DNA from: Chitinophagaceae bacterium
GTDB lineage: Bacteria; Bacteroidota; Bacteroidia; Chitinophagales; Chitinophagaceae
Length of the DNA stretch: 48,398 nt
NCBI GenBank assembly: GCA_027486835.1
Contig: JAIXOJ010000092.1
Span: 1-48,398, forward strand
Reading direction: 5' to 3'
Of this stretch, positions 1 through 48,398 are shown piece by piece (positions within the stretch are counted from its first letter, which is position 1; each line of letters begins with the position of its first letter). Below the pieces are notes generated by a model that saw only the letters and a program-made list of their open reading frames with translations, was not told the DNA's origin and made no database searches. The translations under genes and the position numbers were made by a program.

Positions 1-774
1 CAATGCTAGCAAGTTTGAACTCCATACTACTTTTGCCATAACTGTTAAATTAAAATTGTTTGTAAAAGCAATTAAAATTTATCGGTTTGCTAATCCAGCT
101 ACCCAGTAAAATTTGTTGTTACTGTAATCCTCAAAGCCAATGCTTAATCAAAAATGTGTCAACCAAAAGCTCAAAATAAATGATCACTTGTACCGAATAC
201 ATCCATTTTAAAATCCCCTAGCTGCATCCATTTTCTAAAACCCGGCTTTTTCACAAAGAAGACTCGCAAAAAAGCAAAATTCTCATGCAGGTAATACTGC
301 ATCCAAACAACAAAACTTGATAATGACTACCAAACCAAATTATTCAAACTACTTTATCCTGATAACGAATTTATTTACGATTGCAAAATAGTAGATTTCT
401 TAAAACCAAACATATTTTCCAAAAAATTTTGAAAAAAATTTTTCCCCCTCTCCAATGGATATTTATAGAAACTTCCTTTTCACAAGCTAACCCGTCAAGC
501 CATCGTCATAAAATAAACAATATCTACAGCAACTAAAGCAAGTAAAAAAACAATAAAAGCAATATCACCAAACACCTACCAGCCAATAATTCCAGTCATA
601 CATTCCAGTTCCCTCTCCATCGGAAGGGGTTGGGGTGAGGTTCACTCTTGCCTTACCAGACAAAACAGTATATTAATGCGGAGGTCGGTTGGACCCACAG
701 TGCCGATTGAGTGGTACAGTTGTAGCTTCAAATAAACATAGGGGCTATTCAAGGCGTTGGGTTACTTTCGCTGC
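1..774. other. Non-coding AT-rich region upstream of rlmN
   Basis: No convincing reading frame is visible on either strand. The stretch is AT-rich, with short A and T runs around 415-445. Its only recognisable element is a GC-richer repeat at 606-640. I see no tRNA and no clear promoter. The 3' end of an upstream gene may lie left of the window, but nothing here resembles a gene end. Confidence 0.6.
606..640. repeat. Dispersed short repeat, copy 1
   Basis: A GC-richer segment starts with CAGTTCC and ends in GGGGTGAGG, with a small inverted core (CCCTCTCC / GGAAGGGG). A diverged second copy with the same ends lies at 18514-18546. Both are intergenic. It resembles REP-like palindromic elements scattered in many bacterial genomes, but no function can be read from it. 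Confidence 0.55.
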
Positions 775-1812
775 ATGGCTGATTTACAAAATATTCGTCA
801 CTTATCTTTCCAGGAGTTGGAGAAATATTTGGTTGCTATAGGGGAAAAAAAATTTAGGGTAAAACAAGTGCATGAATGGTTGTGGCAAAAACATGCGCAC
901 CGCTTTGACGATATGACCAACCTGAGCAAGGATTTGCGGAAGAACTTGAGCGAACATTTTACACTTCCTGCTTTGGTGGTGGATACAGCGCAGCATAGCG
1001 AGGATGGCACGGTGAAGAGTCGATTTAAAACCTTTGACCATCATTTTATTGAGGGGGTGTTGATTCCTACTGAGGAGCGGAAAACGGCCTGTGTGTCTTC
1101 GCAAATTGGGTGTAGCTTGAGCTGTAAATTCTGCGCTACTGGCTATATGGAACGTAAACGCAACTTGTCATACGATGAAATTTATGACCAAGTGGTGCTG
1201 ATTAATCAACAAAGTGAGGCGGCTTTTCAGCAAAAGCTTACCAATATTGTGTTTATGGGCATGGGCGAACCTTTGCTCAACTATACCAATGTGTTGAAGG
1301 CTATAGAGCGGATTAGTGCAGAGGATGGATTGTTTATGAGCCCTAGACGCATTACCGTTTCTACTGCGGGAGTGGCCAAACAAATTAAACATTTGGGTGA
1401 CGACAAAGTGCGTTTTAAACTAGCGCTTTCTCTCCATGCAGGTACAGACAAGAAGCGCAATGAAATAATGCCCATTAATGAGAGTAACAACATTGCTGCT
1501 TTGGTTGAGGCTTTGAATTATTTCTATAAACAAACGGGCAATGAAATTACGTTTGAATATATTCTTTTGAAGGGTTTTAATGATTCGCTAAAAGATGCCG
1601 AAGATTTGGTGAAGATTTATCGCCAAGTGCCTGCAGATTTGGTAAACATCATTGAATACAACACCATCGATGCCTTTAAATTTTATAAGCCAGACGAAAA
1701 TGTGGTGGAAGGATTTATGGAATATCTAAGCAAAAACCGGGTAAATGCTCGCTTGCGCAGAAGCCGTGGTAAAGATATTGATGCTGCTTGCGGACAATTG
1801 GCCAATAAGTAA
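775..1812 (+). CDS. rlmN: 23S rRNA (adenine2503-C2)-methyltransferase, dual-specificity RlmN
   Basis: Radical-SAM enzyme that methylates C2 of A2503 in 23S rRNA and A37 in some tRNAs, in the cytoplasm. The radical-SAM cluster motif CSLSCKFC gives C113, C117 and C120. C106 lies seven residues before the first cluster Cys, as the resolving Cys does in E. coli. C340 near the end matches the methyl-carrying Cys. The 345-residue length is normal. The frame is open from a TTG at 757, but I chose the ATG at 775 because the protein MADLQNIRHLSF then begins with the usual N-domain. The next gene on the same strand is about 275 bp away and unrelated. Family assignment is secure. Confidence 0.97.
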   Translation: MADLQNIRHLSFQELEKYLVAIGEKKFRVKQVHEWLWQKHAHRFDDMTNLSKDLRKNLSEHFTLPALVVDTAQHSEDGTVKSRFKTFDHHFIEGVLIPTEERKTACVSSQIGCSLSCKFCATGYMERKRNLSYDEIYDQVVLINQQSEAAFQQKLTNIVFMGMGEPLLNYTNVLKAIERISAEDGLFMSPRRITVSTAGVAKQIKHLGDDKVRFKLALSLHAGTDKKRNEIMPINESNNIAALVEALNYFYKQTGNEITFEYILLKGFNDSLKDAEDLVKIYRQVPADLVNIIEYNTIDAFKFYKPDENVVEGFMEYLSKNRVNARLRRSRGKDIDAACGQLANK

Positions 1813-1860
1813 TAAGTAGTAGGTTTTGGGTTATAGGTGGTTATTGGAAATTTTGAGTTA

Positions 1861-1938
1861 AACCTGACAGGTTTTTGAATATAGCCTTTGAATATTCCGA
1901 TTGTTAGACCTGACAGGTTTTAAAAACCTGTCAGGTCT
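1861..1938. repeat. AGACC-type palindrome with adjacent half copy
   Basis: Positions 1906-1938 form a perfect inverted repeat: arm AGACCTGACAGGTTTT, one central A, then the exact reverse complement. A half copy, AACCTGACAGGTTTTT, lies just upstream at 1861-1876. A related palindrome with the same outer AGACC and inner AGGTTTT is at 12048-12079. It sits between rlmN and the crtI-like gene and could act as a terminator in either direction. The sharing of ends with the second copy points to a dispersed repeat family. Confidence 0.7.
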
Positions 1939-2087
1939 GAACACCCACCTGAAATCCCAACTAATACCATTAGTAAAAACGCCGATTCCCCACCCTAGCT
2001 TTTACATCATTGGGCATTGGAGGCAACAATGGTGCAGTAATCCGTGTTTTCGGTTTATGGTGTAATGCCTATTTATACTATTTATTT

Positions 2088-3560
2088 ATGCATCAATCTT
2101 CAACGGCAATCATCATCGGTTCAGGCGTGGCGGGTATGGCGGCGGCAATTCGGCTAGCAGTCAAAGGGTATGCAGTAACTGTGTATGAAAGCAATGGTTA
2201 CCCAGGGGGTAAGCTGTCGCATTTTGAAAAGGAAGGGTTTCGGTTCGATGCTGGGCCAAGCTTGTTTACCCAACCAGAATTGATAACGGAGTTGTTTGCA
2301 TTGGCTGGGGACCCGATGGAAGCTTATTTTTGTTATCAGCAACACCCAACAGCTTGTACCTATTTTTGGGAGGATGGCACCACCGTGCGGGCATTTACCG
2401 AGGCCAATGCTTTTGCCAAAGAGATGGAAACACAGGTGGGAGAATCACCCGAAGCCATCAAAGCCTATTTGCAGGCATCCGCCAAGGTGTATGAAAACAT
2501 TGGCCGCATTTTCTTGAATTATTCGTTGCACAAAACCGCTACGCTTTTTAATGCCCCTATTAAAAAAGCATTGGCCACCGTGCAGGGCAAACTTCTTTTC
2601 CAAACCTTGCACGAGGTAAACAAAGCGAGTTTTAAGCATCCACATACGGTTCAACTCTTTAACAGGTATGCCACTTTTAATGGTAGCAACCCTTATGCTG
2701 CCCCGGGTATGCTTAGCTTGATTCCGCATCTGGATCATAACATTGGCACCTATTATCCCAAGGGGGGAATGATTTCCATAACGAATGCCCTGCAACAGTT
2801 GGCGATAAAAAAAGGGGTACAATTTCAATTGAATACCAAGGTGGAAGGGATTATCCAAGTGAACAACAAAGCAGTGGGGGTTAGGGCAAATGGGGAGAAT
2901 CATTTTTCTGATATGGTGGTGAGTAATATGGATGTGTATTTTACCTACAAACATTTGCTCAATGACGAGCAAGGGGCCAAACAAATACTTAGACAAGAAC
3001 GCAGCAGCAGCGCATTTATTTTCTATTGGGGCATGAATGCTCGTTTTCCCCAGCTTGACTTGCACAATATATTTTTTGCGGAAGATTATCGTGCAGAATT
3101 TAATGCCTTATTCGAGACCAAAACCCGGTACAGCGACCCCACAGTTTATATCAACATCACCAGCAAATGCGAACCGGGGGTGCAAGCACCAGAGGGAAAA
3201 GAAAATTGGTTTGTGATGGTGAATGCCCCTGCCAATGTGGGGCAAGACTGGGAAGCGTACCGCAAACAGTACAAACAAGCGATTATCCAAAAACTAAACC
3301 GATTGTTGAAAACAGATATTGCTCCATTAATAGCAGTGGAGGAAGTGCTTACTCCTGTGACCATTGAGGCGAGAACAGCCAGCTTTATGGGATCGTTATA
3401 TGGCACCAGTTCTAACAGCAAGATGGCGGCTTTCCTTCGGCATCCTAATTTTAATAAAGACATCGCCAATCTATATTTTGTAGGGGGAAGCGTGCATCCA
3501 GGGGGCGGTATTCCTTTGTGTTTACAAAGCGCTAGGATTGTGGGCGAAATGGTTAGATAG
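2088..3560 (+). CDS. CrtI/CrtD-family carotenoid (phytoene) desaturase
   Basis: FAD-dependent desaturase or isomerase of carotenoid biosynthesis, acting at the membrane. The N-terminus STAIIIGSGVAGMAAAIRL is the dinucleotide-binding GxGxxG motif. The C-terminus carries the family signature FVGGSVHPGGGIPLCLQSA. The length is 490 residues from the ATG at 2088. The frame is also open upstream from a TTG at 2010, but that extension is not conserved-looking. The family contains phytoene desaturase, hydroxycarotenoid 3,4-desaturase (CrtD) and related ketolases, and the sequence alone does not tell me which. No phytoene synthase (crtB) is adjacent, which is unusual for a pathway that is often clustered. 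Confidence 0.88.
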   Translation: MHQSSTAIIIGSGVAGMAAAIRLAVKGYAVTVYESNGYPGGKLSHFEKEGFRFDAGPSLFTQPELITELFALAGDPMEAYFCYQQHPTACTYFWEDGTTVRAFTEANAFAKEMETQVGESPEAIKAYLQASAKVYENIGRIFLNYSLHKTATLFNAPIKKALATVQGKLLFQTLHEVNKASFKHPHTVQLFNRYATFNGSNPYAAPGMLSLIPHLDHNIGTYYPKGGMISITNALQQLAIKKGVQFQLNTKVEGIIQVNNKAVGVRANGENHFSDMVVSNMDVYFTYKHLLNDEQGAKQILRQERSSSAFIFYWGMNARFPQLDLHNIFFAEDYRAEFNALFETKTRYSDPTVYINITSKCEPGVQAPEGKENWFVMVNAPANVGQDWEAYRKQYKQAIIQKLNRLLKTDIAPLIAVEEVLTPVTIEARTASFMGSLYGTSSNSKMAAFLRHPNFNKDIANLYFVGGSVHPGGGIPLCLQSARIVGEMVR

Positions 3561-3825
3561 TAGTGATTAGAATAATGCTACGTTGAAATTAACAGGTCGT
3601 AGGTGCGGCCTGCTTCCGCCCCTTCTATGTCCATTATTCGCTTGTGGAATAAACAGACAATAGTGAGCATCGCATTGTATCCAACAAATACTGACCATTA
3701 ACAGTTGAAGGCGGTTTGACTACCGTTTATCATAAATAATATACACTACGACAATATTAATAATCACTATAACAAGCAAGCCAATAAGTTTGGCGCATTC
3801 TTCACACACACAAACAAAATAATCG

Positions 3826-6291
3826 ATGGTTAAAATTCTATCTCTAGTCAAAAAACATCTTTGGATTTGCAGCATCTTTTTACTCATTGCACCGCAGCAT
3901 CTATTTGCCCAAGCGGGTAATGGCATAATCAAGGGAATCGTGTTGGATTCAATTAAAAAAACACCGCTAGCCTTGGCCACCGTTTCGCTACTGGAAGAAG
4001 GTGGAAAAAATGTGATTAAAAAAACACTCACAAAAGAAGACGGCAGCTTTGAACTAAAAGGCATACCGATGAAACCGTATGAACTAGCGGTTTCGGCTGT
4101 AGGCTATGGGGTTAAAAACTTGCCACTCCTCTCCTTTCCAAACACCTCCACACCCACTATAGACATAGGCTCGGTAATGCTGGGCATGGTAGCCAAAGGG
4201 CTAGAAGAGGTGGTGGTTAGCAGCACCGTTGCTAAACCAATAATTAAACAAGAGGTGGACCGAATCAGCTACAACGTACAGTCTGATCCAGAAAATGTGG
4301 CCAATAATGTGTTAGAAATGTTGCGCAAAGTGCCGATGGTTTCGGTAGATGGTTCAGACAATATTCGTTTAAAAGGGAGTGGCAATTTTAAAATTCTCAT
4401 CAATGGCAAACCATCGGCAATGGTGGCCAAGAATCCATCGGACGTGTTTAAGTCGATGCCCGCTAGCAATATTGAACGCATAGAAGTAATTACCACTCCA
4501 CCAGCAAAATATGATGCAGAAGGCTTGGCAGGGATTATCAACATCATTACCAAATCGAAAATTGGCGAAGGATATAACGGAAACGTGAGTACCCGATATA
4601 ATACGGCTTATGGTTCTGGCATAAATATTAATGGCACGTTAAAGCAAGGTAAGTTTGGGTTGAATGGCTATGTGGGTTATAACAAATGGTTGTACCCCAT
4701 TACTACCCAAAATACCTTTACAAACGAAACCTTTAGCCCGATTGAGACAAAACTACAACAGGCTAGCAGCAACAGACAAGACAATAACAACCTATATGGC
4801 AATGGGGAGATAAGTTATGAAATAGACTCGCTTAACCTAATTACTGGTTCTATAGAAAGCTACAATGGCAATAATTCGCAAAATCGTAATCAGGCATCTA
4901 TGTTGAAAAATGCCACTACAGTTTTACAGCAATTTGACTTGGGCATGGTGAACAAATCTGAGTATAATGGTACAGATTTAGCCGTCAATTACCAACGTGG
5001 ATTTAAGGCAGATAAAGATCGATTATTGACCACTTCATACAAATACAGCAATCAATCTAACGAACAAGATGGCAATACTAGGTATGGACAACGCTTCAAT
5101 TATGCAGTGCCAGATTTTAACCAATTCAATCATTCGGGAAACAAAGAACACACCGCACAGATAGATTATGTACATCCGCATAAAAAACTAACCATCGAAG
5201 CGGGCATAAAAGGCATTTTCCGCAACAACTTTAGTGATTTTAGCTTTGAGCAGTATGACGGAAGTAGTAAAAAGTTTGAAACAGTAGCAGCCCAAACCAA
5301 CAATTTTGATTACCTACAAAACATATACAGTGCCTACAATTCCTATGAATGGAAACAGAAAGATTGGGTGGTAAAATCGGGTCTGCGTTTAGAAATAACT
5401 ACCATCGACGCTAGATTTTCCTCCTTTGGCAGTACGCCGGTAACCAGCAACTACAACAACTTAGTACCCTCTTTCTCTGTACTTAAGAAGTTTAAAGGAA
5501 GCCATAGCCTCAACTTTGGTTTCTCGCAACGCATAGAACGTCCAGGCATTTGGCAACTAAATCCATTTGTGGACAAGACCAATCCCCAGTATATTTCTTA
5601 TGGTAACCCCGATTTAAAACCAGTAACCAATAATTCATTTGAACTCAATTATAGCAATTTTAAAAAAGGGTCCATCAATGTGGGTTTAGCTTATTCCTTT
5701 GCCAATAATACGGTAGAGTATGTAGCTGCCATTAGCTCAGACACTATAACCGTAAACACGTATCAAAATGCAGGAAAGAACCGTGGGCTGGGCTTGACAC
5801 TGAACACCAACTACCCCATTACCAAAAAACTAAGCCTGGATGTGAATGCACAGTTGCTGCATGTGTGGCTAACGGGTGTTTACTTAGGTAATTTTTATGA
5901 CAGTAAGGGTTTTCAAGGACATTGTTTTGTAACTGGCAGCTACAATTTTGACAACGGATTTCATTTTTCCACAGACATTGGGTACGACAGTAGGTATGTG
6001 TTGTTACAAGGAAAAGACAATGAGTATTTCTACACTTCATTTACGGGATCTAAAGACTTCATGCAGAAAAAGGCGAACATTTCTATTAATGTAAGTGATC
6101 CATTTTTTCAATTCCGCGACATGGATTCGTATAGTTCTTCTGCCACTTTTAACCAACGCAGCACCTATCAAAATATTGGTCGCAGGCTGGGTATTAGCTT
6201 CCGTTACAAATTCGGGAAGTTTAGTGGTAGCATAAAAAAGAACGAAAGGGGCATTAGCAATAACGATGTGAGTAGTGGTAGGGGGCACTAG
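3826..6291 (+). CDS. Outer-membrane beta-barrel receptor with carboxypeptidase-like regulatory domain (TonB-receptor-like)
   Basis: An 821-residue outer-membrane protein. Residues 1-28 form a signal peptide ending near LFAQA. Residues 33-115 form a carboxypeptidase-regulatory-like beta domain (GIIKGIVLDS...GSFELKGIP). A plug domain follows at about 130-245 (NVLEMLRKVPMVSVDG, then IERIEVITTPPAKYDAEGLAGIINIITK). The rest is an aromatic-rich beta-barrel of the outer-membrane beta-barrel protein 3 type. No SusD-like lipoprotein, anti-sigma factor or ECF sigma gene is next to it, so the substrate is unknown. A paralogue of similar length lies at 39778-42264. Whether it transports anything through TonB cannot be told from sequence. 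Confidence 0.9.
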   Translation: MVKILSLVKKHLWICSIFLLIAPQHLFAQAGNGIIKGIVLDSIKKTPLALATVSLLEEGGKNVIKKTLTKEDGSFELKGIPMKPYELAVSAVGYGVKNLPLLSFPNTSTPTIDIGSVMLGMVAKGLEEVVVSSTVAKPIIKQEVDRISYNVQSDPENVANNVLEMLRKVPMVSVDGSDNIRLKGSGNFKILINGKPSAMVAKNPSDVFKSMPASNIERIEVITTPPAKYDAEGLAGIINIITKSKIGEGYNGNVSTRYNTAYGSGININGTLKQGKFGLNGYVGYNKWLYPITTQNTFTNETFSPIETKLQQASSNRQDNNNLYGNGEISYEIDSLNLITGSIESYNGNNSQNRNQASMLKNATTVLQQFDLGMVNKSEYNGTDLAVNYQRGFKADKDRLLTTSYKYSNQSNEQDGNTRYGQRFNYAVPDFNQFNHSGNKEHTAQIDYVHPHKKLTIEAGIKGIFRNNFSDFSFEQYDGSSKKFETVAAQTNNFDYLQNIYSAYNSYEWKQKDWVVKSGLRLEITTIDARFSSFGSTPVTSNYNNLVPSFSVLKKFKGSHSLNFGFSQRIERPGIWQLNPFVDKTNPQYISYGNPDLKPVTNNSFELNYSNFKKGSINVGLAYSFANNTVEYVAAISSDTITVNTYQNAGKNRGLGLTLNTNYPITKKLSLDVNAQLLHVWLTGVYLGNFYDSKGFQGHCFVTGSYNFDNGFHFSTDIGYDSRYVLLQGKDNEYFYTSFTGSKDFMQKKANISINVSDPFFQFRDMDSYSSSATFNQRSTYQNIGRRLGISFRYKFGKFSGSIKKNERGISNNDVSSGRGH

Positions 6292-6338
6292 ATAGGCATT
6301 AGGGGTCATGCTACTATTTCTTTAATTTTTGTTGGAAG

Positions 6339-6405
6339 GAGGCAATCTTTCCTTTGGTAGTTGATAAGTTCAATCTATCGAACAGGAAAAGTTTGCCTCT
6401 TTTTT
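6339..6405 (+). terminator. Imperfect hairpin with T-run after the outer-membrane receptor gene
   Basis: Left arm GAGGCAATCTTTCC (6339-6352) pairs imperfectly with GGAAAAGTTTGCCTC (6385-6399). The right arm is followed by a T-run at 6400-6405. It lies about 50 bp past the stop of the receptor gene, so it is placed to end that transcript. The loop is long (32 nt) but can pair further inside (TTGATA / TATCGAA). Confidence 0.45.
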
Positions 6406-6558
6406 GTTTTAGTGTATTTGTTTCAGGCGCATCCCTACTAGATAAGGATGCAGAAAATAGAAAATTGTCTTCAAAACTTTTGGGATTGAATAAAAAACAG
6501 CAAGAAACGGATTGTGCCAACAACACAGCACCTATAGTTTTGCTTCTTAAAGAGATGA

Positions 6559-7428
6559 ATGATGATGCAAGATGACATGCCACCACTAGATTACCAACGA
6601 ATTGCCACGGCCATTACCTATATGCAAACCCATTTTAAGGAGCAGCCAAATTTGGATGAATTAGCGCAGCAAGTGCATTTGAGTAGTTTTCACTTTCATA
6701 GGATGTTTACTGATTGGGCAGGTACTACCCCTAAGAAATTCCTGCAATACACCAGTGTGCAGTATGCCAAACAATTATTGCAACAACGAAACGCCACGCT
6801 TTTTGATGTGGCGGAGGAAACAGGATTGTCTAGTACGAGTCGCTTGCACGATTTGTTTATGCAAATTGAAGGCATGACTCCAGCTACCTATAAACAGGAA
6901 GGCAAGGACTTAATTATCCATTACCGTTTTGCCGAGACCATTTTTGGATGGGTATTAGTGGCCAATACTTCCATTGGTGTTTGTCACCTCAGCTTTGTTC
7001 ATCTACCCACCGATGGTATTGCCTACTTGGAACAACAGTTCCCAAAAGCTACTTTAATAGAATCGGCACATCCCTTACAAGATGCTGCATTGTCGTTTTT
7101 TCAATCAGGCAATCATGCCTTACCCCATTTGAAACTACATTTAAAAGGCACTCCTTTTCAGTTGAAAGTGTGGGAGGCACTACTCAAGATTCCACTAGGG
7201 AAACTAGAAAGCTATGGCAACATTGCAAAACAAATACAACATCCAAAAGCATCAAGGGCGGTGGGTACAGCTATTGGAGATAACCCAATTGCTTTTCTCA
7301 TTCCTTGCCATAGGGTTATTCAATCATCAGGTGCATTAGGAGGGTACATGTGGGGACTTACCCGAAAGACTGCAATGATTGGCTGGGAGGCGGCTAAGGT
7401 TGAAACGCTTTTTGACGAAATAATGTAA
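6559..7428 (+). CDS. Fused AraC-type regulator and methylated-DNA-protein cysteine methyltransferase (Ada-like, no N-terminal zinc domain)
   Basis: A 289-residue bifunctional protein. Residues 12-115 are an AraC-type double helix-turn-helix (LDELAQQVHLSSFHFHRMF; DVAEETGLSSTSRLHDLF). Residues 120-285 are an O6-alkylguanine-DNA methyltransferase with active-site motif IPCHRV, acceptor Cys250, preceded by the RAVGTAIGDNPIAFL helix region. Such enzymes move an alkyl group from O6-methylguanine to their own Cys. The N-terminal zinc-Cys phosphotriester domain of classical Ada is absent, so methyl-phosphotriester sensing is not expected. Three consecutive ATG codons (6559, 6562, 6565) make the exact start ambiguous. 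Another alkylation-repair gene, alkB, lies about 30 kb away and is not linked. Confidence 0.93.
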   Translation: MMMQDDMPPLDYQRIATAITYMQTHFKEQPNLDELAQQVHLSSFHFHRMFTDWAGTTPKKFLQYTSVQYAKQLLQQRNATLFDVAEETGLSSTSRLHDLFMQIEGMTPATYKQEGKDLIIHYRFAETIFGWVLVANTSIGVCHLSFVHLPTDGIAYLEQQFPKATLIESAHPLQDAALSFFQSGNHALPHLKLHLKGTPFQLKVWEALLKIPLGKLESYGNIAKQIQHPKASRAVGTAIGDNPIAFLIPCHRVIQSSGALGGYMWGLTRKTAMIGWEAAKVETLFDEIM

Positions 7429-7454
7429 AATAGTCGTTTAAAAGTTCGTGTTAT

Positions 7455-7530
7455 TAGAGCGAATGCGACTATTTTTTTTCTTAGTCGCATTCGGTAGATT
7501 GTTGTCACTATTCGTGCATTAGGGGCAACA
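7455..7530. repeat. Hairpin-containing copy of the GAATGCGACTA...ATTCGTGCATT dispersed repeat
   Basis: It starts with TTAGAGCGAATGCGACTA and ends with CTATTCGTGCATTAGGGGC, as the copies at 12404-12500 and 19944-20030 do. This copy also has a perfect 11-bp inverted repeat, GAATGCGACTA (7461-7471) with TAGTCGCATTC (7482-7492), around a T-rich loop. It lies between two convergent genes and may act as a two-way terminator. Confidence 0.6.
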
Positions 7531-7544
7531 CCATTTGTTAACCA

Positions 7545-8714
7545 CTAATTGCTAACCCCTGTAATTGCTTCATCCAAATCAGCCAATAAATCCTCTATAC
7601 TCTCAATACCTACACTTAGGCGAATTAAGGAATCAGATAAGCCATTTTTTATACGCTCTTCTCTAGGAATGGACGCATGGGTCATGGTGGCGGGATGATT
7701 GATTAATGATTCTACACCGCCTAAACTTTCTGCTAAAGCAAAAACTTTGGTAGCAGCTAAAACACGCATGGTGTTGGAATGACTGTTGTCCTTTAGTTCA
7801 AAGCTCAGCATACCCCCAAAATCCTTCATTTGTTTACGAGCCACTGCATAGCCCGGATGATCTTCAAAACCACACCACCACACTTTTACTACGGCAGGAT
7901 GGTTGCGTAAAAAATGGGCTACGGCTGCTCCGTTTTCACAATGTCTTTCCATCCTTACATGCAACGTTTTTAACCCCCTGAGTACCAAGAAACAATCTTG
8001 AGGTCCAGGTATGGCACCGCTAGATTTTTGAATAAAATATATTCGGTCTCTCAATGCTTTATCATTCATCACCAAACAACCTTGAATCACGTCGCTATGT
8101 CCACCTAAGTATTTGGTTGCGGAGTGCATCACAATATGGGCACCTTCGTTTAAAGGCAATTGTAAAAAGGGGGTAGCAAAGGTGTTATCCACACATAATA
8201 GCACATGCGCATCATTGGCTATTGTTGCCACTGCCTGAATATCGGTGATATTCATCAATGGGTTAGTGGGTGTTTCTATCCAGATAAGTTTAGTATTAGG
8301 AGTAATGGCTTCGGCCACTTTACTAGGATCCGTGGTATCCACAAACTTAAACACAATGCCAAAGCGGGCAAATACTTGTGTAAACAACCGATAAGTGCCC
8401 CCATACATATCATGGGCGGCAATCACTTCATCGCCAACGGACAATAATTTCAATACCGCATCTGTTGCGGCAACCCCACTACTAAATGCCAATCCATACT
8501 GACCATTTTCTATCGTTGCAAACGCTGATTCAAGTGCAAACCGTGTGGGGTTTTGGCTGCGGGCATATTCATAGCCTTTGTTAACCCCAGGGGCTTCTTG
8601 TACATAAGTAGAAGTTTGGTAAATGGGCGTCATTATAGCCCCGGTGGAGGGGTCGGGTACTGTGCCGGCGTGTACAAAACGTGTTGCTAATCTTTTATTT
8701 GTTAAGTCAGTCAT
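7545..8714 (-). CDS. Cystathionine gamma-synthase / gamma-lyase family PLP enzyme
   Basis: A 389-residue cytoplasmic PLP enzyme of the Cys/Met metabolism family. The PLP lysine is K201 in HSATKYLGGHSD. Substrate and phosphate contacts are visible in YEYARSQNPTR (residues 48-58) and AFSSGVAATDAVL (76-88), and the cofactor-ring Asp is in LLCVDNTFATPFLQ (172-185). Family members make cystathionine from an activated homoserine (MetB) or split cystathionine to cysteine (MccB/CTH). The two cannot be separated reliably by reading. The gene stands alone, divergent from polA, and no other methionine gene is nearby. Confidence 0.92.
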   Translation of the reverse strand: MTDLTNKRLATRFVHAGTVPDPSTGAIMTPIYQTSTYVQEAPGVNKGYEYARSQNPTRFALESAFATIENGQYGLAFSSGVAATDAVLKLLSVGDEVIAAHDMYGGTYRLFTQVFARFGIVFKFVDTTDPSKVAEAITPNTKLIWIETPTNPLMNITDIQAVATIANDAHVLLCVDNTFATPFLQLPLNEGAHIVMHSATKYLGGHSDVIQGCLVMNDKALRDRIYFIQKSSGAIPGPQDCFLVLRGLKTLHVRMERHCENGAAVAHFLRNHPAVVKVWWCGFEDHPGYAVARKQMKDFGGMLSFELKDNSHSNTMRVLAATKVFALAESLGGVESLINHPATMTHASIPREERIKNGLSDSLIRLSVGIESIEDLLADLDEAITGVSN

Positions 8715-8995
8715 TCTAGATAATATTTAGTGTTGCAATATTAAGGGGTTATAAAGGGAGTAGGTATGAATGGAAGAAATGGACTAATTCTTTTTTGTTT
8801 AAATCCAGTGAATGCTTAGTCATTATTTAATCACCACTTTCCATCCAGAATTGTTTGCTGCTACCTACTTATACTATTGATTCCAAGAAAATACTTCTAC
8901 TTTCTATACAAAAAGCAACGGACTTACAAAAACGGGAAAACCATTTGGAAAATAAATTTCTCACCCTCAACAAGCCATCCCCTTATCTTAGCCAC

Positions 8996-11962
8996 ATGCA
9001 GAAGAAACTCTTTTTACTCGATGCGTTTGCACTCATTTTTAGGGCCTACTATGCCCTTATTCGTGCTCCTAGAATTACTAGTACAGGCCGTAATACCAAT
9101 GCTCAATTTGGATTTACCAATACCCTCATAGAACTCATTAATAAAGAGAAACCCACCCATTTAGCGGTTTGTTTTGATATGGAAGGTCCCACCGAAAGGC
9201 ATATTGATTTTGCAGATTACAAAGCCAACAGACAAGATGCCCCAGAAGATTTAATCATGGCTATACCAGACATCAAACGGATTGTGGAAGCGTTTAACAT
9301 CCCGGTGATTGGTGTTTCTGGTTATGAAGCCGATGATGTAATTGGCACATTGGCGTGGGAAGCCCACGATGCAGGTTTTGAGGTACTGATGGTAACCCCC
9401 GATAAAGATTATGGCCAATTGGTTCGTGAAGGCATTAGCATTTTTAAACCAGGGTACCAAGGGGGCGATGTAGAAATCATGGGGCCTAAAGAGGTCTGTG
9501 CTAAATGGAATATAGAACGGGTAGATCAGGTGATTGATATGCTTGGCTTGATGGGTGATGCGGTAGATAACATACCTGGCATTGCGGGCGTTGGTGAAAA
9601 AACAGCAGCTAAACTCTTGAAAGAATACGATACCCTTGAAGGCGTGTTGGAAAATGCCGATAAAATCAAAGGAGCGTTAGGAGAGAAAGTGAGGGCAGGC
9701 AAGGAAAACGCGATAATGAGTAAAAAACTAGCCACGATTATTACCAATGTACCCATTGCTTTTCATGAAGAAAGCTGCCGTCTTGGCGAATGGAATAAAG
9801 AAGCTTTACAAACCATTTTTGCCGAATTGGAGTTTAGAACCATGGCGCAAAGGCTGAATCTCACTTTGCCACAGCCTCAACACCAGCCTAGCCCATTACC
9901 TGCATTAAACAATAAACGTACTACTTCAAAAGGGGGAAACAATCCAGCACAAGGCTCTTTGTTTGATGCGCCAACGGAGGCTACACCAATTAGTGCCACA
10001 CCTGTTATTGGCGGCGGGGGTATAGGTTTATTTGGTAGTGTGCTAGACCAACCCAAGCCTGCCAATTTTACCACTGATCTAAACACCGCACCCGTTATAA
10101 TTGATACAAACGAGTCAGGGGCTGAAGCCAATTTATTAAGTCAGCATAACATTAACAACACGGAACATACCTATCATTTAGTAGATACCGAAGCAGCAAT
10201 TACTACCTTGGTTACGACTTTGTCTGCCGTTAAAGAGATTTGCTTCGATACGGAAACTACGCACATTGATGCCAATCAAGCCGAACTGGTGGGGTTGAGC
10301 TTCTCTATAAAAAAAGGCGAAGCTTATTACGTACCCTGCCCTGCCGAACGGGAGCTAGTGTTAGCACAACTTCAACATTTCCTACCCTTGTTTTCCAATC
10401 CTTCTATCACTTGGATTGGACAAAACATTAAGTATGATTTGCTGGTGCTTAAATGGTATGGCATTGAACTTTCTGGTCCATTGTACGATACCATGCTAGC
10501 GCATTATGTGATAGAACCAGAAGGCCGCCGTAGTATGGATTTACTCAGTAGCCAATACCTCCATTACGAACCCATACACATCGAAGAACTCATAGGCAAA
10601 AAAGGGAAAACACAGGGTACCATGCGCGATGTGGAAATTAACCTGATTAAGGAATATGCAGCTGAAGATGCCGACATTACCCTGCAATTGAAAACCGTAT
10701 TTGAACCCATTGTTGCGGAAAAACAAGTGAACCAAGTGTTGTCAATCGCCGAAAATCCATTGGTGAAAGTATTGGCCGATATGGAATTTGAAGGCGTAAG
10801 GATTGACAATGACTTTTTAAAAGAATACAGTTTAGAATTGGAAAAAGCCGCTAAGGTTTTTGAAGAAAATGTGTATAGAGCAGCAGACCATAAATTTAAT
10901 TTGGCCTCACCAAAGCAATTGGGCGAGGTATTATTTGATAAATTAAAGCTAGACCCTAAAGCAAAAAAGACAAAAACAGGACAATATGCCACAGGGGAGG
11001 ACGTACTCACCAAATTGGCCCACCAACATAAAATTGTGGATGATATTCTCGGCTTTAGGCAATTGACCAAGCTTAAAAGCACTTATGTGGATGCTTTACC
11101 GCTGATGATTAATAGCAAAACGGGCAGGGTGCACACCAGTTATGCGCAAGCAGTTGCCGTAACGGGTCGCTTGAGTAGCAACAATCCCAATTTGCAAAAC
11201 ATTCCCATCCGGTCAGAAAGGGGGCGGGAAATTAGAAAAGCTTTTATTCCTAGGGATGCTAACCATGTGCTGGTAAGTGCTGATTACTCCCAAATAGAAT
11301 TACGCATAGTGGCTGCCATTAGTGGCGACCCAAACATGTGTGAGGCATTTAGAATGGGCAAAGACATCCATACCGCCACTGCCGCTAAAGTATATGGCAT
11401 TGCCGAGGCGGATGTAACCAAAGAACAACGGTACAAAGCCAAGAGTGTCAATTTTGGAATCATTTATGGACAGGGCGCTTTTGGATTGGCCGATAACTTG
11501 GGCATCCCCCGCTCTGAGGCCAAGGAAATAATTGACAATTACAAAAAGGAGTTTGTAGGTATTACCACTTACATGACGGACATTGTAAAATTTGCCCAAG
11601 AAAACGGCTATGTAGAAACCCTCTTGGGTAGAAAAAGATGGTTGAGAGATATTGGCTCTACCAATTTCACGGTGCGTGGGTTTGCAGAACGAAACGCTGT
11701 TAACAGCCCTATTCAAGGAACCGCAGCCGACATGATTAAGTTGGCCATGATAAAAATTCATGCTGCTATAAAAGAAGCCAATCTTCAATCAAAAATGATT
11801 TTGCAAGTGCATGATGAATTGGTGTTTGATGCCCACCAATCTGAATTAGAAATCCTCAAACCCTTGGTACTTGACAATATGAAATCTGCTTTGGTTTTAC
11901 CTAACGATGTACCCGTAGAAGCAGAATTGGGTGTAGGTTTCAATTGGTTGGAGGCGCATTAG
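8996..11962 (+). CDS. polA: DNA polymerase I with 5'-3' and 3'-5' exonuclease domains
   Basis: A 988-residue repair and Okazaki-fragment-maturation polymerase. The N-terminal 5'-3' exonuclease covers about residues 1-290 (LFLLDAFALIFRAYYA; helix-hairpin-helix VDNIPGIAGVGEKTAAKLL). A low-complexity linker follows at about 300-390. The 3'-5' exonuclease keeps its acidic residues (CFDTETTHID, LYDTMLAHY, YAAEDADIT), so proofreading should be intact. Polymerase motifs A (VSADYSQIELR), B (KSVNFGIIYGQGAFGL) and C (LQVHDELVFD) are all present. The frame is open from 8855, but the ATG at 8996 gives the standard start MQKKLFLLDAFA. TATCTTAG at 8984-8991, just before it, resembles a Bacteroidota -7 element, implying a very short leader. 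Confidence 0.97.
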   Translation: MQKKLFLLDAFALIFRAYYALIRAPRITSTGRNTNAQFGFTNTLIELINKEKPTHLAVCFDMEGPTERHIDFADYKANRQDAPEDLIMAIPDIKRIVEAFNIPVIGVSGYEADDVIGTLAWEAHDAGFEVLMVTPDKDYGQLVREGISIFKPGYQGGDVEIMGPKEVCAKWNIERVDQVIDMLGLMGDAVDNIPGIAGVGEKTAAKLLKEYDTLEGVLENADKIKGALGEKVRAGKENAIMSKKLATIITNVPIAFHEESCRLGEWNKEALQTIFAELEFRTMAQRLNLTLPQPQHQPSPLPALNNKRTTSKGGNNPAQGSLFDAPTEATPISATPVIGGGGIGLFGSVLDQPKPANFTTDLNTAPVIIDTNESGAEANLLSQHNINNTEHTYHLVDTEAAITTLVTTLSAVKEICFDTETTHIDANQAELVGLSFSIKKGEAYYVPCPAERELVLAQLQHFLPLFSNPSITWIGQNIKYDLLVLKWYGIELSGPLYDTMLAHYVIEPEGRRSMDLLSSQYLHYEPIHIEELIGKKGKTQGTMRDVEINLIKEYAAEDADITLQLKTVFEPIVAEKQVNQVLSIAENPLVKVLADMEFEGVRIDNDFLKEYSLELEKAAKVFEENVYRAADHKFNLASPKQLGEVLFDKLKLDPKAKKTKTGQYATGEDVLTKLAHQHKIVDDILGFRQLTKLKSTYVDALPLMINSKTGRVHTSYAQAVAVTGRLSSNNPNLQNIPIRSERGREIRKAFIPRDANHVLVSADYSQIELRIVAAISGDPNMCEAFRMGKDIHTATAAKVYGIAEADVTKEQRYKAKSVNFGIIYGQGAFGLADNLGIPRSEAKEIIDNYKKEFVGITTYMTDIVKFAQENGYVETLLGRKRWLRDIGSTNFTVRGFAERNAVNSPIQGTAADMIKLAMIKIHAAIKEANLQSKMILQVHDELVFDAHQSELEILKPLVLDNMKSALVLPNDVPVEAELGVGFNWLEAH

Positions 11963-12047
11963 GATTGTTGCCAAAGTATTTTCAACATTTTTCACTTGTT
12001 TGGCGGATTCAAAATTTAAATCTCCCTTATTACTACATACTTTTTTC

Positions 12048-12079
12048 AGACCATAGAGGTTTTAAAACCTTTATGGTCT
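12048..12079. repeat. AGACC-type palindrome, second copy
   Basis: Arm AGACCATAGAGGTTTT (12048-12063) pairs with AAAACCTTTATGGTCT (12064-12079) with one mismatch. T-rich flanks lie on both sides (TTTTTT at 12041-12046; CTTCTATTTTTC after it), so it could end polA transcription. Its ends match the palindrome at 1906-1938. Confidence 0.65.
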
Positions 12080-12403
12080 CCTTCTATTTTTCTTACCCAC
12101 ACAGGGCTGGATCTTTAGCAAAACAACTGCCCCCTTTTTACGGGTTCAATCTATTCTTTAGTATAATCATTACAACACCAGAAAACCCCAATAAATAAAA
12201 TTGGCATAATAAATTCAACTTGTATCATGGTGGTGTCAATACACTTTCCTTCCTAATACTTAGAACTTAATGCTTACTATTTTCTACTGTCCAAAGAAGA
12301 CCTTTTTAGGCACTAATGAATAAAAAAGTGATTGCATGTTGTCACTTTTTCAAATAGCCCAGCATCCTACAATTAATTCGGATGATTCAACGATTCGGGC
12401 AAT

Positions 12404-12500
12404 TGGAGCGAATGCGACTAATATCACTGTTTGTAGGGTTAGACAGGTCTAAATCGCTATTCGTGCATTCGTGGCGTCAACCCTAGTATGGCTTATTACT
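12404..12500. repeat. Dispersed intergenic repeat, copy with both ends
   Basis: It begins GGAGCGAATGCGACTAATAT and ends with TATTCGTGCATTCGTGGC followed by a shared tail (GTCAACCCTAGTATGGCTTATT). The copy at 19944-20030 has the same order of blocks, including an ATGGCTNATT tail. The middle is not conserved. Confidence 0.65.
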
Positions 12501-12855
12501 CAAGTGGAGATTTTTTTGGAATACTTAGCAGAAAAACTAACTGAATGCTGATGATAATGGAGATGTTGAAGCACGATTTTATCCCATTTGAAGTGTAAAT
12601 CGGACAGCCGAAGGCTATTCCAATGGTGGCCGCATCAAATCTTGCCCCCCTTATTGTTCATTTTCTTACCTAAATGGAGGTAAAAGACGTTCTAATACCC
12701 TTTGGAATTGCACTTACCCTTGATCACGTAGTTATTTCCTGTCCGCTATTGATTGCTTATCCTTATCCAAACTTTAAAAAACCGTTTCTTTTCCTTCTTA
12801 ATGATGATTTTGGCAGCATAAACCCTCAAAAAGATAATTTTTATCGTCGTTTTAA

Positions 12856-13038
12856 TACAAATATCCAATATGGCAGTACACTTTTCCAATATCGTGGTAC
12901 ATTTATCGAATATGGCAGTACACTTATCAAATGTAGCAGTACACTTTTCGAATGTAAACATATAAATATCAAATGTGGCAATACATTTATCGAATGCGAC
13001 AGTACATTTATCCAATGTAATAGTACCAAAATTGAATA
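12856..13038. repeat. 21-bp tandem repeat array, about nine units
   Basis: The unit start TACA recurs at 12856, 12877, 12898, 12919, 12940, (12961, degenerate), 12982, 13003 and 13024, always exactly 21 bp apart with no insertion or deletion. A typical unit reads TACATTTATCGAATATGGCAG. Because 21 bp is seven codons, frames stay open on both strands. On the plus strand the heptads follow T-(L/F/N)-(I/F)-(E/Q/K)-(C/Y)-x-(S/G/N) and end with a stop at 13037-13039. No function is known to me. Confidence 0.8.
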
Positions 13039-13442
13039 AACTAACAAAAAAGACGCTCCATTCAACAGCCAAACAATAGTAAGGGTAGCGGGAAGGATAG
13101 GAATAAATGGTTTTCACAGCTAACAACAAAGACTTACCGAATAATAAAAGTGGTTGAAATAGGTAAGGATAGTCTGGATAGTGCAGTGTTCTTGCAAATA
13201 AGGTTTATTGACCGCCATTGGTACATTACCGAAGGTTATGAATCAATTAGCAAGTGGTAAGTATTAGGTTCAAGGTTCTAAACAGAAACGATACATCTCC
13301 TAATAAAGTGAACTGGAGGCACTAGCCGTATTTCGGTATTGTAGCAATCATGTAATTAACCCCATCAATTGTATAATTAACAAAACAGGATGGTAAGCCA
13401 ACTTTGCATTGTAATAATTCAGTTACAATTACAACAAATACA

Positions 13443-13598
13443 ATGGCTACCATCACCCTGCGTACAATGCCCGAAGTGAAAAAAGTAACTTCTAATGAGT
13501 TGAGGAAGAAAGTGGAGGAGTTCAAGAAAAAAACAGATACCATTAAAATGGCTCAAATCCAGTTGTTCAACCACCCTTTTTCTATGCTCCAGAAATAG
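13443..13598 (+). CDS. Possible small hypothetical protein, 51 residues
   Basis: A short frame starting at ATG 13443 encodes a lysine- and glutamate-rich protein containing MPEVKKVTSNELRKKVEEF, probably helical. Its composition is more protein-like than that of the neighbouring frames. It is not recognised, has no clear promoter and ends about 150 bp before the efflux operon. It could be a small antitoxin-like or regulatory peptide, the start of a decayed gene, or chance. Confidence 0.3.
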   Translation: MATITLRTMPEVKKVTSNELRKKVEEFKKKTDTIKMAQIQLFNHPFSMLQK

Positions 13599-13744
13599 CT
13601 TTCCACCTTGCCAGAATTTACTTGCTAAAGCGTATCTGATTGGCATACCTTTTATTAATGTCTCAGTGTTGATTGCTTTTTCCTTTGCCAAGCAAGTAGC
13701 GGAAACTGAAAATTTAATGCCCTTATCCCAATCCTATAAAAACC

Positions 13745-15175
13745 ATGAAATGGAATACAGTATGCTATTTGTTTTTAACCAGCTTCGTATTGTCTGATAG
13801 CCTAATAGCTCAAACTCCTTGGACGTTAAAAAGCTGTTTAGATACTGCCATCACTCGTAATCTTTCCATACAGCAGTCCTATTTCTCTAATGAAATTAGC
13901 AGCATCAATTTATCCCAAGCTCGATCTTCATTGCTGCCAAATTTATACCTCAACGATAGCCATAGCTTGAATGGTGGCTTTTCCCTAGACCCTTATACCA
14001 ACCAATATGCCACCCAAAACATTTCGAGCAATACCCTTTCTCTAAACAGCGCTTTGGTTATTTTCAATGGGCATATTTTATGGTACACCATCAGGCAAAA
14101 TAGGCTGTTGTACCAAGCGGGTTTGTTAGACATGGAAAAGCTTAAAGTAGATATTACCCTAAGCATCCTTACTGCCTACATGCAAGTATTGATGGATTAT
14201 GAGGCAGTAGAAGTGACCAAACAGCAGGTGCTTACCTCCCAAGTGCAGGTAGGGCAAACGGCTAAATTTCTACAGTTTGGAAAAGTGGCTGCTTTGAGTT
14301 TATTACAAATTCAAGCCCAATTGGCTGCCGATGAACTACTACAAGTGAGTGCGGAAAACCAATTAAAAAACGATAAACTCATCCTTTTACAATTGATGGA
14401 GCGGCCTATGTTGCAAGAATTTGACATCAAGAAGCTCGACAACATAGACACTTTGGTAACCGACCCGCCTTCGCCCGATGACATCCATTTGGTTGCTTCT
14501 GGGTTTATGCCCCAGATAAAGAGCGCAAAGCTTAAAACCGACGCCAGTTTTGCTGCCGTTAAAATCGCTCAAACGCTGGGATTGCCTACGCTTACCTTGA
14601 GTGGGGGTTTAAAAACTGGTTATTCTAGCATCAGAAGTAATTTTAATACAGATACCACCTACCAGCTTTCGACCATTGGTTATGTAAAAGGCGATTTGGC
14701 ACAACCTGTTACGGCAAACCTGCCATTCATTTCCAGTAACAAACAACCACAACCCTTGCGGGATCAGCTCAAAAACAACTTTGGACAATACGTTACCTTA
14801 AGTCTGTCAGTACCAATACTCAATAGATACATCGCCCGAAATAGCATTGCCATCGCTAGGGTTAATACAAAAACGGCACAACTAAATGAGCAACTGGCTA
14901 CAAACGATTTGAGAAAACGGATTGAAACGGTCTATATCAACCAAGTGGCTGCGGGCAAAAAAATGCTAGCCGTTAAAGCCCAACTGGATTTGCAAAGCAG
15001 CACTTATGCCGACATGGAAAAAAAATATGCCTTTGGCGCTGTGGGTGCTACAGATTTTTTGATTGAGAAAAACAATTTCAACAAGGCCACGCTCTCGTTT
15101 ATCCAAGCTAAATATGACTATGCTTTTAAAACTAAAATCATCAATTACTACCTCCATAAACCCATAACTGATTAA
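13745..15175 (+). CDS. TolC-family outer-membrane efflux protein
   Basis: A 476-residue outer-membrane factor forming the exit duct of a tripartite efflux pump. It has a signal peptide (residues 1-22, ending LIAQ) and then the two-fold TolC repeat of long helices with beta strands. WTLKSCLDTAITRNLSIQQ opens the first repeat, and QLNEQLATNDLRKRIETVYINQ is typical of a late helix. It is the first gene of a four-gene operon: six bases separate its stop from the periplasmic adaptor start. Substrate is not predictable. Confidence 0.92.
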   Translation: MKWNTVCYLFLTSFVLSDSLIAQTPWTLKSCLDTAITRNLSIQQSYFSNEISSINLSQARSSLLPNLYLNDSHSLNGGFSLDPYTNQYATQNISSNTLSLNSALVIFNGHILWYTIRQNRLLYQAGLLDMEKLKVDITLSILTAYMQVLMDYEAVEVTKQQVLTSQVQVGQTAKFLQFGKVAALSLLQIQAQLAADELLQVSAENQLKNDKLILLQLMERPMLQEFDIKKLDNIDTLVTDPPSPDDIHLVASGFMPQIKSAKLKTDASFAAVKIAQTLGLPTLTLSGGLKTGYSSIRSNFNTDTTYQLSTIGYVKGDLAQPVTANLPFISSNKQPQPLRDQLKNNFGQYVTLSLSVPILNRYIARNSIAIARVNTKTAQLNEQLATNDLRKRIETVYINQVAAGKKMLAVKAQLDLQSSTYADMEKKYAFGAVGATDFLIEKNNFNKATLSFIQAKYDYAFKTKIINYYLHKPITD

Positions 15176-15181
15176 CAAACC

Positions 15182-16420
15182 ATGAAAAGAAATACCATCA
15201 TCGCATTGGCAGTTGTGGCAGTAGCACTATTGATTGCAGGCTTTTTTTATTACCAATACCGACACAAACCCACCGTATATTATTGGAGAACTTCTCCCAT
15301 TGAAAAGGGTGATATCAACGTTATGGTTACTGCCACTGGGGCTATGGCGGCAGATACTTCTGTGGATGTGGGTGTACAGGTATCGGGTATCATTGCCAAA
15401 ATAAAAGCCGACTTCAACGAAACAGTTAAAAAAGGTCAGGTAATTGCAGTGCTGGATACAACCCTGTATTATGCCACTAAAATAGATGCACAGGCTAATG
15501 TGCAACGAGCAGACATTGCTACTAAGCAAGCCAAGATGGAATATGACCGCAGCAAAAATCTATTTGATAACAATGTGGGGGCAAAAGCCGATATGGAATT
15601 GGCTAAAACGGCCTATCAAAATGCCTTGGGCAATGTAACCTCTGCGCAAGCCATGCTTAAAAAAGCAGCCATCAATCTTAAATATTGCACCATCACTGCT
15701 CCCATTAGTGGGGTGATAATTGCTAGAAACATTCAATTGGGCAATATGGTAATTGCCAGTTTTAGCAGCCCCGTATTGTTTACCATTGCCTACGACCTTA
15801 AAAAGATGCAAGTGCAGGCCAATGTAGATGAAGCCGACATTGGACAATTAAAGTTGGGTCAGTTGGCTAAGTTTACAGTAGATGCTTTTCCGTCGGAAAT
15901 ATTTCAAGGGATGGTTACCCAAATTAGGCGACAGCCTGTTACGTTGGCCAATGTGGTGAATTATGTGGTGATTATTGAAGTGGATAATCCAGATTTGAAA
16001 CTGATGCCCGGGCTTACGGCCAATGCCAATATCTATATTGAAGAACGAAAAAAAGTGTTGAAAGTACCCACCAATGCTTTCACATTTACCCCTCCCGTGG
16101 AATACATTCAAGCCTCCAAACTCCTGAGCGATTCAGCTAAACTGTTTTGGTTGCAAAAGCTGAAAGCGGCCAGCGAAGTGAAAAAACAAGAAATTGTGGA
16201 GATAAAAGGCGGGGTTGGTTTTTTGTGGGTGGTAAATAAAAAAGACATAGAGCCAGTTTTGGTAACCAAAGGGCTGAACGATGGCTCGTTTACAGAAATC
16301 TCGGGCAATATCCAAGAAGGAAGTTTGGTGGCAACAGGCATCAACCAAAACGCACCTTCCAAAACCGATGGAAAACAAAGCAGCCCGTTTATGCCGAAAT
16401 TTCCGTCTAAAAAGAAATAA
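15182..16420 (+). CDS. Periplasmic adaptor (membrane-fusion) subunit, MacA/HlyD-like
   Basis: A 412-residue adaptor linking the inner-membrane ABC transporter to the TolC-like duct. Residues 5-25 are a single membrane anchor (IIALAVVAVALLIAGFFYYQY). A lipoyl half-motif follows (VDVGVQVSGIIAKIKADFNETVKKGQVIAVLD). A helical hairpin rich in A, K and Q is at about 100-165, then the second lipoyl half (ITAPISGVIIARNIQLGNMV) and a beta-barrel domain. The C-terminal membrane-proximal region ends in a basic, serine-rich tail. The ATPase gene begins one base after the stop, so translation is probably coupled. Confidence 0.93.
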   Translation: MKRNTIIALAVVAVALLIAGFFYYQYRHKPTVYYWRTSPIEKGDINVMVTATGAMAADTSVDVGVQVSGIIAKIKADFNETVKKGQVIAVLDTTLYYATKIDAQANVQRADIATKQAKMEYDRSKNLFDNNVGAKADMELAKTAYQNALGNVTSAQAMLKKAAINLKYCTITAPISGVIIARNIQLGNMVIASFSSPVLFTIAYDLKKMQVQANVDEADIGQLKLGQLAKFTVDAFPSEIFQGMVTQIRRQPVTLANVVNYVVIIEVDNPDLKLMPGLTANANIYIEERKKVLKVPTNAFTFTPPVEYIQASKLLSDSAKLFWLQKLKAASEVKKQEIVEIKGGVGFLWVVNKKDIEPVLVTKGLNDGSFTEISGNIQEGSLVATGINQNAPSKTDGKQSSPFMPKFPSKKK

Positions 16421-16421
16421 C

Positions 16422-17186
16422 ATGGCAGACGATATCACTTTAATCACGGTAAAAGATTTGACTAAAACCTACACTACAGGTTCGGTGCAAGTACTGGCCT
16501 TAAAAGCTGTTTCCCTCACCATAGTTAAAGGGGAGTTTTTGGCCATCATGGGTGCTAGCGGTTCGGGCAAGTCAACTTTTATGAATATTATCGGCTGTTT
16601 GGATAGCCCTACCAGCGGTACTTACTTCATGGAAGGTAAAGACGTGCTTACCCAAGACAGAGACGAGCTGGCTGCCTTGCGCAACAAAAAGCTCGGCTTT
16701 GTTTTCCAATCGTTCAACCTTTTGCCAAGAACTTCCGCTCAAGAAAATGTAGAATTACCGTTGCTGTATAACAATACGGTAGCGGCGGCTGATAGGGAGC
16801 AAAAAGCCATTGCCGCACTACAATCTGTTGGCCTTGGCGACCGTTTAGCGGCCATGCCCAATGAGTTGTCGGGTGGTCAGCAACAGCGGGTGGCCATCGC
16901 TAGGGCATTGGTAAACGAACCCATTATCGTGATGGCAGATGAACCCACGGGCAATCTCGATTCTAAAACGAGTTATGAGATAATGGAAATATTTCAAAAG
17001 CTCAATGACAAGGGCATCACCATTGTAATGGTAACGCATGAACCAGATATTGCTCAGTTTGCCAAAACGAATATCATTTTCAAAGACGGGCGCATCATTG
17101 CCAACGAACAGGTTGCATCTAGGAAAAACGCCACGGAAGAGTTACAGCTTATTGCCAAACTTTCAGATGAAAAATCTACCACATGA
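16422..17186 (+). CDS. MacB-type ABC transporter ATPase
   Basis: A 254-residue cytoplasmic ATPase of the LolD/MacB/FtsE type. It has Walker A GASGSGKST, Q-loop FVFQSFNLLPR, signature LSGGQQQRVAIARAL, Walker B IVMADEPTGNLDS and switch His in MVTHEPD. I used the ATG at 16422, right after the adaptor stop, because the open frame upstream of it overlaps the adaptor gene. Its stop overlaps the start of the permease gene (ATGA at 17183-17186). ATPase and permease are separate proteins here, unlike the fused E. coli MacB. Confidence 0.95.
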   Translation: MADDITLITVKDLTKTYTTGSVQVLALKAVSLTIVKGEFLAIMGASGSGKSTFMNIIGCLDSPTSGTYFMEGKDVLTQDRDELAALRNKKLGFVFQSFNLLPRTSAQENVELPLLYNNTVAAADREQKAIAALQSVGLGDRLAAMPNELSGGQQQRVAIARALVNEPIIVMADEPTGNLDSKTSYEIMEIFQKLNDKGITIVMVTHEPDIAQFAKTNIIFKDGRIIANEQVASRKNATEELQLIAKLSDEKSTT

Positions 17187-18409
17187 ACCTAATTAACCTT
17201 TGCAGGATAGCCTATCGGTCGCTCAACAGAAACAAGTTGCGAAGTTTCCTTACCATGTTGGGTATTATCATTGGCGTAGCCTCTGTTATTGCCATGTTGG
17301 CCATTGGCGAAGGCAGCAACCAAACCATTCAAAAATCAATAGCCAGCTTAGGTACTAATTCTATATTCATTTACCCCGGCACCAATACAAACGGAGGAGT
17401 ACGTGGTGGTGCAGGATCTAACCAAACCCTTAAACTAGAAGATGCCGATGCCATCGCGGCCCACTGCGATTTGGTGAAGTATGTTACCCCCATTGTACAG
17501 CGTCGTTCCCAATTGATATACGGACCCAAAAACTGGAATTCTATGATTATGGGCATACGCAACGACTACCTGTTAATCCGTTCCCTTAGTGTGGTCAAAG
17601 GCAGCGTATTCACCGAAGTGGATCAGCGTACGGCTGCCAAAGTGTGTTTAGTGGGCGTAACGGTGGTGTTTAATTTATTTGGGGACGAAGATTTTAATCC
17701 CATTGGAGAAATTATTCGCATCAATAGTATCCCGGTAAAGATTGTGGGGGTCTTAGCCAAAATGGGTCAAAACACTTTCGGGCAAGATCAGGACGATATT
17801 GTATTAGCCCCCTTTTTCACAGTGCAAAAAAGAATGATGATTTCCACCGACCACATTGGCAGCATCCTCGCCTCTGGCAAATCAGAATTGCAGGTGGTAG
17901 ATGCCGTCGATCAAATCACAGGATTACTCCGAGAAAAACACAAGATTGCCCCATCAGATGATCTTGATTTCACGGTACGCACCCAGTCAGAAATCAGCAA
18001 TATTTTTGGTAGTATTACCAAAGTAATGACGATACTCTTAGCAAGCATCGCTGGCATATCCTTATTAGTAGGCGGCATAGGCATCATGAACATCATGCTC
18101 GTTTCCGTAACAGAGCGCACCCGCGAGATCGGTATTCGCATGGCCATCGGTGCCCGAGGTAGGGATGTACTCTTGCAATTCGTGATAGAATCCATCCTCA
18201 TCAGCGTTGTAGGAGGAATTATAGGCATTGCGGTAGGCATTCTAGCTTCCAAAACAGTAGCCATTTTTGGCGGATGGCCAGTAGTCATCACGGCCACATC
18301 CATCGCATTATCCTTTGGTTTCTCCTCAGCCATAGGTTTGTTCTTCGGCTGGTATCCAGCCCGAAAAGCCGCCGCCCTTAACCCCATAGATGCCTTGCGT
18401 TATGAATAA
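17183..18409 (+). CDS. MacB/FtsX-family ABC transporter permease
   Basis: A 408-residue inner-membrane permease. The N-terminal cytoplasmic helix and first membrane segment (NKLRSFLTMLGIIIGVASVIAM) are followed by a large MacB-type periplasmic domain (residues 50-270). Three C-terminal membrane segments come next, with the family signature VTERTREIGIRMAIGARGRDVL. It ends with PARKAAALNPIDALRYE, typical of the family. With the preceding three genes it would form a mechanotransmission-type pump exporting a periplasmic substrate such as a macrolide, peptide or lipid. The substrate is not predictable. Confidence 0.95.
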   Translation: MNLINLCRIAYRSLNRNKLRSFLTMLGIIIGVASVIAMLAIGEGSNQTIQKSIASLGTNSIFIYPGTNTNGGVRGGAGSNQTLKLEDADAIAAHCDLVKYVTPIVQRRSQLIYGPKNWNSMIMGIRNDYLLIRSLSVVKGSVFTEVDQRTAAKVCLVGVTVVFNLFGDEDFNPIGEIIRINSIPVKIVGVLAKMGQNTFGQDQDDIVLAPFFTVQKRMMISTDHIGSILASGKSELQVVDAVDQITGLLREKHKIAPSDDLDFTVRTQSEISNIFGSITKVMTILLASIAGISLLVGGIGIMNIMLVSVTERTREIGIRMAIGARGRDVLLQFVIESILISVVGGIIGIAVGILASKTVAIFGGWPVVITATSIALSFGFSSAIGLFFGWYPARKAAALNPIDALRYE

Positions 18410-18513
18410 GAACTAGGCAAAAGAACCTCAATTGCAACCTCAACAGCACCAAAGTAAATCAGGAAATTCAAGAACATCACCGTTTAGCTGCCCCTCCTAC
18501 ATCCCTCACATCC

Positions 18514-18546
18514 CAGTTCCTTTTCCTTCGAAGAGGTGGGGTGAGG
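18514..18546. repeat. Dispersed short repeat, copy 2
   Basis: A diverged copy of the element at 606-640: starts CAGTTCC, contains TTCCTTCGAAGAGG and ends GGGGTGAGG. It lies between the convergent efflux operon and amidohydrolase gene. The CTTCGAAG core is self-complementary. Confidence 0.5.
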
Positions 18547-18632
18547 TAAATATAAAAAGCGTAAAAAGCATTTATGCTCCATCAATAATCTACCACCAAC
18601 TGGTTCAAGCACGAACAGCCAAGAAACACTAA

Positions 18633-19817
18633 TTAATGTAATACCCGAACGCTGCTATCCCTGCTTAGTTGTAGTGAAGGGTCTATGTGTTGTATCAGGT
18701 TAATGCCAGGCTTTTTGTCTGGTTCAAAACTGCCAAGGGATGAAGCGATTTGCAGGGCATTTGCCCCATTCATCGTTGCCCATCGCAACAAATTGTCCAA
18801 TGTAATGGCTGGAAAATGTTGTTGAATGGTCTTCATTTCGTCTAAAATACTCAAGCCCTCATTGCTTGCAAGACTATCTGTACCTAACACAATCGGGAAT
18901 CCACTATTAATGAGTAATGGAATGTTTGGCAATTGGTTTTCAATATAAATATTGGCATTAGGGCATAAGCAGAAATGAGCTAACCCAATTGCAAAATGTT
19001 GTTGTAACGCTGCAATATCCTCCGCATCTGTACAGGTGTTGTGTACAAAAATCATCGGTTGGGCAGTATCAAGTCTAGGCAAAATGGTTTGGAGGCTAGA
19101 CTTGCCGCTAGGTTGGTAAAAACTGGCAATGTCAACGCCCAAGTTTTGATATAGCTGGTTAAAAGCACCCGAGCCATACTTAAAAAATTCATTTTCGTGT
19201 AGTGTTTCTTGGTTGTGCATGCTACTCAATCGGTTTCCATTTGATTTACCCACCAATGCAAACAATTCTGGCGACACCGAGTAAGGTGCATGCGGTACGA
19301 GAGAAGTTTGAAAAGGGAAATGCTGCGCAAATGCTTTATACACTGCCAATGCTGCCTGAAATCTTGTGTGGGCAATGGCCGGAGAAAAACCACTAACCTC
19401 AATAAAATGGTGGTAATACAATCTTTGTTTCAGCTTAATTGGTAGCGAATTAGATAGGTTAGAAATATCGCCCACTGCCACAATACCGTTGGAAAGCATC
19501 GATTGCTCTGCTGCATCCATCGCAATTAACATTTGTTCCTCGTCCCCACCCCTTTCTGAAAGAATATGTTGGATAAAATCTACTAACCCTGTTTGCTTAG
19601 GTACAATACCTTTCAAATGGCTCAATTCGAGGTGACAATGGCAATTAATAAACCCAGGGCAAAGAATTCCAGAAAATGTTTGTACATCCTCCCCTGCTTC
19701 TTCCAAAGGAACGATGTCCGCTATCGTTCCATCCTCAGATACAACTAATACGTCTGCTTTATCTCTGAAGTTATTGCCATCAAACAGGTAATCTGCCTGG
19801 TATTTATGATAGTTCAT
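18633..19817 (-). CDS. Amidohydrolase-family metal-dependent deaminase, candidate aminofutalosine deaminase
   Basis: A 394-residue TIM-barrel amidohydrolase of the chlorohydrolase/deaminase subgroup. Metal and catalytic motifs are visible: GFINCHCHLELS (H60, H62), MHNQETLHENEF (His and Glu of the deaminase set), VPHAPYSVSP, FVHNTC and LGTDSLASN (catalytic Asp). The HLELSHLKG stretch and overall layout remind me of enzymes that deaminate aminodeoxyfutalosine in the alternative menaquinone pathway, but guanine deaminase-like or S-adenosylhomocysteine deaminase-like activity is equally possible from reading. No other menaquinone gene is in the window. It is transcribed alone, convergent with the efflux operon. 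Confidence 0.8.
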   Translation of the reverse strand: MNYHKYQADYLFDGNNFRDKADVLVVSEDGTIADIVPLEEAGEDVQTFSGILCPGFINCHCHLELSHLKGIVPKQTGLVDFIQHILSERGGDEEQMLIAMDAAEQSMLSNGIVAVGDISNLSNSLPIKLKQRLYYHHFIEVSGFSPAIAHTRFQAALAVYKAFAQHFPFQTSLVPHAPYSVSPELFALVGKSNGNRLSSMHNQETLHENEFFKYGSGAFNQLYQNLGVDIASFYQPSGKSSLQTILPRLDTAQPMIFVHNTCTDAEDIAALQQHFAIGLAHFCLCPNANIYIENQLPNIPLLINSGFPIVLGTDSLASNEGLSILDEMKTIQQHFPAITLDNLLRWATMNGANALQIASSLGSFEPDKKPGINLIQHIDPSLQLSRDSSVRVLH

Positions 19818-20159
19818 GTGCCAATATTTTTAAGTTACTTCTTATTGCCCTCTACCTCCTAACAAAAAAAATGGAAACAGAAACAAGTTGGGTGATGCAA
19901 TAGAAAGCGGATAAATATCAGCTAATCTAATGATTGATGCCATTAGAGCGAATCCGACTATATTAAAAATGTGCAGTACGGTTCAATTGCAATTCGTGTA
20001 TTCGTGGCGACATTCCAAAATGGCTAATTTTTTTAGATCAGATATTGAAGTACTTCTTGATAAAGAGACTTTAATAAGTTCATCAAGTTGAGTTACATTT
20101 ACCCCGTACCGAACATTTACCCATTAGATTAATCTTTACCTACTTCAAATAATCGCTAC
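19818..20159. other. Divergent intergenic region with a dispersed-repeat copy
   Basis: It separates the amidohydrolase gene (minus) from the debranching-enzyme gene (plus), so both promoters should lie here. The main visible element is the repeat at 19944-20030. No clear TAnnTTTG element stands out for either gene and no small gene is apparent. Confidence 0.5.
19944..20030. repeat. Dispersed intergenic repeat, third copy
   Basis: It starts TTAGAGCGAATCCGACTATA and ends GCAATTCGTGTATTCGTGGC followed by ATGGCTAATTT, in the same order as at 12404-12500. The centre differs between copies. Confidence 0.65.
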
Positions 20160-22112
20160 ATGCTCCAAAAAAGCAAATCAGTTCTAAATAATTACGAGGA
20201 AGCAACGCATCTTGAATGGTTGGAAACAAATGGATTAGGTGGTTTTGCATGTTCCACCCTCATTGGCAGCAATACAAGGCGATACCATGGATTGTTAGTA
20301 GCCGCCACACAACCACCCACTGGACGCATGGTAATGCTATCAAAAATGGAAGAGAAAATAGTGTGGAACGACCAATTTTTCGACTTGGGTGTAAGCGATT
20401 ATGGCGATGCCATTCATCCACAGGGTCATACCTACTTAAAGGAATTTACCAAAGATTTATGTCCAAGCTGGTTATACTCCAAAAAAGGTCTTCAAATCAA
20501 GAAGACCTTGATTATGTTGCATGAAGAAAATACCATCATCATTATTTATACCCTTTTAAGAGGGGCACAAAATGTAGTGTTGGAGTTGCAACCGTTAATT
20601 GCTGCGAGGGATTATCATGAACTACAAAATAAAAACAGCCAAATGTGGTGGGATGTGTCTTTTAAAGATGGCATATTCTGCAATCAAGCATTTGAACACA
20701 CGCCACCCTTATACATTTCTGCACCTAATAGTACCTATCACCATGCACCAAATTGGTTTGACCATTTCAATTATAGCCAAGAAAAGGAGCGTGGATTAGA
20801 TTACAAAGAAGACTTGTTGAATCATGGCATACTATCAATTCCATTGAAACGAGACCAGCCAGTGGGGGTAATTGTATCTACCATCAATCCGAGTGGACGA
20901 AATGCGATGGTTCTTTTTGATTATGAAATAGAACGAAGAAAGTCCTTGCTATGGGCGATGCCTGCGACTAATATATTAAAGCAATTGACCCTAGCCGCCG
21001 ATCAAATGATTGTAAAAAGGGGAGATAACTTAAAAAGTATTATCGCAGGGTATCCTTGGTTTACCGATTGGGGTAGAGATACCATGATTGCATTGCCAGG
21101 ACTTTGCCTCTCCACCGGAAGATTTGAGGATGCAAAAAAAATCTTATTGGCCTTTTCTCAACATATTAGTATGGGGATGCTTCCAAATCGGTTTCAAGAC
21201 AACGGAGAAGCCCCACAATACAACAATATTGACGGTACTTTATGGATGTTTATTGCCATTCATAAATATTTGGAAGCTACAAAAGACACACAATTTGTGC
21301 TGAAGCAATTACTCCCCGTTCTTAAAGAAGTAATTGAATGGCACTACAAGGGTACTCGTTATCATATTCATGTGGATGAAGACGAACTTTTATCTGGCGG
21401 AGAACAGGGCCAGCAACTAACTTGGATGGATGCAAAAATTGCCGATTGGGTGGTTACGCCTAGAATGGGTAAAGCTGTAGAGGTACAAGCCCTTTGGTAC
21501 AATGCCCTCCATATTTATAGTGAGCTATTAGCGTTAAATGGAGAAGATGCATTGGCAAAACAATTTCTGGAAAAAGCATCTTTAGTAAAAACTAATTTCA
21601 AAAATTTATTTTGGTACGAAAAAGGCCAATACTTGTATGATGTGATTGATAAAAATAACATTGGTGATAGTAGTTTGAGACCCAACCAAATATTTGCTAT
21701 TAGCCTTCCTTACCCATTATTGGTGGGTGAGGATGCCAAAAAAGTACTAAAAGTTATAGAGGAAAAACTCCTAACCCCCTTTGGTTTACGCACCTTACCA
21801 TCCTATGATTTAAGATACGTTCCTTTTTATGAAGGAAGTGTTTTCAAACGCGATGCCAGCTATCATCAAGGAACTGTTTGGAGTTGGTTAATAGGCCCTT
21901 ACATTGATTCATTAATCAGATTAAAGGGGCATAAAGGAAAAACCCAAGCGAAATTATTGGCAATCGAATTTGAAAGCCACTTAGACGACGCTGCAATTGG
22001 TACTATCTCAGAAATATTCAATGCCGCTTGGCCGCACCAACCAAAAGGATGCATTGCACAAGCCTGGAGTATTGGTGAATTTTTAAGAGTTGTAAAAGCC
22101 TATCAATTATAG
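20160..22112 (+). CDS. Glycogen debranching enzyme, archaeal/bacterial type (amylo-alpha-1,6-glucosidase, GH133-like)
   Basis: A 650-residue enzyme that removes alpha-1,6 branches from glycogen-like glucans. The N-terminal beta domain (about 1-215) carries the family start EWLETNGLGGFACSTLIGSNTRRYHGLLVA. The C-terminal (alpha/alpha)6 catalytic domain (about 280-645) has GYPWFTDWGRDTMIALPGL, then MLPNRFQDNGEAPQYNNIDGTLW, where the acid residues lie, and later YHQGTVWSWLIGPYIDSL. The start ATG at 20160 leaves a normal N-terminus. It stands alone, with no glycogen synthase, branching enzyme or GH13 gene next to it. No signal peptide is present, so it should be cytoplasmic. Confidence 0.93.
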   Translation: MLQKSKSVLNNYEEATHLEWLETNGLGGFACSTLIGSNTRRYHGLLVAATQPPTGRMVMLSKMEEKIVWNDQFFDLGVSDYGDAIHPQGHTYLKEFTKDLCPSWLYSKKGLQIKKTLIMLHEENTIIIIYTLLRGAQNVVLELQPLIAARDYHELQNKNSQMWWDVSFKDGIFCNQAFEHTPPLYISAPNSTYHHAPNWFDHFNYSQEKERGLDYKEDLLNHGILSIPLKRDQPVGVIVSTINPSGRNAMVLFDYEIERRKSLLWAMPATNILKQLTLAADQMIVKRGDNLKSIIAGYPWFTDWGRDTMIALPGLCLSTGRFEDAKKILLAFSQHISMGMLPNRFQDNGEAPQYNNIDGTLWMFIAIHKYLEATKDTQFVLKQLLPVLKEVIEWHYKGTRYHIHVDEDELLSGGEQGQQLTWMDAKIADWVVTPRMGKAVEVQALWYNALHIYSELLALNGEDALAKQFLEKASLVKTNFKNLFWYEKGQYLYDVIDKNNIGDSSLRPNQIFAISLPYPLLVGEDAKKVLKVIEEKLLTPFGLRTLPSYDLRYVPFYEGSVFKRDASYHQGTVWSWLIGPYIDSLIRLKGHKGKTQAKLLAIEFESHLDDAAIGTISEIFNAAWPHQPKGCIAQAWSIGEFLRVVKAYQL

Positions 22113-22129
22113 TAATCAACGGCTATTAA

Positions 22130-22177
22130 TATGCTCAATATATTTCCTGCCTATTTACAGGAGATATATTGAGCATA
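22130..22177. terminator. Strong 20-bp hairpin between convergent genes
   Basis: Arm TATGCTCAATATATTTCCTG (22130-22149) pairs with 22158-22177, with 19 of 20 positions matching and an 8-nt loop. It starts 17 bp after the debranching-enzyme stop and lies on the 3' side of carA too. There is no long T-run, so it may work as a 3' stabiliser rather than an intrinsic terminator. Confidence 0.55.
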
Positions 22178-22320
22178 CTAATTGATTTGGGAAAAGGAAT
22201 TTAAAACCGTAAGCACATTGTCTTCAATTGAGGTTTCCCAAAACTCATAGTTAATTTGAAAAATCCAATTAGTAGTGCCATAAGATTTAAACCGATATTG
22301 GAAATGCGCCGCTGAAAATA

Positions 22321-22343
22321 GTTGCAATTCGTGTACTCGTGGC
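22321..22343. repeat. Dispersed repeat, partial fourth copy (right end)
   Basis: GTTGCAATTCGTGTACTCGTGGC matches the right end of the copy at 19944-20030 with one difference across the shared AATTCGTGTATTCGTGGC core. It ends ten bases before the carA stop codon region. The left end is not present, or is too diverged to see. Confidence 0.6.
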
Positions 22344-22352
22344 TACCTATGC

Positions 22353-23447
22353 TTATTTCATCATGGCAATAAAATTATCAAACAGATAGCGACTATCGTG
22401 TGGGCCTGGTGCGGCTTCGGGGTGATATTGTACACTAAATGCAGGTTTATCCTTGAGCCTAATTCCCTCAATACTACCATCATTTAGATTAAGGTGCGTA
22501 ATTTCTACACCATCATTAGCCTCAATGTCTTTAGGATTTACACCAAATCCATGATTTTGCGTTGTTATTTCACACTGACCTGTGATGATATTTTTTACAG
22601 GATGGTTAAGCCCCCGATGCCCATGATGCATTTTAAAGGTGGAAATTCCATTTGCCAATGCAAGCAATTGATGTCCTAGGCAAATACCAAACAATGGTTT
22701 GTTCTCAACCAACATCTGTTGAATAGTACTAATAGCATATTCCATTGAAGCTGGATCCCCAGGGCCATTAGAAAGAAAGTATCCCGTAGGATGAAATGAA
22801 CTTACTTCATTAAATGTAGCTTTAGCAGGAAAAATACGTAAATGTGTTCCCCGCTCAATCATGCAGTTTAGGATATTCCGTTTCACCCCAAAATCCATTA
22901 CAGCAATCTTTATTGGGGAATCAAGGTCGCCCAAATCATAGGCTTGCGTGGTAGAAACTGTAGAAGATAATTCTAACCCATCCATATCAGGACAAGAGAG
23001 CAACTGTTGCTGTAAAATATCAACATCATATTCCACTGAAGAAATAACACAGTTCATTGCTCCTTTTTCACGGATATGTGCAACTAATGCCCTTGTGTCA
23101 ATACCATCAATTGCAACAATTTTGTTTTTTATAAGATACTCTTCCAGTGTTCCATTTGCTTTAGAACGACTGAATTGACTCTCTAAATTTCGTGCTATCA
23201 ATCCTTTAATGTGTACCTGGTTACTTTCTGAGTCAATATCCGAAACACCGTAGTTGCCAATATGCACATTATTCATGATTAACACTTGCCCCACATAACT
23301 AGGATCAGTAAATACTTCCTGATATCCAGTCATTCCAGTATTAAAACAAATTTCACCTTTAGCAGTACCCAGTGTGCCAAAAGCCCTTCCTTTTAATAAG
23401 GTGCCATCCGCTAATAAAAGCACCGCATTTGTATGTTTATTAAACAT
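22353..23447 (-). CDS. carA: Carbamoyl-phosphate synthase small (glutaminase) subunit
   Basis: A 364-residue subunit that hydrolyses glutamine and passes ammonia to the large subunit CarB for carbamoyl phosphate, used in pyrimidine and arginine synthesis. The N-terminal CPSase domain shows ICFNTGMTGYQEVFTDPSY. The class I glutamine amidotransferase domain has nucleophile C256 in LFGICLGHQ and the His/Glu pair in SVQYHPEAAPGPHDS. carB is not in the window. It follows the rplQ operon on the same strand, but a terminator at 23486-23520 separates them, so it probably has its own promoter in the short gap. Confidence 0.97.
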   Translation of the reverse strand: MFNKHTNAVLLLADGTLLKGRAFGTLGTAKGEICFNTGMTGYQEVFTDPSYVGQVLIMNNVHIGNYGVSDIDSESNQVHIKGLIARNLESQFSRSKANGTLEEYLIKNKIVAIDGIDTRALVAHIREKGAMNCVISSVEYDVDILQQQLLSCPDMDGLELSSTVSTTQAYDLGDLDSPIKIAVMDFGVKRNILNCMIERGTHLRIFPAKATFNEVSSFHPTGYFLSNGPGDPASMEYAISTIQQMLVENKPLFGICLGHQLLALANGISTFKMHHGHRGLNHPVKNIITGQCEITTQNHGFGVNPKDIEANDGVEITHLNLNDGSIEGIRLKDKPAFSVQYHPEAAPGPHDSRYLFDNFIAMMK

Positions 23448-23485
23448 GTCTATTACGTTGAAATTCTTGAAAGTTCAGAATTAAG

Positions 23486-23520
23486 AAAAAAAAAGGCAAA
23501 ATCAAAATGATTTTGCCTTT
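23486..23520 (-). terminator. Intrinsic terminator after rplQ
   Basis: Thirteen-base arms AAAGGCAAAATCA (23492-23504) and TGATTTTGCCTTT (23508-23520) with a 3-nt loop. On the minus strand the hairpin is followed by a run of U from 23494 down to 23486. It lies 24 bp past the rplQ stop and should end the ribosomal-protein transcript before carA. Confidence 0.85.
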
Positions 23521-23543
23521 TCCACAATTAAATTATAGCATTA

Positions 23544-24149
23544 TTATTCAGCTGGTTCGTTTGAACTAACGACAGCAGCATCATCTGTAGATGCTGTATT
23601 CTCTTCAACAATTGAATCATCAGTAGCCAATTCATCAGTCGCATCTACAACTTCGTCAGTTGCTATCACTTCTGAATCAGTAGCTACTACCTGAGCATCA
23701 CCAGTTTTTTTAGAACGTCCACGTCTAGTACGTTTAGTGGTTTCTGCTTCACTTGCAGCTTCAACACCATATACCTCATTGAAATCTACCAATTCAATAA
23801 GTGCTTTTTCAGCGTTATCACCAGGACGAGTACCTAGTTTAATAATTCTAGTATAACCGCCAGGGCGTGATGCAATTTTAGGAGCAACAACAGTAAATAA
23901 TTCCTTTACAGAATCTTTGTTTTGCAAATAACCAAACACAATTCTGTGTTGGTGCATGATTACTTCTTTACTGCTAACTTTCTTTGTTTTGGTAATTAGG
24001 GGTTCCACATATGTTCTTAAGGCTTTAGCCTTAGCTAAAGTGGTCACAATTCTTTTGTGAATGATTAATTGTGAAGCTAAATTACTCAAGAGGGCTTCTC
24101 TGTGAGCCTTTTTTCTACCTAAATTGTTGATTTTGTCTCCGTGACGCAT
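23544..24149 (-). CDS. rplQ: 50S ribosomal protein L17 with acidic C-terminal extension
   Basis: A 201-residue protein. The first ~118 residues are canonical L17 ([55 protein letters not shown]). A basic patch [10 protein letters not shown] at about 140-149 is followed by a roughly 50-residue acidic, threonine- and valine-rich tail with repeated ATDE/ATD units. E. coli L17 stops near residue 127. Extensions of this type are common in Bacteroidota L17. The gene follows rpoA by 80 bp and is last in the operon. Confidence 0.97.
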
Positions 24150-24229
24150 TTGACATTTTGTTTAAATTCCGCACCGTGTCAGGAATTGCAGAACAAGTTA
24201 TAAAAAAGTAGAACTATACAATCAGATGA

Positions 24230-25228
24230 TTAGTCCAAATTGTCTAATCCCATTTTGGGTAAGTCCATACCAAAGCTTAAACCTCTTTCAATAAGTACTT
24301 GCTCAATTTCAGAAAGTGATTTTTGACCAAAGTTTCTGAATTTCATCAAATCTTCTTGCTCGTATTGAACAAGTTCACTTAATGAATTGATTTTAGCTGC
24401 TTTTAAGCAATTGAAAGCCCTAACGGACAAATCTAGATCTTCAAGTGGTGTCTTAAGCACCTTTCTTAAAACAAGAATTTGTTCGTCAATCACGTCATCT
24501 TTCTTTTCCTCTTTAATATCAAAAGTGATATTTTCATCGGTAATGATCATCAGATGCTGAATCAAAATTCTTGATGCTTGCTTGATGGCTTCCTCTGGGT
24601 GGATTGTTCCGTCAGTGGTAACGTTCAAAATAAGCTTTTCGTAGTCAGTCCTTTGTTCCACACGATAATTCTCAATAGCATACTTTACATTCTTGATGGG
24701 AGTATGGATGGAATCTATAGAAATGAAACCGAAAGTGCTATCCTTTACTCTATTTTCTTCAGCGGGGACGTAACCTCTGCCTTTAGAAACAGTAATTTCA
24801 ATATCAATTTTAGAAGCAATGTCCATAATACAGATGTTTAAATCTGGATTCATTACTTTAAAATGCTGGGATGCTTCCCCAATCAATTTCGCATTAAAGT
24901 CAGTACGACCTTTAATAGAAAGATTAATCTTTTCAGAATAAATATCGATGTCGGTAATTTTCTTGAACCTTACTTGTTTGAGGTTCAAAATTATTTCAGT
25001 TACATCTTCAGTTACCCCGTGTATCGTTGCAAATTCATGATCAACACCATCTATTTTGATTCCGGTGATGGCATAACCCTCAAGGCTATTAAGTAATACT
25101 CTACGAAGTGCATTACCAATGGTAAGACCATATCCTGGTTCAAGTGGTCTGAATTCAAACTCACCATCAAAATCAGAAACTTTTTGTAGAACAATCTTAT
25201 CAGGCTTCTGGAAATTTAATATAGCCAT
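24230..25228 (-). CDS. rpoA: DNA-directed RNA polymerase subunit alpha
   Basis: A 332-residue alpha subunit. The N-terminal assembly domain (EPGYGLTIGNALRRVLLNSLEGYAITGIKIDG) dimerises and nucleates beta and beta' binding. A linker follows at about 235-255. The C-terminal domain (LSVRAFNCLKAAKINSLSELV, then FGQKSLSEIEQVLIERGL) contacts DNA and activators. It lies in its usual place between rpsD and rplQ. Confidence 0.98.
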   Translation of the reverse strand: MAILNFQKPDKIVLQKVSDFDGEFEFRPLEPGYGLTIGNALRRVLLNSLEGYAITGIKIDGVDHEFATIHGVTEDVTEIILNLKQVRFKKITDIDIYSEKINLSIKGRTDFNAKLIGEASQHFKVMNPDLNICIMDIASKIDIEITVSKGRGYVPAEENRVKDSTFGFISIDSIHTPIKNVKYAIENYRVEQRTDYEKLILNVTTDGTIHPEEAIKQASRILIQHLMIITDENITFDIKEEKKDDVIDEQILVLRKVLKTPLEDLDLSVRAFNCLKAAKINSLSELVQYEQEDLMKFRNFGQKSLSEIEQVLIERGLSFGMDLPKMGLDNLD

Positions 25229-25307
25229 AATGTATAAATGATTTGTAAATTCTTGAAGAATAAATATTGGGAATGAATAAGAACACTACCATTCCTCTTT
25301 TGAAATA

Positions 25308-25913
25308 CTATTTAGAATACAACTCTACGATAAGTTGTTCCTTGATATTTTCAGGAACATTTTCCCTTTCTGGATAAGTAATGAAAACACCTTTTAATTC
25401 AGTATCATTCCAATCAACCCAGCTAAATTTTGGATTTTTTCCTCTTTTCTTATTAAGAATTGAATCGTTAATTGCACTTTTATTTCTGTAAGTAATTACA
25501 TCCCCAGGTTTGCAAGAATAAGATGGGATGTTCATTACATCGCCATTTACAGATATGTGCTTATGTGCCACTAATTGTCTTGCCTCTGATCTTGATGCAG
25601 TTAATCCAAGCCTGTAAATAGTATTATCTAACCTAGCCTCCAACAATTTAATTAGGTTTTCACCTTTTACACCCTTCATCTTAGAAGCCTCATCAAAGGT
25701 CTTTCTAAACTGACGCTCTAATAAGCCGTATGTATATTTTGCTTTTTGTTTTTCCCTTAGCTGTAAAGCGTATTCACCTAATGTTTTACGCTTACGTGTT
25801 GCCCCATGTTGACCAGGAGGGTTGCTATTCTTTGTTAACCACTTACCATTACCGAGAATTGGTTCTCCGTAAATCCTTGAAATCTTTGTTTTTGGTCCAG
25901 TATAACGTGCCAT
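25308..25913 (-). CDS. rpsD: 30S ribosomal protein S4
   Basis: A 201-residue primary 16S rRNA-binding protein. It begins MARYTGPKTKISRIYGEPI, the cysteine-free version of the N-domain. The S4 RNA-binding domain is visible at about 90-155 (RLDNTIYRLGLTASRSEARQLVAHKHISVNGDVMNIPSY). In E. coli S4 represses the alpha operon by binding an mRNA pseudoknot. Here interleaved inverted repeats lie directly upstream (25929-25985), which fits a leader for this gene. Confidence 0.98.
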   Translation of the reverse strand: MARYTGPKTKISRIYGEPILGNGKWLTKNSNPPGQHGATRKRKTLGEYALQLREKQKAKYTYGLLERQFRKTFDEASKMKGVKGENLIKLLEARLDNTIYRLGLTASRSEARQLVAHKHISVNGDVMNIPSYSCKPGDVITYRNKSAINDSILNKKRGKNPKFSWVDWNDTELKGVFITYPERENVPENIKEQLIVELYSK

Positions 25914-25928
25914 ATTGTAATCTAGAAA

Positions 25929-25985
25929 CGATTTTTTATTAATGGTAGTAGATTATTAAAAAATCGCAAAACAAAATCTACTACC
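25929..25985 (-). promoter_or_regulatory. Candidate structured rpsD leader with pseudoknot topology (possible S4 autoregulatory element)
   Basis: In mRNA order, GGTAGTAGATT (25985-25975), an 8-nt loop, CGATTTTTTA (25966-25957), two bases, AATCTACTACC (25954-25944), five bases, then TAAAAAATCG (25938-25929), ending 15 bases before the rpsD start codon. Arm 1 pairs with arm 3 (11 bp) and arm 2 with arm 4 (10 bp), both perfectly. Crossing pairs of this order define an H-type pseudoknot or two alternative hairpins. The 5-nt loop crossing 11 bp would be tight, so an either/or switch is also plausible. Control by S4 is inference. Confidence 0.55.
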
Positions 25986-26019
25986 GCTACTATTAATTTA
26001 ATGAAATATTGTAAGCCTA

Positions 26020-26430
26020 TTATACACGTCTAGCTTTAGGCGGACGGCAACCATTGTGTGGCATAGGTGTAACATCCTTTATAGAAGTAACTTCAATTCC
26101 GCTTTGAGTAAGAGATCTAATGGCACCCTCTCTTCCAGAACCAGGCCCTTTTACAAATACATCCACTCTTTTTAAACCTGCATCAATTGCAACTTTTGCT
26201 GCATCAGCAGCTGCCATTTGAGCAGCATAAGGAGTATTCTTTTTTGAACCCCTGAATCCCATTTTACCAGCAGAAGACCAAGAAATAACTTGTCCTTGCT
26301 TGTTAGTGATAGAAACAATGATATTGTTAAAAGTTGCACTAATGCGTACTTCTCCCGAAGCTTCTACTTTTACAATTCTCTTTTTCGCAGCGACTTTAGC
26401 ACTGTTTTGAGCCTTTGATGGTTTGGCCAT
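26020..26430 (-). CDS. rpsK: 30S ribosomal protein S11
   Basis: A 136-residue small-subunit protein of the platform. Clear family sequence from residue 25: [41 protein letters not shown], then [15 protein letters not shown] and the C-terminal [17 protein letters not shown]. The basic, lysine-rich N-terminal ~20 residues vary among relatives. It is separated from rpsM by 117 bp that include a terminator-like hairpin. Confidence 0.98.
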
Positions 26431-26496
26431 AATTTTAGGTAATCTTATAAAAATTAAAAAATGCCCCTATCTTTCATTAAGAAAGGTCTGGTGGCT

Positions 26497-26536
26497 AAAA
26501 AAAGAATTATCCAGCATTTTTCAATGTGGATAATTC
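26497..26536 (-). terminator. Terminator-like hairpin with U-run between rpsM and rpsK
   Basis: On the minus strand, GAATTATCCA (26536-26527) pairs perfectly with TGGATAATTC (26513-26504), followed by seven U (26503-26497). It starts 11 bases after the rpsM stop. The stem is low in GC, so read-through is likely. It may serve as an attenuator or processing site rather than a full terminator. Confidence 0.55.
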
Positions 26537-26547
26537 CAATATAATTA

Positions 26548-26928
26548 CTATTTCTTAGCAGCTTTTTTCTTTCCAGCAACGGTTTTACGTTTACCTTTTC
26601 TAGTTCTGCTGTTTGTTTTGGTTCTTTGACCCCTAACAGGAAGACCTTTTCTGTGTCTTAGACCTCTATAACATGCGATGTCTAATAATCGCTTAATGTT
26701 CATTTGGGTTTCACTCCTTAAAGCACCTTCAACCTTAAATTCAGCATTAATCAAATTTCTGATGGCTGTTTGCTCATCATCATTCCATTGATTTACTTTC
26801 TTGTCAAAAGAAATACTCGCTTTGGTTAAGATTTCCTTTGCTCTACTCCTTCCAATTCCGTAAATATAGGTTAGCCCTATTTCGCCTCTTTTATTTTTTG
26901 GTAAGTCTATACCGGCAATACGTGCCAT
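26548..26928 (-). CDS. rpsM: 30S ribosomal protein S13
   Basis: A 126-residue protein of the small-subunit head that contacts the P-site tRNA and L5. Family hallmarks are [29 protein letters not shown] at the start and [31 protein letters not shown] at the end, with a lysine-rich tail. It follows rpmJ and precedes rpsK in the usual order. Confidence 0.98.
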
Positions 26929-26970
26929 AAACTGATTAAATTTTTATTATTAAAACCTATGTAATGATTA

Positions 26971-27087
26971 CTATCCTTGTCTTTGTTTATATCTCGGATT
27001 CTTTTTGTTGATTACATAGAGTTTACCCTTTCTCTTAACTATTTTACAGTCGGCACTACGTTTTTTTATTGCTGCTCTAACTTTCAT
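26971..27087 (-). CDS. rpmJ: 50S ribosomal protein L36, zinc-ligand-free type
   Basis: A 38-residue protein starting [20 protein letters not shown] and ending NPRYKQRQG. Standard L36 binds zinc through three Cys and one His (C11, C14, C27, H33 in E. coli numbering). Here only C14 remains and the other positions are S11, N27 and Y33, so zinc binding should be lost. This C-minus form is usual in Bacteroidota. The gene lies between infA and rpsM. Confidence 0.97.
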
Positions 27088-27155
27088 TCTATGTTATTTA
27101 GCTATTTCTTCTATTAAAAAATGATGAAACAAAATTTGAACTGAAAAATCTAACA

Positions 27156-27374
27156 CTACTTATACCTGAAATTTATCCTTCCTCTTGTAAGGTCATATGG
27201 ACTCATTTCAACTCCAACTTTATCACCTGGCAAAATCCTGATGTAGTGCATCCTCATCTTACCAGAAATTGTAGCTAATATTTCATGCCCATTTTCAAGC
27301 TTTACCCTGAACATAGCATTACTCATTGCTTCAATTATTTGACCATCTTGCTTTATAAGCTGTTGTTTAGACAT
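27156..27374 (-). CDS. infA: Translation initiation factor IF-1
   Basis: A 72-residue S1/OB-fold protein that occupies the ribosomal A site during initiation. It shows [67 protein letters not shown], matching the family throughout. It leads the rpmJ-rpsM-rpsK-rpsD-rpoA-rplQ series. It is preceded by infC rather than by secY/map. A good -7 element lies 15 bases upstream. Confidence 0.98.
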
Positions 27375-27388
27375 ATTTTTTCGGGCTG

Positions 27389-27396
27389 CAAAAATA
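27389..27396 (-). promoter_or_regulatory. Bacteroidota-type -7 element upstream of infA
   Basis: TATTTTTG on the minus strand matches the consensus TAnnTTTG exactly. Initiation about seven bases downstream would leave a leader of under ten bases before the infA ATG at 27374. No clear TTTG -33 box is at the expected spacing. It suggests infA is transcribed separately from thrS-infC. Confidence 0.5.
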
Positions 27397-27513
27397 GGGG
27401 GATACTCGTAACGTACGACTTTTTTCTAAAAAAATATTTGTGAATTTCTTTTTAGCAAGCAAGTATTCCCTCAAATTTCTGATTTGTAGAAATGATTTCG
27501 TGGTGGAATTTAT

Positions 27514-28107
27514 TTATTCATTGTCTTTCTTTTTTTTACCTGTTTTCGGTGTCAACATTAAAAACATTCTTTTTCCTTCTAGTTTAGGTAAACTTTCTGG
27601 TTGACCACTATCTGCAAGACGCTCGGCAAATTTTAAAAGTACCAATTCACCTCGCTCTTTAAACATAATGGCACGACCCTTAAATTGTACATAGGCCTTT
27701 ACCTTGTTTCCTTCCTTTAAGAATTTTTCTGCGTGTTTGGCTTTAAAATCAAAATCGTGGTCATCCGTTCCAGGTGTAAACCTTACTTCTTTTACCTCAC
27801 TTTGCTTTGCGTTTGATTTCATCTCCTTCTCTTTACGTTTTTTTTCGTAAAGGAATTTCTTGTAATCAATAGCTTTACATACCGGAGGATCAGCATTAGG
27901 AGAAATTTCTACTAAGTCCAACTCGAGTTGTTGGGCAATTTTTAGTGCCTCTTGTATAGGATAAATGCCAATAGTTACATTTTCTCCCACAAGTCGAACC
28001 TGTAGAGCCCTAATCCTTTCATTGATTCTATGCTCAGGTTCTGGTTGTTTGTTAAACCGAGGGTTGTACCTTCCGCCCCCACTGCTACTTTTTGATGGTA
28101 ATGCCAT
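27514..28107 (-). CDS. infC: Translation initiation factor IF-3
   Basis: A 197-residue factor that keeps ribosomal subunits apart and checks the initiator tRNA. After a ~25-residue basic N-terminal extension come the N-domain (HRINERIRALQVRLVGENVTIGIYPIQEALKIAQQLELDLVEISPNADPPVCKAIDYKKFLYE) and the C-domain (KEVRFTPGTDDHDFDFKAKHAEKFL). It starts at ATG, unlike the AUU of E. coli infC. It follows thrS by about 70 bp. rpmI and rplT, its usual downstream partners, are absent. Confidence 0.97.
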   Translation of the reverse strand: MALPSKSSSGGGRYNPRFNKQPEPEHRINERIRALQVRLVGENVTIGIYPIQEALKIAQQLELDLVEISPNADPPVCKAIDYKKFLYEKKRKEKEMKSNAKQSEVKEVRFTPGTDDHDFDFKAKHAEKFLKEGNKVKAYVQFKGRAIMFKERGELVLLKFAERLADSGQPESLPKLEGKRMFLMLTPKTGKKKKDNE

Positions 28108-28177
28108 TAAACGATTTTAATTTGAAACTTTTGTGCCTTTTTCTTCTTTTTTTGAAGGCAACATGGTAAAAATAATA

Positions 28178-30118
28178 TTATTCTTCACTACTACGCTCAT
28201 AAATTTCTTTTGAAACATTTTCAACAAAAGAATCTAGCGTAATGCTGCCTATATCTCCCTTGCCTTGTCTCCTTACTGAAAGCAAATTTTCTTGCATCTC
28301 CTTTTCTCCTACAATTAGCATGTAGGGAACTCTACTTAGTTCTGCTTCCCTAATCTTTTTTCCTATCTTCTCTTGCCTTTCATCTATCTCAACTCTAATA
28401 TTCAAATTCGCCAAAGTTTCTTTGACTTTTGAGGCATATTCTAAAAACTTATCGCTAATTGGTAATATTTTTACTTGCAAGGGTGCTAACCATACTGGGA
28501 ATTTGCCAGCATAATGCTCTAACAAAAATCCTATAAAGCGCTCATGAGTTCCCAAAGGTGCTCTGTGAATAATCAAAGGAGTATCACTTTCATTGTTTTG
28601 GGTGGTATAATTTAATTTGAACTTTCTACCACTATTAAAATCAACTTGATTGGTGGCTAGAGTAAATTCTCTTCCTATGATACTCCAAATCTGAACGTCA
28701 ATTTTTGGCCCATAAAATGCAGCTTCATCTTGAACTTCAATGAATGGTGTTCCTGTTTCAATGAGGACTTTTCTTACCATACTTTCGGTTTCTAGCCACA
28801 ATTCTGGTTCGTTCACATATTTTTTACCAAGTTTTTCTGGATCATGTAAACTTAGTCTCATAACGTACTTGTCAATCCCAAATATTTTGAAATACTTCAG
28901 GTACATCTGATTTACAGCTTTAAATTCCTCAAAAAATTGCTCTTTGCTACAATAAATGTGCGCATCATTCATGTGCAAGCAGCGAACACGCATTAACCCA
29001 AACAATTCGCCACTTTGTTCGTAACGATAACAAGTGCCATACTCCGCTATCCGATAAGGCAAATCCCGATAGCTTTTAGGTTCTGCTGAAAATATTTTGT
29101 GATGGTGAGGGCAGTTCATTGCCTTCAAGTAATATTTTTCTCCATCCATTTCCATTGGAGGAAACATACTATCTGCATAATAAGGCAAGTGTCCACTAGT
29201 GTGATATAAACTCTCCTTTGCAATATGTGGAGTTACTACTCTTTTGTAACCACCTTTACCCTCTGTTTCCTTTGCTAATTTCTCTAACTCTTCAATGATG
29301 ATGGTACCGTTTGGCATCCACAATGGTAAACCTTGGCCTATTTCATCATCCATAGTATAGATACCAAGTTCTTTTCCTAGTTTTCTGTGATCTCTTTTCT
29401 TTGCTTCTTCCAGCAAATGAAGGTATTCGTCTAGCTCCTTTTGGTTAGGAAAGCTAATGCCATACAGTCTTGTCAACTGTTTATTTTTTTCATCTCCTTT
29501 CCAATAGGCCCCTGCAATATTTGTTAGCTTCAGTGCTTTTATAAGACCTGTTGATGGAATATGTGGACCCCTGCATAAATCTGTAAAGCTACCCTGTGTG
29601 TATAGGGTAATACTACCATCTTCGAGATTGGTAAGCAAATCTAACTTATACTCATCCCCTTTAGTTTCGAATAGTTGAATGGCTTCTGCTTTCGAAATTT
29701 CCTTTCTTAGGTATTTATTGTTTTGTTTGGAAAGCTCCTGCATTTTTTTCTCAATGGCAGTTAAGTCTTCTTCTGTGAGCTTTCTATCACCTAAATCAAT
29801 ATCATAGTAAAATCCTTTTTCAAGGGCGGGTCCTACCCAAAATTTAACGCCAGGAAATAGCTGCTCTACTGCTTCTGCCATCAAATGTGCTGTCGAATGC
29901 CAGAAAGTATTTTTACCCTCTGCGTCGTCCCATGTTATTAATCGAAGTGAGGCATCTTCATGAATTGGACGGGTAATATCCCAAACCTGTCCATTAACTG
30001 ATGCAACTAAAATTTTTCTTGCAAGACCTTCACTTATAGATTTCGCAATTTCCAAAGCGGTTACTCCTGCTTCGAATTGTCTAACTGCACCATCTGGAAA
30101 CCCAATATTTATCATCAT
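28178..30118 (-). CDS. thrS: Threonine-tRNA ligase
   Basis: Charges tRNA-Thr in the cytoplasm; 646 residues. It has a TGS domain at the N-terminus (INIGFPDGAVRQFEAG), an editing domain with HSTAHLMAEA and the SFTDLCRGPH motif, a class II catalytic core with the zinc Cys in MNCPHHHKIF and motif 2-like YRIAEYGTCYRYEQSGEL, and an anticodon-binding domain (VWLAPLQVKILPISDKF). Two adjacent ATG codons (30118, 30115) are possible starts. The frame extends to a TTG at 30148, but this adds a non-family leader. Confidence 0.97.
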   Translation of the reverse strand: MMINIGFPDGAVRQFEAGVTALEIAKSISEGLARKILVASVNGQVWDITRPIHEDASLRLITWDDAEGKNTFWHSTAHLMAEAVEQLFPGVKFWVGPALEKGFYYDIDLGDRKLTEEDLTAIEKKMQELSKQNNKYLRKEISKAEAIQLFETKGDEYKLDLLTNLEDGSITLYTQGSFTDLCRGPHIPSTGLIKALKLTNIAGAYWKGDEKNKQLTRLYGISFPNQKELDEYLHLLEEAKKRDHRKLGKELGIYTMDDEIGQGLPLWMPNGTIIIEELEKLAKETEGKGGYKRVVTPHIAKESLYHTSGHLPYYADSMFPPMEMDGEKYYLKAMNCPHHHKIFSAEPKSYRDLPYRIAEYGTCYRYEQSGELFGLMRVRCLHMNDAHIYCSKEQFFEEFKAVNQMYLKYFKIFGIDKYVMRLSLHDPEKLGKKYVNEPELWLETESMVRKVLIETGTPFIEVQDEAAFYGPKIDVQIWSIIGREFTLATNQVDFNSGRKFKLNYTTQNNESDTPLIIHRAPLGTHERFIGFLLEHYAGKFPVWLAPLQVKILPISDKFLEYASKVKETLANLNIRVEIDERQEKIGKKIREAELSRVPYMLIVGEKEMQENLLSVRRQGKGDIGSITLDSFVENVSKEIYERSSEE

Positions 30119-30145
30119 TATTATACTACTAGAAAAAAAACTGGG

Positions 30146-30153
30146 CAAATGTA
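30146..30153 (-). promoter_or_regulatory. Bacteroidota-type -7 element upstream of thrS
   Basis: TACATTTG on the minus strand is an exact match to TAnnTTTG, 27 bases upstream of the thrS ATG. No convincing -33 box is visible. It would drive thrS-infC. Confidence 0.45.
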
Positions 30154-30354
30154 GTACTTAGCGTATTGTACTTTCATAATAATTATTATTGTGCCTTTTT
30201 TGCTTCAGAGTACCTCTTTCAATAAGAGGCAATTTTCAACGCTTTCTTGCAAAAGAATATAGTGAAATTTAGTTTTAAGGTGCTAGATGTATTCCATATG
30301 TATCTTGGTTAACAGTATTGAGTACCATTTTATTTAAAAGTTCAGGAATTTAAG

Positions 30355-32889
30355 TTATTGCCCCACTAAAAATACCGCATTACTAAATAGCAGCTTCCCA
30401 TTTTCCCAAAACAATCTAAACAAAGGGTTATCATTCAAATACACGATGCTTCCATTTCCCATTTCTTGAACACCCATTACAAGACCGTCTATTACCTTAC
30501 TTTTTACTTTACTCCCACTAAAGCCGACTGTATAGCCATCTTTTTTTATTGTGCCAACATTCCAACCTTCTTTCAAGTATTGGTATATATTATCATCTTG
30601 TCTTAGGCTATAATAAGTACTTGCATATCCAAATCCTAAAGGATGTGTATTGTCTAGGTCAAGTTTATAAATAGCCCCGGGTACCATGCTTGCGAGTTCA
30701 CTTCTTTCTCTATCCGCAAACCTTTTAATGTTATTTGGATTGTTTTCCTGAGAGTCAACAGCATCCTTTTCTGCTTTTTTATTTTCTTTATTTTTTATGC
30801 CCCAATCTGTTGTTGCCAAAAACTGTAAGGCGTTTTCAATGGCTATTATTTTTCCACCGTTTTGAACGTACTCTTTTATTTTATCAGCGATGGCTTTATC
30901 GTTCCAAATCTTATACGAACCATCTGGAACAATAATGGTGGTAAAGGATTTTAAATTTTGTTTTAATAACGCATCAGCATTTAGCATTGTTATTGGGTAA
31001 TGGAGTTGTTGCTCAAAGAAATTCCATATTTCACCTACGTTTAAGGACGATGTCTGATCCCCCGTAATCAAGGCAACACTTGGAGCATTAATCAAGTGAT
31101 TTTCAGGACTTCCTAAATCTACCCCTTTATCCATGAGCCCCGATGCAACTGCGTTTATAGTGATGTGTGATTCTGCTACTGCTTCTGCCAATATTCTAGT
31201 TAAGTTAACTTGATTACCCTTATTCAATACGATAAGTGTACCTCTTTCATAGGTTTCATTCGCATAACTAAATGGTTTTGAAGCCACCCTTAATTTAACT
31301 GACTTATTCAATAAGTGGGCTAATACTTTAGCACTGGTAAAACAGTTGTACTTTATCAGGTAGCCATAATTGCTTTGTGGAATTAGTGATGTTATGATAG
31401 TAGTAGGTTCTTGTTTTTCAATCACATGGACAGGCATCACATCCTTCAATGCATAAGCTTCTACACCATAAGCATATGGAAGTGACCATGCTGTGATATC
31501 GTAGGTGTTAGAATCACTTAGATTCCCTTTAGGTTCCAAGAGTACAGTAGCAAGCACACTACGGGTTTGCAACATACTTACTGCTGTGTGGTACTTTTTT
31601 AGCGTTACCGTTTCTTCCTTTTGGGAAAAATAATTATACCCTTTATAGTTGCTATTATTGGATAATGAACCATAGGTAATGCCATTGGCAGCCAGTAGTT
31701 TTTCCACTGCTTTTAATTTATCTGGTTGGTCGCTTGTGAGGATGTACGTTTTAAAAGATAGTTTTTTAGCCGCTCTACTATCTTCGAAAAATTGTTTATA
31801 AGCAGACATTAGTTCTTGTAAATGATTGCTCACGGTTTCAATGGTTGATAAGCCTGTAGTAAAATGGTGCTGAATCCTGTCTGCAAGTGTTAAGGTATCA
31901 CCTTCGTCCGTTTTTATTCCCAATCCCCCTTTGATGCCACCTTGTTCGTAGGTCATACCCACTGCACCTGTGTAGATGGGATAGGTGTCTCCATAAGATG
32001 GGTAAAACAAATCGAATCGTTCCTTAGTAAAGTACAACCATCCATTTGCGTCGAAATAACGTGCATGGTTTTTCCCGATTAAATTTTGGAAACTGCGTTG
32101 AAAAGGGGTAATCACTTCGTGAAATGGCTCTGCTGCTGGGGCAAAATAATAGGGCTCATTATACCCTTGCTCATGATAATCCACATGTATTTGTGGCATC
32201 CATTGGTTATAAACCGCCATTCTAGCTTTTGTTTCTGCTTGTGTTTGCCATGCCCAATCTCGGTTAAGGTCAAAATTATAATGGTTGCTTCTGCCTTGTG
32301 GCCAAGGTTCTTGATGTTCTCTGGACAAGGGATTGGGGTCGTAATGTACACCTACCACACTGTTGTACCAGTTAACATATCTATCTCTACCATCTGGATT
32401 TAGGCATGGGTCAATAACCACTACGGTATTGGATAACCATTTTTTTAACGAGTCGGTTGCTGCATTGGCTAATGTGTACAAAGTTTGTAAAGCCGCTTCT
32501 GATGAAGCTGGTTCGTTTCCATGTACATTGTAGCTTAACCAAACGATGGCAGGCATTTGACTAATTGGGGGTGGGCTGCTGTCTTTCATTGCTCCCGCAA
32601 GCCTAAGATTATTTCGTCTTATTTCTTCTAAACGACCTATGTTCTCCGGGCTAGATACAAAAGCAAGTAGCAACTCTCTTCCTTCATTGGTTACACCATA
32701 AGGTTCAAGTTTTACTGTTGTAGGACTTTTGGCCGCAATTGTTTTGCAATAACCAACTAAGGCGTGGTGGCGAGTAAACTTGCTGCCGAGTGGGTATCCT
32801 AAAAACTGGTCGGGTGTGGGTATTAGTTGTGCGAATACCGTCGTTAGCCAGCCTAATAACAGAGATAATATGCCTATATACTTATTCAT
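30355..32889 (-). CDS. Secreted M14-family zinc carboxypeptidase with C-terminal glutamine-amidotransferase-like region
   Basis: An 844-residue exported peptidase. The signal peptide is residues 1-20 (IGILSLLLGWLTTVFAQ). The M14 domain has the zinc motif HGNEPASSE (H123, E126), NPDGRDRYVNW (substrate binding) and the third ligand in HVDYHEQG (about residues 235-239). The likely catalytic Glu is in GMTYEQGG. The region from about residue 420 resembles the type-1 glutamine-amidotransferase-like fold found at the end of some M14 proteins. I chose the ATG at 32889 because an upstream extension to 33006 would bury the signal peptide. Its natural substrate is unknown. Confidence 0.88.
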   Translation of the reverse strand: MNKYIGILSLLLGWLTTVFAQLIPTPDQFLGYPLGSKFTRHHALVGYCKTIAAKSPTTVKLEPYGVTNEGRELLLAFVSSPENIGRLEEIRRNNLRLAGAMKDSSPPPISQMPAIVWLSYNVHGNEPASSEAALQTLYTLANAATDSLKKWLSNTVVVIDPCLNPDGRDRYVNWYNSVVGVHYDPNPLSREHQEPWPQGRSNHYNFDLNRDWAWQTQAETKARMAVYNQWMPQIHVDYHEQGYNEPYYFAPAAEPFHEVITPFQRSFQNLIGKNHARYFDANGWLYFTKERFDLFYPSYGDTYPIYTGAVGMTYEQGGIKGGLGIKTDEGDTLTLADRIQHHFTTGLSTIETVSNHLQELMSAYKQFFEDSRAAKKLSFKTYILTSDQPDKLKAVEKLLAANGITYGSLSNNSNYKGYNYFSQKEETVTLKKYHTAVSMLQTRSVLATVLLEPKGNLSDSNTYDITAWSLPYAYGVEAYALKDVMPVHVIEKQEPTTIITSLIPQSNYGYLIKYNCFTSAKVLAHLLNKSVKLRVASKPFSYANETYERGTLIVLNKGNQVNLTRILAEAVAESHITINAVASGLMDKGVDLGSPENHLINAPSVALITGDQTSSLNVGEIWNFFEQQLHYPITMLNADALLKQNLKSFTTIIVPDGSYKIWNDKAIADKIKEYVQNGGKIIAIENALQFLATTDWGIKNKENKKAEKDAVDSQENNPNNIKRFADRERSELASMVPGAIYKLDLDNTHPLGFGYASTYYSLRQDDNIYQYLKEGWNVGTIKKDGYTVGFSGSKVKSKVIDGLVMGVQEMGNGSIVYLNDNPLFRLFWENGKLLFSNAVFLVGQ

Positions 32890-33024
32890 CGCCTTTTTTA
32901 TTGTTAATGGCGTGAATGTAATAAAATCTGTAAAACCATTTGGGTGTAAAAACCCAAAGCGTGGATAAATTATCTTTTGGTTGGTAGTTGCTTTTCCGCT
33001 AATCAAATATCCTTTAGCAGATAT

Positions 33025-33064
33025 AAAAATGGCGGGGTTAAGTTTTTTTGTAACCCCGCCATTT
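33025..33064 (-). terminator. Strong intrinsic terminator downstream of the small anti-sigma-like gene
   Basis: Perfect 14-bp arms AAATGGCGGGGTTA (33027-33040) and TAACCCCGCCATTT (33051-33064) with a 10-nt loop. On the minus strand they are followed by U residues (33029-33025). It separates the small gene at 33151-33381 from the M14 peptidase gene. Confidence 0.85.
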
Positions 33065-33150
33065 CAATTCGGTATCAATAAGCAACCAACTATTGTTGGC
33101 CTAATTTAGTTTTCGTTTTTGTTCAGATGGCTAAAGAGTACAATTGACCC

Positions 33151-33381
33151 CTATTCTTCTTTTTTTGAATTGATGGCATACTGCATAATCTTGTCCACCA
33201 AATCTTTGCTAGGCGACTGCAACTGTAAACTGTCAAGTTGGGCAATAGTTCTTTGAAGTGTCTTTACTTCGAGATCCAGCGCGATATTTTCTTTCATACT
33301 GGTTTCAATAGCCAGCTTTAAAATGGGCGAACATTCTCCATATAGATACTGAATGAGTTGTTCCTGCGAAAAATTGTGCAT
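33151..33381 (-). CDS. Small anti-sigma-factor-like cytosolic protein, 76 residues
   Basis: It begins MHNFSQEQLIQYLYGECSP, a start I associate with small Bacteroidota proteins that resemble the N-terminal domain of anti-sigma factors (helix with acidic residues, no membrane segment). The rest is helical (LKLAIETSMKENIALDLEVKTLQRTIAQLDSL). It lacks the HxxxCxxC zinc motif and any transmembrane helix, so it is not a full anti-sigma factor. It lies 90 bp downstream of the ftsB-like gene and is closed by a strong terminator. Function is not established. Confidence 0.7.
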   Translation of the reverse strand: MHNFSQEQLIQYLYGECSPILKLAIETSMKENIALDLEVKTLQRTIAQLDSLQLQSPSKDLVDKIMQYAINSKKEE

Positions 33382-33471
33382 AATACATTTACTAATAAAA
33401 ATGAAACAATAACTGTTTCAGAAGGACGGCTATTATATAACGGGAAAACAGCCAAATTATTGTGCATGGCC

Positions 33472-33774
33472 CTATTTATTTACTAAAATAGTGTCCTCAA
33501 TGATGTAAATATCCTCCCCTTCTTTTTTCATATTGTATTGTTCTCGGGCAAACTTCTCTAGTGTTGATGAATTGCTTTGTAAATTAATTAGTTCTTGCTC
33601 TGCTATGGCAATCTCTCGTTCGTAATACTGTTTTTTAGCCAGTAGTTCATGTAGTTTAGCTTTTTGATCGAGGGTATTAAAGAGGTCTCTTTGGTCAAAA
33701 AAGCACATCCAAATGATGAACAAAACAATAGAAAGTAGGTATTTATTCGTAAGGATTTTGCCAACCGTTTGCAT
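33472..33774 (-). CDS. FtsB/DivIC-family septum formation initiator
   Basis: A 100-residue bitopic membrane protein. It has a short cytoplasmic N-terminus, one membrane segment (residues 12-27, YLLSIVLFIIWMCFF), then a coiled coil (AKLHELLAKKQYYEREIAIAEQELINLQ) and the family tail EKFAREQYNMKKEGEDIYII. In other bacteria such proteins join FtsL and FtsQ/DivIB at the division site. It follows eno, the same neighbour as ftsB in E. coli. Assignment to FtsB rather than DivIC cannot be made by reading. Confidence 0.88.
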   Translation of the reverse strand: MQTVGKILTNKYLLSIVLFIIWMCFFDQRDLFNTLDQKAKLHELLAKKQYYEREIAIAEQELINLQSNSSTLEKFAREQYNMKKEGEDIYIIEDTILVNK

Positions 33775-33788
33775 ACAATTGTTTAGGT

Positions 33789-33843
33789 AAAAAGAATCAT
33801 GGCTAGATATTAGGGCAACCCCTGAATATACCTGCCATGATTC
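33789..33843 (-). terminator. Long hairpin with U-run between eno and the ftsB-like gene
   Basis: Outer arms GAATCATGGC (33794-33803) and GCCATGATTC (33834-33843) are perfect. An inner stem GATATTAGGG / CCCCTGAATAT extends it with a small bulge. On the minus strand five U follow (33793-33789). It starts 13 bases after the eno stop and would end or reduce transcription into the ftsB-like gene. Confidence 0.75.
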
Positions 33844-33855
33844 ATTGTGGTTAAA

Positions 33856-35151
<1,296 letters not shown>

Positions 35152-35273
35152 TCACTATTTGTTTAAAGAAAAAAAATGGTTTAAAAATTAAGGGGATTCA
35201 CCCAATCGGTTAGGCTTTCTATAACTACTAAAGTCCCCGATATTGAGGCAAACCATGCGGTAAAAGTAATAAA

Positions 35274-36185
35274 CTATTTTGTCGTAGTAAGATTCCTGAA
35301 AACATCTTCTAAATTACTTCCACTCTCGTTTGCTAAAGAAACTAAGTTCCATTCGTGTTTTACCACCAGTTCCATCAACTGTTTACGCAGTTGCTGAGGA
35401 TGGGTAGTAGTAAACAACCATTTATGGCCCGAAAGCATCACTGGTGGGCTAGCAAGTCCGGCAAACATAGCTGCGTCCACTTCTTCTGCTAGCTCTAATA
35501 CTATATGACTTTCCGCTTCTACAGACTCATTGGTTAATTTGCTTAATACATCATTAGCCACAATTTTTCCTTGGTTGATGATAATGATGCGGTTGCAAAT
35601 GGCCTCTACCTCCTGCAAGATATGAGAGGAGAAAAGCACCGTTTTATTGACGCCTTGCTCTTTAATAACATTTCTGATTTCGATGATTTGATTAGGGTCT
35701 AAACCGCTTGTGGGTTCATCTAAAATCAGTACTTCTGGGTTATGAATCAACGCCGCAGCTAAACCTACCCGTTGTTTGTACCCTTTAGACAATTGACCCG
35801 TTCTTTTATTACTTTCTTTGGTAAGCCCTGTAAGTTGAATGGCTTTTTCTACGGCTTCTTTTACCTGCTCTATCCTGTGCACACCCGCAATAAACGATAG
35901 GTATTCTCGTACATACATGTCGTAATACAATGGATTAGCCTCTGCCAGATACCCAATCTTGCGCTTCGTGGCCATAGGGTTTTCTGCCACGTTGATACCG
36001 CACACTTCCACTTTTCCGGCATCGGGCATTAGGTAACCCGTAATCATTTTCATGGTAGTGCTTTTGCCCGCACCGTTTGGCCCCAAAAAACCCACAATTT
36101 CCCCTTTGCCTATGCTAAATGAAATCTCATCTACCGCCGTTTGCGCGCCATAGGTTTTGGTTAAATGCTGAATATTTATCGACAT
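35274..36185 (-). CDS. gldA: GldA-type ABC transporter ATP-binding protein
   Basis: A 303-residue ATPase close to GldA of gliding Bacteroidota. It has Walker A GPNGAGKST (35-43), signature LSKGYKQRVGLAAAL, Walker B VLILDEPTSGLDPNQ and switch His in SSHILQEVEAI. The C-terminal ~90 residues match the extra domain of GldA (SNLEDVFRNLTT at the end). In Flavobacterium GldA works with GldF and GldG in gliding; neither is adjacent here. Outside gliding species the family also serves generic export, so the name rests on resemblance. A long non-coding region with an ordered repeat array lies upstream. Confidence 0.85.
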   Translation of the reverse strand: MSINIQHLTKTYGAQTAVDEISFSIGKGEIVGFLGPNGAGKSTTMKMITGYLMPDAGKVEVCGINVAENPMATKRKIGYLAEANPLYYDMYVREYLSFIAGVHRIEQVKEAVEKAIQLTGLTKESNKRTGQLSKGYKQRVGLAAALIHNPEVLILDEPTSGLDPNQIIEIRNVIKEQGVNKTVLFSSHILQEVEAICNRIIIINQGKIVANDVLSKLTNESVEAESHIVLELAEEVDAAMFAGLASPPVMLSGHKWLFTTTHPQQLRKQLMELVVKHEWNLVSLANESGSNLEDVFRNLTTTK

Positions 36186-36206
36186 AATTTCATTGGTTCA
36201 ATGGGT

Positions 36207-36214
36207 CGAAAGTA
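36207..36214 (-). promoter_or_regulatory. Probable -7 element of gldA
   Basis: TACTTTCG on the minus strand differs from TAnnTTTG at one position and lies 22 bases before the gldA ATG. A TTG is present about 15 bases further upstream, closer than the usual spacing. Confidence 0.35.
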
Positions 36215-36477
36215 AATGTTTTGCTTCGCCAATGATTATTTTGGCTGATGTAGGGGTGTTTAGCAAGGATTATTCTTGATTTATTTGCTTTTAGGCCTTT
36301 GAACACTTTTAGAAGAATGGGATAAATCAATGCTCTTGTAATCACACGCAGATAAATTTTGTGTTTACAGATAATGAACCGCTCGAATTAACCAACTACC
36401 CAAATAGAAAGAGCTTAACTATTTCAATTGCCTTAATGCACATCATCCATCACGCCAAAATTTAAAAAGAAAAAAAC

Positions 36478-36581
36478 TGTGACAAATAATTTGTGACATT
36501 TTAAAATGACACAAATTATTTGTCACAAAATTGTGTCATTTTTTTTGTGACATTTTTATTTGTCACAAAATTTATGTCACT
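36478..36581. repeat. Ordered array of eight TGTGACA-type heptamers in two mirrored quartets
   Basis: Heptamers start at 36478 and 36492 (TGTGACA), 36507 (TGACACA), 36521 (TGTCACA), 36532 (TGTGTCA), 36546 (TGTGACA), 36561 (TGTCACA) and 36575 (TGTCACT). The start-to-start spacings are 14, 15, 14, 11, 14, 15, 14. Each quartet is therefore site-7-site-8-site-7-site, with the last two inverted relative to the first two. The first quartet (36478-36527) is an inverted repeat with 24 of 25 positions pairing. It may be an operator cluster about 290-400 bp upstream of gldA, or a structural element. Confidence 0.75.
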
Positions 36582-36981
36582 AAAAAAATTCAAGAAAAAA
36601 AACGATTCCCCATCCGCGGCATATTTACAGGGTTCATCAATGATAAACTGGCTTCGCTAAACAGTAACCCAATTGGAGTTAGTGGTGTACATGCGAGGTT
36701 CATTTGCTGTAGGCGCAAATACTTATTTTAAAAATGGATGTTTAGAAAGATGTTGCTTGTTTCCTTTCAATTTTTAAAAGTATGGAACAAGGAAAGCGAT
36801 GGTGACTAATTGAGTATTTCTAATCGGTCAAGTTTTTGGAACCTAACCGATTTGATGCGAAAAGTGCTAAGAAATAAGATTAAGCTGTTTAGTTTGTGTT
36901 CCTTAGGGCACACCTATCGGGACTATGATGATAGACCTTTTACGAGTAATTACAAAACTTCCATCATAAAAAACAGTTCCT

Positions 36982-37596
36982 TTAAAGTTGTACAATCGTA
37001 CGAAAAGTAAGGTTAACCCTAGGGGTGGTTATGCGGGTGGAAGGCGGAAGGCGGTGTAGCCAATTGGTTTGGGTGGTGTCTTTCATCACCAATAGACTAC
37101 CATGTTCTAATAGTAGCGACACGGTTTGGCCATTTGTTTTGTGCTTAAACGAGAATTTCCTTTCGGCACCGAAGCTGAGGGAGGCTATGGCGCCGTTTTT
37201 TTTCAAATCTTTTTCCCCATCGCTGTGCCAAGCCATGCCTTCTTGGCCGTTGTGGTAAAGGTTGAGCAAGCAGGCATTATAGGTTTCGCCACTGTTGCTT
37301 TCTGCAATGCCTTTCAATGCCAACAGCTCGGGCGTAAAGGGTAAGGCGTGTTTGGTGATTTTGCTGTAGGTGTAACTAAAAGATTCGCTGGCGTACCATG
37401 CTACCTTTCTTTTGGTAACCAAATGTTTACCAAAAATGATGGCTTCATCGTTTTGCCAAGCTATTTGATGCAACAGGTGGACCAAGTAAGCGTCTGCCGT
37501 TTTTACATCCATCACCGCACCATAATAGTTAACCGTACCATCATGGGGTAACCAGTTTTTTTCTGGGTCGGGGGCTGCGCTAAATAAATCTATCAT
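36982..37596 (-). CDS. AlkB-like 2-oxoglutarate/Fe(II)-dependent dioxygenase
   Basis: A 204-residue oxidative demethylase-like enzyme, expected to repair N-alkylated bases such as 1-methyladenine and 3-methylcytosine. The iron ligands are H124 and D126 in MAWHSDGEKD and H181 in NWLHRLPPS. The 2-oxoglutarate arginines are R193 and R199 in PRVNLTFRT. LLNLYHNGQEGMAWHSD is typical of the AlkB/ALKBH2-3 group. I used the ATG at 37596; a TTG two codons upstream is less likely. It is probably transcribed alone. Confidence 0.93.
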   Translation of the reverse strand: MIDLFSAAPDPEKNWLPHDGTVNYYGAVMDVKTADAYLVHLLHQIAWQNDEAIIFGKHLVTKRKVAWYASESFSYTYSKITKHALPFTPELLALKGIAESNSGETYNACLLNLYHNGQEGMAWHSDGEKDLKKNGAIASLSFGAERKFSFKHKTNGQTVSLLLEHGSLLVMKDTTQTNWLHRLPPSTRITTPRVNLTFRTIVQL

Positions 37597-37606
37597 GAGC
37601 AATAGT

Positions 37607-37650
37607 AGTTGTTAGTTATTAGTTATTAGTTATTAGTGGTTAGTGATTAG
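37607..37650. repeat. Heptamer microrepeat AGTTATT/AGTGATT upstream of alkB
   Basis: AGTTATT occurs at 37614, 37621 and 37628, followed by AGTGGTT (37635) and AGTGATT (37642), all 7 bp apart. It lies just upstream of the alkB start codon. Such simple repeats can change copy number and sit where they could alter promoter spacing. Confidence 0.7.
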
Positions 37651-37757
37651 CTATTCCATACCTTTTGGGAGATAGAGAAGAATTGATTTAGTTACTAGCA
37701 TTCGTCCGTTCATGCTGCTGCCATCTTTCCCTTTGTTTGGAGAGCAAGCAACCAACA

Positions 37758-39614
37758 TTAATTAATGAGTATAGTTGCATTGAAGCTAGTGATATGGTTT
37801 TGATGGTTACTTGTTTCCCAATACACTTCATCAAACACCATCCTGCATTTGGATGGAATTATAATCGTCATGGTTTTTTTGGGAAGGTTGTGTTCATATT
37901 TTGCGATACGTGCATAGCTACTATCTAATTGGTGTATAAAACCAAGTATGTCCATTTCAAGTGGTGGTTGATTGGTATGCAATTGGGTGATAACCAGCTT
38001 ACCTTTTTGCGAATTATAGCGCAACTGAACCGTGTCGTTTCCTGCTTGATAGGTGGTAACATAGTCATTACGTTGATTATTAAAGGAGGAAAAGCCATAG
38101 CTTTTAATGGCATACCGATATCCTTTTACATCAATCATGGTTGCGGTACTGTCTGCCTCGCTTTTGAGATAGTTGCTATTACTAACCGATGCGGTATCAT
38201 TCGTTTCATACCGGTTTACATACTTTAAATTGATTAAATCTAGCACCTCCTCTGCACTACAATAAGCCACTCTACCATGATTTCGAAAGGTGTTTTTATG
38301 ACGTGCCAATGAGTCCAAATTTTGGTGGAAATAGGGCTGCATACTGTTATAACTATGGTTGCTCACCAAATATTCCACTATGGAACTGATGGTTTTCCTG
38401 TCTTCAAAAGATGGTTGGTTAGTTACCGTGGTCAATTTGCCATTCACCAACAAATGGTATTTGCCAAAAAGCTGTGTTAATTGCTGGCGTTGACTGTAAA
38501 GCGAAACCGAAAAAGCACCCCAGGGGCCAAAAGAACTAGCAAATGCAAGCAGGAAAAGCGAAACAGGAATCCACTTAATATTTTTTTTCTTGCTGAAAAT
38601 GAAATACAAAGCAGTAACCAGCAACCAAATGGCCAACAGCAACACAAAATATCGCGGTTCGGTGAAGCCATAATCTTTCAATCGCTTAATGATGGCTAAA
38701 AACAATAATCCTACGAGTGGCAGCAAAGCCAAATAGAAAAACCGTGCAAAGCTGATCATCCATTGATTGGCGGCCTGATGCCTGATGGGATGAATGAGCA
38801 ATAAGGAAAGAATACCCAAGACCGAAAAGCACAATACCATGTACGACACCCAACCTACAGGCAACTGCCAATGGATGGCAATTTTACCTCCATAAGCATA
38901 TAGAATGGCAAGGTAAATGGTGATAATGGGCAATAAAACGTATTGGGTAAATATTTTGAGCCCTTTGGGATAATTGGTGCTAGTTTCTAGGTTTTCCATT
39001 TGATTGGGGAAACCAGCTAGGAAGAACCAGGTATTAAATATGCCATTGAGTACCAACCATAAGTAGAAATACATTTTATTAAATTGATAGCCGAATAACA
39101 TTTCCACCGCTAGCAGCGCAATAGCTAATCCAGCATAGAGCACCCAGGTGTACAGAAAGGAGGTGAGAATCCGTAAAAACAAGATTTTATTGTATTGCCA
39201 AAAGCCATTCATCTCGCCTTTGGCGGTAAAAGGTGCAAATGCAATTAACCAGTGTAGCCCGAGCGCAAACAACAGATTGCGCAACCAATCTTCGGTAAAA
39301 ACAGTTGGTGCGGTAAAATAATAAGCCACCGCCAGCACTCCCCCCAAGGCACTAGCCATATTTTTTGCCAAGGCAGACCAGCCCTTTCGCTCTGTGTAAA
39401 CTGTTATGGATACTTGAAGCAGCATGTATAAGTAACTGCACAACATCACATCCCACCAAAAGGCATTGTGTACATTTTCTATATCGAAACTGTGCTTGGA
39501 CAAATACACAGCCGACGAAGTGCATACCACCGCAGCCAATAATGCCCATGAAAATCTTTTGGCCGTGCCAACGGCATTTTTCCATAACCAACCAATAGAA
39601 GGCAGCGATTTCAT
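37758..39614 (-). CDS. DUF4153-domain integral membrane protein
   Basis: A 618-residue protein. The first ~375 residues carry about ten membrane segments (for example FSWALLAAVVCTSSAVYL and YVLLPIITIYLAILYAYGG). The stretch YGFTEPRYFVLLLAIWLL followed by IPVSLFLLAFASSFGPWGAFSVSLYSQ is characteristic of DUF4153. The C-terminal ~240 residues are soluble and hydrophilic, probably periplasmic. Function is unknown. It lies 160 bp downstream of the second outer-membrane receptor gene on the same strand. Confidence 0.85.
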   Translation of the reverse strand: MKSLPSIGWLWKNAVGTAKRFSWALLAAVVCTSSAVYLSKHSFDIENVHNAFWWDVMLCSYLYMLLQVSITVYTERKGWSALAKNMASALGGVLAVAYYFTAPTVFTEDWLRNLLFALGLHWLIAFAPFTAKGEMNGFWQYNKILFLRILTSFLYTWVLYAGLAIALLAVEMLFGYQFNKMYFYLWLVLNGIFNTWFFLAGFPNQMENLETSTNYPKGLKIFTQYVLLPIITIYLAILYAYGGKIAIHWQLPVGWVSYMVLCFSVLGILSLLLIHPIRHQAANQWMISFARFFYLALLPLVGLLFLAIIKRLKDYGFTEPRYFVLLLAIWLLVTALYFIFSKKKNIKWIPVSLFLLAFASSFGPWGAFSVSLYSQRQQLTQLFGKYHLLVNGKLTTVTNQPSFEDRKTISSIVEYLVSNHSYNSMQPYFHQNLDSLARHKNTFRNHGRVAYCSAEEVLDLINLKYVNRYETNDTASVSNSNYLKSEADSTATMIDVKGYRYAIKSYGFSSFNNQRNDYVTTYQAGNDTVQLRYNSQKGKLVITQLHTNQPPLEMDILGFIHQLDSSYARIAKYEHNLPKKTMTIIIPSKCRMVFDEVYWETSNHQNHITSFNATILIN

Positions 39615-39646
39615 ACTTTACTATTTGATGAATGAAAGCAATATAA

Positions 39647-39777
39647 TGGAGAATGGTGAGTGGAGAATGGAGAATGTGAATGTGGAATTGTGAAGGGAGC
39701 ATATCAATTCTCCTTTATTACCCCTCAACTCTTAATCCTCAATGCTCAAACCTCAATGCTCAATTCATAATGCTCAA
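39647..39777. repeat. Short degenerate direct repeats between two minus-strand genes
   Basis: 39647-39690 repeats GAGAATG/GTGAATG-type words (ATGGAGAATGGTGAGTGGAG and similar). 39736-39777 repeats CTCAATG-type words (CCTCAATGCTCAAACCTCAA). They fill most of the 163-bp gap between the second receptor gene and the DUF4153 gene. No terminator is obvious. Confidence 0.6.
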
Positions 39778-42264
39778 TTAAAACTCTTTTTCACCCCATT
39801 CGCTGTTTGGCTGTTTGGTTTTAGTAGAAAGTTTATTCAAGTTCATACTAAAATTTAGCAGCAACACATCGGTTTCATAGACATAATTGGTGGTGGTGTA
39901 GAAATCTTTGCCCCAAGTTGTTATGCGTTGTTGATTAGCTTGTAAACATCCTAGATTCATATTTTGCCATTGCAAAGCCACAGAAAATCGACCATTCTTT
40001 ATTGTTTTTTTTACCGATGTATTGGGCGAAAAGAATCTGGAATCCTCCCCTTGTGCAGTTTTACGTAGCGATAAATAGTTGACATTGGCTTGCAAAGACC
40101 AATGTTTGCCCAATTCCATACCGGTGTTCATATTTACCGAGTACACCCAGCTTCCATTATCAACGGTGGATACATTCCCGAGTACATTCAATTGTCCGGT
40201 GATGCTGTAGTGATAAATATTTGCTCCCAGATATACCTGTAGCCATTTTTTGGGTTTTATGGTTGCGCCAAATTCCATTCCTACTGATTGGGCTTTTTCT
40301 GCATTGGTAAACAAGCGATTAAGGATCGTATCGGCATACACACTGTTCACTCTTTGTACGGGATGCTGGATATGCTGGTAATAAATAGTGGAGAAGAAGG
40401 AGGTATTTTTTGTTTGGCGCGAAATGCCCACCTCCGCCAAATGGATCATCGGAGGCTTCAAATTAGGGTCGCCTTGTTCTAGGGTTTCAGAATGTTCTCT
40501 TTCTGGTATAGGGTTTAGTTCGAAATTATTGTTGCGTTGTATTCTTTTGCTCCATCCAGTTTTCAGGCTCCATGCTTTGCCAAGGGCGTACATCAAATTA
40601 ACGGAAGGGAATAGATTGCTTAACTCCATTTGGTGTGGGTAGCCATCGGTAGAAAGCAATACGGTTCGCTTGGCATACTCGTAGCGCAATCCTGTGGTGT
40701 AACTCAGTTTTTTCAGTTTGTTGCCATATTGCACATAGCCTGCATGAATCCAATTGGTCGTATTTGCAGTTCCTTTAAACATAGCAACATCTGCTTGATT
40801 GGCTACCACGGGGGTAACCATATAATCGAAGCTGCCCGCTTGCTTATCGGTTCTTACCTGGTAGCCAAAATCTATTTTTCCACTGCCAATGGGTTGGCTA
40901 TAATCTGCTTTTACCCTAAGCCCGCTCAATGGGTTGGTGTAAGGATTTTGTACGGTTTGAAAAACAGTGTTCTTTGCTGGATAATCTAGGTTGCTGTTGC
41001 TGGTGTTACCATATAGGTTAGCATATTCGTAAATAGAAGCAAGCGTAAGCGTGGCCTTGTTGCTAAACGTGTGGGCATAGTCAAGACTAGCTAAGGCAAA
41101 AGTTCCCTCCTTGGTTTGTAGGTTGGTATTAAAGTAGGTTAATTTCCTAATTAGTGAGCCATCGATGGTACTATTTACAGTATTGTCATAAACAATATCG
41201 GCCCTCCGCTGCTGGTATTTTTGGCCCGCAAACAATCCAAAATTCCAACCATTGTTTTTGCTAGGCGTAAAAGATACTGCTGCCCTACCACCATATTGAT
41301 AGCGGTCAAAACTCCGTTCGCCCACAGAAGGAAACCTCGTAATGGTTTGGTTGGTGGTGTTGGTGGTAAATACATCCCCTTCCCGCCGTCCATTGATGTC
41401 GTTTCTGTTGTAATAAGCACTCACCGCCAAATCCCATTGGCTTTTCTTGTAGTTGAGCATTACATCGCCCCCAAACCGCAGCGGTTTTGCTAGGTTGTTG
41501 TAAGGGGTGGTGCTGGGCAAGCCCATGAGTACATTGGTTTGTATAGCTAGCCCATCGGTTGTTCCTTTTTTAGTGGTTATGTTGATGATTCCCGCCTTTC
41601 CATCAGCATCGTATTTGGCACTAGGCGCTGTGATGAGTTCAATATTTTCGATAGTGTTGGCTGGCAATTGACTTAGAAAAGTGGCTGCATCCGTAACAAT
41701 CGGCTTTCCATTAACGAGCAGCAGAAATCCACTTGCGCCCCTTACGGTTATATCACCATTGCTGTTTACGGCAATTGATGGTAAATTTTTAAGTACATCA
41801 ATCGCATTACCTCCCTTGGCTGTTTCAAATTTGTCTGCTTGAAAAATTTGCTTATCCAGTTTATTGCTTACCATCGTTTTCTGTGTTTGCAACACCACTT
41901 CTTGCAAGGTATCTGTGGCTGCAAAAAGCCCTAGGCTTACGAATTCCGTTTGATTGGTACGTTGCAAAATGACTGGCACCGAGAGGTTTCGGAACCCAAG
42001 GGCGATTACTTTGATGGTGTAGCTACCCGTGTCTAGTTTATTAAAAACAAAAATTCCTTTATCATCCGAAAGCTTACCCAACAAGGGGGTTGTGTCCCTT
42101 GCTTTGGTTAAGGCAATGCTGGCAAATGGTATTGGTTGTTGTGTTTGTTGATTGATGACGATTCCTTTGAGTGTACCCTTTTGGTATTGGGCGGTAAGGG
42201 ATTTCATAGTAAAAATGAAAAAGAAGAAAATAAGGCAAAACCTTACTATGGAGCATTTAATCAT
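39778..42264 (-). CDS. Outer-membrane beta-barrel receptor with carboxypeptidase-like regulatory domain (second paralogue)
   Basis: An 828-residue outer-membrane protein. The signal peptide is residues 1-25 (CLIFFFFIFTMKSLTAQ). A carboxypeptidase-regulatory-like domain follows at about 30-112 (GTLKGIVINQQTQQPIPFASIAL). The plug spans about 125-235 (NAIDVLKNLPSIAVNSNGDITVRG, IENIELITAPSAKYDADGKAGIINITTKK). The remainder is a beta-barrel, with the conserved NNNFELNPIPEREHSETLEQGDPNLKP stretch. Architecture and length match the gene at 3826-6291. No SusD homologue is adjacent. A nearby soluble partner, if any, could be the DUF4153 protein downstream, but that is speculative. Confidence 0.9.
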   Translation of the reverse strand: MIKCSIVRFCLIFFFFIFTMKSLTAQYQKGTLKGIVINQQTQQPIPFASIALTKARDTTPLLGKLSDDKGIFVFNKLDTGSYTIKVIALGFRNLSVPVILQRTNQTEFVSLGLFAATDTLQEVVLQTQKTMVSNKLDKQIFQADKFETAKGGNAIDVLKNLPSIAVNSNGDITVRGASGFLLLVNGKPIVTDAATFLSQLPANTIENIELITAPSAKYDADGKAGIINITTKKGTTDGLAIQTNVLMGLPSTTPYNNLAKPLRFGGDVMLNYKKSQWDLAVSAYYNRNDINGRREGDVFTTNTTNQTITRFPSVGERSFDRYQYGGRAAVSFTPSKNNGWNFGLFAGQKYQQRRADIVYDNTVNSTIDGSLIRKLTYFNTNLQTKEGTFALASLDYAHTFSNKATLTLASIYEYANLYGNTSNSNLDYPAKNTVFQTVQNPYTNPLSGLRVKADYSQPIGSGKIDFGYQVRTDKQAGSFDYMVTPVVANQADVAMFKGTANTTNWIHAGYVQYGNKLKKLSYTTGLRYEYAKRTVLLSTDGYPHQMELSNLFPSVNLMYALGKAWSLKTGWSKRIQRNNNFELNPIPEREHSETLEQGDPNLKPPMIHLAEVGISRQTKNTSFFSTIYYQHIQHPVQRVNSVYADTILNRLFTNAEKAQSVGMEFGATIKPKKWLQVYLGANIYHYSITGQLNVLGNVSTVDNGSWVYSVNMNTGMELGKHWSLQANVNYLSLRKTAQGEDSRFFSPNTSVKKTIKNGRFSVALQWQNMNLGCLQANQQRITTWGKDFYTTTNYVYETDVLLLNFSMNLNKLSTKTKQPNSEWGEKEF

Positions 42265-42571
42265 AAACCCTGGGGTTGTATTTTAGGAAAGACCAATAGC
42301 GATGAAAACATAAAACGATATAAAACACCTTGGCCAGAACGGCAATAGTAGATAGAATAATCTAGTACGAATAACAAATGTCAAGTTAATCCAAAAGCAT
42401 TAACCACTTACTCTTTCAACACTATTCATCTCAAACGATTATCACACAAAAGGTTATACCTGCGGCTATTCACATTCAACCCTTTCAGAATTATGGGCAA
42501 ATAGAACTACCTCTTATCCCTAACCACTATCCACTACTAACCACCAATCCCTAACCCCTAATAAATTATCA
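42265..42571. other. Divergent intergenic region, receptor gene and EamA gene
   Basis: About 307 bp holding promoters for both directions. No clear TAnnTTTG element is seen. The right part (42505-42560) has repeated CCACTA/CCTAACC-type words, the complement-like counterpart of the heptamers upstream of alkB. No gene is apparent. Confidence 0.5.
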
Positions 42572-43468
42572 TTGCAACACTTTAAACTGGATAGCTTGAA
42601 AGATTCATTGATTAATTGGGGCTTATTTGTGGTATTATCACTCATTTGGGGAAGTAGTTTTTTGCTAATGAAAATAGGTTTGCATTCTTTTACCCCCTAT
42701 GAAGTGGCTGCCATACGCATATTAAGTGCAGGCATCGTACTTACGCCCTTTGCTTTAAATGCACTGCGTCAGCTCACCACACCACAAATTGGGCTGATTG
42801 TTTTATCAGGCTTTATCGGCAGTTTTATCCCTGCATTTCTGTTTTGCATGGCAGAAACACAACTCGATAGTGGTTTAACGGGTATGCTCAACTCACTCAC
42901 TCCGTTGTTTGCGGTCATAATTGGAACGGTGTTTTTTCAAATGAAAACGGGGTTAAAACAAGTATTGGGCATCTTAATTGGTTTGGTGGGGTTGTATTTT
43001 TTGGTGTTTCCCTCGGGCGTGCCACAGTTGTTTCATCTAGGTTATATCAGCCTCATTTTGCTAGCCACAGTGCTGTATGCCATCAACGCCAACTTAGTAG
43101 GTAGGCGATTAAAAGCCTTTAGTCCCCTACATATTGCTTCGGTTGCTTTTGTACTACACATACCCCTTTGTGTGTTGGTACTCCTGATAACTGGTTTTTT
43201 TGCCAAACCATTAACCAACCACGACTATTTATATTCAGAATTAGCAGGAAGCGTATTAGGTATGATAGGTACAGCTTTTGCATCGGTGCTATTTTATCGA
43301 TTGGTAAAAAGGGCAGGTGCGCTGTTCGCGTCTATGGTCACTTACGGTATTCCATTTATTGCTGCTGGTTGGGGTTGGGTATATGGCGAGCATATCACCC
43401 TACTGCAAATGGGCTGCCTAGGTATCATTCTATCAGGGGTTTACTTGGCAAAACCTGCATCAAAATAG
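42572..43468 (+). CDS. EamA-family (DMT superfamily) transporter
   Basis: A 298-residue inner-membrane protein with about ten helices in two EamA repeats. The first begins LIWGSSFLLMKIGLHSFTPYEVAAIRIL and the second around HLGYISLILLATVLYAINANLVGRRL. Family members export amino acids or other metabolites; the substrate here is not predictable. The best start is TTG at 42572, because the first in-frame ATG lies inside the first membrane helix. A bidirectional terminator follows at 43517-43557. Confidence 0.88.
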   Translation: MQHFKLDSLKDSLINWGLFVVLSLIWGSSFLLMKIGLHSFTPYEVAAIRILSAGIVLTPFALNALRQLTTPQIGLIVLSGFIGSFIPAFLFCMAETQLDSGLTGMLNSLTPLFAVIIGTVFFQMKTGLKQVLGILIGLVGLYFLVFPSGVPQLFHLGYISLILLATVLYAINANLVGRRLKAFSPLHIASVAFVLHIPLCVLVLLITGFFAKPLTNHDYLYSELAGSVLGMIGTAFASVLFYRLVKRAGALFASMVTYGIPFIAAGWGWVYGEHITLLQMGCLGIILSGVYLAKPASK

Positions 43469-43516
43469 GAAAAGGTTCGTGCTATTTATGCCGCTCTCAT
43501 TTAATCTATGGATAAT

Positions 43517-43557
43517 AAAAAGCCTCCCAAACGAGTGTATTGTTTGGGAGGCTTTTT
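43517..43557. terminator. Bidirectional intrinsic terminator
   Basis: Perfect 16-base arms AAAAAGCCTCCCAAAC (43517-43532) and GTTTGGGAGGCTTTTT (43542-43557) with a 9-nt loop, with T-runs on both strands. It lies between the convergent EamA gene and galE and can end both transcripts. Confidence 0.92.
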
Positions 43558-43619
43558 TAATAGTAAACATTTAAATTAGGACATGATACTCCAACCTAGA
43601 ACAGCTTTCAAGGGAAGAT

Positions 43620-44639
43620 TTATTTCCCAGCAAGCTTTAGTTCCCATTCCCAAGCAGTACGCATCATATCTTCTAGATTGTATTGTACATGCCAGTTTAA
43701 TCTTTCCACGGCATATTGGTTGTCGGCATAAATAGCTACTACATCCCCGCCGCGTCTTGGCGCTAATTCATAATTGAGTGCAACACCACTGATTGATTCA
43801 AACGTTTTAATGGCTTCTAAAACTGTACTGCCATTGCCCGATCCAAGGTTGAATACTTCGCATTTGCTACTGTTTTTTTGATCGATTAAAAACTGTAAAG
43901 CAAGCGTATGTGCATGGGCAATATCGCAAACATGAATATAGTCACGTACACAACTACCATCGCGGGTATCGTAGTCAAATCCATAAACTTTCATTATGGG
44001 TAATTTCCCAATGGCGGTTTGGGTAATCACGGGCACAAGATTCATTGGTTTACCCAAAGGAAGTTCGCCCAAATGCGTGGTGGGATGTGCACCAACGGGA
44101 TTAAAATAACGAAGCAAAATGCTATTGGTATTGCGATATTTAGAGAAATCTTCTATCATTCTTTCCCCCATTTGCTTAGTAGCACCATAGGGGCTTTCTG
44201 CGGGTTTAGTGGGCGTTTTTTCAGTAACAGGTATTACTTCTGGATTGCCATAAACAGTGCAAGAAGAAGAGAATACAAAGTAAGGAACGTTAAATTCTTC
44301 TACGCATTTAAGTAAATTAATCAACGAAAACATGTTGTTTTCAAAATACAACAAAGGATTTTCCACTGATTCGCCAACGGCCTTGTAAGCGGCAAAATGG
44401 ATAATACCAGTGATATCCGGGTTTTCTACAAATAGGTTTCTGGTAGCTTCAAAACCTTTTAAATCAACTGGATAGTTTTTTACTTTAATGCCGGTAATTT
44501 TTTCTATTCCTTCCAAAGCAATAGATGTGGAACGTGAGTTGTCATCTACCGAAATAACCTCAAAACCGTTTTCCAACAAATCGACGATGGTGTGGGAGCC
44601 AATAAAGCCACAACCGCCCGTAACCAATATTTTAGCCAT
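43620..44639 (-). CDS. galE: UDP-glucose 4-epimerase
   Basis: Interconverts UDP-glucose and UDP-galactose for sugar catabolism and surface polysaccharides; 339 residues. The NAD-binding motif is VTGGCGFIGSHTI. The active-site Ser is in FVFSSSCTVYG (about 124-126), with Y151 and K155 in SPYGATKQMGE. VRDYIHVCDIAHAHTLAL and the C-terminal APRRGGDVVAIYADNQYA match GalE. It appears monocistronic. Confidence 0.96.
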   Translation of the reverse strand: MAKILVTGGCGFIGSHTIVDLLENGFEVISVDDNSRSTSIALEGIEKITGIKVKNYPVDLKGFEATRNLFVENPDITGIIHFAAYKAVGESVENPLLYFENNMFSLINLLKCVEEFNVPYFVFSSSCTVYGNPEVIPVTEKTPTKPAESPYGATKQMGERMIEDFSKYRNTNSILLRYFNPVGAHPTTHLGELPLGKPMNLVPVITQTAIGKLPIMKVYGFDYDTRDGSCVRDYIHVCDIAHAHTLALQFLIDQKNSSKCEVFNLGSGNGSTVLEAIKTFESISGVALNYELAPRRGGDVVAIYADNQYAVERLNWHVQYNLEDMMRTAWEWELKLAGK

Positions 44640-45033
44640 AATAACTGAATTGTTAAGGGCGGAAAAGTAAGCAATATCATTTTATCGAAATCCAATAAAT
44701 TCTATGAAAGCGCTATAAAATTTCCTCCATCAACTGTAAAGGAGGTAAGGGTGCATCATATTTTTTCGCCTCCTTAGCAAACCATGATGGGGTTTCAAAC
44801 TCTATAAAGGTTGAAACGAAGCTTCAACGCGAAAAACATTTATGTACCCGGATGCCATTCCATTATGTAAACCCACTTTTAGCCTACCCATTTATGGATA
44901 GGCTTTGCTTTAGCAGCGAATATTCCTAACCATCTTTAGGATTCCACCCAATACTCGAATATCTTAGGTATTGGTTTGATTTACTACAAGTAGGTTAAAG
45001 GTGGAAGGAGGATCGATAATAACAAAGCAAACC
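44640..45033. other. Non-coding region between porP/sprF and galE
   Basis: About 390 bp. It holds a hairpin, AGCCTACCCA (44881-44890) with TGGATAGGCT (44895-44904), one mismatch, about 130 bp past the porP stop and without a U-run on that strand. Nearby are three mutually complementary words (GTTTCAA, TTGAAAC, GCTTCAAC at 44810-44838). No gene is apparent. The galE promoter should lie near 44650-44690. Confidence 0.5.
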
Positions 45034-46041
45034 TTAAAAATACCGTGGGCTTTTGATCCGTTCTGCGTCTCTTCGTTCAGGAAATAATAACCCCAGCGAA
45101 AACTCATGTGAGCCAGACTGGTAAGAAGATAATCCACTGGTAATAATATCGTAGGAATATCCAATTCTCAATCGGCTTGTAGCAAATAACTCTGCCATCA
45201 AGCTCACCGCACCATTCTTGTTTAGGCCATTGTCAACTGCTTCTTTTTTCCAAACTGTTGCTGCGGTTCTATATGAAGCCCCCACCCATATTTTCTCGGA
45301 AAGCAGCGCAAACAGATTTACATCTAAACTGGTAGGGCCATGGAAATCTTCTTTTATCAAAAGCGAAGGCTTTAGTTTTAGGTTATCATTTATGTTGGCC
45401 AATGCTCCCAAGCTTAAATAGACATGGGCTGCTTTTTTTTGCGTTGCATATACACTTCCATTGCTGAGATAGATGGTACGATTGCTGTTTAGCGAAAACA
45501 AATCCATCATGGCTATACCCGCATAAAAAGTAGGGGTAAAATAATATACGCCCAATCGAGCATCGGGTTTGATGGCACTGATTTGTCCAGTAGGAACGCT
45601 TTGATCGCCGGCATCGTTTGGTTGCAAGGCACTTCCATCCAATGAATATTGATTGATTCCAAAGCCAAAACCGATACAAAGTCTGCGGGTATCTTCTTCG
45701 TCAAACTGAATCCGATAAGCATAAGAACCAAAAATGGAAAGGTTTTTTTGTGCCCCTAGTTTGTCCCAGCTTACTTGCCCACCTACACCAGACACTTTTC
45801 CTTCTCCCCCAACTAATCCGTCTAAAGAAACGGCACCCGATTGTGGCGATCCTGGAAAACTGACCCATTGTTTTCGATAAACACTGTTGAAATACAGGTC
45901 TTCTTTATAGCCTGCATAGGCTGGGTTTACACTCAGCCCATTAAAGATGTACTGGCTAAATTGTATATCCTGCTGCGCGCGGAGTTCACGTGAGCCAACC
46001 AGTAAAAAAAAACTTATGATAACGAATAATTTTTGTTTCAT
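45034..46041 (-). CDS. PorP/SprF-family type IX secretion-associated outer-membrane protein
   Basis: A 335-residue beta-barrel-like outer-membrane protein. The signal peptide is LFVIISFFLLVGSRELRAQQ. It is followed by the family hallmark DIQFSQYIFNGLSVNPAYAGYKEDLYFNSVYRKQWV. The C-terminal half contains LRIGYSYDIITSGLSSYQSGSHEFSLGL, also typical. I used the ATG at 46041 rather than an upstream TTG. SprF-like proteins are needed for secretion or surface attachment of partner adhesins with type B C-terminal domains. The partner here is the gene just upstream, 68 bp away. Confidence 0.93.
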   Translation of the reverse strand: MKQKLFVIISFFLLVGSRELRAQQDIQFSQYIFNGLSVNPAYAGYKEDLYFNSVYRKQWVSFPGSPQSGAVSLDGLVGGEGKVSGVGGQVSWDKLGAQKNLSIFGSYAYRIQFDEEDTRRLCIGFGFGINQYSLDGSALQPNDAGDQSVPTGQISAIKPDARLGVYYFTPTFYAGIAMMDLFSLNSNRTIYLSNGSVYATQKKAAHVYLSLGALANINDNLKLKPSLLIKEDFHGPTSLDVNLFALLSEKIWVGASYRTAATVWKKEAVDNGLNKNGAVSLMAELFATSRLRIGYSYDIITSGLSSYQSGSHEFSLGLLFPERRDAERIKSPRYF

Positions 46042-46109
46042 GTTTCTAATGCGATTATGCAATATCAAAGCGTTGAATGAAATCTTATAAGAGTGTATTT
46101 ACAAGGAAG

Positions 46110-48398
46110 TTACCTATTAAGCAACACCCACCCTTTCATAACCTCAGTGCCTCCTGTGGGTATCTTCAATTTTAATACATAAAAATAAGTACCTGTACTT
46201 AAGCCATTACCATTCCAATCATTGTTGTAGTTATTAGAGGTGTACACAAGGTTATCCCAACGATTAAAGATGGACAGTTCACTATTGGGGTATTTATTTA
46301 ATCCTATGATCACAAATTGGTCATTCTTTCCATCGCCGTTTGGCGTAATCACATTTGGCACCACCAAGTTAGAAGGCAACACAATGGCTTGGGGTATGGA
46401 GTAAAAGTTATTAGTCGTATCAGGGTCGGGTTGAACGGCGGTTACAAAGGCAGTATTATCAAGCGTGGTGCCGCTGGCAATGGTCACTTCAAAAGTTAAA
46501 CTAACAATTTGATTAGCATCCAAGGAACCAATATTCCAAGTTATTTTTCGAGTACTAGGGCTGTAAAATGCCGAACCTGCAGTGATATTGAGACGATTAT
46601 AGTTAGAAAGATTATTAGCCAATACATCAGTAGCCACCACCCCTGTTGCATTATCTACGCCATTGTTGATGACAGTGATGGTAAAAGAAACAGTCTGTCC
46701 TAAGCTTAGCGGCTTGGGGGTATTCAGTTCTTTAATCAGAGCAATGTCAGCTTTCCTTGGGATAGCTGGAATAACTACAATGTTCACTTTAATAGGGGCA
46801 GAAACCACCCCATCTGGCGTAACCAATACATAATAGAAAGAATCATTACCCACAAAGCCCGAATTAGGAGTATAGGTTACTGTACCGTTTCCATTAGTCT
46901 GCACTGTTCCATTCAAAGGTGGGTTAGCAATTTGCACATTACTATTCGTGCCACTAACTCCGTCATTTTTGATGACGCCAACAGTTACGGGTATGTTAGC
47001 CTCCGTGGTATCCCTGTCTGGCTGCCCAACTGGTTTTACGATGATGGCAACACTTATGGGTGCAGAAGGGGTTGTGGTGCCTGGAGTGGTAAGGGTGTAT
47101 TTTATACTGTCTTTACCTACATAGCCTGGAGTGGGGGTATAGGTTATCGTGCCATTAGGATTCACCACTACTGTACCATGAACGGGGGGTACGGATACTT
47201 TCACCGTGTCTTGTGCAGCAGATGGCCCGTCATTGTTCTTCACAGGTATAGTAACTGGGGTGTTGATAACCGTGGTATCGCTGTCGTTAGCTCCCTTTAC
47301 ATTCAAAGGTGTTACTGTGATATACACGGTGATAGGCAAAGAATTGACACCATCAGGGGTAGTAAGTATATAAGTAAAGCTGTCCTTACCCACAAAACCT
47401 GTGTTAGGCGTGTAAGAGGTAGTGCCATTAGCATTGACCACCACTGTACCATTGAGCGGTGGTGTGACCGTACTTACGGTGGTATTATTACCACTAGCAC
47501 CATCATTATTTTTCACTGGAATAATTATAGGGGTATTTATTGGCGTTGTGGTGGTATCATTTACACCTTGTGGTCTTACGGCAATGCTCACTGTAATTGG
47601 AGTAGAAACCGAACCATTCGGCGAAGTAAGGGTGTAGGTCAGGCTATCCTTACCGGTATATCCATTATTGGGTGTATAAGTTACAGTTCCATTAGGATTT
47701 ACTACAACAGTTCCGTGTACAGGGGGTGTAGCCAGTTTCACCGTGTCTTGAGGAGCATTAACACCATCATTGTTTTTTACTGGAATTGTTACTGGCACAT
47801 TTATCACTGTGCTGTCCACATCTTTCACACCTGTTGGTGGCGGTGGTGTTACGGTGATATATACTTTGATAGGCAAAGAATTGACGCCATCAGGGGTTGT
47901 AAGTATGTAGGTAAAGCTGTCCTTACCCACAAAACCTGTGTTAGGCGTATAAGTGGTAGTGCCATTAGCATTAACCACGACAGTTCCATTGAGCGGTGGT
48001 GTGACCGTACTTACGGTGGTATTATTACCACTTGCACCATCATTATTTTTCACTGGAATAATTACAGGGGTATTAATTGGCGTAGTGGTAGTGTCATTTA
48101 CACCTTTTGGTTTTACGGAAATACTCACAGTAATTGGCGTTGACACCGATCCATCTGGTGCGGTAAGGGTGTAAGTCAAGCTATCTTTACCGGTATATCC
48201 ATTATTGGGCGTATAAGTAACAGTACCGTTAGGGTTCACCACAACAGTGCCGTTTACAGGGGGTGTAGCCAATTTCACCGTGTCTTGAGGAGCATTAACA
48301 CCATCATTGTTTTTTACTGGAATTGTTACTGGCACATTTATCACAGTGCTGTCCACATCTTTCACACCTGTTGGTGGCGGTAGCTTGACCGTTACTAA
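46110..48398 (-). CDS. Large repeat adhesin with Ig-like repeats, DUF11 domain and gliding-motility-type C-terminal domain (5' end outside window)
   Basis: The frame is open to the window edge, so the N-terminus is missing; about 760 residues are visible. Six Ig/cadherin-like repeats of about 85-91 residues come first, each with VKNNDG, PPxxGTV and TYTPNxGxxGKDSxxY motifs. They alternate as A-B-A-B, then two more diverged. A DUF11-type domain follows (ADIALIKELNTPKPLSLGQTVSFTITVINNG). The end is a gliding-motility-associated C-terminal domain, a type B T9SS sorting signal (VPNVITPNGDGKNDQFVIIGL...ELSIFNRWDNLVY). It is probably a secreted cell-surface protein handled by the PorP/SprF protein encoded downstream. 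Confidence 0.92.
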   Translation of the reverse strand, partial: LVTVKLPPPTGVKDVDSTVINVPVTIPVKNNDGVNAPQDTVKLATPPVNGTVVVNPNGTVTYTPNNGYTGKDSLTYTLTAPDGSVSTPITVSISVKPKGVNDTTTTPINTPVIIPVKNNDGASGNNTTVSTVTPPLNGTVVVNANGTTTYTPNTGFVGKDSFTYILTTPDGVNSLPIKVYITVTPPPPTGVKDVDSTVINVPVTIPVKNNDGVNAPQDTVKLATPPVHGTVVVNPNGTVTYTPNNGYTGKDSLTYTLTSPNGSVSTPITVSIAVRPQGVNDTTTTPINTPIIIPVKNNDGASGNNTTVSTVTPPLNGTVVVNANGTTSYTPNTGFVGKDSFTYILTTPDGVNSLPITVYITVTPLNVKGANDSDTTVINTPVTIPVKNNDGPSAAQDTVKVSVPPVHGTVVVNPNGTITYTPTPGYVGKDSIKYTLTTPGTTTPSAPISVAIIVKPVGQPDRDTTEANIPVTVGVIKNDGVSGTNSNVQIANPPLNGTVQTNGNGTVTYTPNSGFVGNDSFYYVLVTPDGVVSAPIKVNIVVIPAIPRKADIALIKELNTPKPLSLGQTVSFTITVINNGVDNATGVVATDVLANNLSNYNRLNITAGSAFYSPSTRKITWNIGSLDANQIVSLTFEVTIASGTTLDNTAFVTAVQPDPDTTNNFYSIPQAIVLPSNLVVPNVITPNGDGKNDQFVIIGLNKYPNSELSIFNRWDNLVYTSNNYNNDWNGNGLSTGTYFYVLKLKIPTGGTEVMKGWVLLNR
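47292..48365 (-). repeat. Two tandem 537-bp copies of an A-B Ig-domain pair
   Basis: Copy 1 (48365-47829) and copy 2 (47828-47292) each encode one A-type and one B-type Ig-like repeat, 179 residues. They are nearly identical in protein and nucleotide sequence, for example TCTTTCACACCTGTTGGTGG occurs in both at a 537-bp offset. Such closeness points to recent duplication or gene conversion. The array continues left of copy 1 past the window edge. Confidence 0.85.

Follow-up and report, generated by a model that had tools for sequence, protein, structure and literature searches.

A 57-nt RNA element directly upstream of rpsD, the gene for ribosomal protein S4, was identified in a 48,398-nt stretch of DNA from a member of the Chitinophagaceae (hereafter the window), and we consider it probable, at roughly 0.7, that the element is an autoregulatory operator bound by S4, a triple-helix H-type pseudoknot before rpsD that would lower the expression of rpsD, rpoA and rplQ. 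Its four arms follow one another in the order 1-2-1'-2' and form a perfect stem 1 of 11 bp and a perfect stem 2 of 10 bp (Table 1). The structure lies within the 106-nt spacer between rpsK and rpsD; stem 1 begins 34 nt past the rpsK stop codon, which ends at position 26020, and 15 nt separate the last paired base from the ATG of rpsD (25913). The original prediction, made from the letters of the window alone, had given the coordinates and lengths of the two stems, their interleaving and the 15-base gap to the S4 start codon, all of which are exact on the mRNA strand, and it had correctly placed the structure beside rpsD and ahead of rpoA-rplQ, as the element stands directly 5' of rpsD-rpoA-rplQ.

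Table 1. Parts of the element and surrounding genes in the window
Feature	Positions	Strand	mRNA sequence	Remarks
Stem 1, 5' arm	25985-25975	minus	GGUAGUAGAUU	covaries with 3' arm (E<0.05 for six pairs of stem 1)
Loop 1 (8 nt)	25967-25974	minus	UUGUUUUG	U-tract proposed to line the deep groove of stem 2 as a third strand
Stem 2, 5' arm	25966-25957	minus	CGAUUUUUUA	outer pairs covary, inner U's nearly invariant
Loop 2 (junction, 2 nt)	25955-25956	minus	AU	median 3 nt in 85 relatives
Stem 1, 3' arm	25954-25944	minus	AAUCUACUACC	assigned by sequence and covariation
Loop 3 (5 nt)	25939-25943	minus	AUUAA	would cross the shallow groove of stem 1; median 7 nt in 85 relatives
Stem 2, 3' arm	25938-25929	minus	UAAAAAAUCG	five A-tract columns are A in 111-113 of 113 sequences
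rpsD (ribosomal protein S4)	25308-25913	minus		ORF; proposed to be regulated by its own product as repressor
rpoA	24230-25228	minus		ORF; downstream in the same gene run; named by sequence recognition, without family search
rplQ (L17)	23544-24149	minus		ORF; downstream in the same gene run; named by sequence recognition, without family search
rpsK (S11)	26020-26430	minus		ORF; upstream gene; named by sequence recognition
rpsM	26548-26928	minus		ORF; named by sequence recognition

Between positions 23544 and 30148 of the window the minus strand carries, with gene names assigned by recognition, thrS, infC, infA, rpmJ (about 26970-27090), rpsM, rpsK, rpsD, rpoA and rplQ in this order, and infC adjoins infA without rpmI-rplT behind it. 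No intrinsic terminator was found in the region 25850-26500. One sigma-70-like match in the same region was no more than shuffled sequences yield and was not used as evidence; a sigma-70-like promoter is not the promoter type of the phylum Bacteroidota. A frameshift pseudoknot was also rejected, because the element is located past the stop codon of rpsK.

To score the structure, we employed a descriptor that takes the best H-type pseudoknot in the 110 nt upstream of rpsD, the score being a sum of stacking terms and containing no free energy of the knot. The window gave a score of -31.9, which was reached by none of 300 dinucleotide shuffles (shuffle mean -9.9). When the descriptor was run over 3220 overlapping 110-nt tiles on both strands of the window, three other sites scored slightly better than the rpsD element, and the ordinary nested fold did not differ significantly from that of shuffled sequences (z -1.67, matched by 12 of 200). 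Because of these three better tiles and the unremarkable nested fold, one genome alone is suggestive only and the comparative evidence decides. The three tiles, located at 36439-36578, 43471-43610 and 1861-1970, are perhaps strong hairpins.

By using the rpsD protein of the window as query, rpsD was located in 143 of 147 Chitinophagaceae genomes, and a match to the window's rpsK protein adjoined rpsD in 286 of 288 loci from several families. The comparison comprised a Chitinophagaceae set (119 of 152 genus and family genomes with an rpsD hit), a class set (86 of 115 genomes outside the family) and an order set (26 of 51 genomes outside the family with an rpsD hit). With a cut of at most 3 of 300 shuffles, 96 of the 119 Chitinophagaceae rpsD upstream regions passed the descriptor test, against 1 of 86 from other families of the class; with a looser cut of at most 15 of 300 the counts were 111 of 119 and 5 of 86, respectively. 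A descriptor score below -15 was less discriminating, being found in 113 of the 119 Chitinophagaceae regions yet also in 12 of the 86 class controls. None of the 26 regions from the order set passed, the lowest shuffle count there being 4 of 300. The same shuffle test on named records, which overlap with the main samples, was passed by 61 of 67 near and 0 of 13 far records. The descriptor test is also passed by L129, L166 and L160, the rpsD upstream regions of Sediminibacterium, Chitinophaga and Flavihumibacter, respectively. Among the 96 passing regions, 85 had the homologous stem 2 as the best solution and in 9 the descriptor chose another stem 2; the rest are a duplicate (L063) and one region (L116) that passes without the conserved tracts. 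On inspection the element was missing in 4 of the 119 Chitinophagaceae genomes (L091, L097, L115 and L116).

We also built a covariance model, R1, from 55 sequences with stem 1 as its structure. In the window's own genome R1 gave one strong match of 58.6 bits, the next being 23.8 bits. A match directly 5' of rpsD with an E value of 0.0025 or better was obtained in 38 of 40 Chitinophagaceae genomes representing 40 genera, many of which had contributed sequences to the model; the two exceptions were G026 with no match and G042 with only a weak one located elsewhere. Across 296 genomes of the phylum, 11 had a match, comprising 10 of the 11 Chitinophagaceae members listed and one weak match outside the family (L334, E 0.007), which does not adjoin rpsD. 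These large scans were run with stricter filters, so that weak relatives could be missed. No convincing relative was found outside the Chitinophagaceae, neither in the order sample of 26 nor in the phylum scan of 296 genomes, and the element looks like a family-level invention of the Chitinophagaceae tied to rpsD. Poor conservation in relatives, which the original prediction had named as a point that would tell against it, was not what we found. Two family genomes of 2.8-2.9 Mb from the genus g15 (G026 and G124; loci L209 and L097) lack the element, and their spacer upstream of rpsD is only about 50 nt long. Their short spacer represents either a loss or an earlier state, and can be compared with the retained form.

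To determine if the two stems covary, 113 sequences were aligned with MAFFT without pairing information, after leaving out L025 and L063 (identical to others) and the four sequences found by inspection to have no element. Covariation was assessed with a script that resembles R-scape but is not R-scape, employing a G-test with average-product correction and a null in which substitutions are placed anew along an rpsK tree of 112 taxa (L033, which has no rpsK, was left out). In this pairing-blind alignment seven column pairs were significant at E<0.05, six of them in stem 1 and one in stem 2. The significant stem 2 pair is formed in 76 of 112 rows, the reason being that the alignment lets stem 2 shift along its own U-tract; each arm was therefore anchored on its own run, at the base before the U-run and at the base after the A-run, again with no pairing information. 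In the anchored columns the nine top-ranked pairs were all stem pairs and seven were significant at E<0.05. The first anchored stem 2 pair is formed in 111 of 113 sequences (A-U 86, C-G 19, G-C 6) and the second in 112 of 113 (G-C 102, A-U 7, U-A 2, G-U 1). Pairs 3 and 4, which count against the stem, are formed in just 76 and 49 of the 113, respectively.

Changes from one pair to another were counted on the branches of the tree from one parsimony reconstruction. For stem 2, double changes fell on 14 branches at pair 1 (one-sided changes on 5), on 7 at pair 2 (one-sided on 2) and on 10 at pair 3 (one-sided on 36). The best stem 1 pair had 28 branches with double changes and 3 with one-sided changes, and other stem 1 pairs had more one-sided changes, up to 51. 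In the stem 1 rows of a further alignment, 86.4% of the cells were paired and 10 of 12 pairs had changed on both sides. Over nine stem 1 pairs, 135 cells were G-U and 13 were A-C, which establishes the rpsD mRNA as the functional strand. When the arms of the 96 passing sequences were exchanged, the values of stem 1 went from -11.96 (own) to -4.12 (swapped) kcal/mol and those of stem 2 from -6.19 to -1.89 kcal/mol, and own arms beat all 40 swaps in 53 of 96 sequences for stem 1 and in 23 of 96 for stem 2; this comparison is partly true by construction, because the descriptor had picked the arms for pairing, and our conclusions do not rest on it. The compensatory pairing of both stems is well supported. 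The original prediction had proposed looking for such changes in related genomes, and they are present in both stems when judged against a tree-based null, so that absence of covariation cannot be held against the structure.

Loop 1 of an H-type pseudoknot passes through the deep groove of stem 2 in parallel to the 3' arm of that stem, which is the geometry for U.A-U Hoogsteen triples; where such pseudoknots contain a triple helix, telomerase RNA included, the loop 1 pyrimidines run in parallel with the stem 2 purine strand. In the Chitinophagaceae element the outer pairs of stem 2 vary but its inner half remains U-A, and a U-tract is present in loop 1; the near-invariant columns of the 113 sequences are U in 112, 113 and 113 for loop 1 and U in 113, 112 and 113 for stem 2. 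Loop 1 exceeds its minimum length and has about one residue for each stem 2 pair. The length of the loop U-run correlates with that of the stem A-run (r 0.49 after tree correction, p 4e-8, 111 contrasts), the value for the directly paired runs being r 0.58.

A base exchange at the proposed contact was observed in three sequences, L365, L366 (the same as L192, a Flavipsychrobacter MAG) and L367 (the same as L124), where the fourth loop U is replaced by C and the in-register stem 2 pair has C-G in place of U-A, when pairs are counted along the A strand starting at the junction. In the tree L365 and L366 stand together (0.993), whereas L367 stands with another g97 genome (0.836) outside the clade (0.938) that holds L365 and L366, and unchanged relatives adjoin each of the variants. 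Since the three sequences fall into two lineages, this threefold change arose at least twice, unless it was transferred. A search pattern left free at both sites fits 60 of 203 distinct upstream regions: 54 have U with U-A, 3 have C with C-G, and the remaining 3 have U with U and a partner outside the reading of the pattern; a half-changed combination occurs in none of the 60. Single-change matches were seen elsewhere in the family scan (L338, L368, L369, L370 and L380), and among those checked none adjoins rpsD. An antiparallel Watson-Crick pairing of loop 1 with the 3' arm of stem 2 would not predict the C/C-G exchange. A C+.G-C triple needs protonation near neutral pH. Several sequences are misfits to a full triplex, namely L184 (loop UUCG with an uninterrupted A5), L189 (AUUU), L120 (two loop U's) and six sequences with more loop U's than A's. 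Taking these sequence patterns together, we consider it likely that the U-tract of loop 1 forms a major-groove triple helix with stem 2, made of U.A-U and in places C+.G-C triples. The wider proposal, that the operator of a ribosomal protein is itself a major-groove triple-helix pseudoknot with natural U.A-U/C+.G-C covariation and that S4 would recognise or clamp the triplex, is more tentative, and we place its odds just short of even. No earlier case of a triple-helix ribosomal-protein operator with base-triple covariation was found in the literature searched.

The two stems might also form in turn. In a two-state switch, stems 1 and 2 would be alternative hairpins that expose or hide the start region of rpsD, and S4 or the transit of ribosomes would choose between them. 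Either hairpin can form in the window, with -14.1 kcal/mol for hairpin 1 alone and -6.0 kcal/mol for hairpin 2 alone, and further pairs, in competition with stem 1, can lengthen stem 2 in the window. On the other side, the two perfect stems have no bases in common, whereas alternative hairpins normally overlap, and the triplex signature requires loop 1 to lie on the stem 2 of a formed knot. The loops bear on both readings. In the 85 homologous solutions the median lengths were 8, 3 and 7 nt for the three loops, 11 bp for stem 1 and 9 bp for stem 2, with a median AUG distance of 15 nt. Based on ideal straight A-form geometry and its phosphate positions, loop 1 must bridge about 16 A over 9 bp of stem 2, a distance that it can cover in all 85. 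Loop 3 must bridge about 44 A over 11 bp of stem 1, equivalent to about 6.2-7.3 nt, and spans the full stem 1 in 41, 67 and 69 of the 85 relatives at 6, 6.5 and 7 A per nt, respectively. It is thus too short at 6.5 A per nt in 18 of 85, and the 5-nt loop 3 of the window covers, in the ideal geometry, only 6-7 of the 11 stem 1 pairs, both of which favour the switch. The original prediction had called the crossing loops short and for that reason offered a switch as an alternative; this holds for loop 3 of the window, whereas most relatives have a loop 3 that is long enough. Since loop 3 of the window is too short for the full stem 1, the outer stem 1 pairs would be open there or the helices would bend. 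By this estimate the knot appears feasible in most of the Chitinophagaceae and, with one of these two adjustments, in the window. It is strongly suggested that both stems are formed at once; we prefer the single knotted state, and regard the switch as its main rival and as unlikely. A candidate third stem around the knot, in which UCAUU on the 5' side of stem 1 would pair with AAUGA immediately upstream of the AUG, was noticed in 43 of the 119 Chitinophagaceae upstream regions and was not seen in the window.

Leaders presumed to bind S4 are known from the same phylum. S4-Bacteroidia (RF03139) and S4-Flavobacteria (RF03141) are predicted leaders before rpsD-rpoA-rplQ with S4 as the presumed ligand (Eckert and Weinberg 2020, PMC7247131), and are described there as hairpins unlike each other; the word pseudoknot is absent from the main text of that paper. 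The Chitinophagaceae element shares with them the phylum, the site and the presumed ligand, and differs in being a 57-nt pseudoknot, whereas these two are by the published description hairpins, with models of 34 and 33 positions, respectively. When searched with Rfam, neither the window nor 20 Chitinophagaceae loci gave a match at the gathering score, whereas RF03139 or RF03141 matched 5 of 20 loci of other families (L252, L268, L269, L270 and L277), which served as a positive control. Matches at E values up to 10 (Baculoviridae_NAE, mir-627 and snR46) were rejected as chance. The original prediction had allowed that an S4 leader of this phylum might already be catalogued; this is so for the same place in other families and does not extend to the present element, which those models do not match.

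Two well-studied leaders also differ from the element. The S4 operator of the E. coli alpha operon is described as a complex pseudoknot before rpsM that includes the rpsM ribosome binding site, with S4 as repressor (PMC10931766). Both are mRNA pseudoknots for an operon with rpsD, S4 binding being only proposed for ours, but the Chitinophagaceae element is a simple H-type pseudoknot between rpsK and rpsD, 15 nt before the AUG. The B. subtilis rpsD leader, also repressed by S4 (PMC10931766) and said to imitate rRNA through GUAA (PMC7247131), likewise lies directly before rpsD, but is not a pseudoknot. In common with autogenous ribosomal protein leaders in general, the element is a conserved RNA structure with covariation that precedes the gene for a ribosomal protein known to bind rRNA. 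No description of an S4 leader of the Chitinophagaceae was found in the main texts of the open literature, a scope that takes in few subscription papers. We class the element as an apparently uncatalogued autogenous ribosomal-protein leader, outside RF03139, RF03141 and the E. coli operator family.

S4 is the likely ligand in view of the element's position and of the S4 leaders that have been published for this site in related lineages, and we infer that this protein acts as a repressor. The mRNA of the rpsK-rpsD spacer would fold into an H-type pseudoknot, in the family with a stem 1 of about 11 bp and a stem 2 of about 9 bp, its U-rich loop 1 packed into the deep groove along the U-A part of stem 2 to give a short major-groove triplex. 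Free S4 in excess over 16S rRNA would bind and stabilise the knot, which, about 15 nt before the AUG, would block or stall 30S initiation on rpsD; rpoA and rplQ would be lowered by coupling. A structure at this distance may either hinder the loading of the 30S subunit or hold it in an inactive complex.

Two further functions were considered. The pseudoknot might enhance rpsD translation by recruiting ribosomal protein S1 or the 30S subunit, or protect a processed mRNA end; the U- and A-tracts are nearly invariant, and according to a review bS1 binds pseudoknots and U- or AU-rich sites with high affinity (PMC10931766). We regard this as improbable, because the element is confined to rpsD and, with hardly an exception, to one family, as expected of a gene-specific operator and not of a general enhancer, and because predicted S4 leaders stand at the same place in related lineages. 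It is highly improbable that the element is an operator for L17 or S11, or binds a small molecule in the triplex in the manner of the SAM-V and guanidine-III riboswitches, although these riboswitches are known to fold as H-type pseudoknots containing a triple helix (PMC6061858, PMC5696562): the strong R1 matches in Chitinophagaceae genomes stand beside rpsD, no Rfam riboswitch matched the window or the 20 Chitinophagaceae loci, and S4 is a primary rRNA binder and an autoregulator elsewhere (PMC10931766). SAM-V and guanidine-III bind metabolites and the telomerase RNA fold works in telomerase, whereas the Chitinophagaceae element is a leader to a ribosomal protein gene, and its presumed ligand is a protein. 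If the S4 operator reading is true, the element would be a case of protein-gated regulation by a fold whose other known examples are SAM-V, guanidine-III and telomerase RNA.

S4 autoregulation has arisen anew in several lineages by means of unrelated RNAs, and the Chitinophagaceae appear to hold a further, family-wide and apparently uncatalogued solution. As related lineages have hairpins and the Chitinophagaceae a pseudoknot before the same gene, a single protein can be studied against the several RNA targets that have evolved for it. The exchange at the proposed base triple is a rare case in which a tertiary contact, beyond the helix, can possibly be read from sequence comparison, and motif searches restricted to nested structures can miss such elements.

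Other rpsD upstream regions contain hairpin-like or conserved sequences with no Rfam match. In three genomes of the family f38 of the class (L213, L221 and L261), with spacers of 61-67 nt, a hairpin AAG-AT-C / GATACTT lies directly before rpsD, and its stem shows matching changes across the three genomes; it is possibly another uncatalogued S4 leader. Two genomes of the genus g108 in the family f9 (L246 and L258) have G+C-rich hairpin-like sequences in the rpsK-rpsD spacer. Three loci of the genus g138 (L228, L240 and L242), with spacers of 101-105 nt, carry a conserved element resembling GCCGTCCC..GGGATTGGAGTTG..CAACTTAAATAATA before rpsD, which is a candidate leader.
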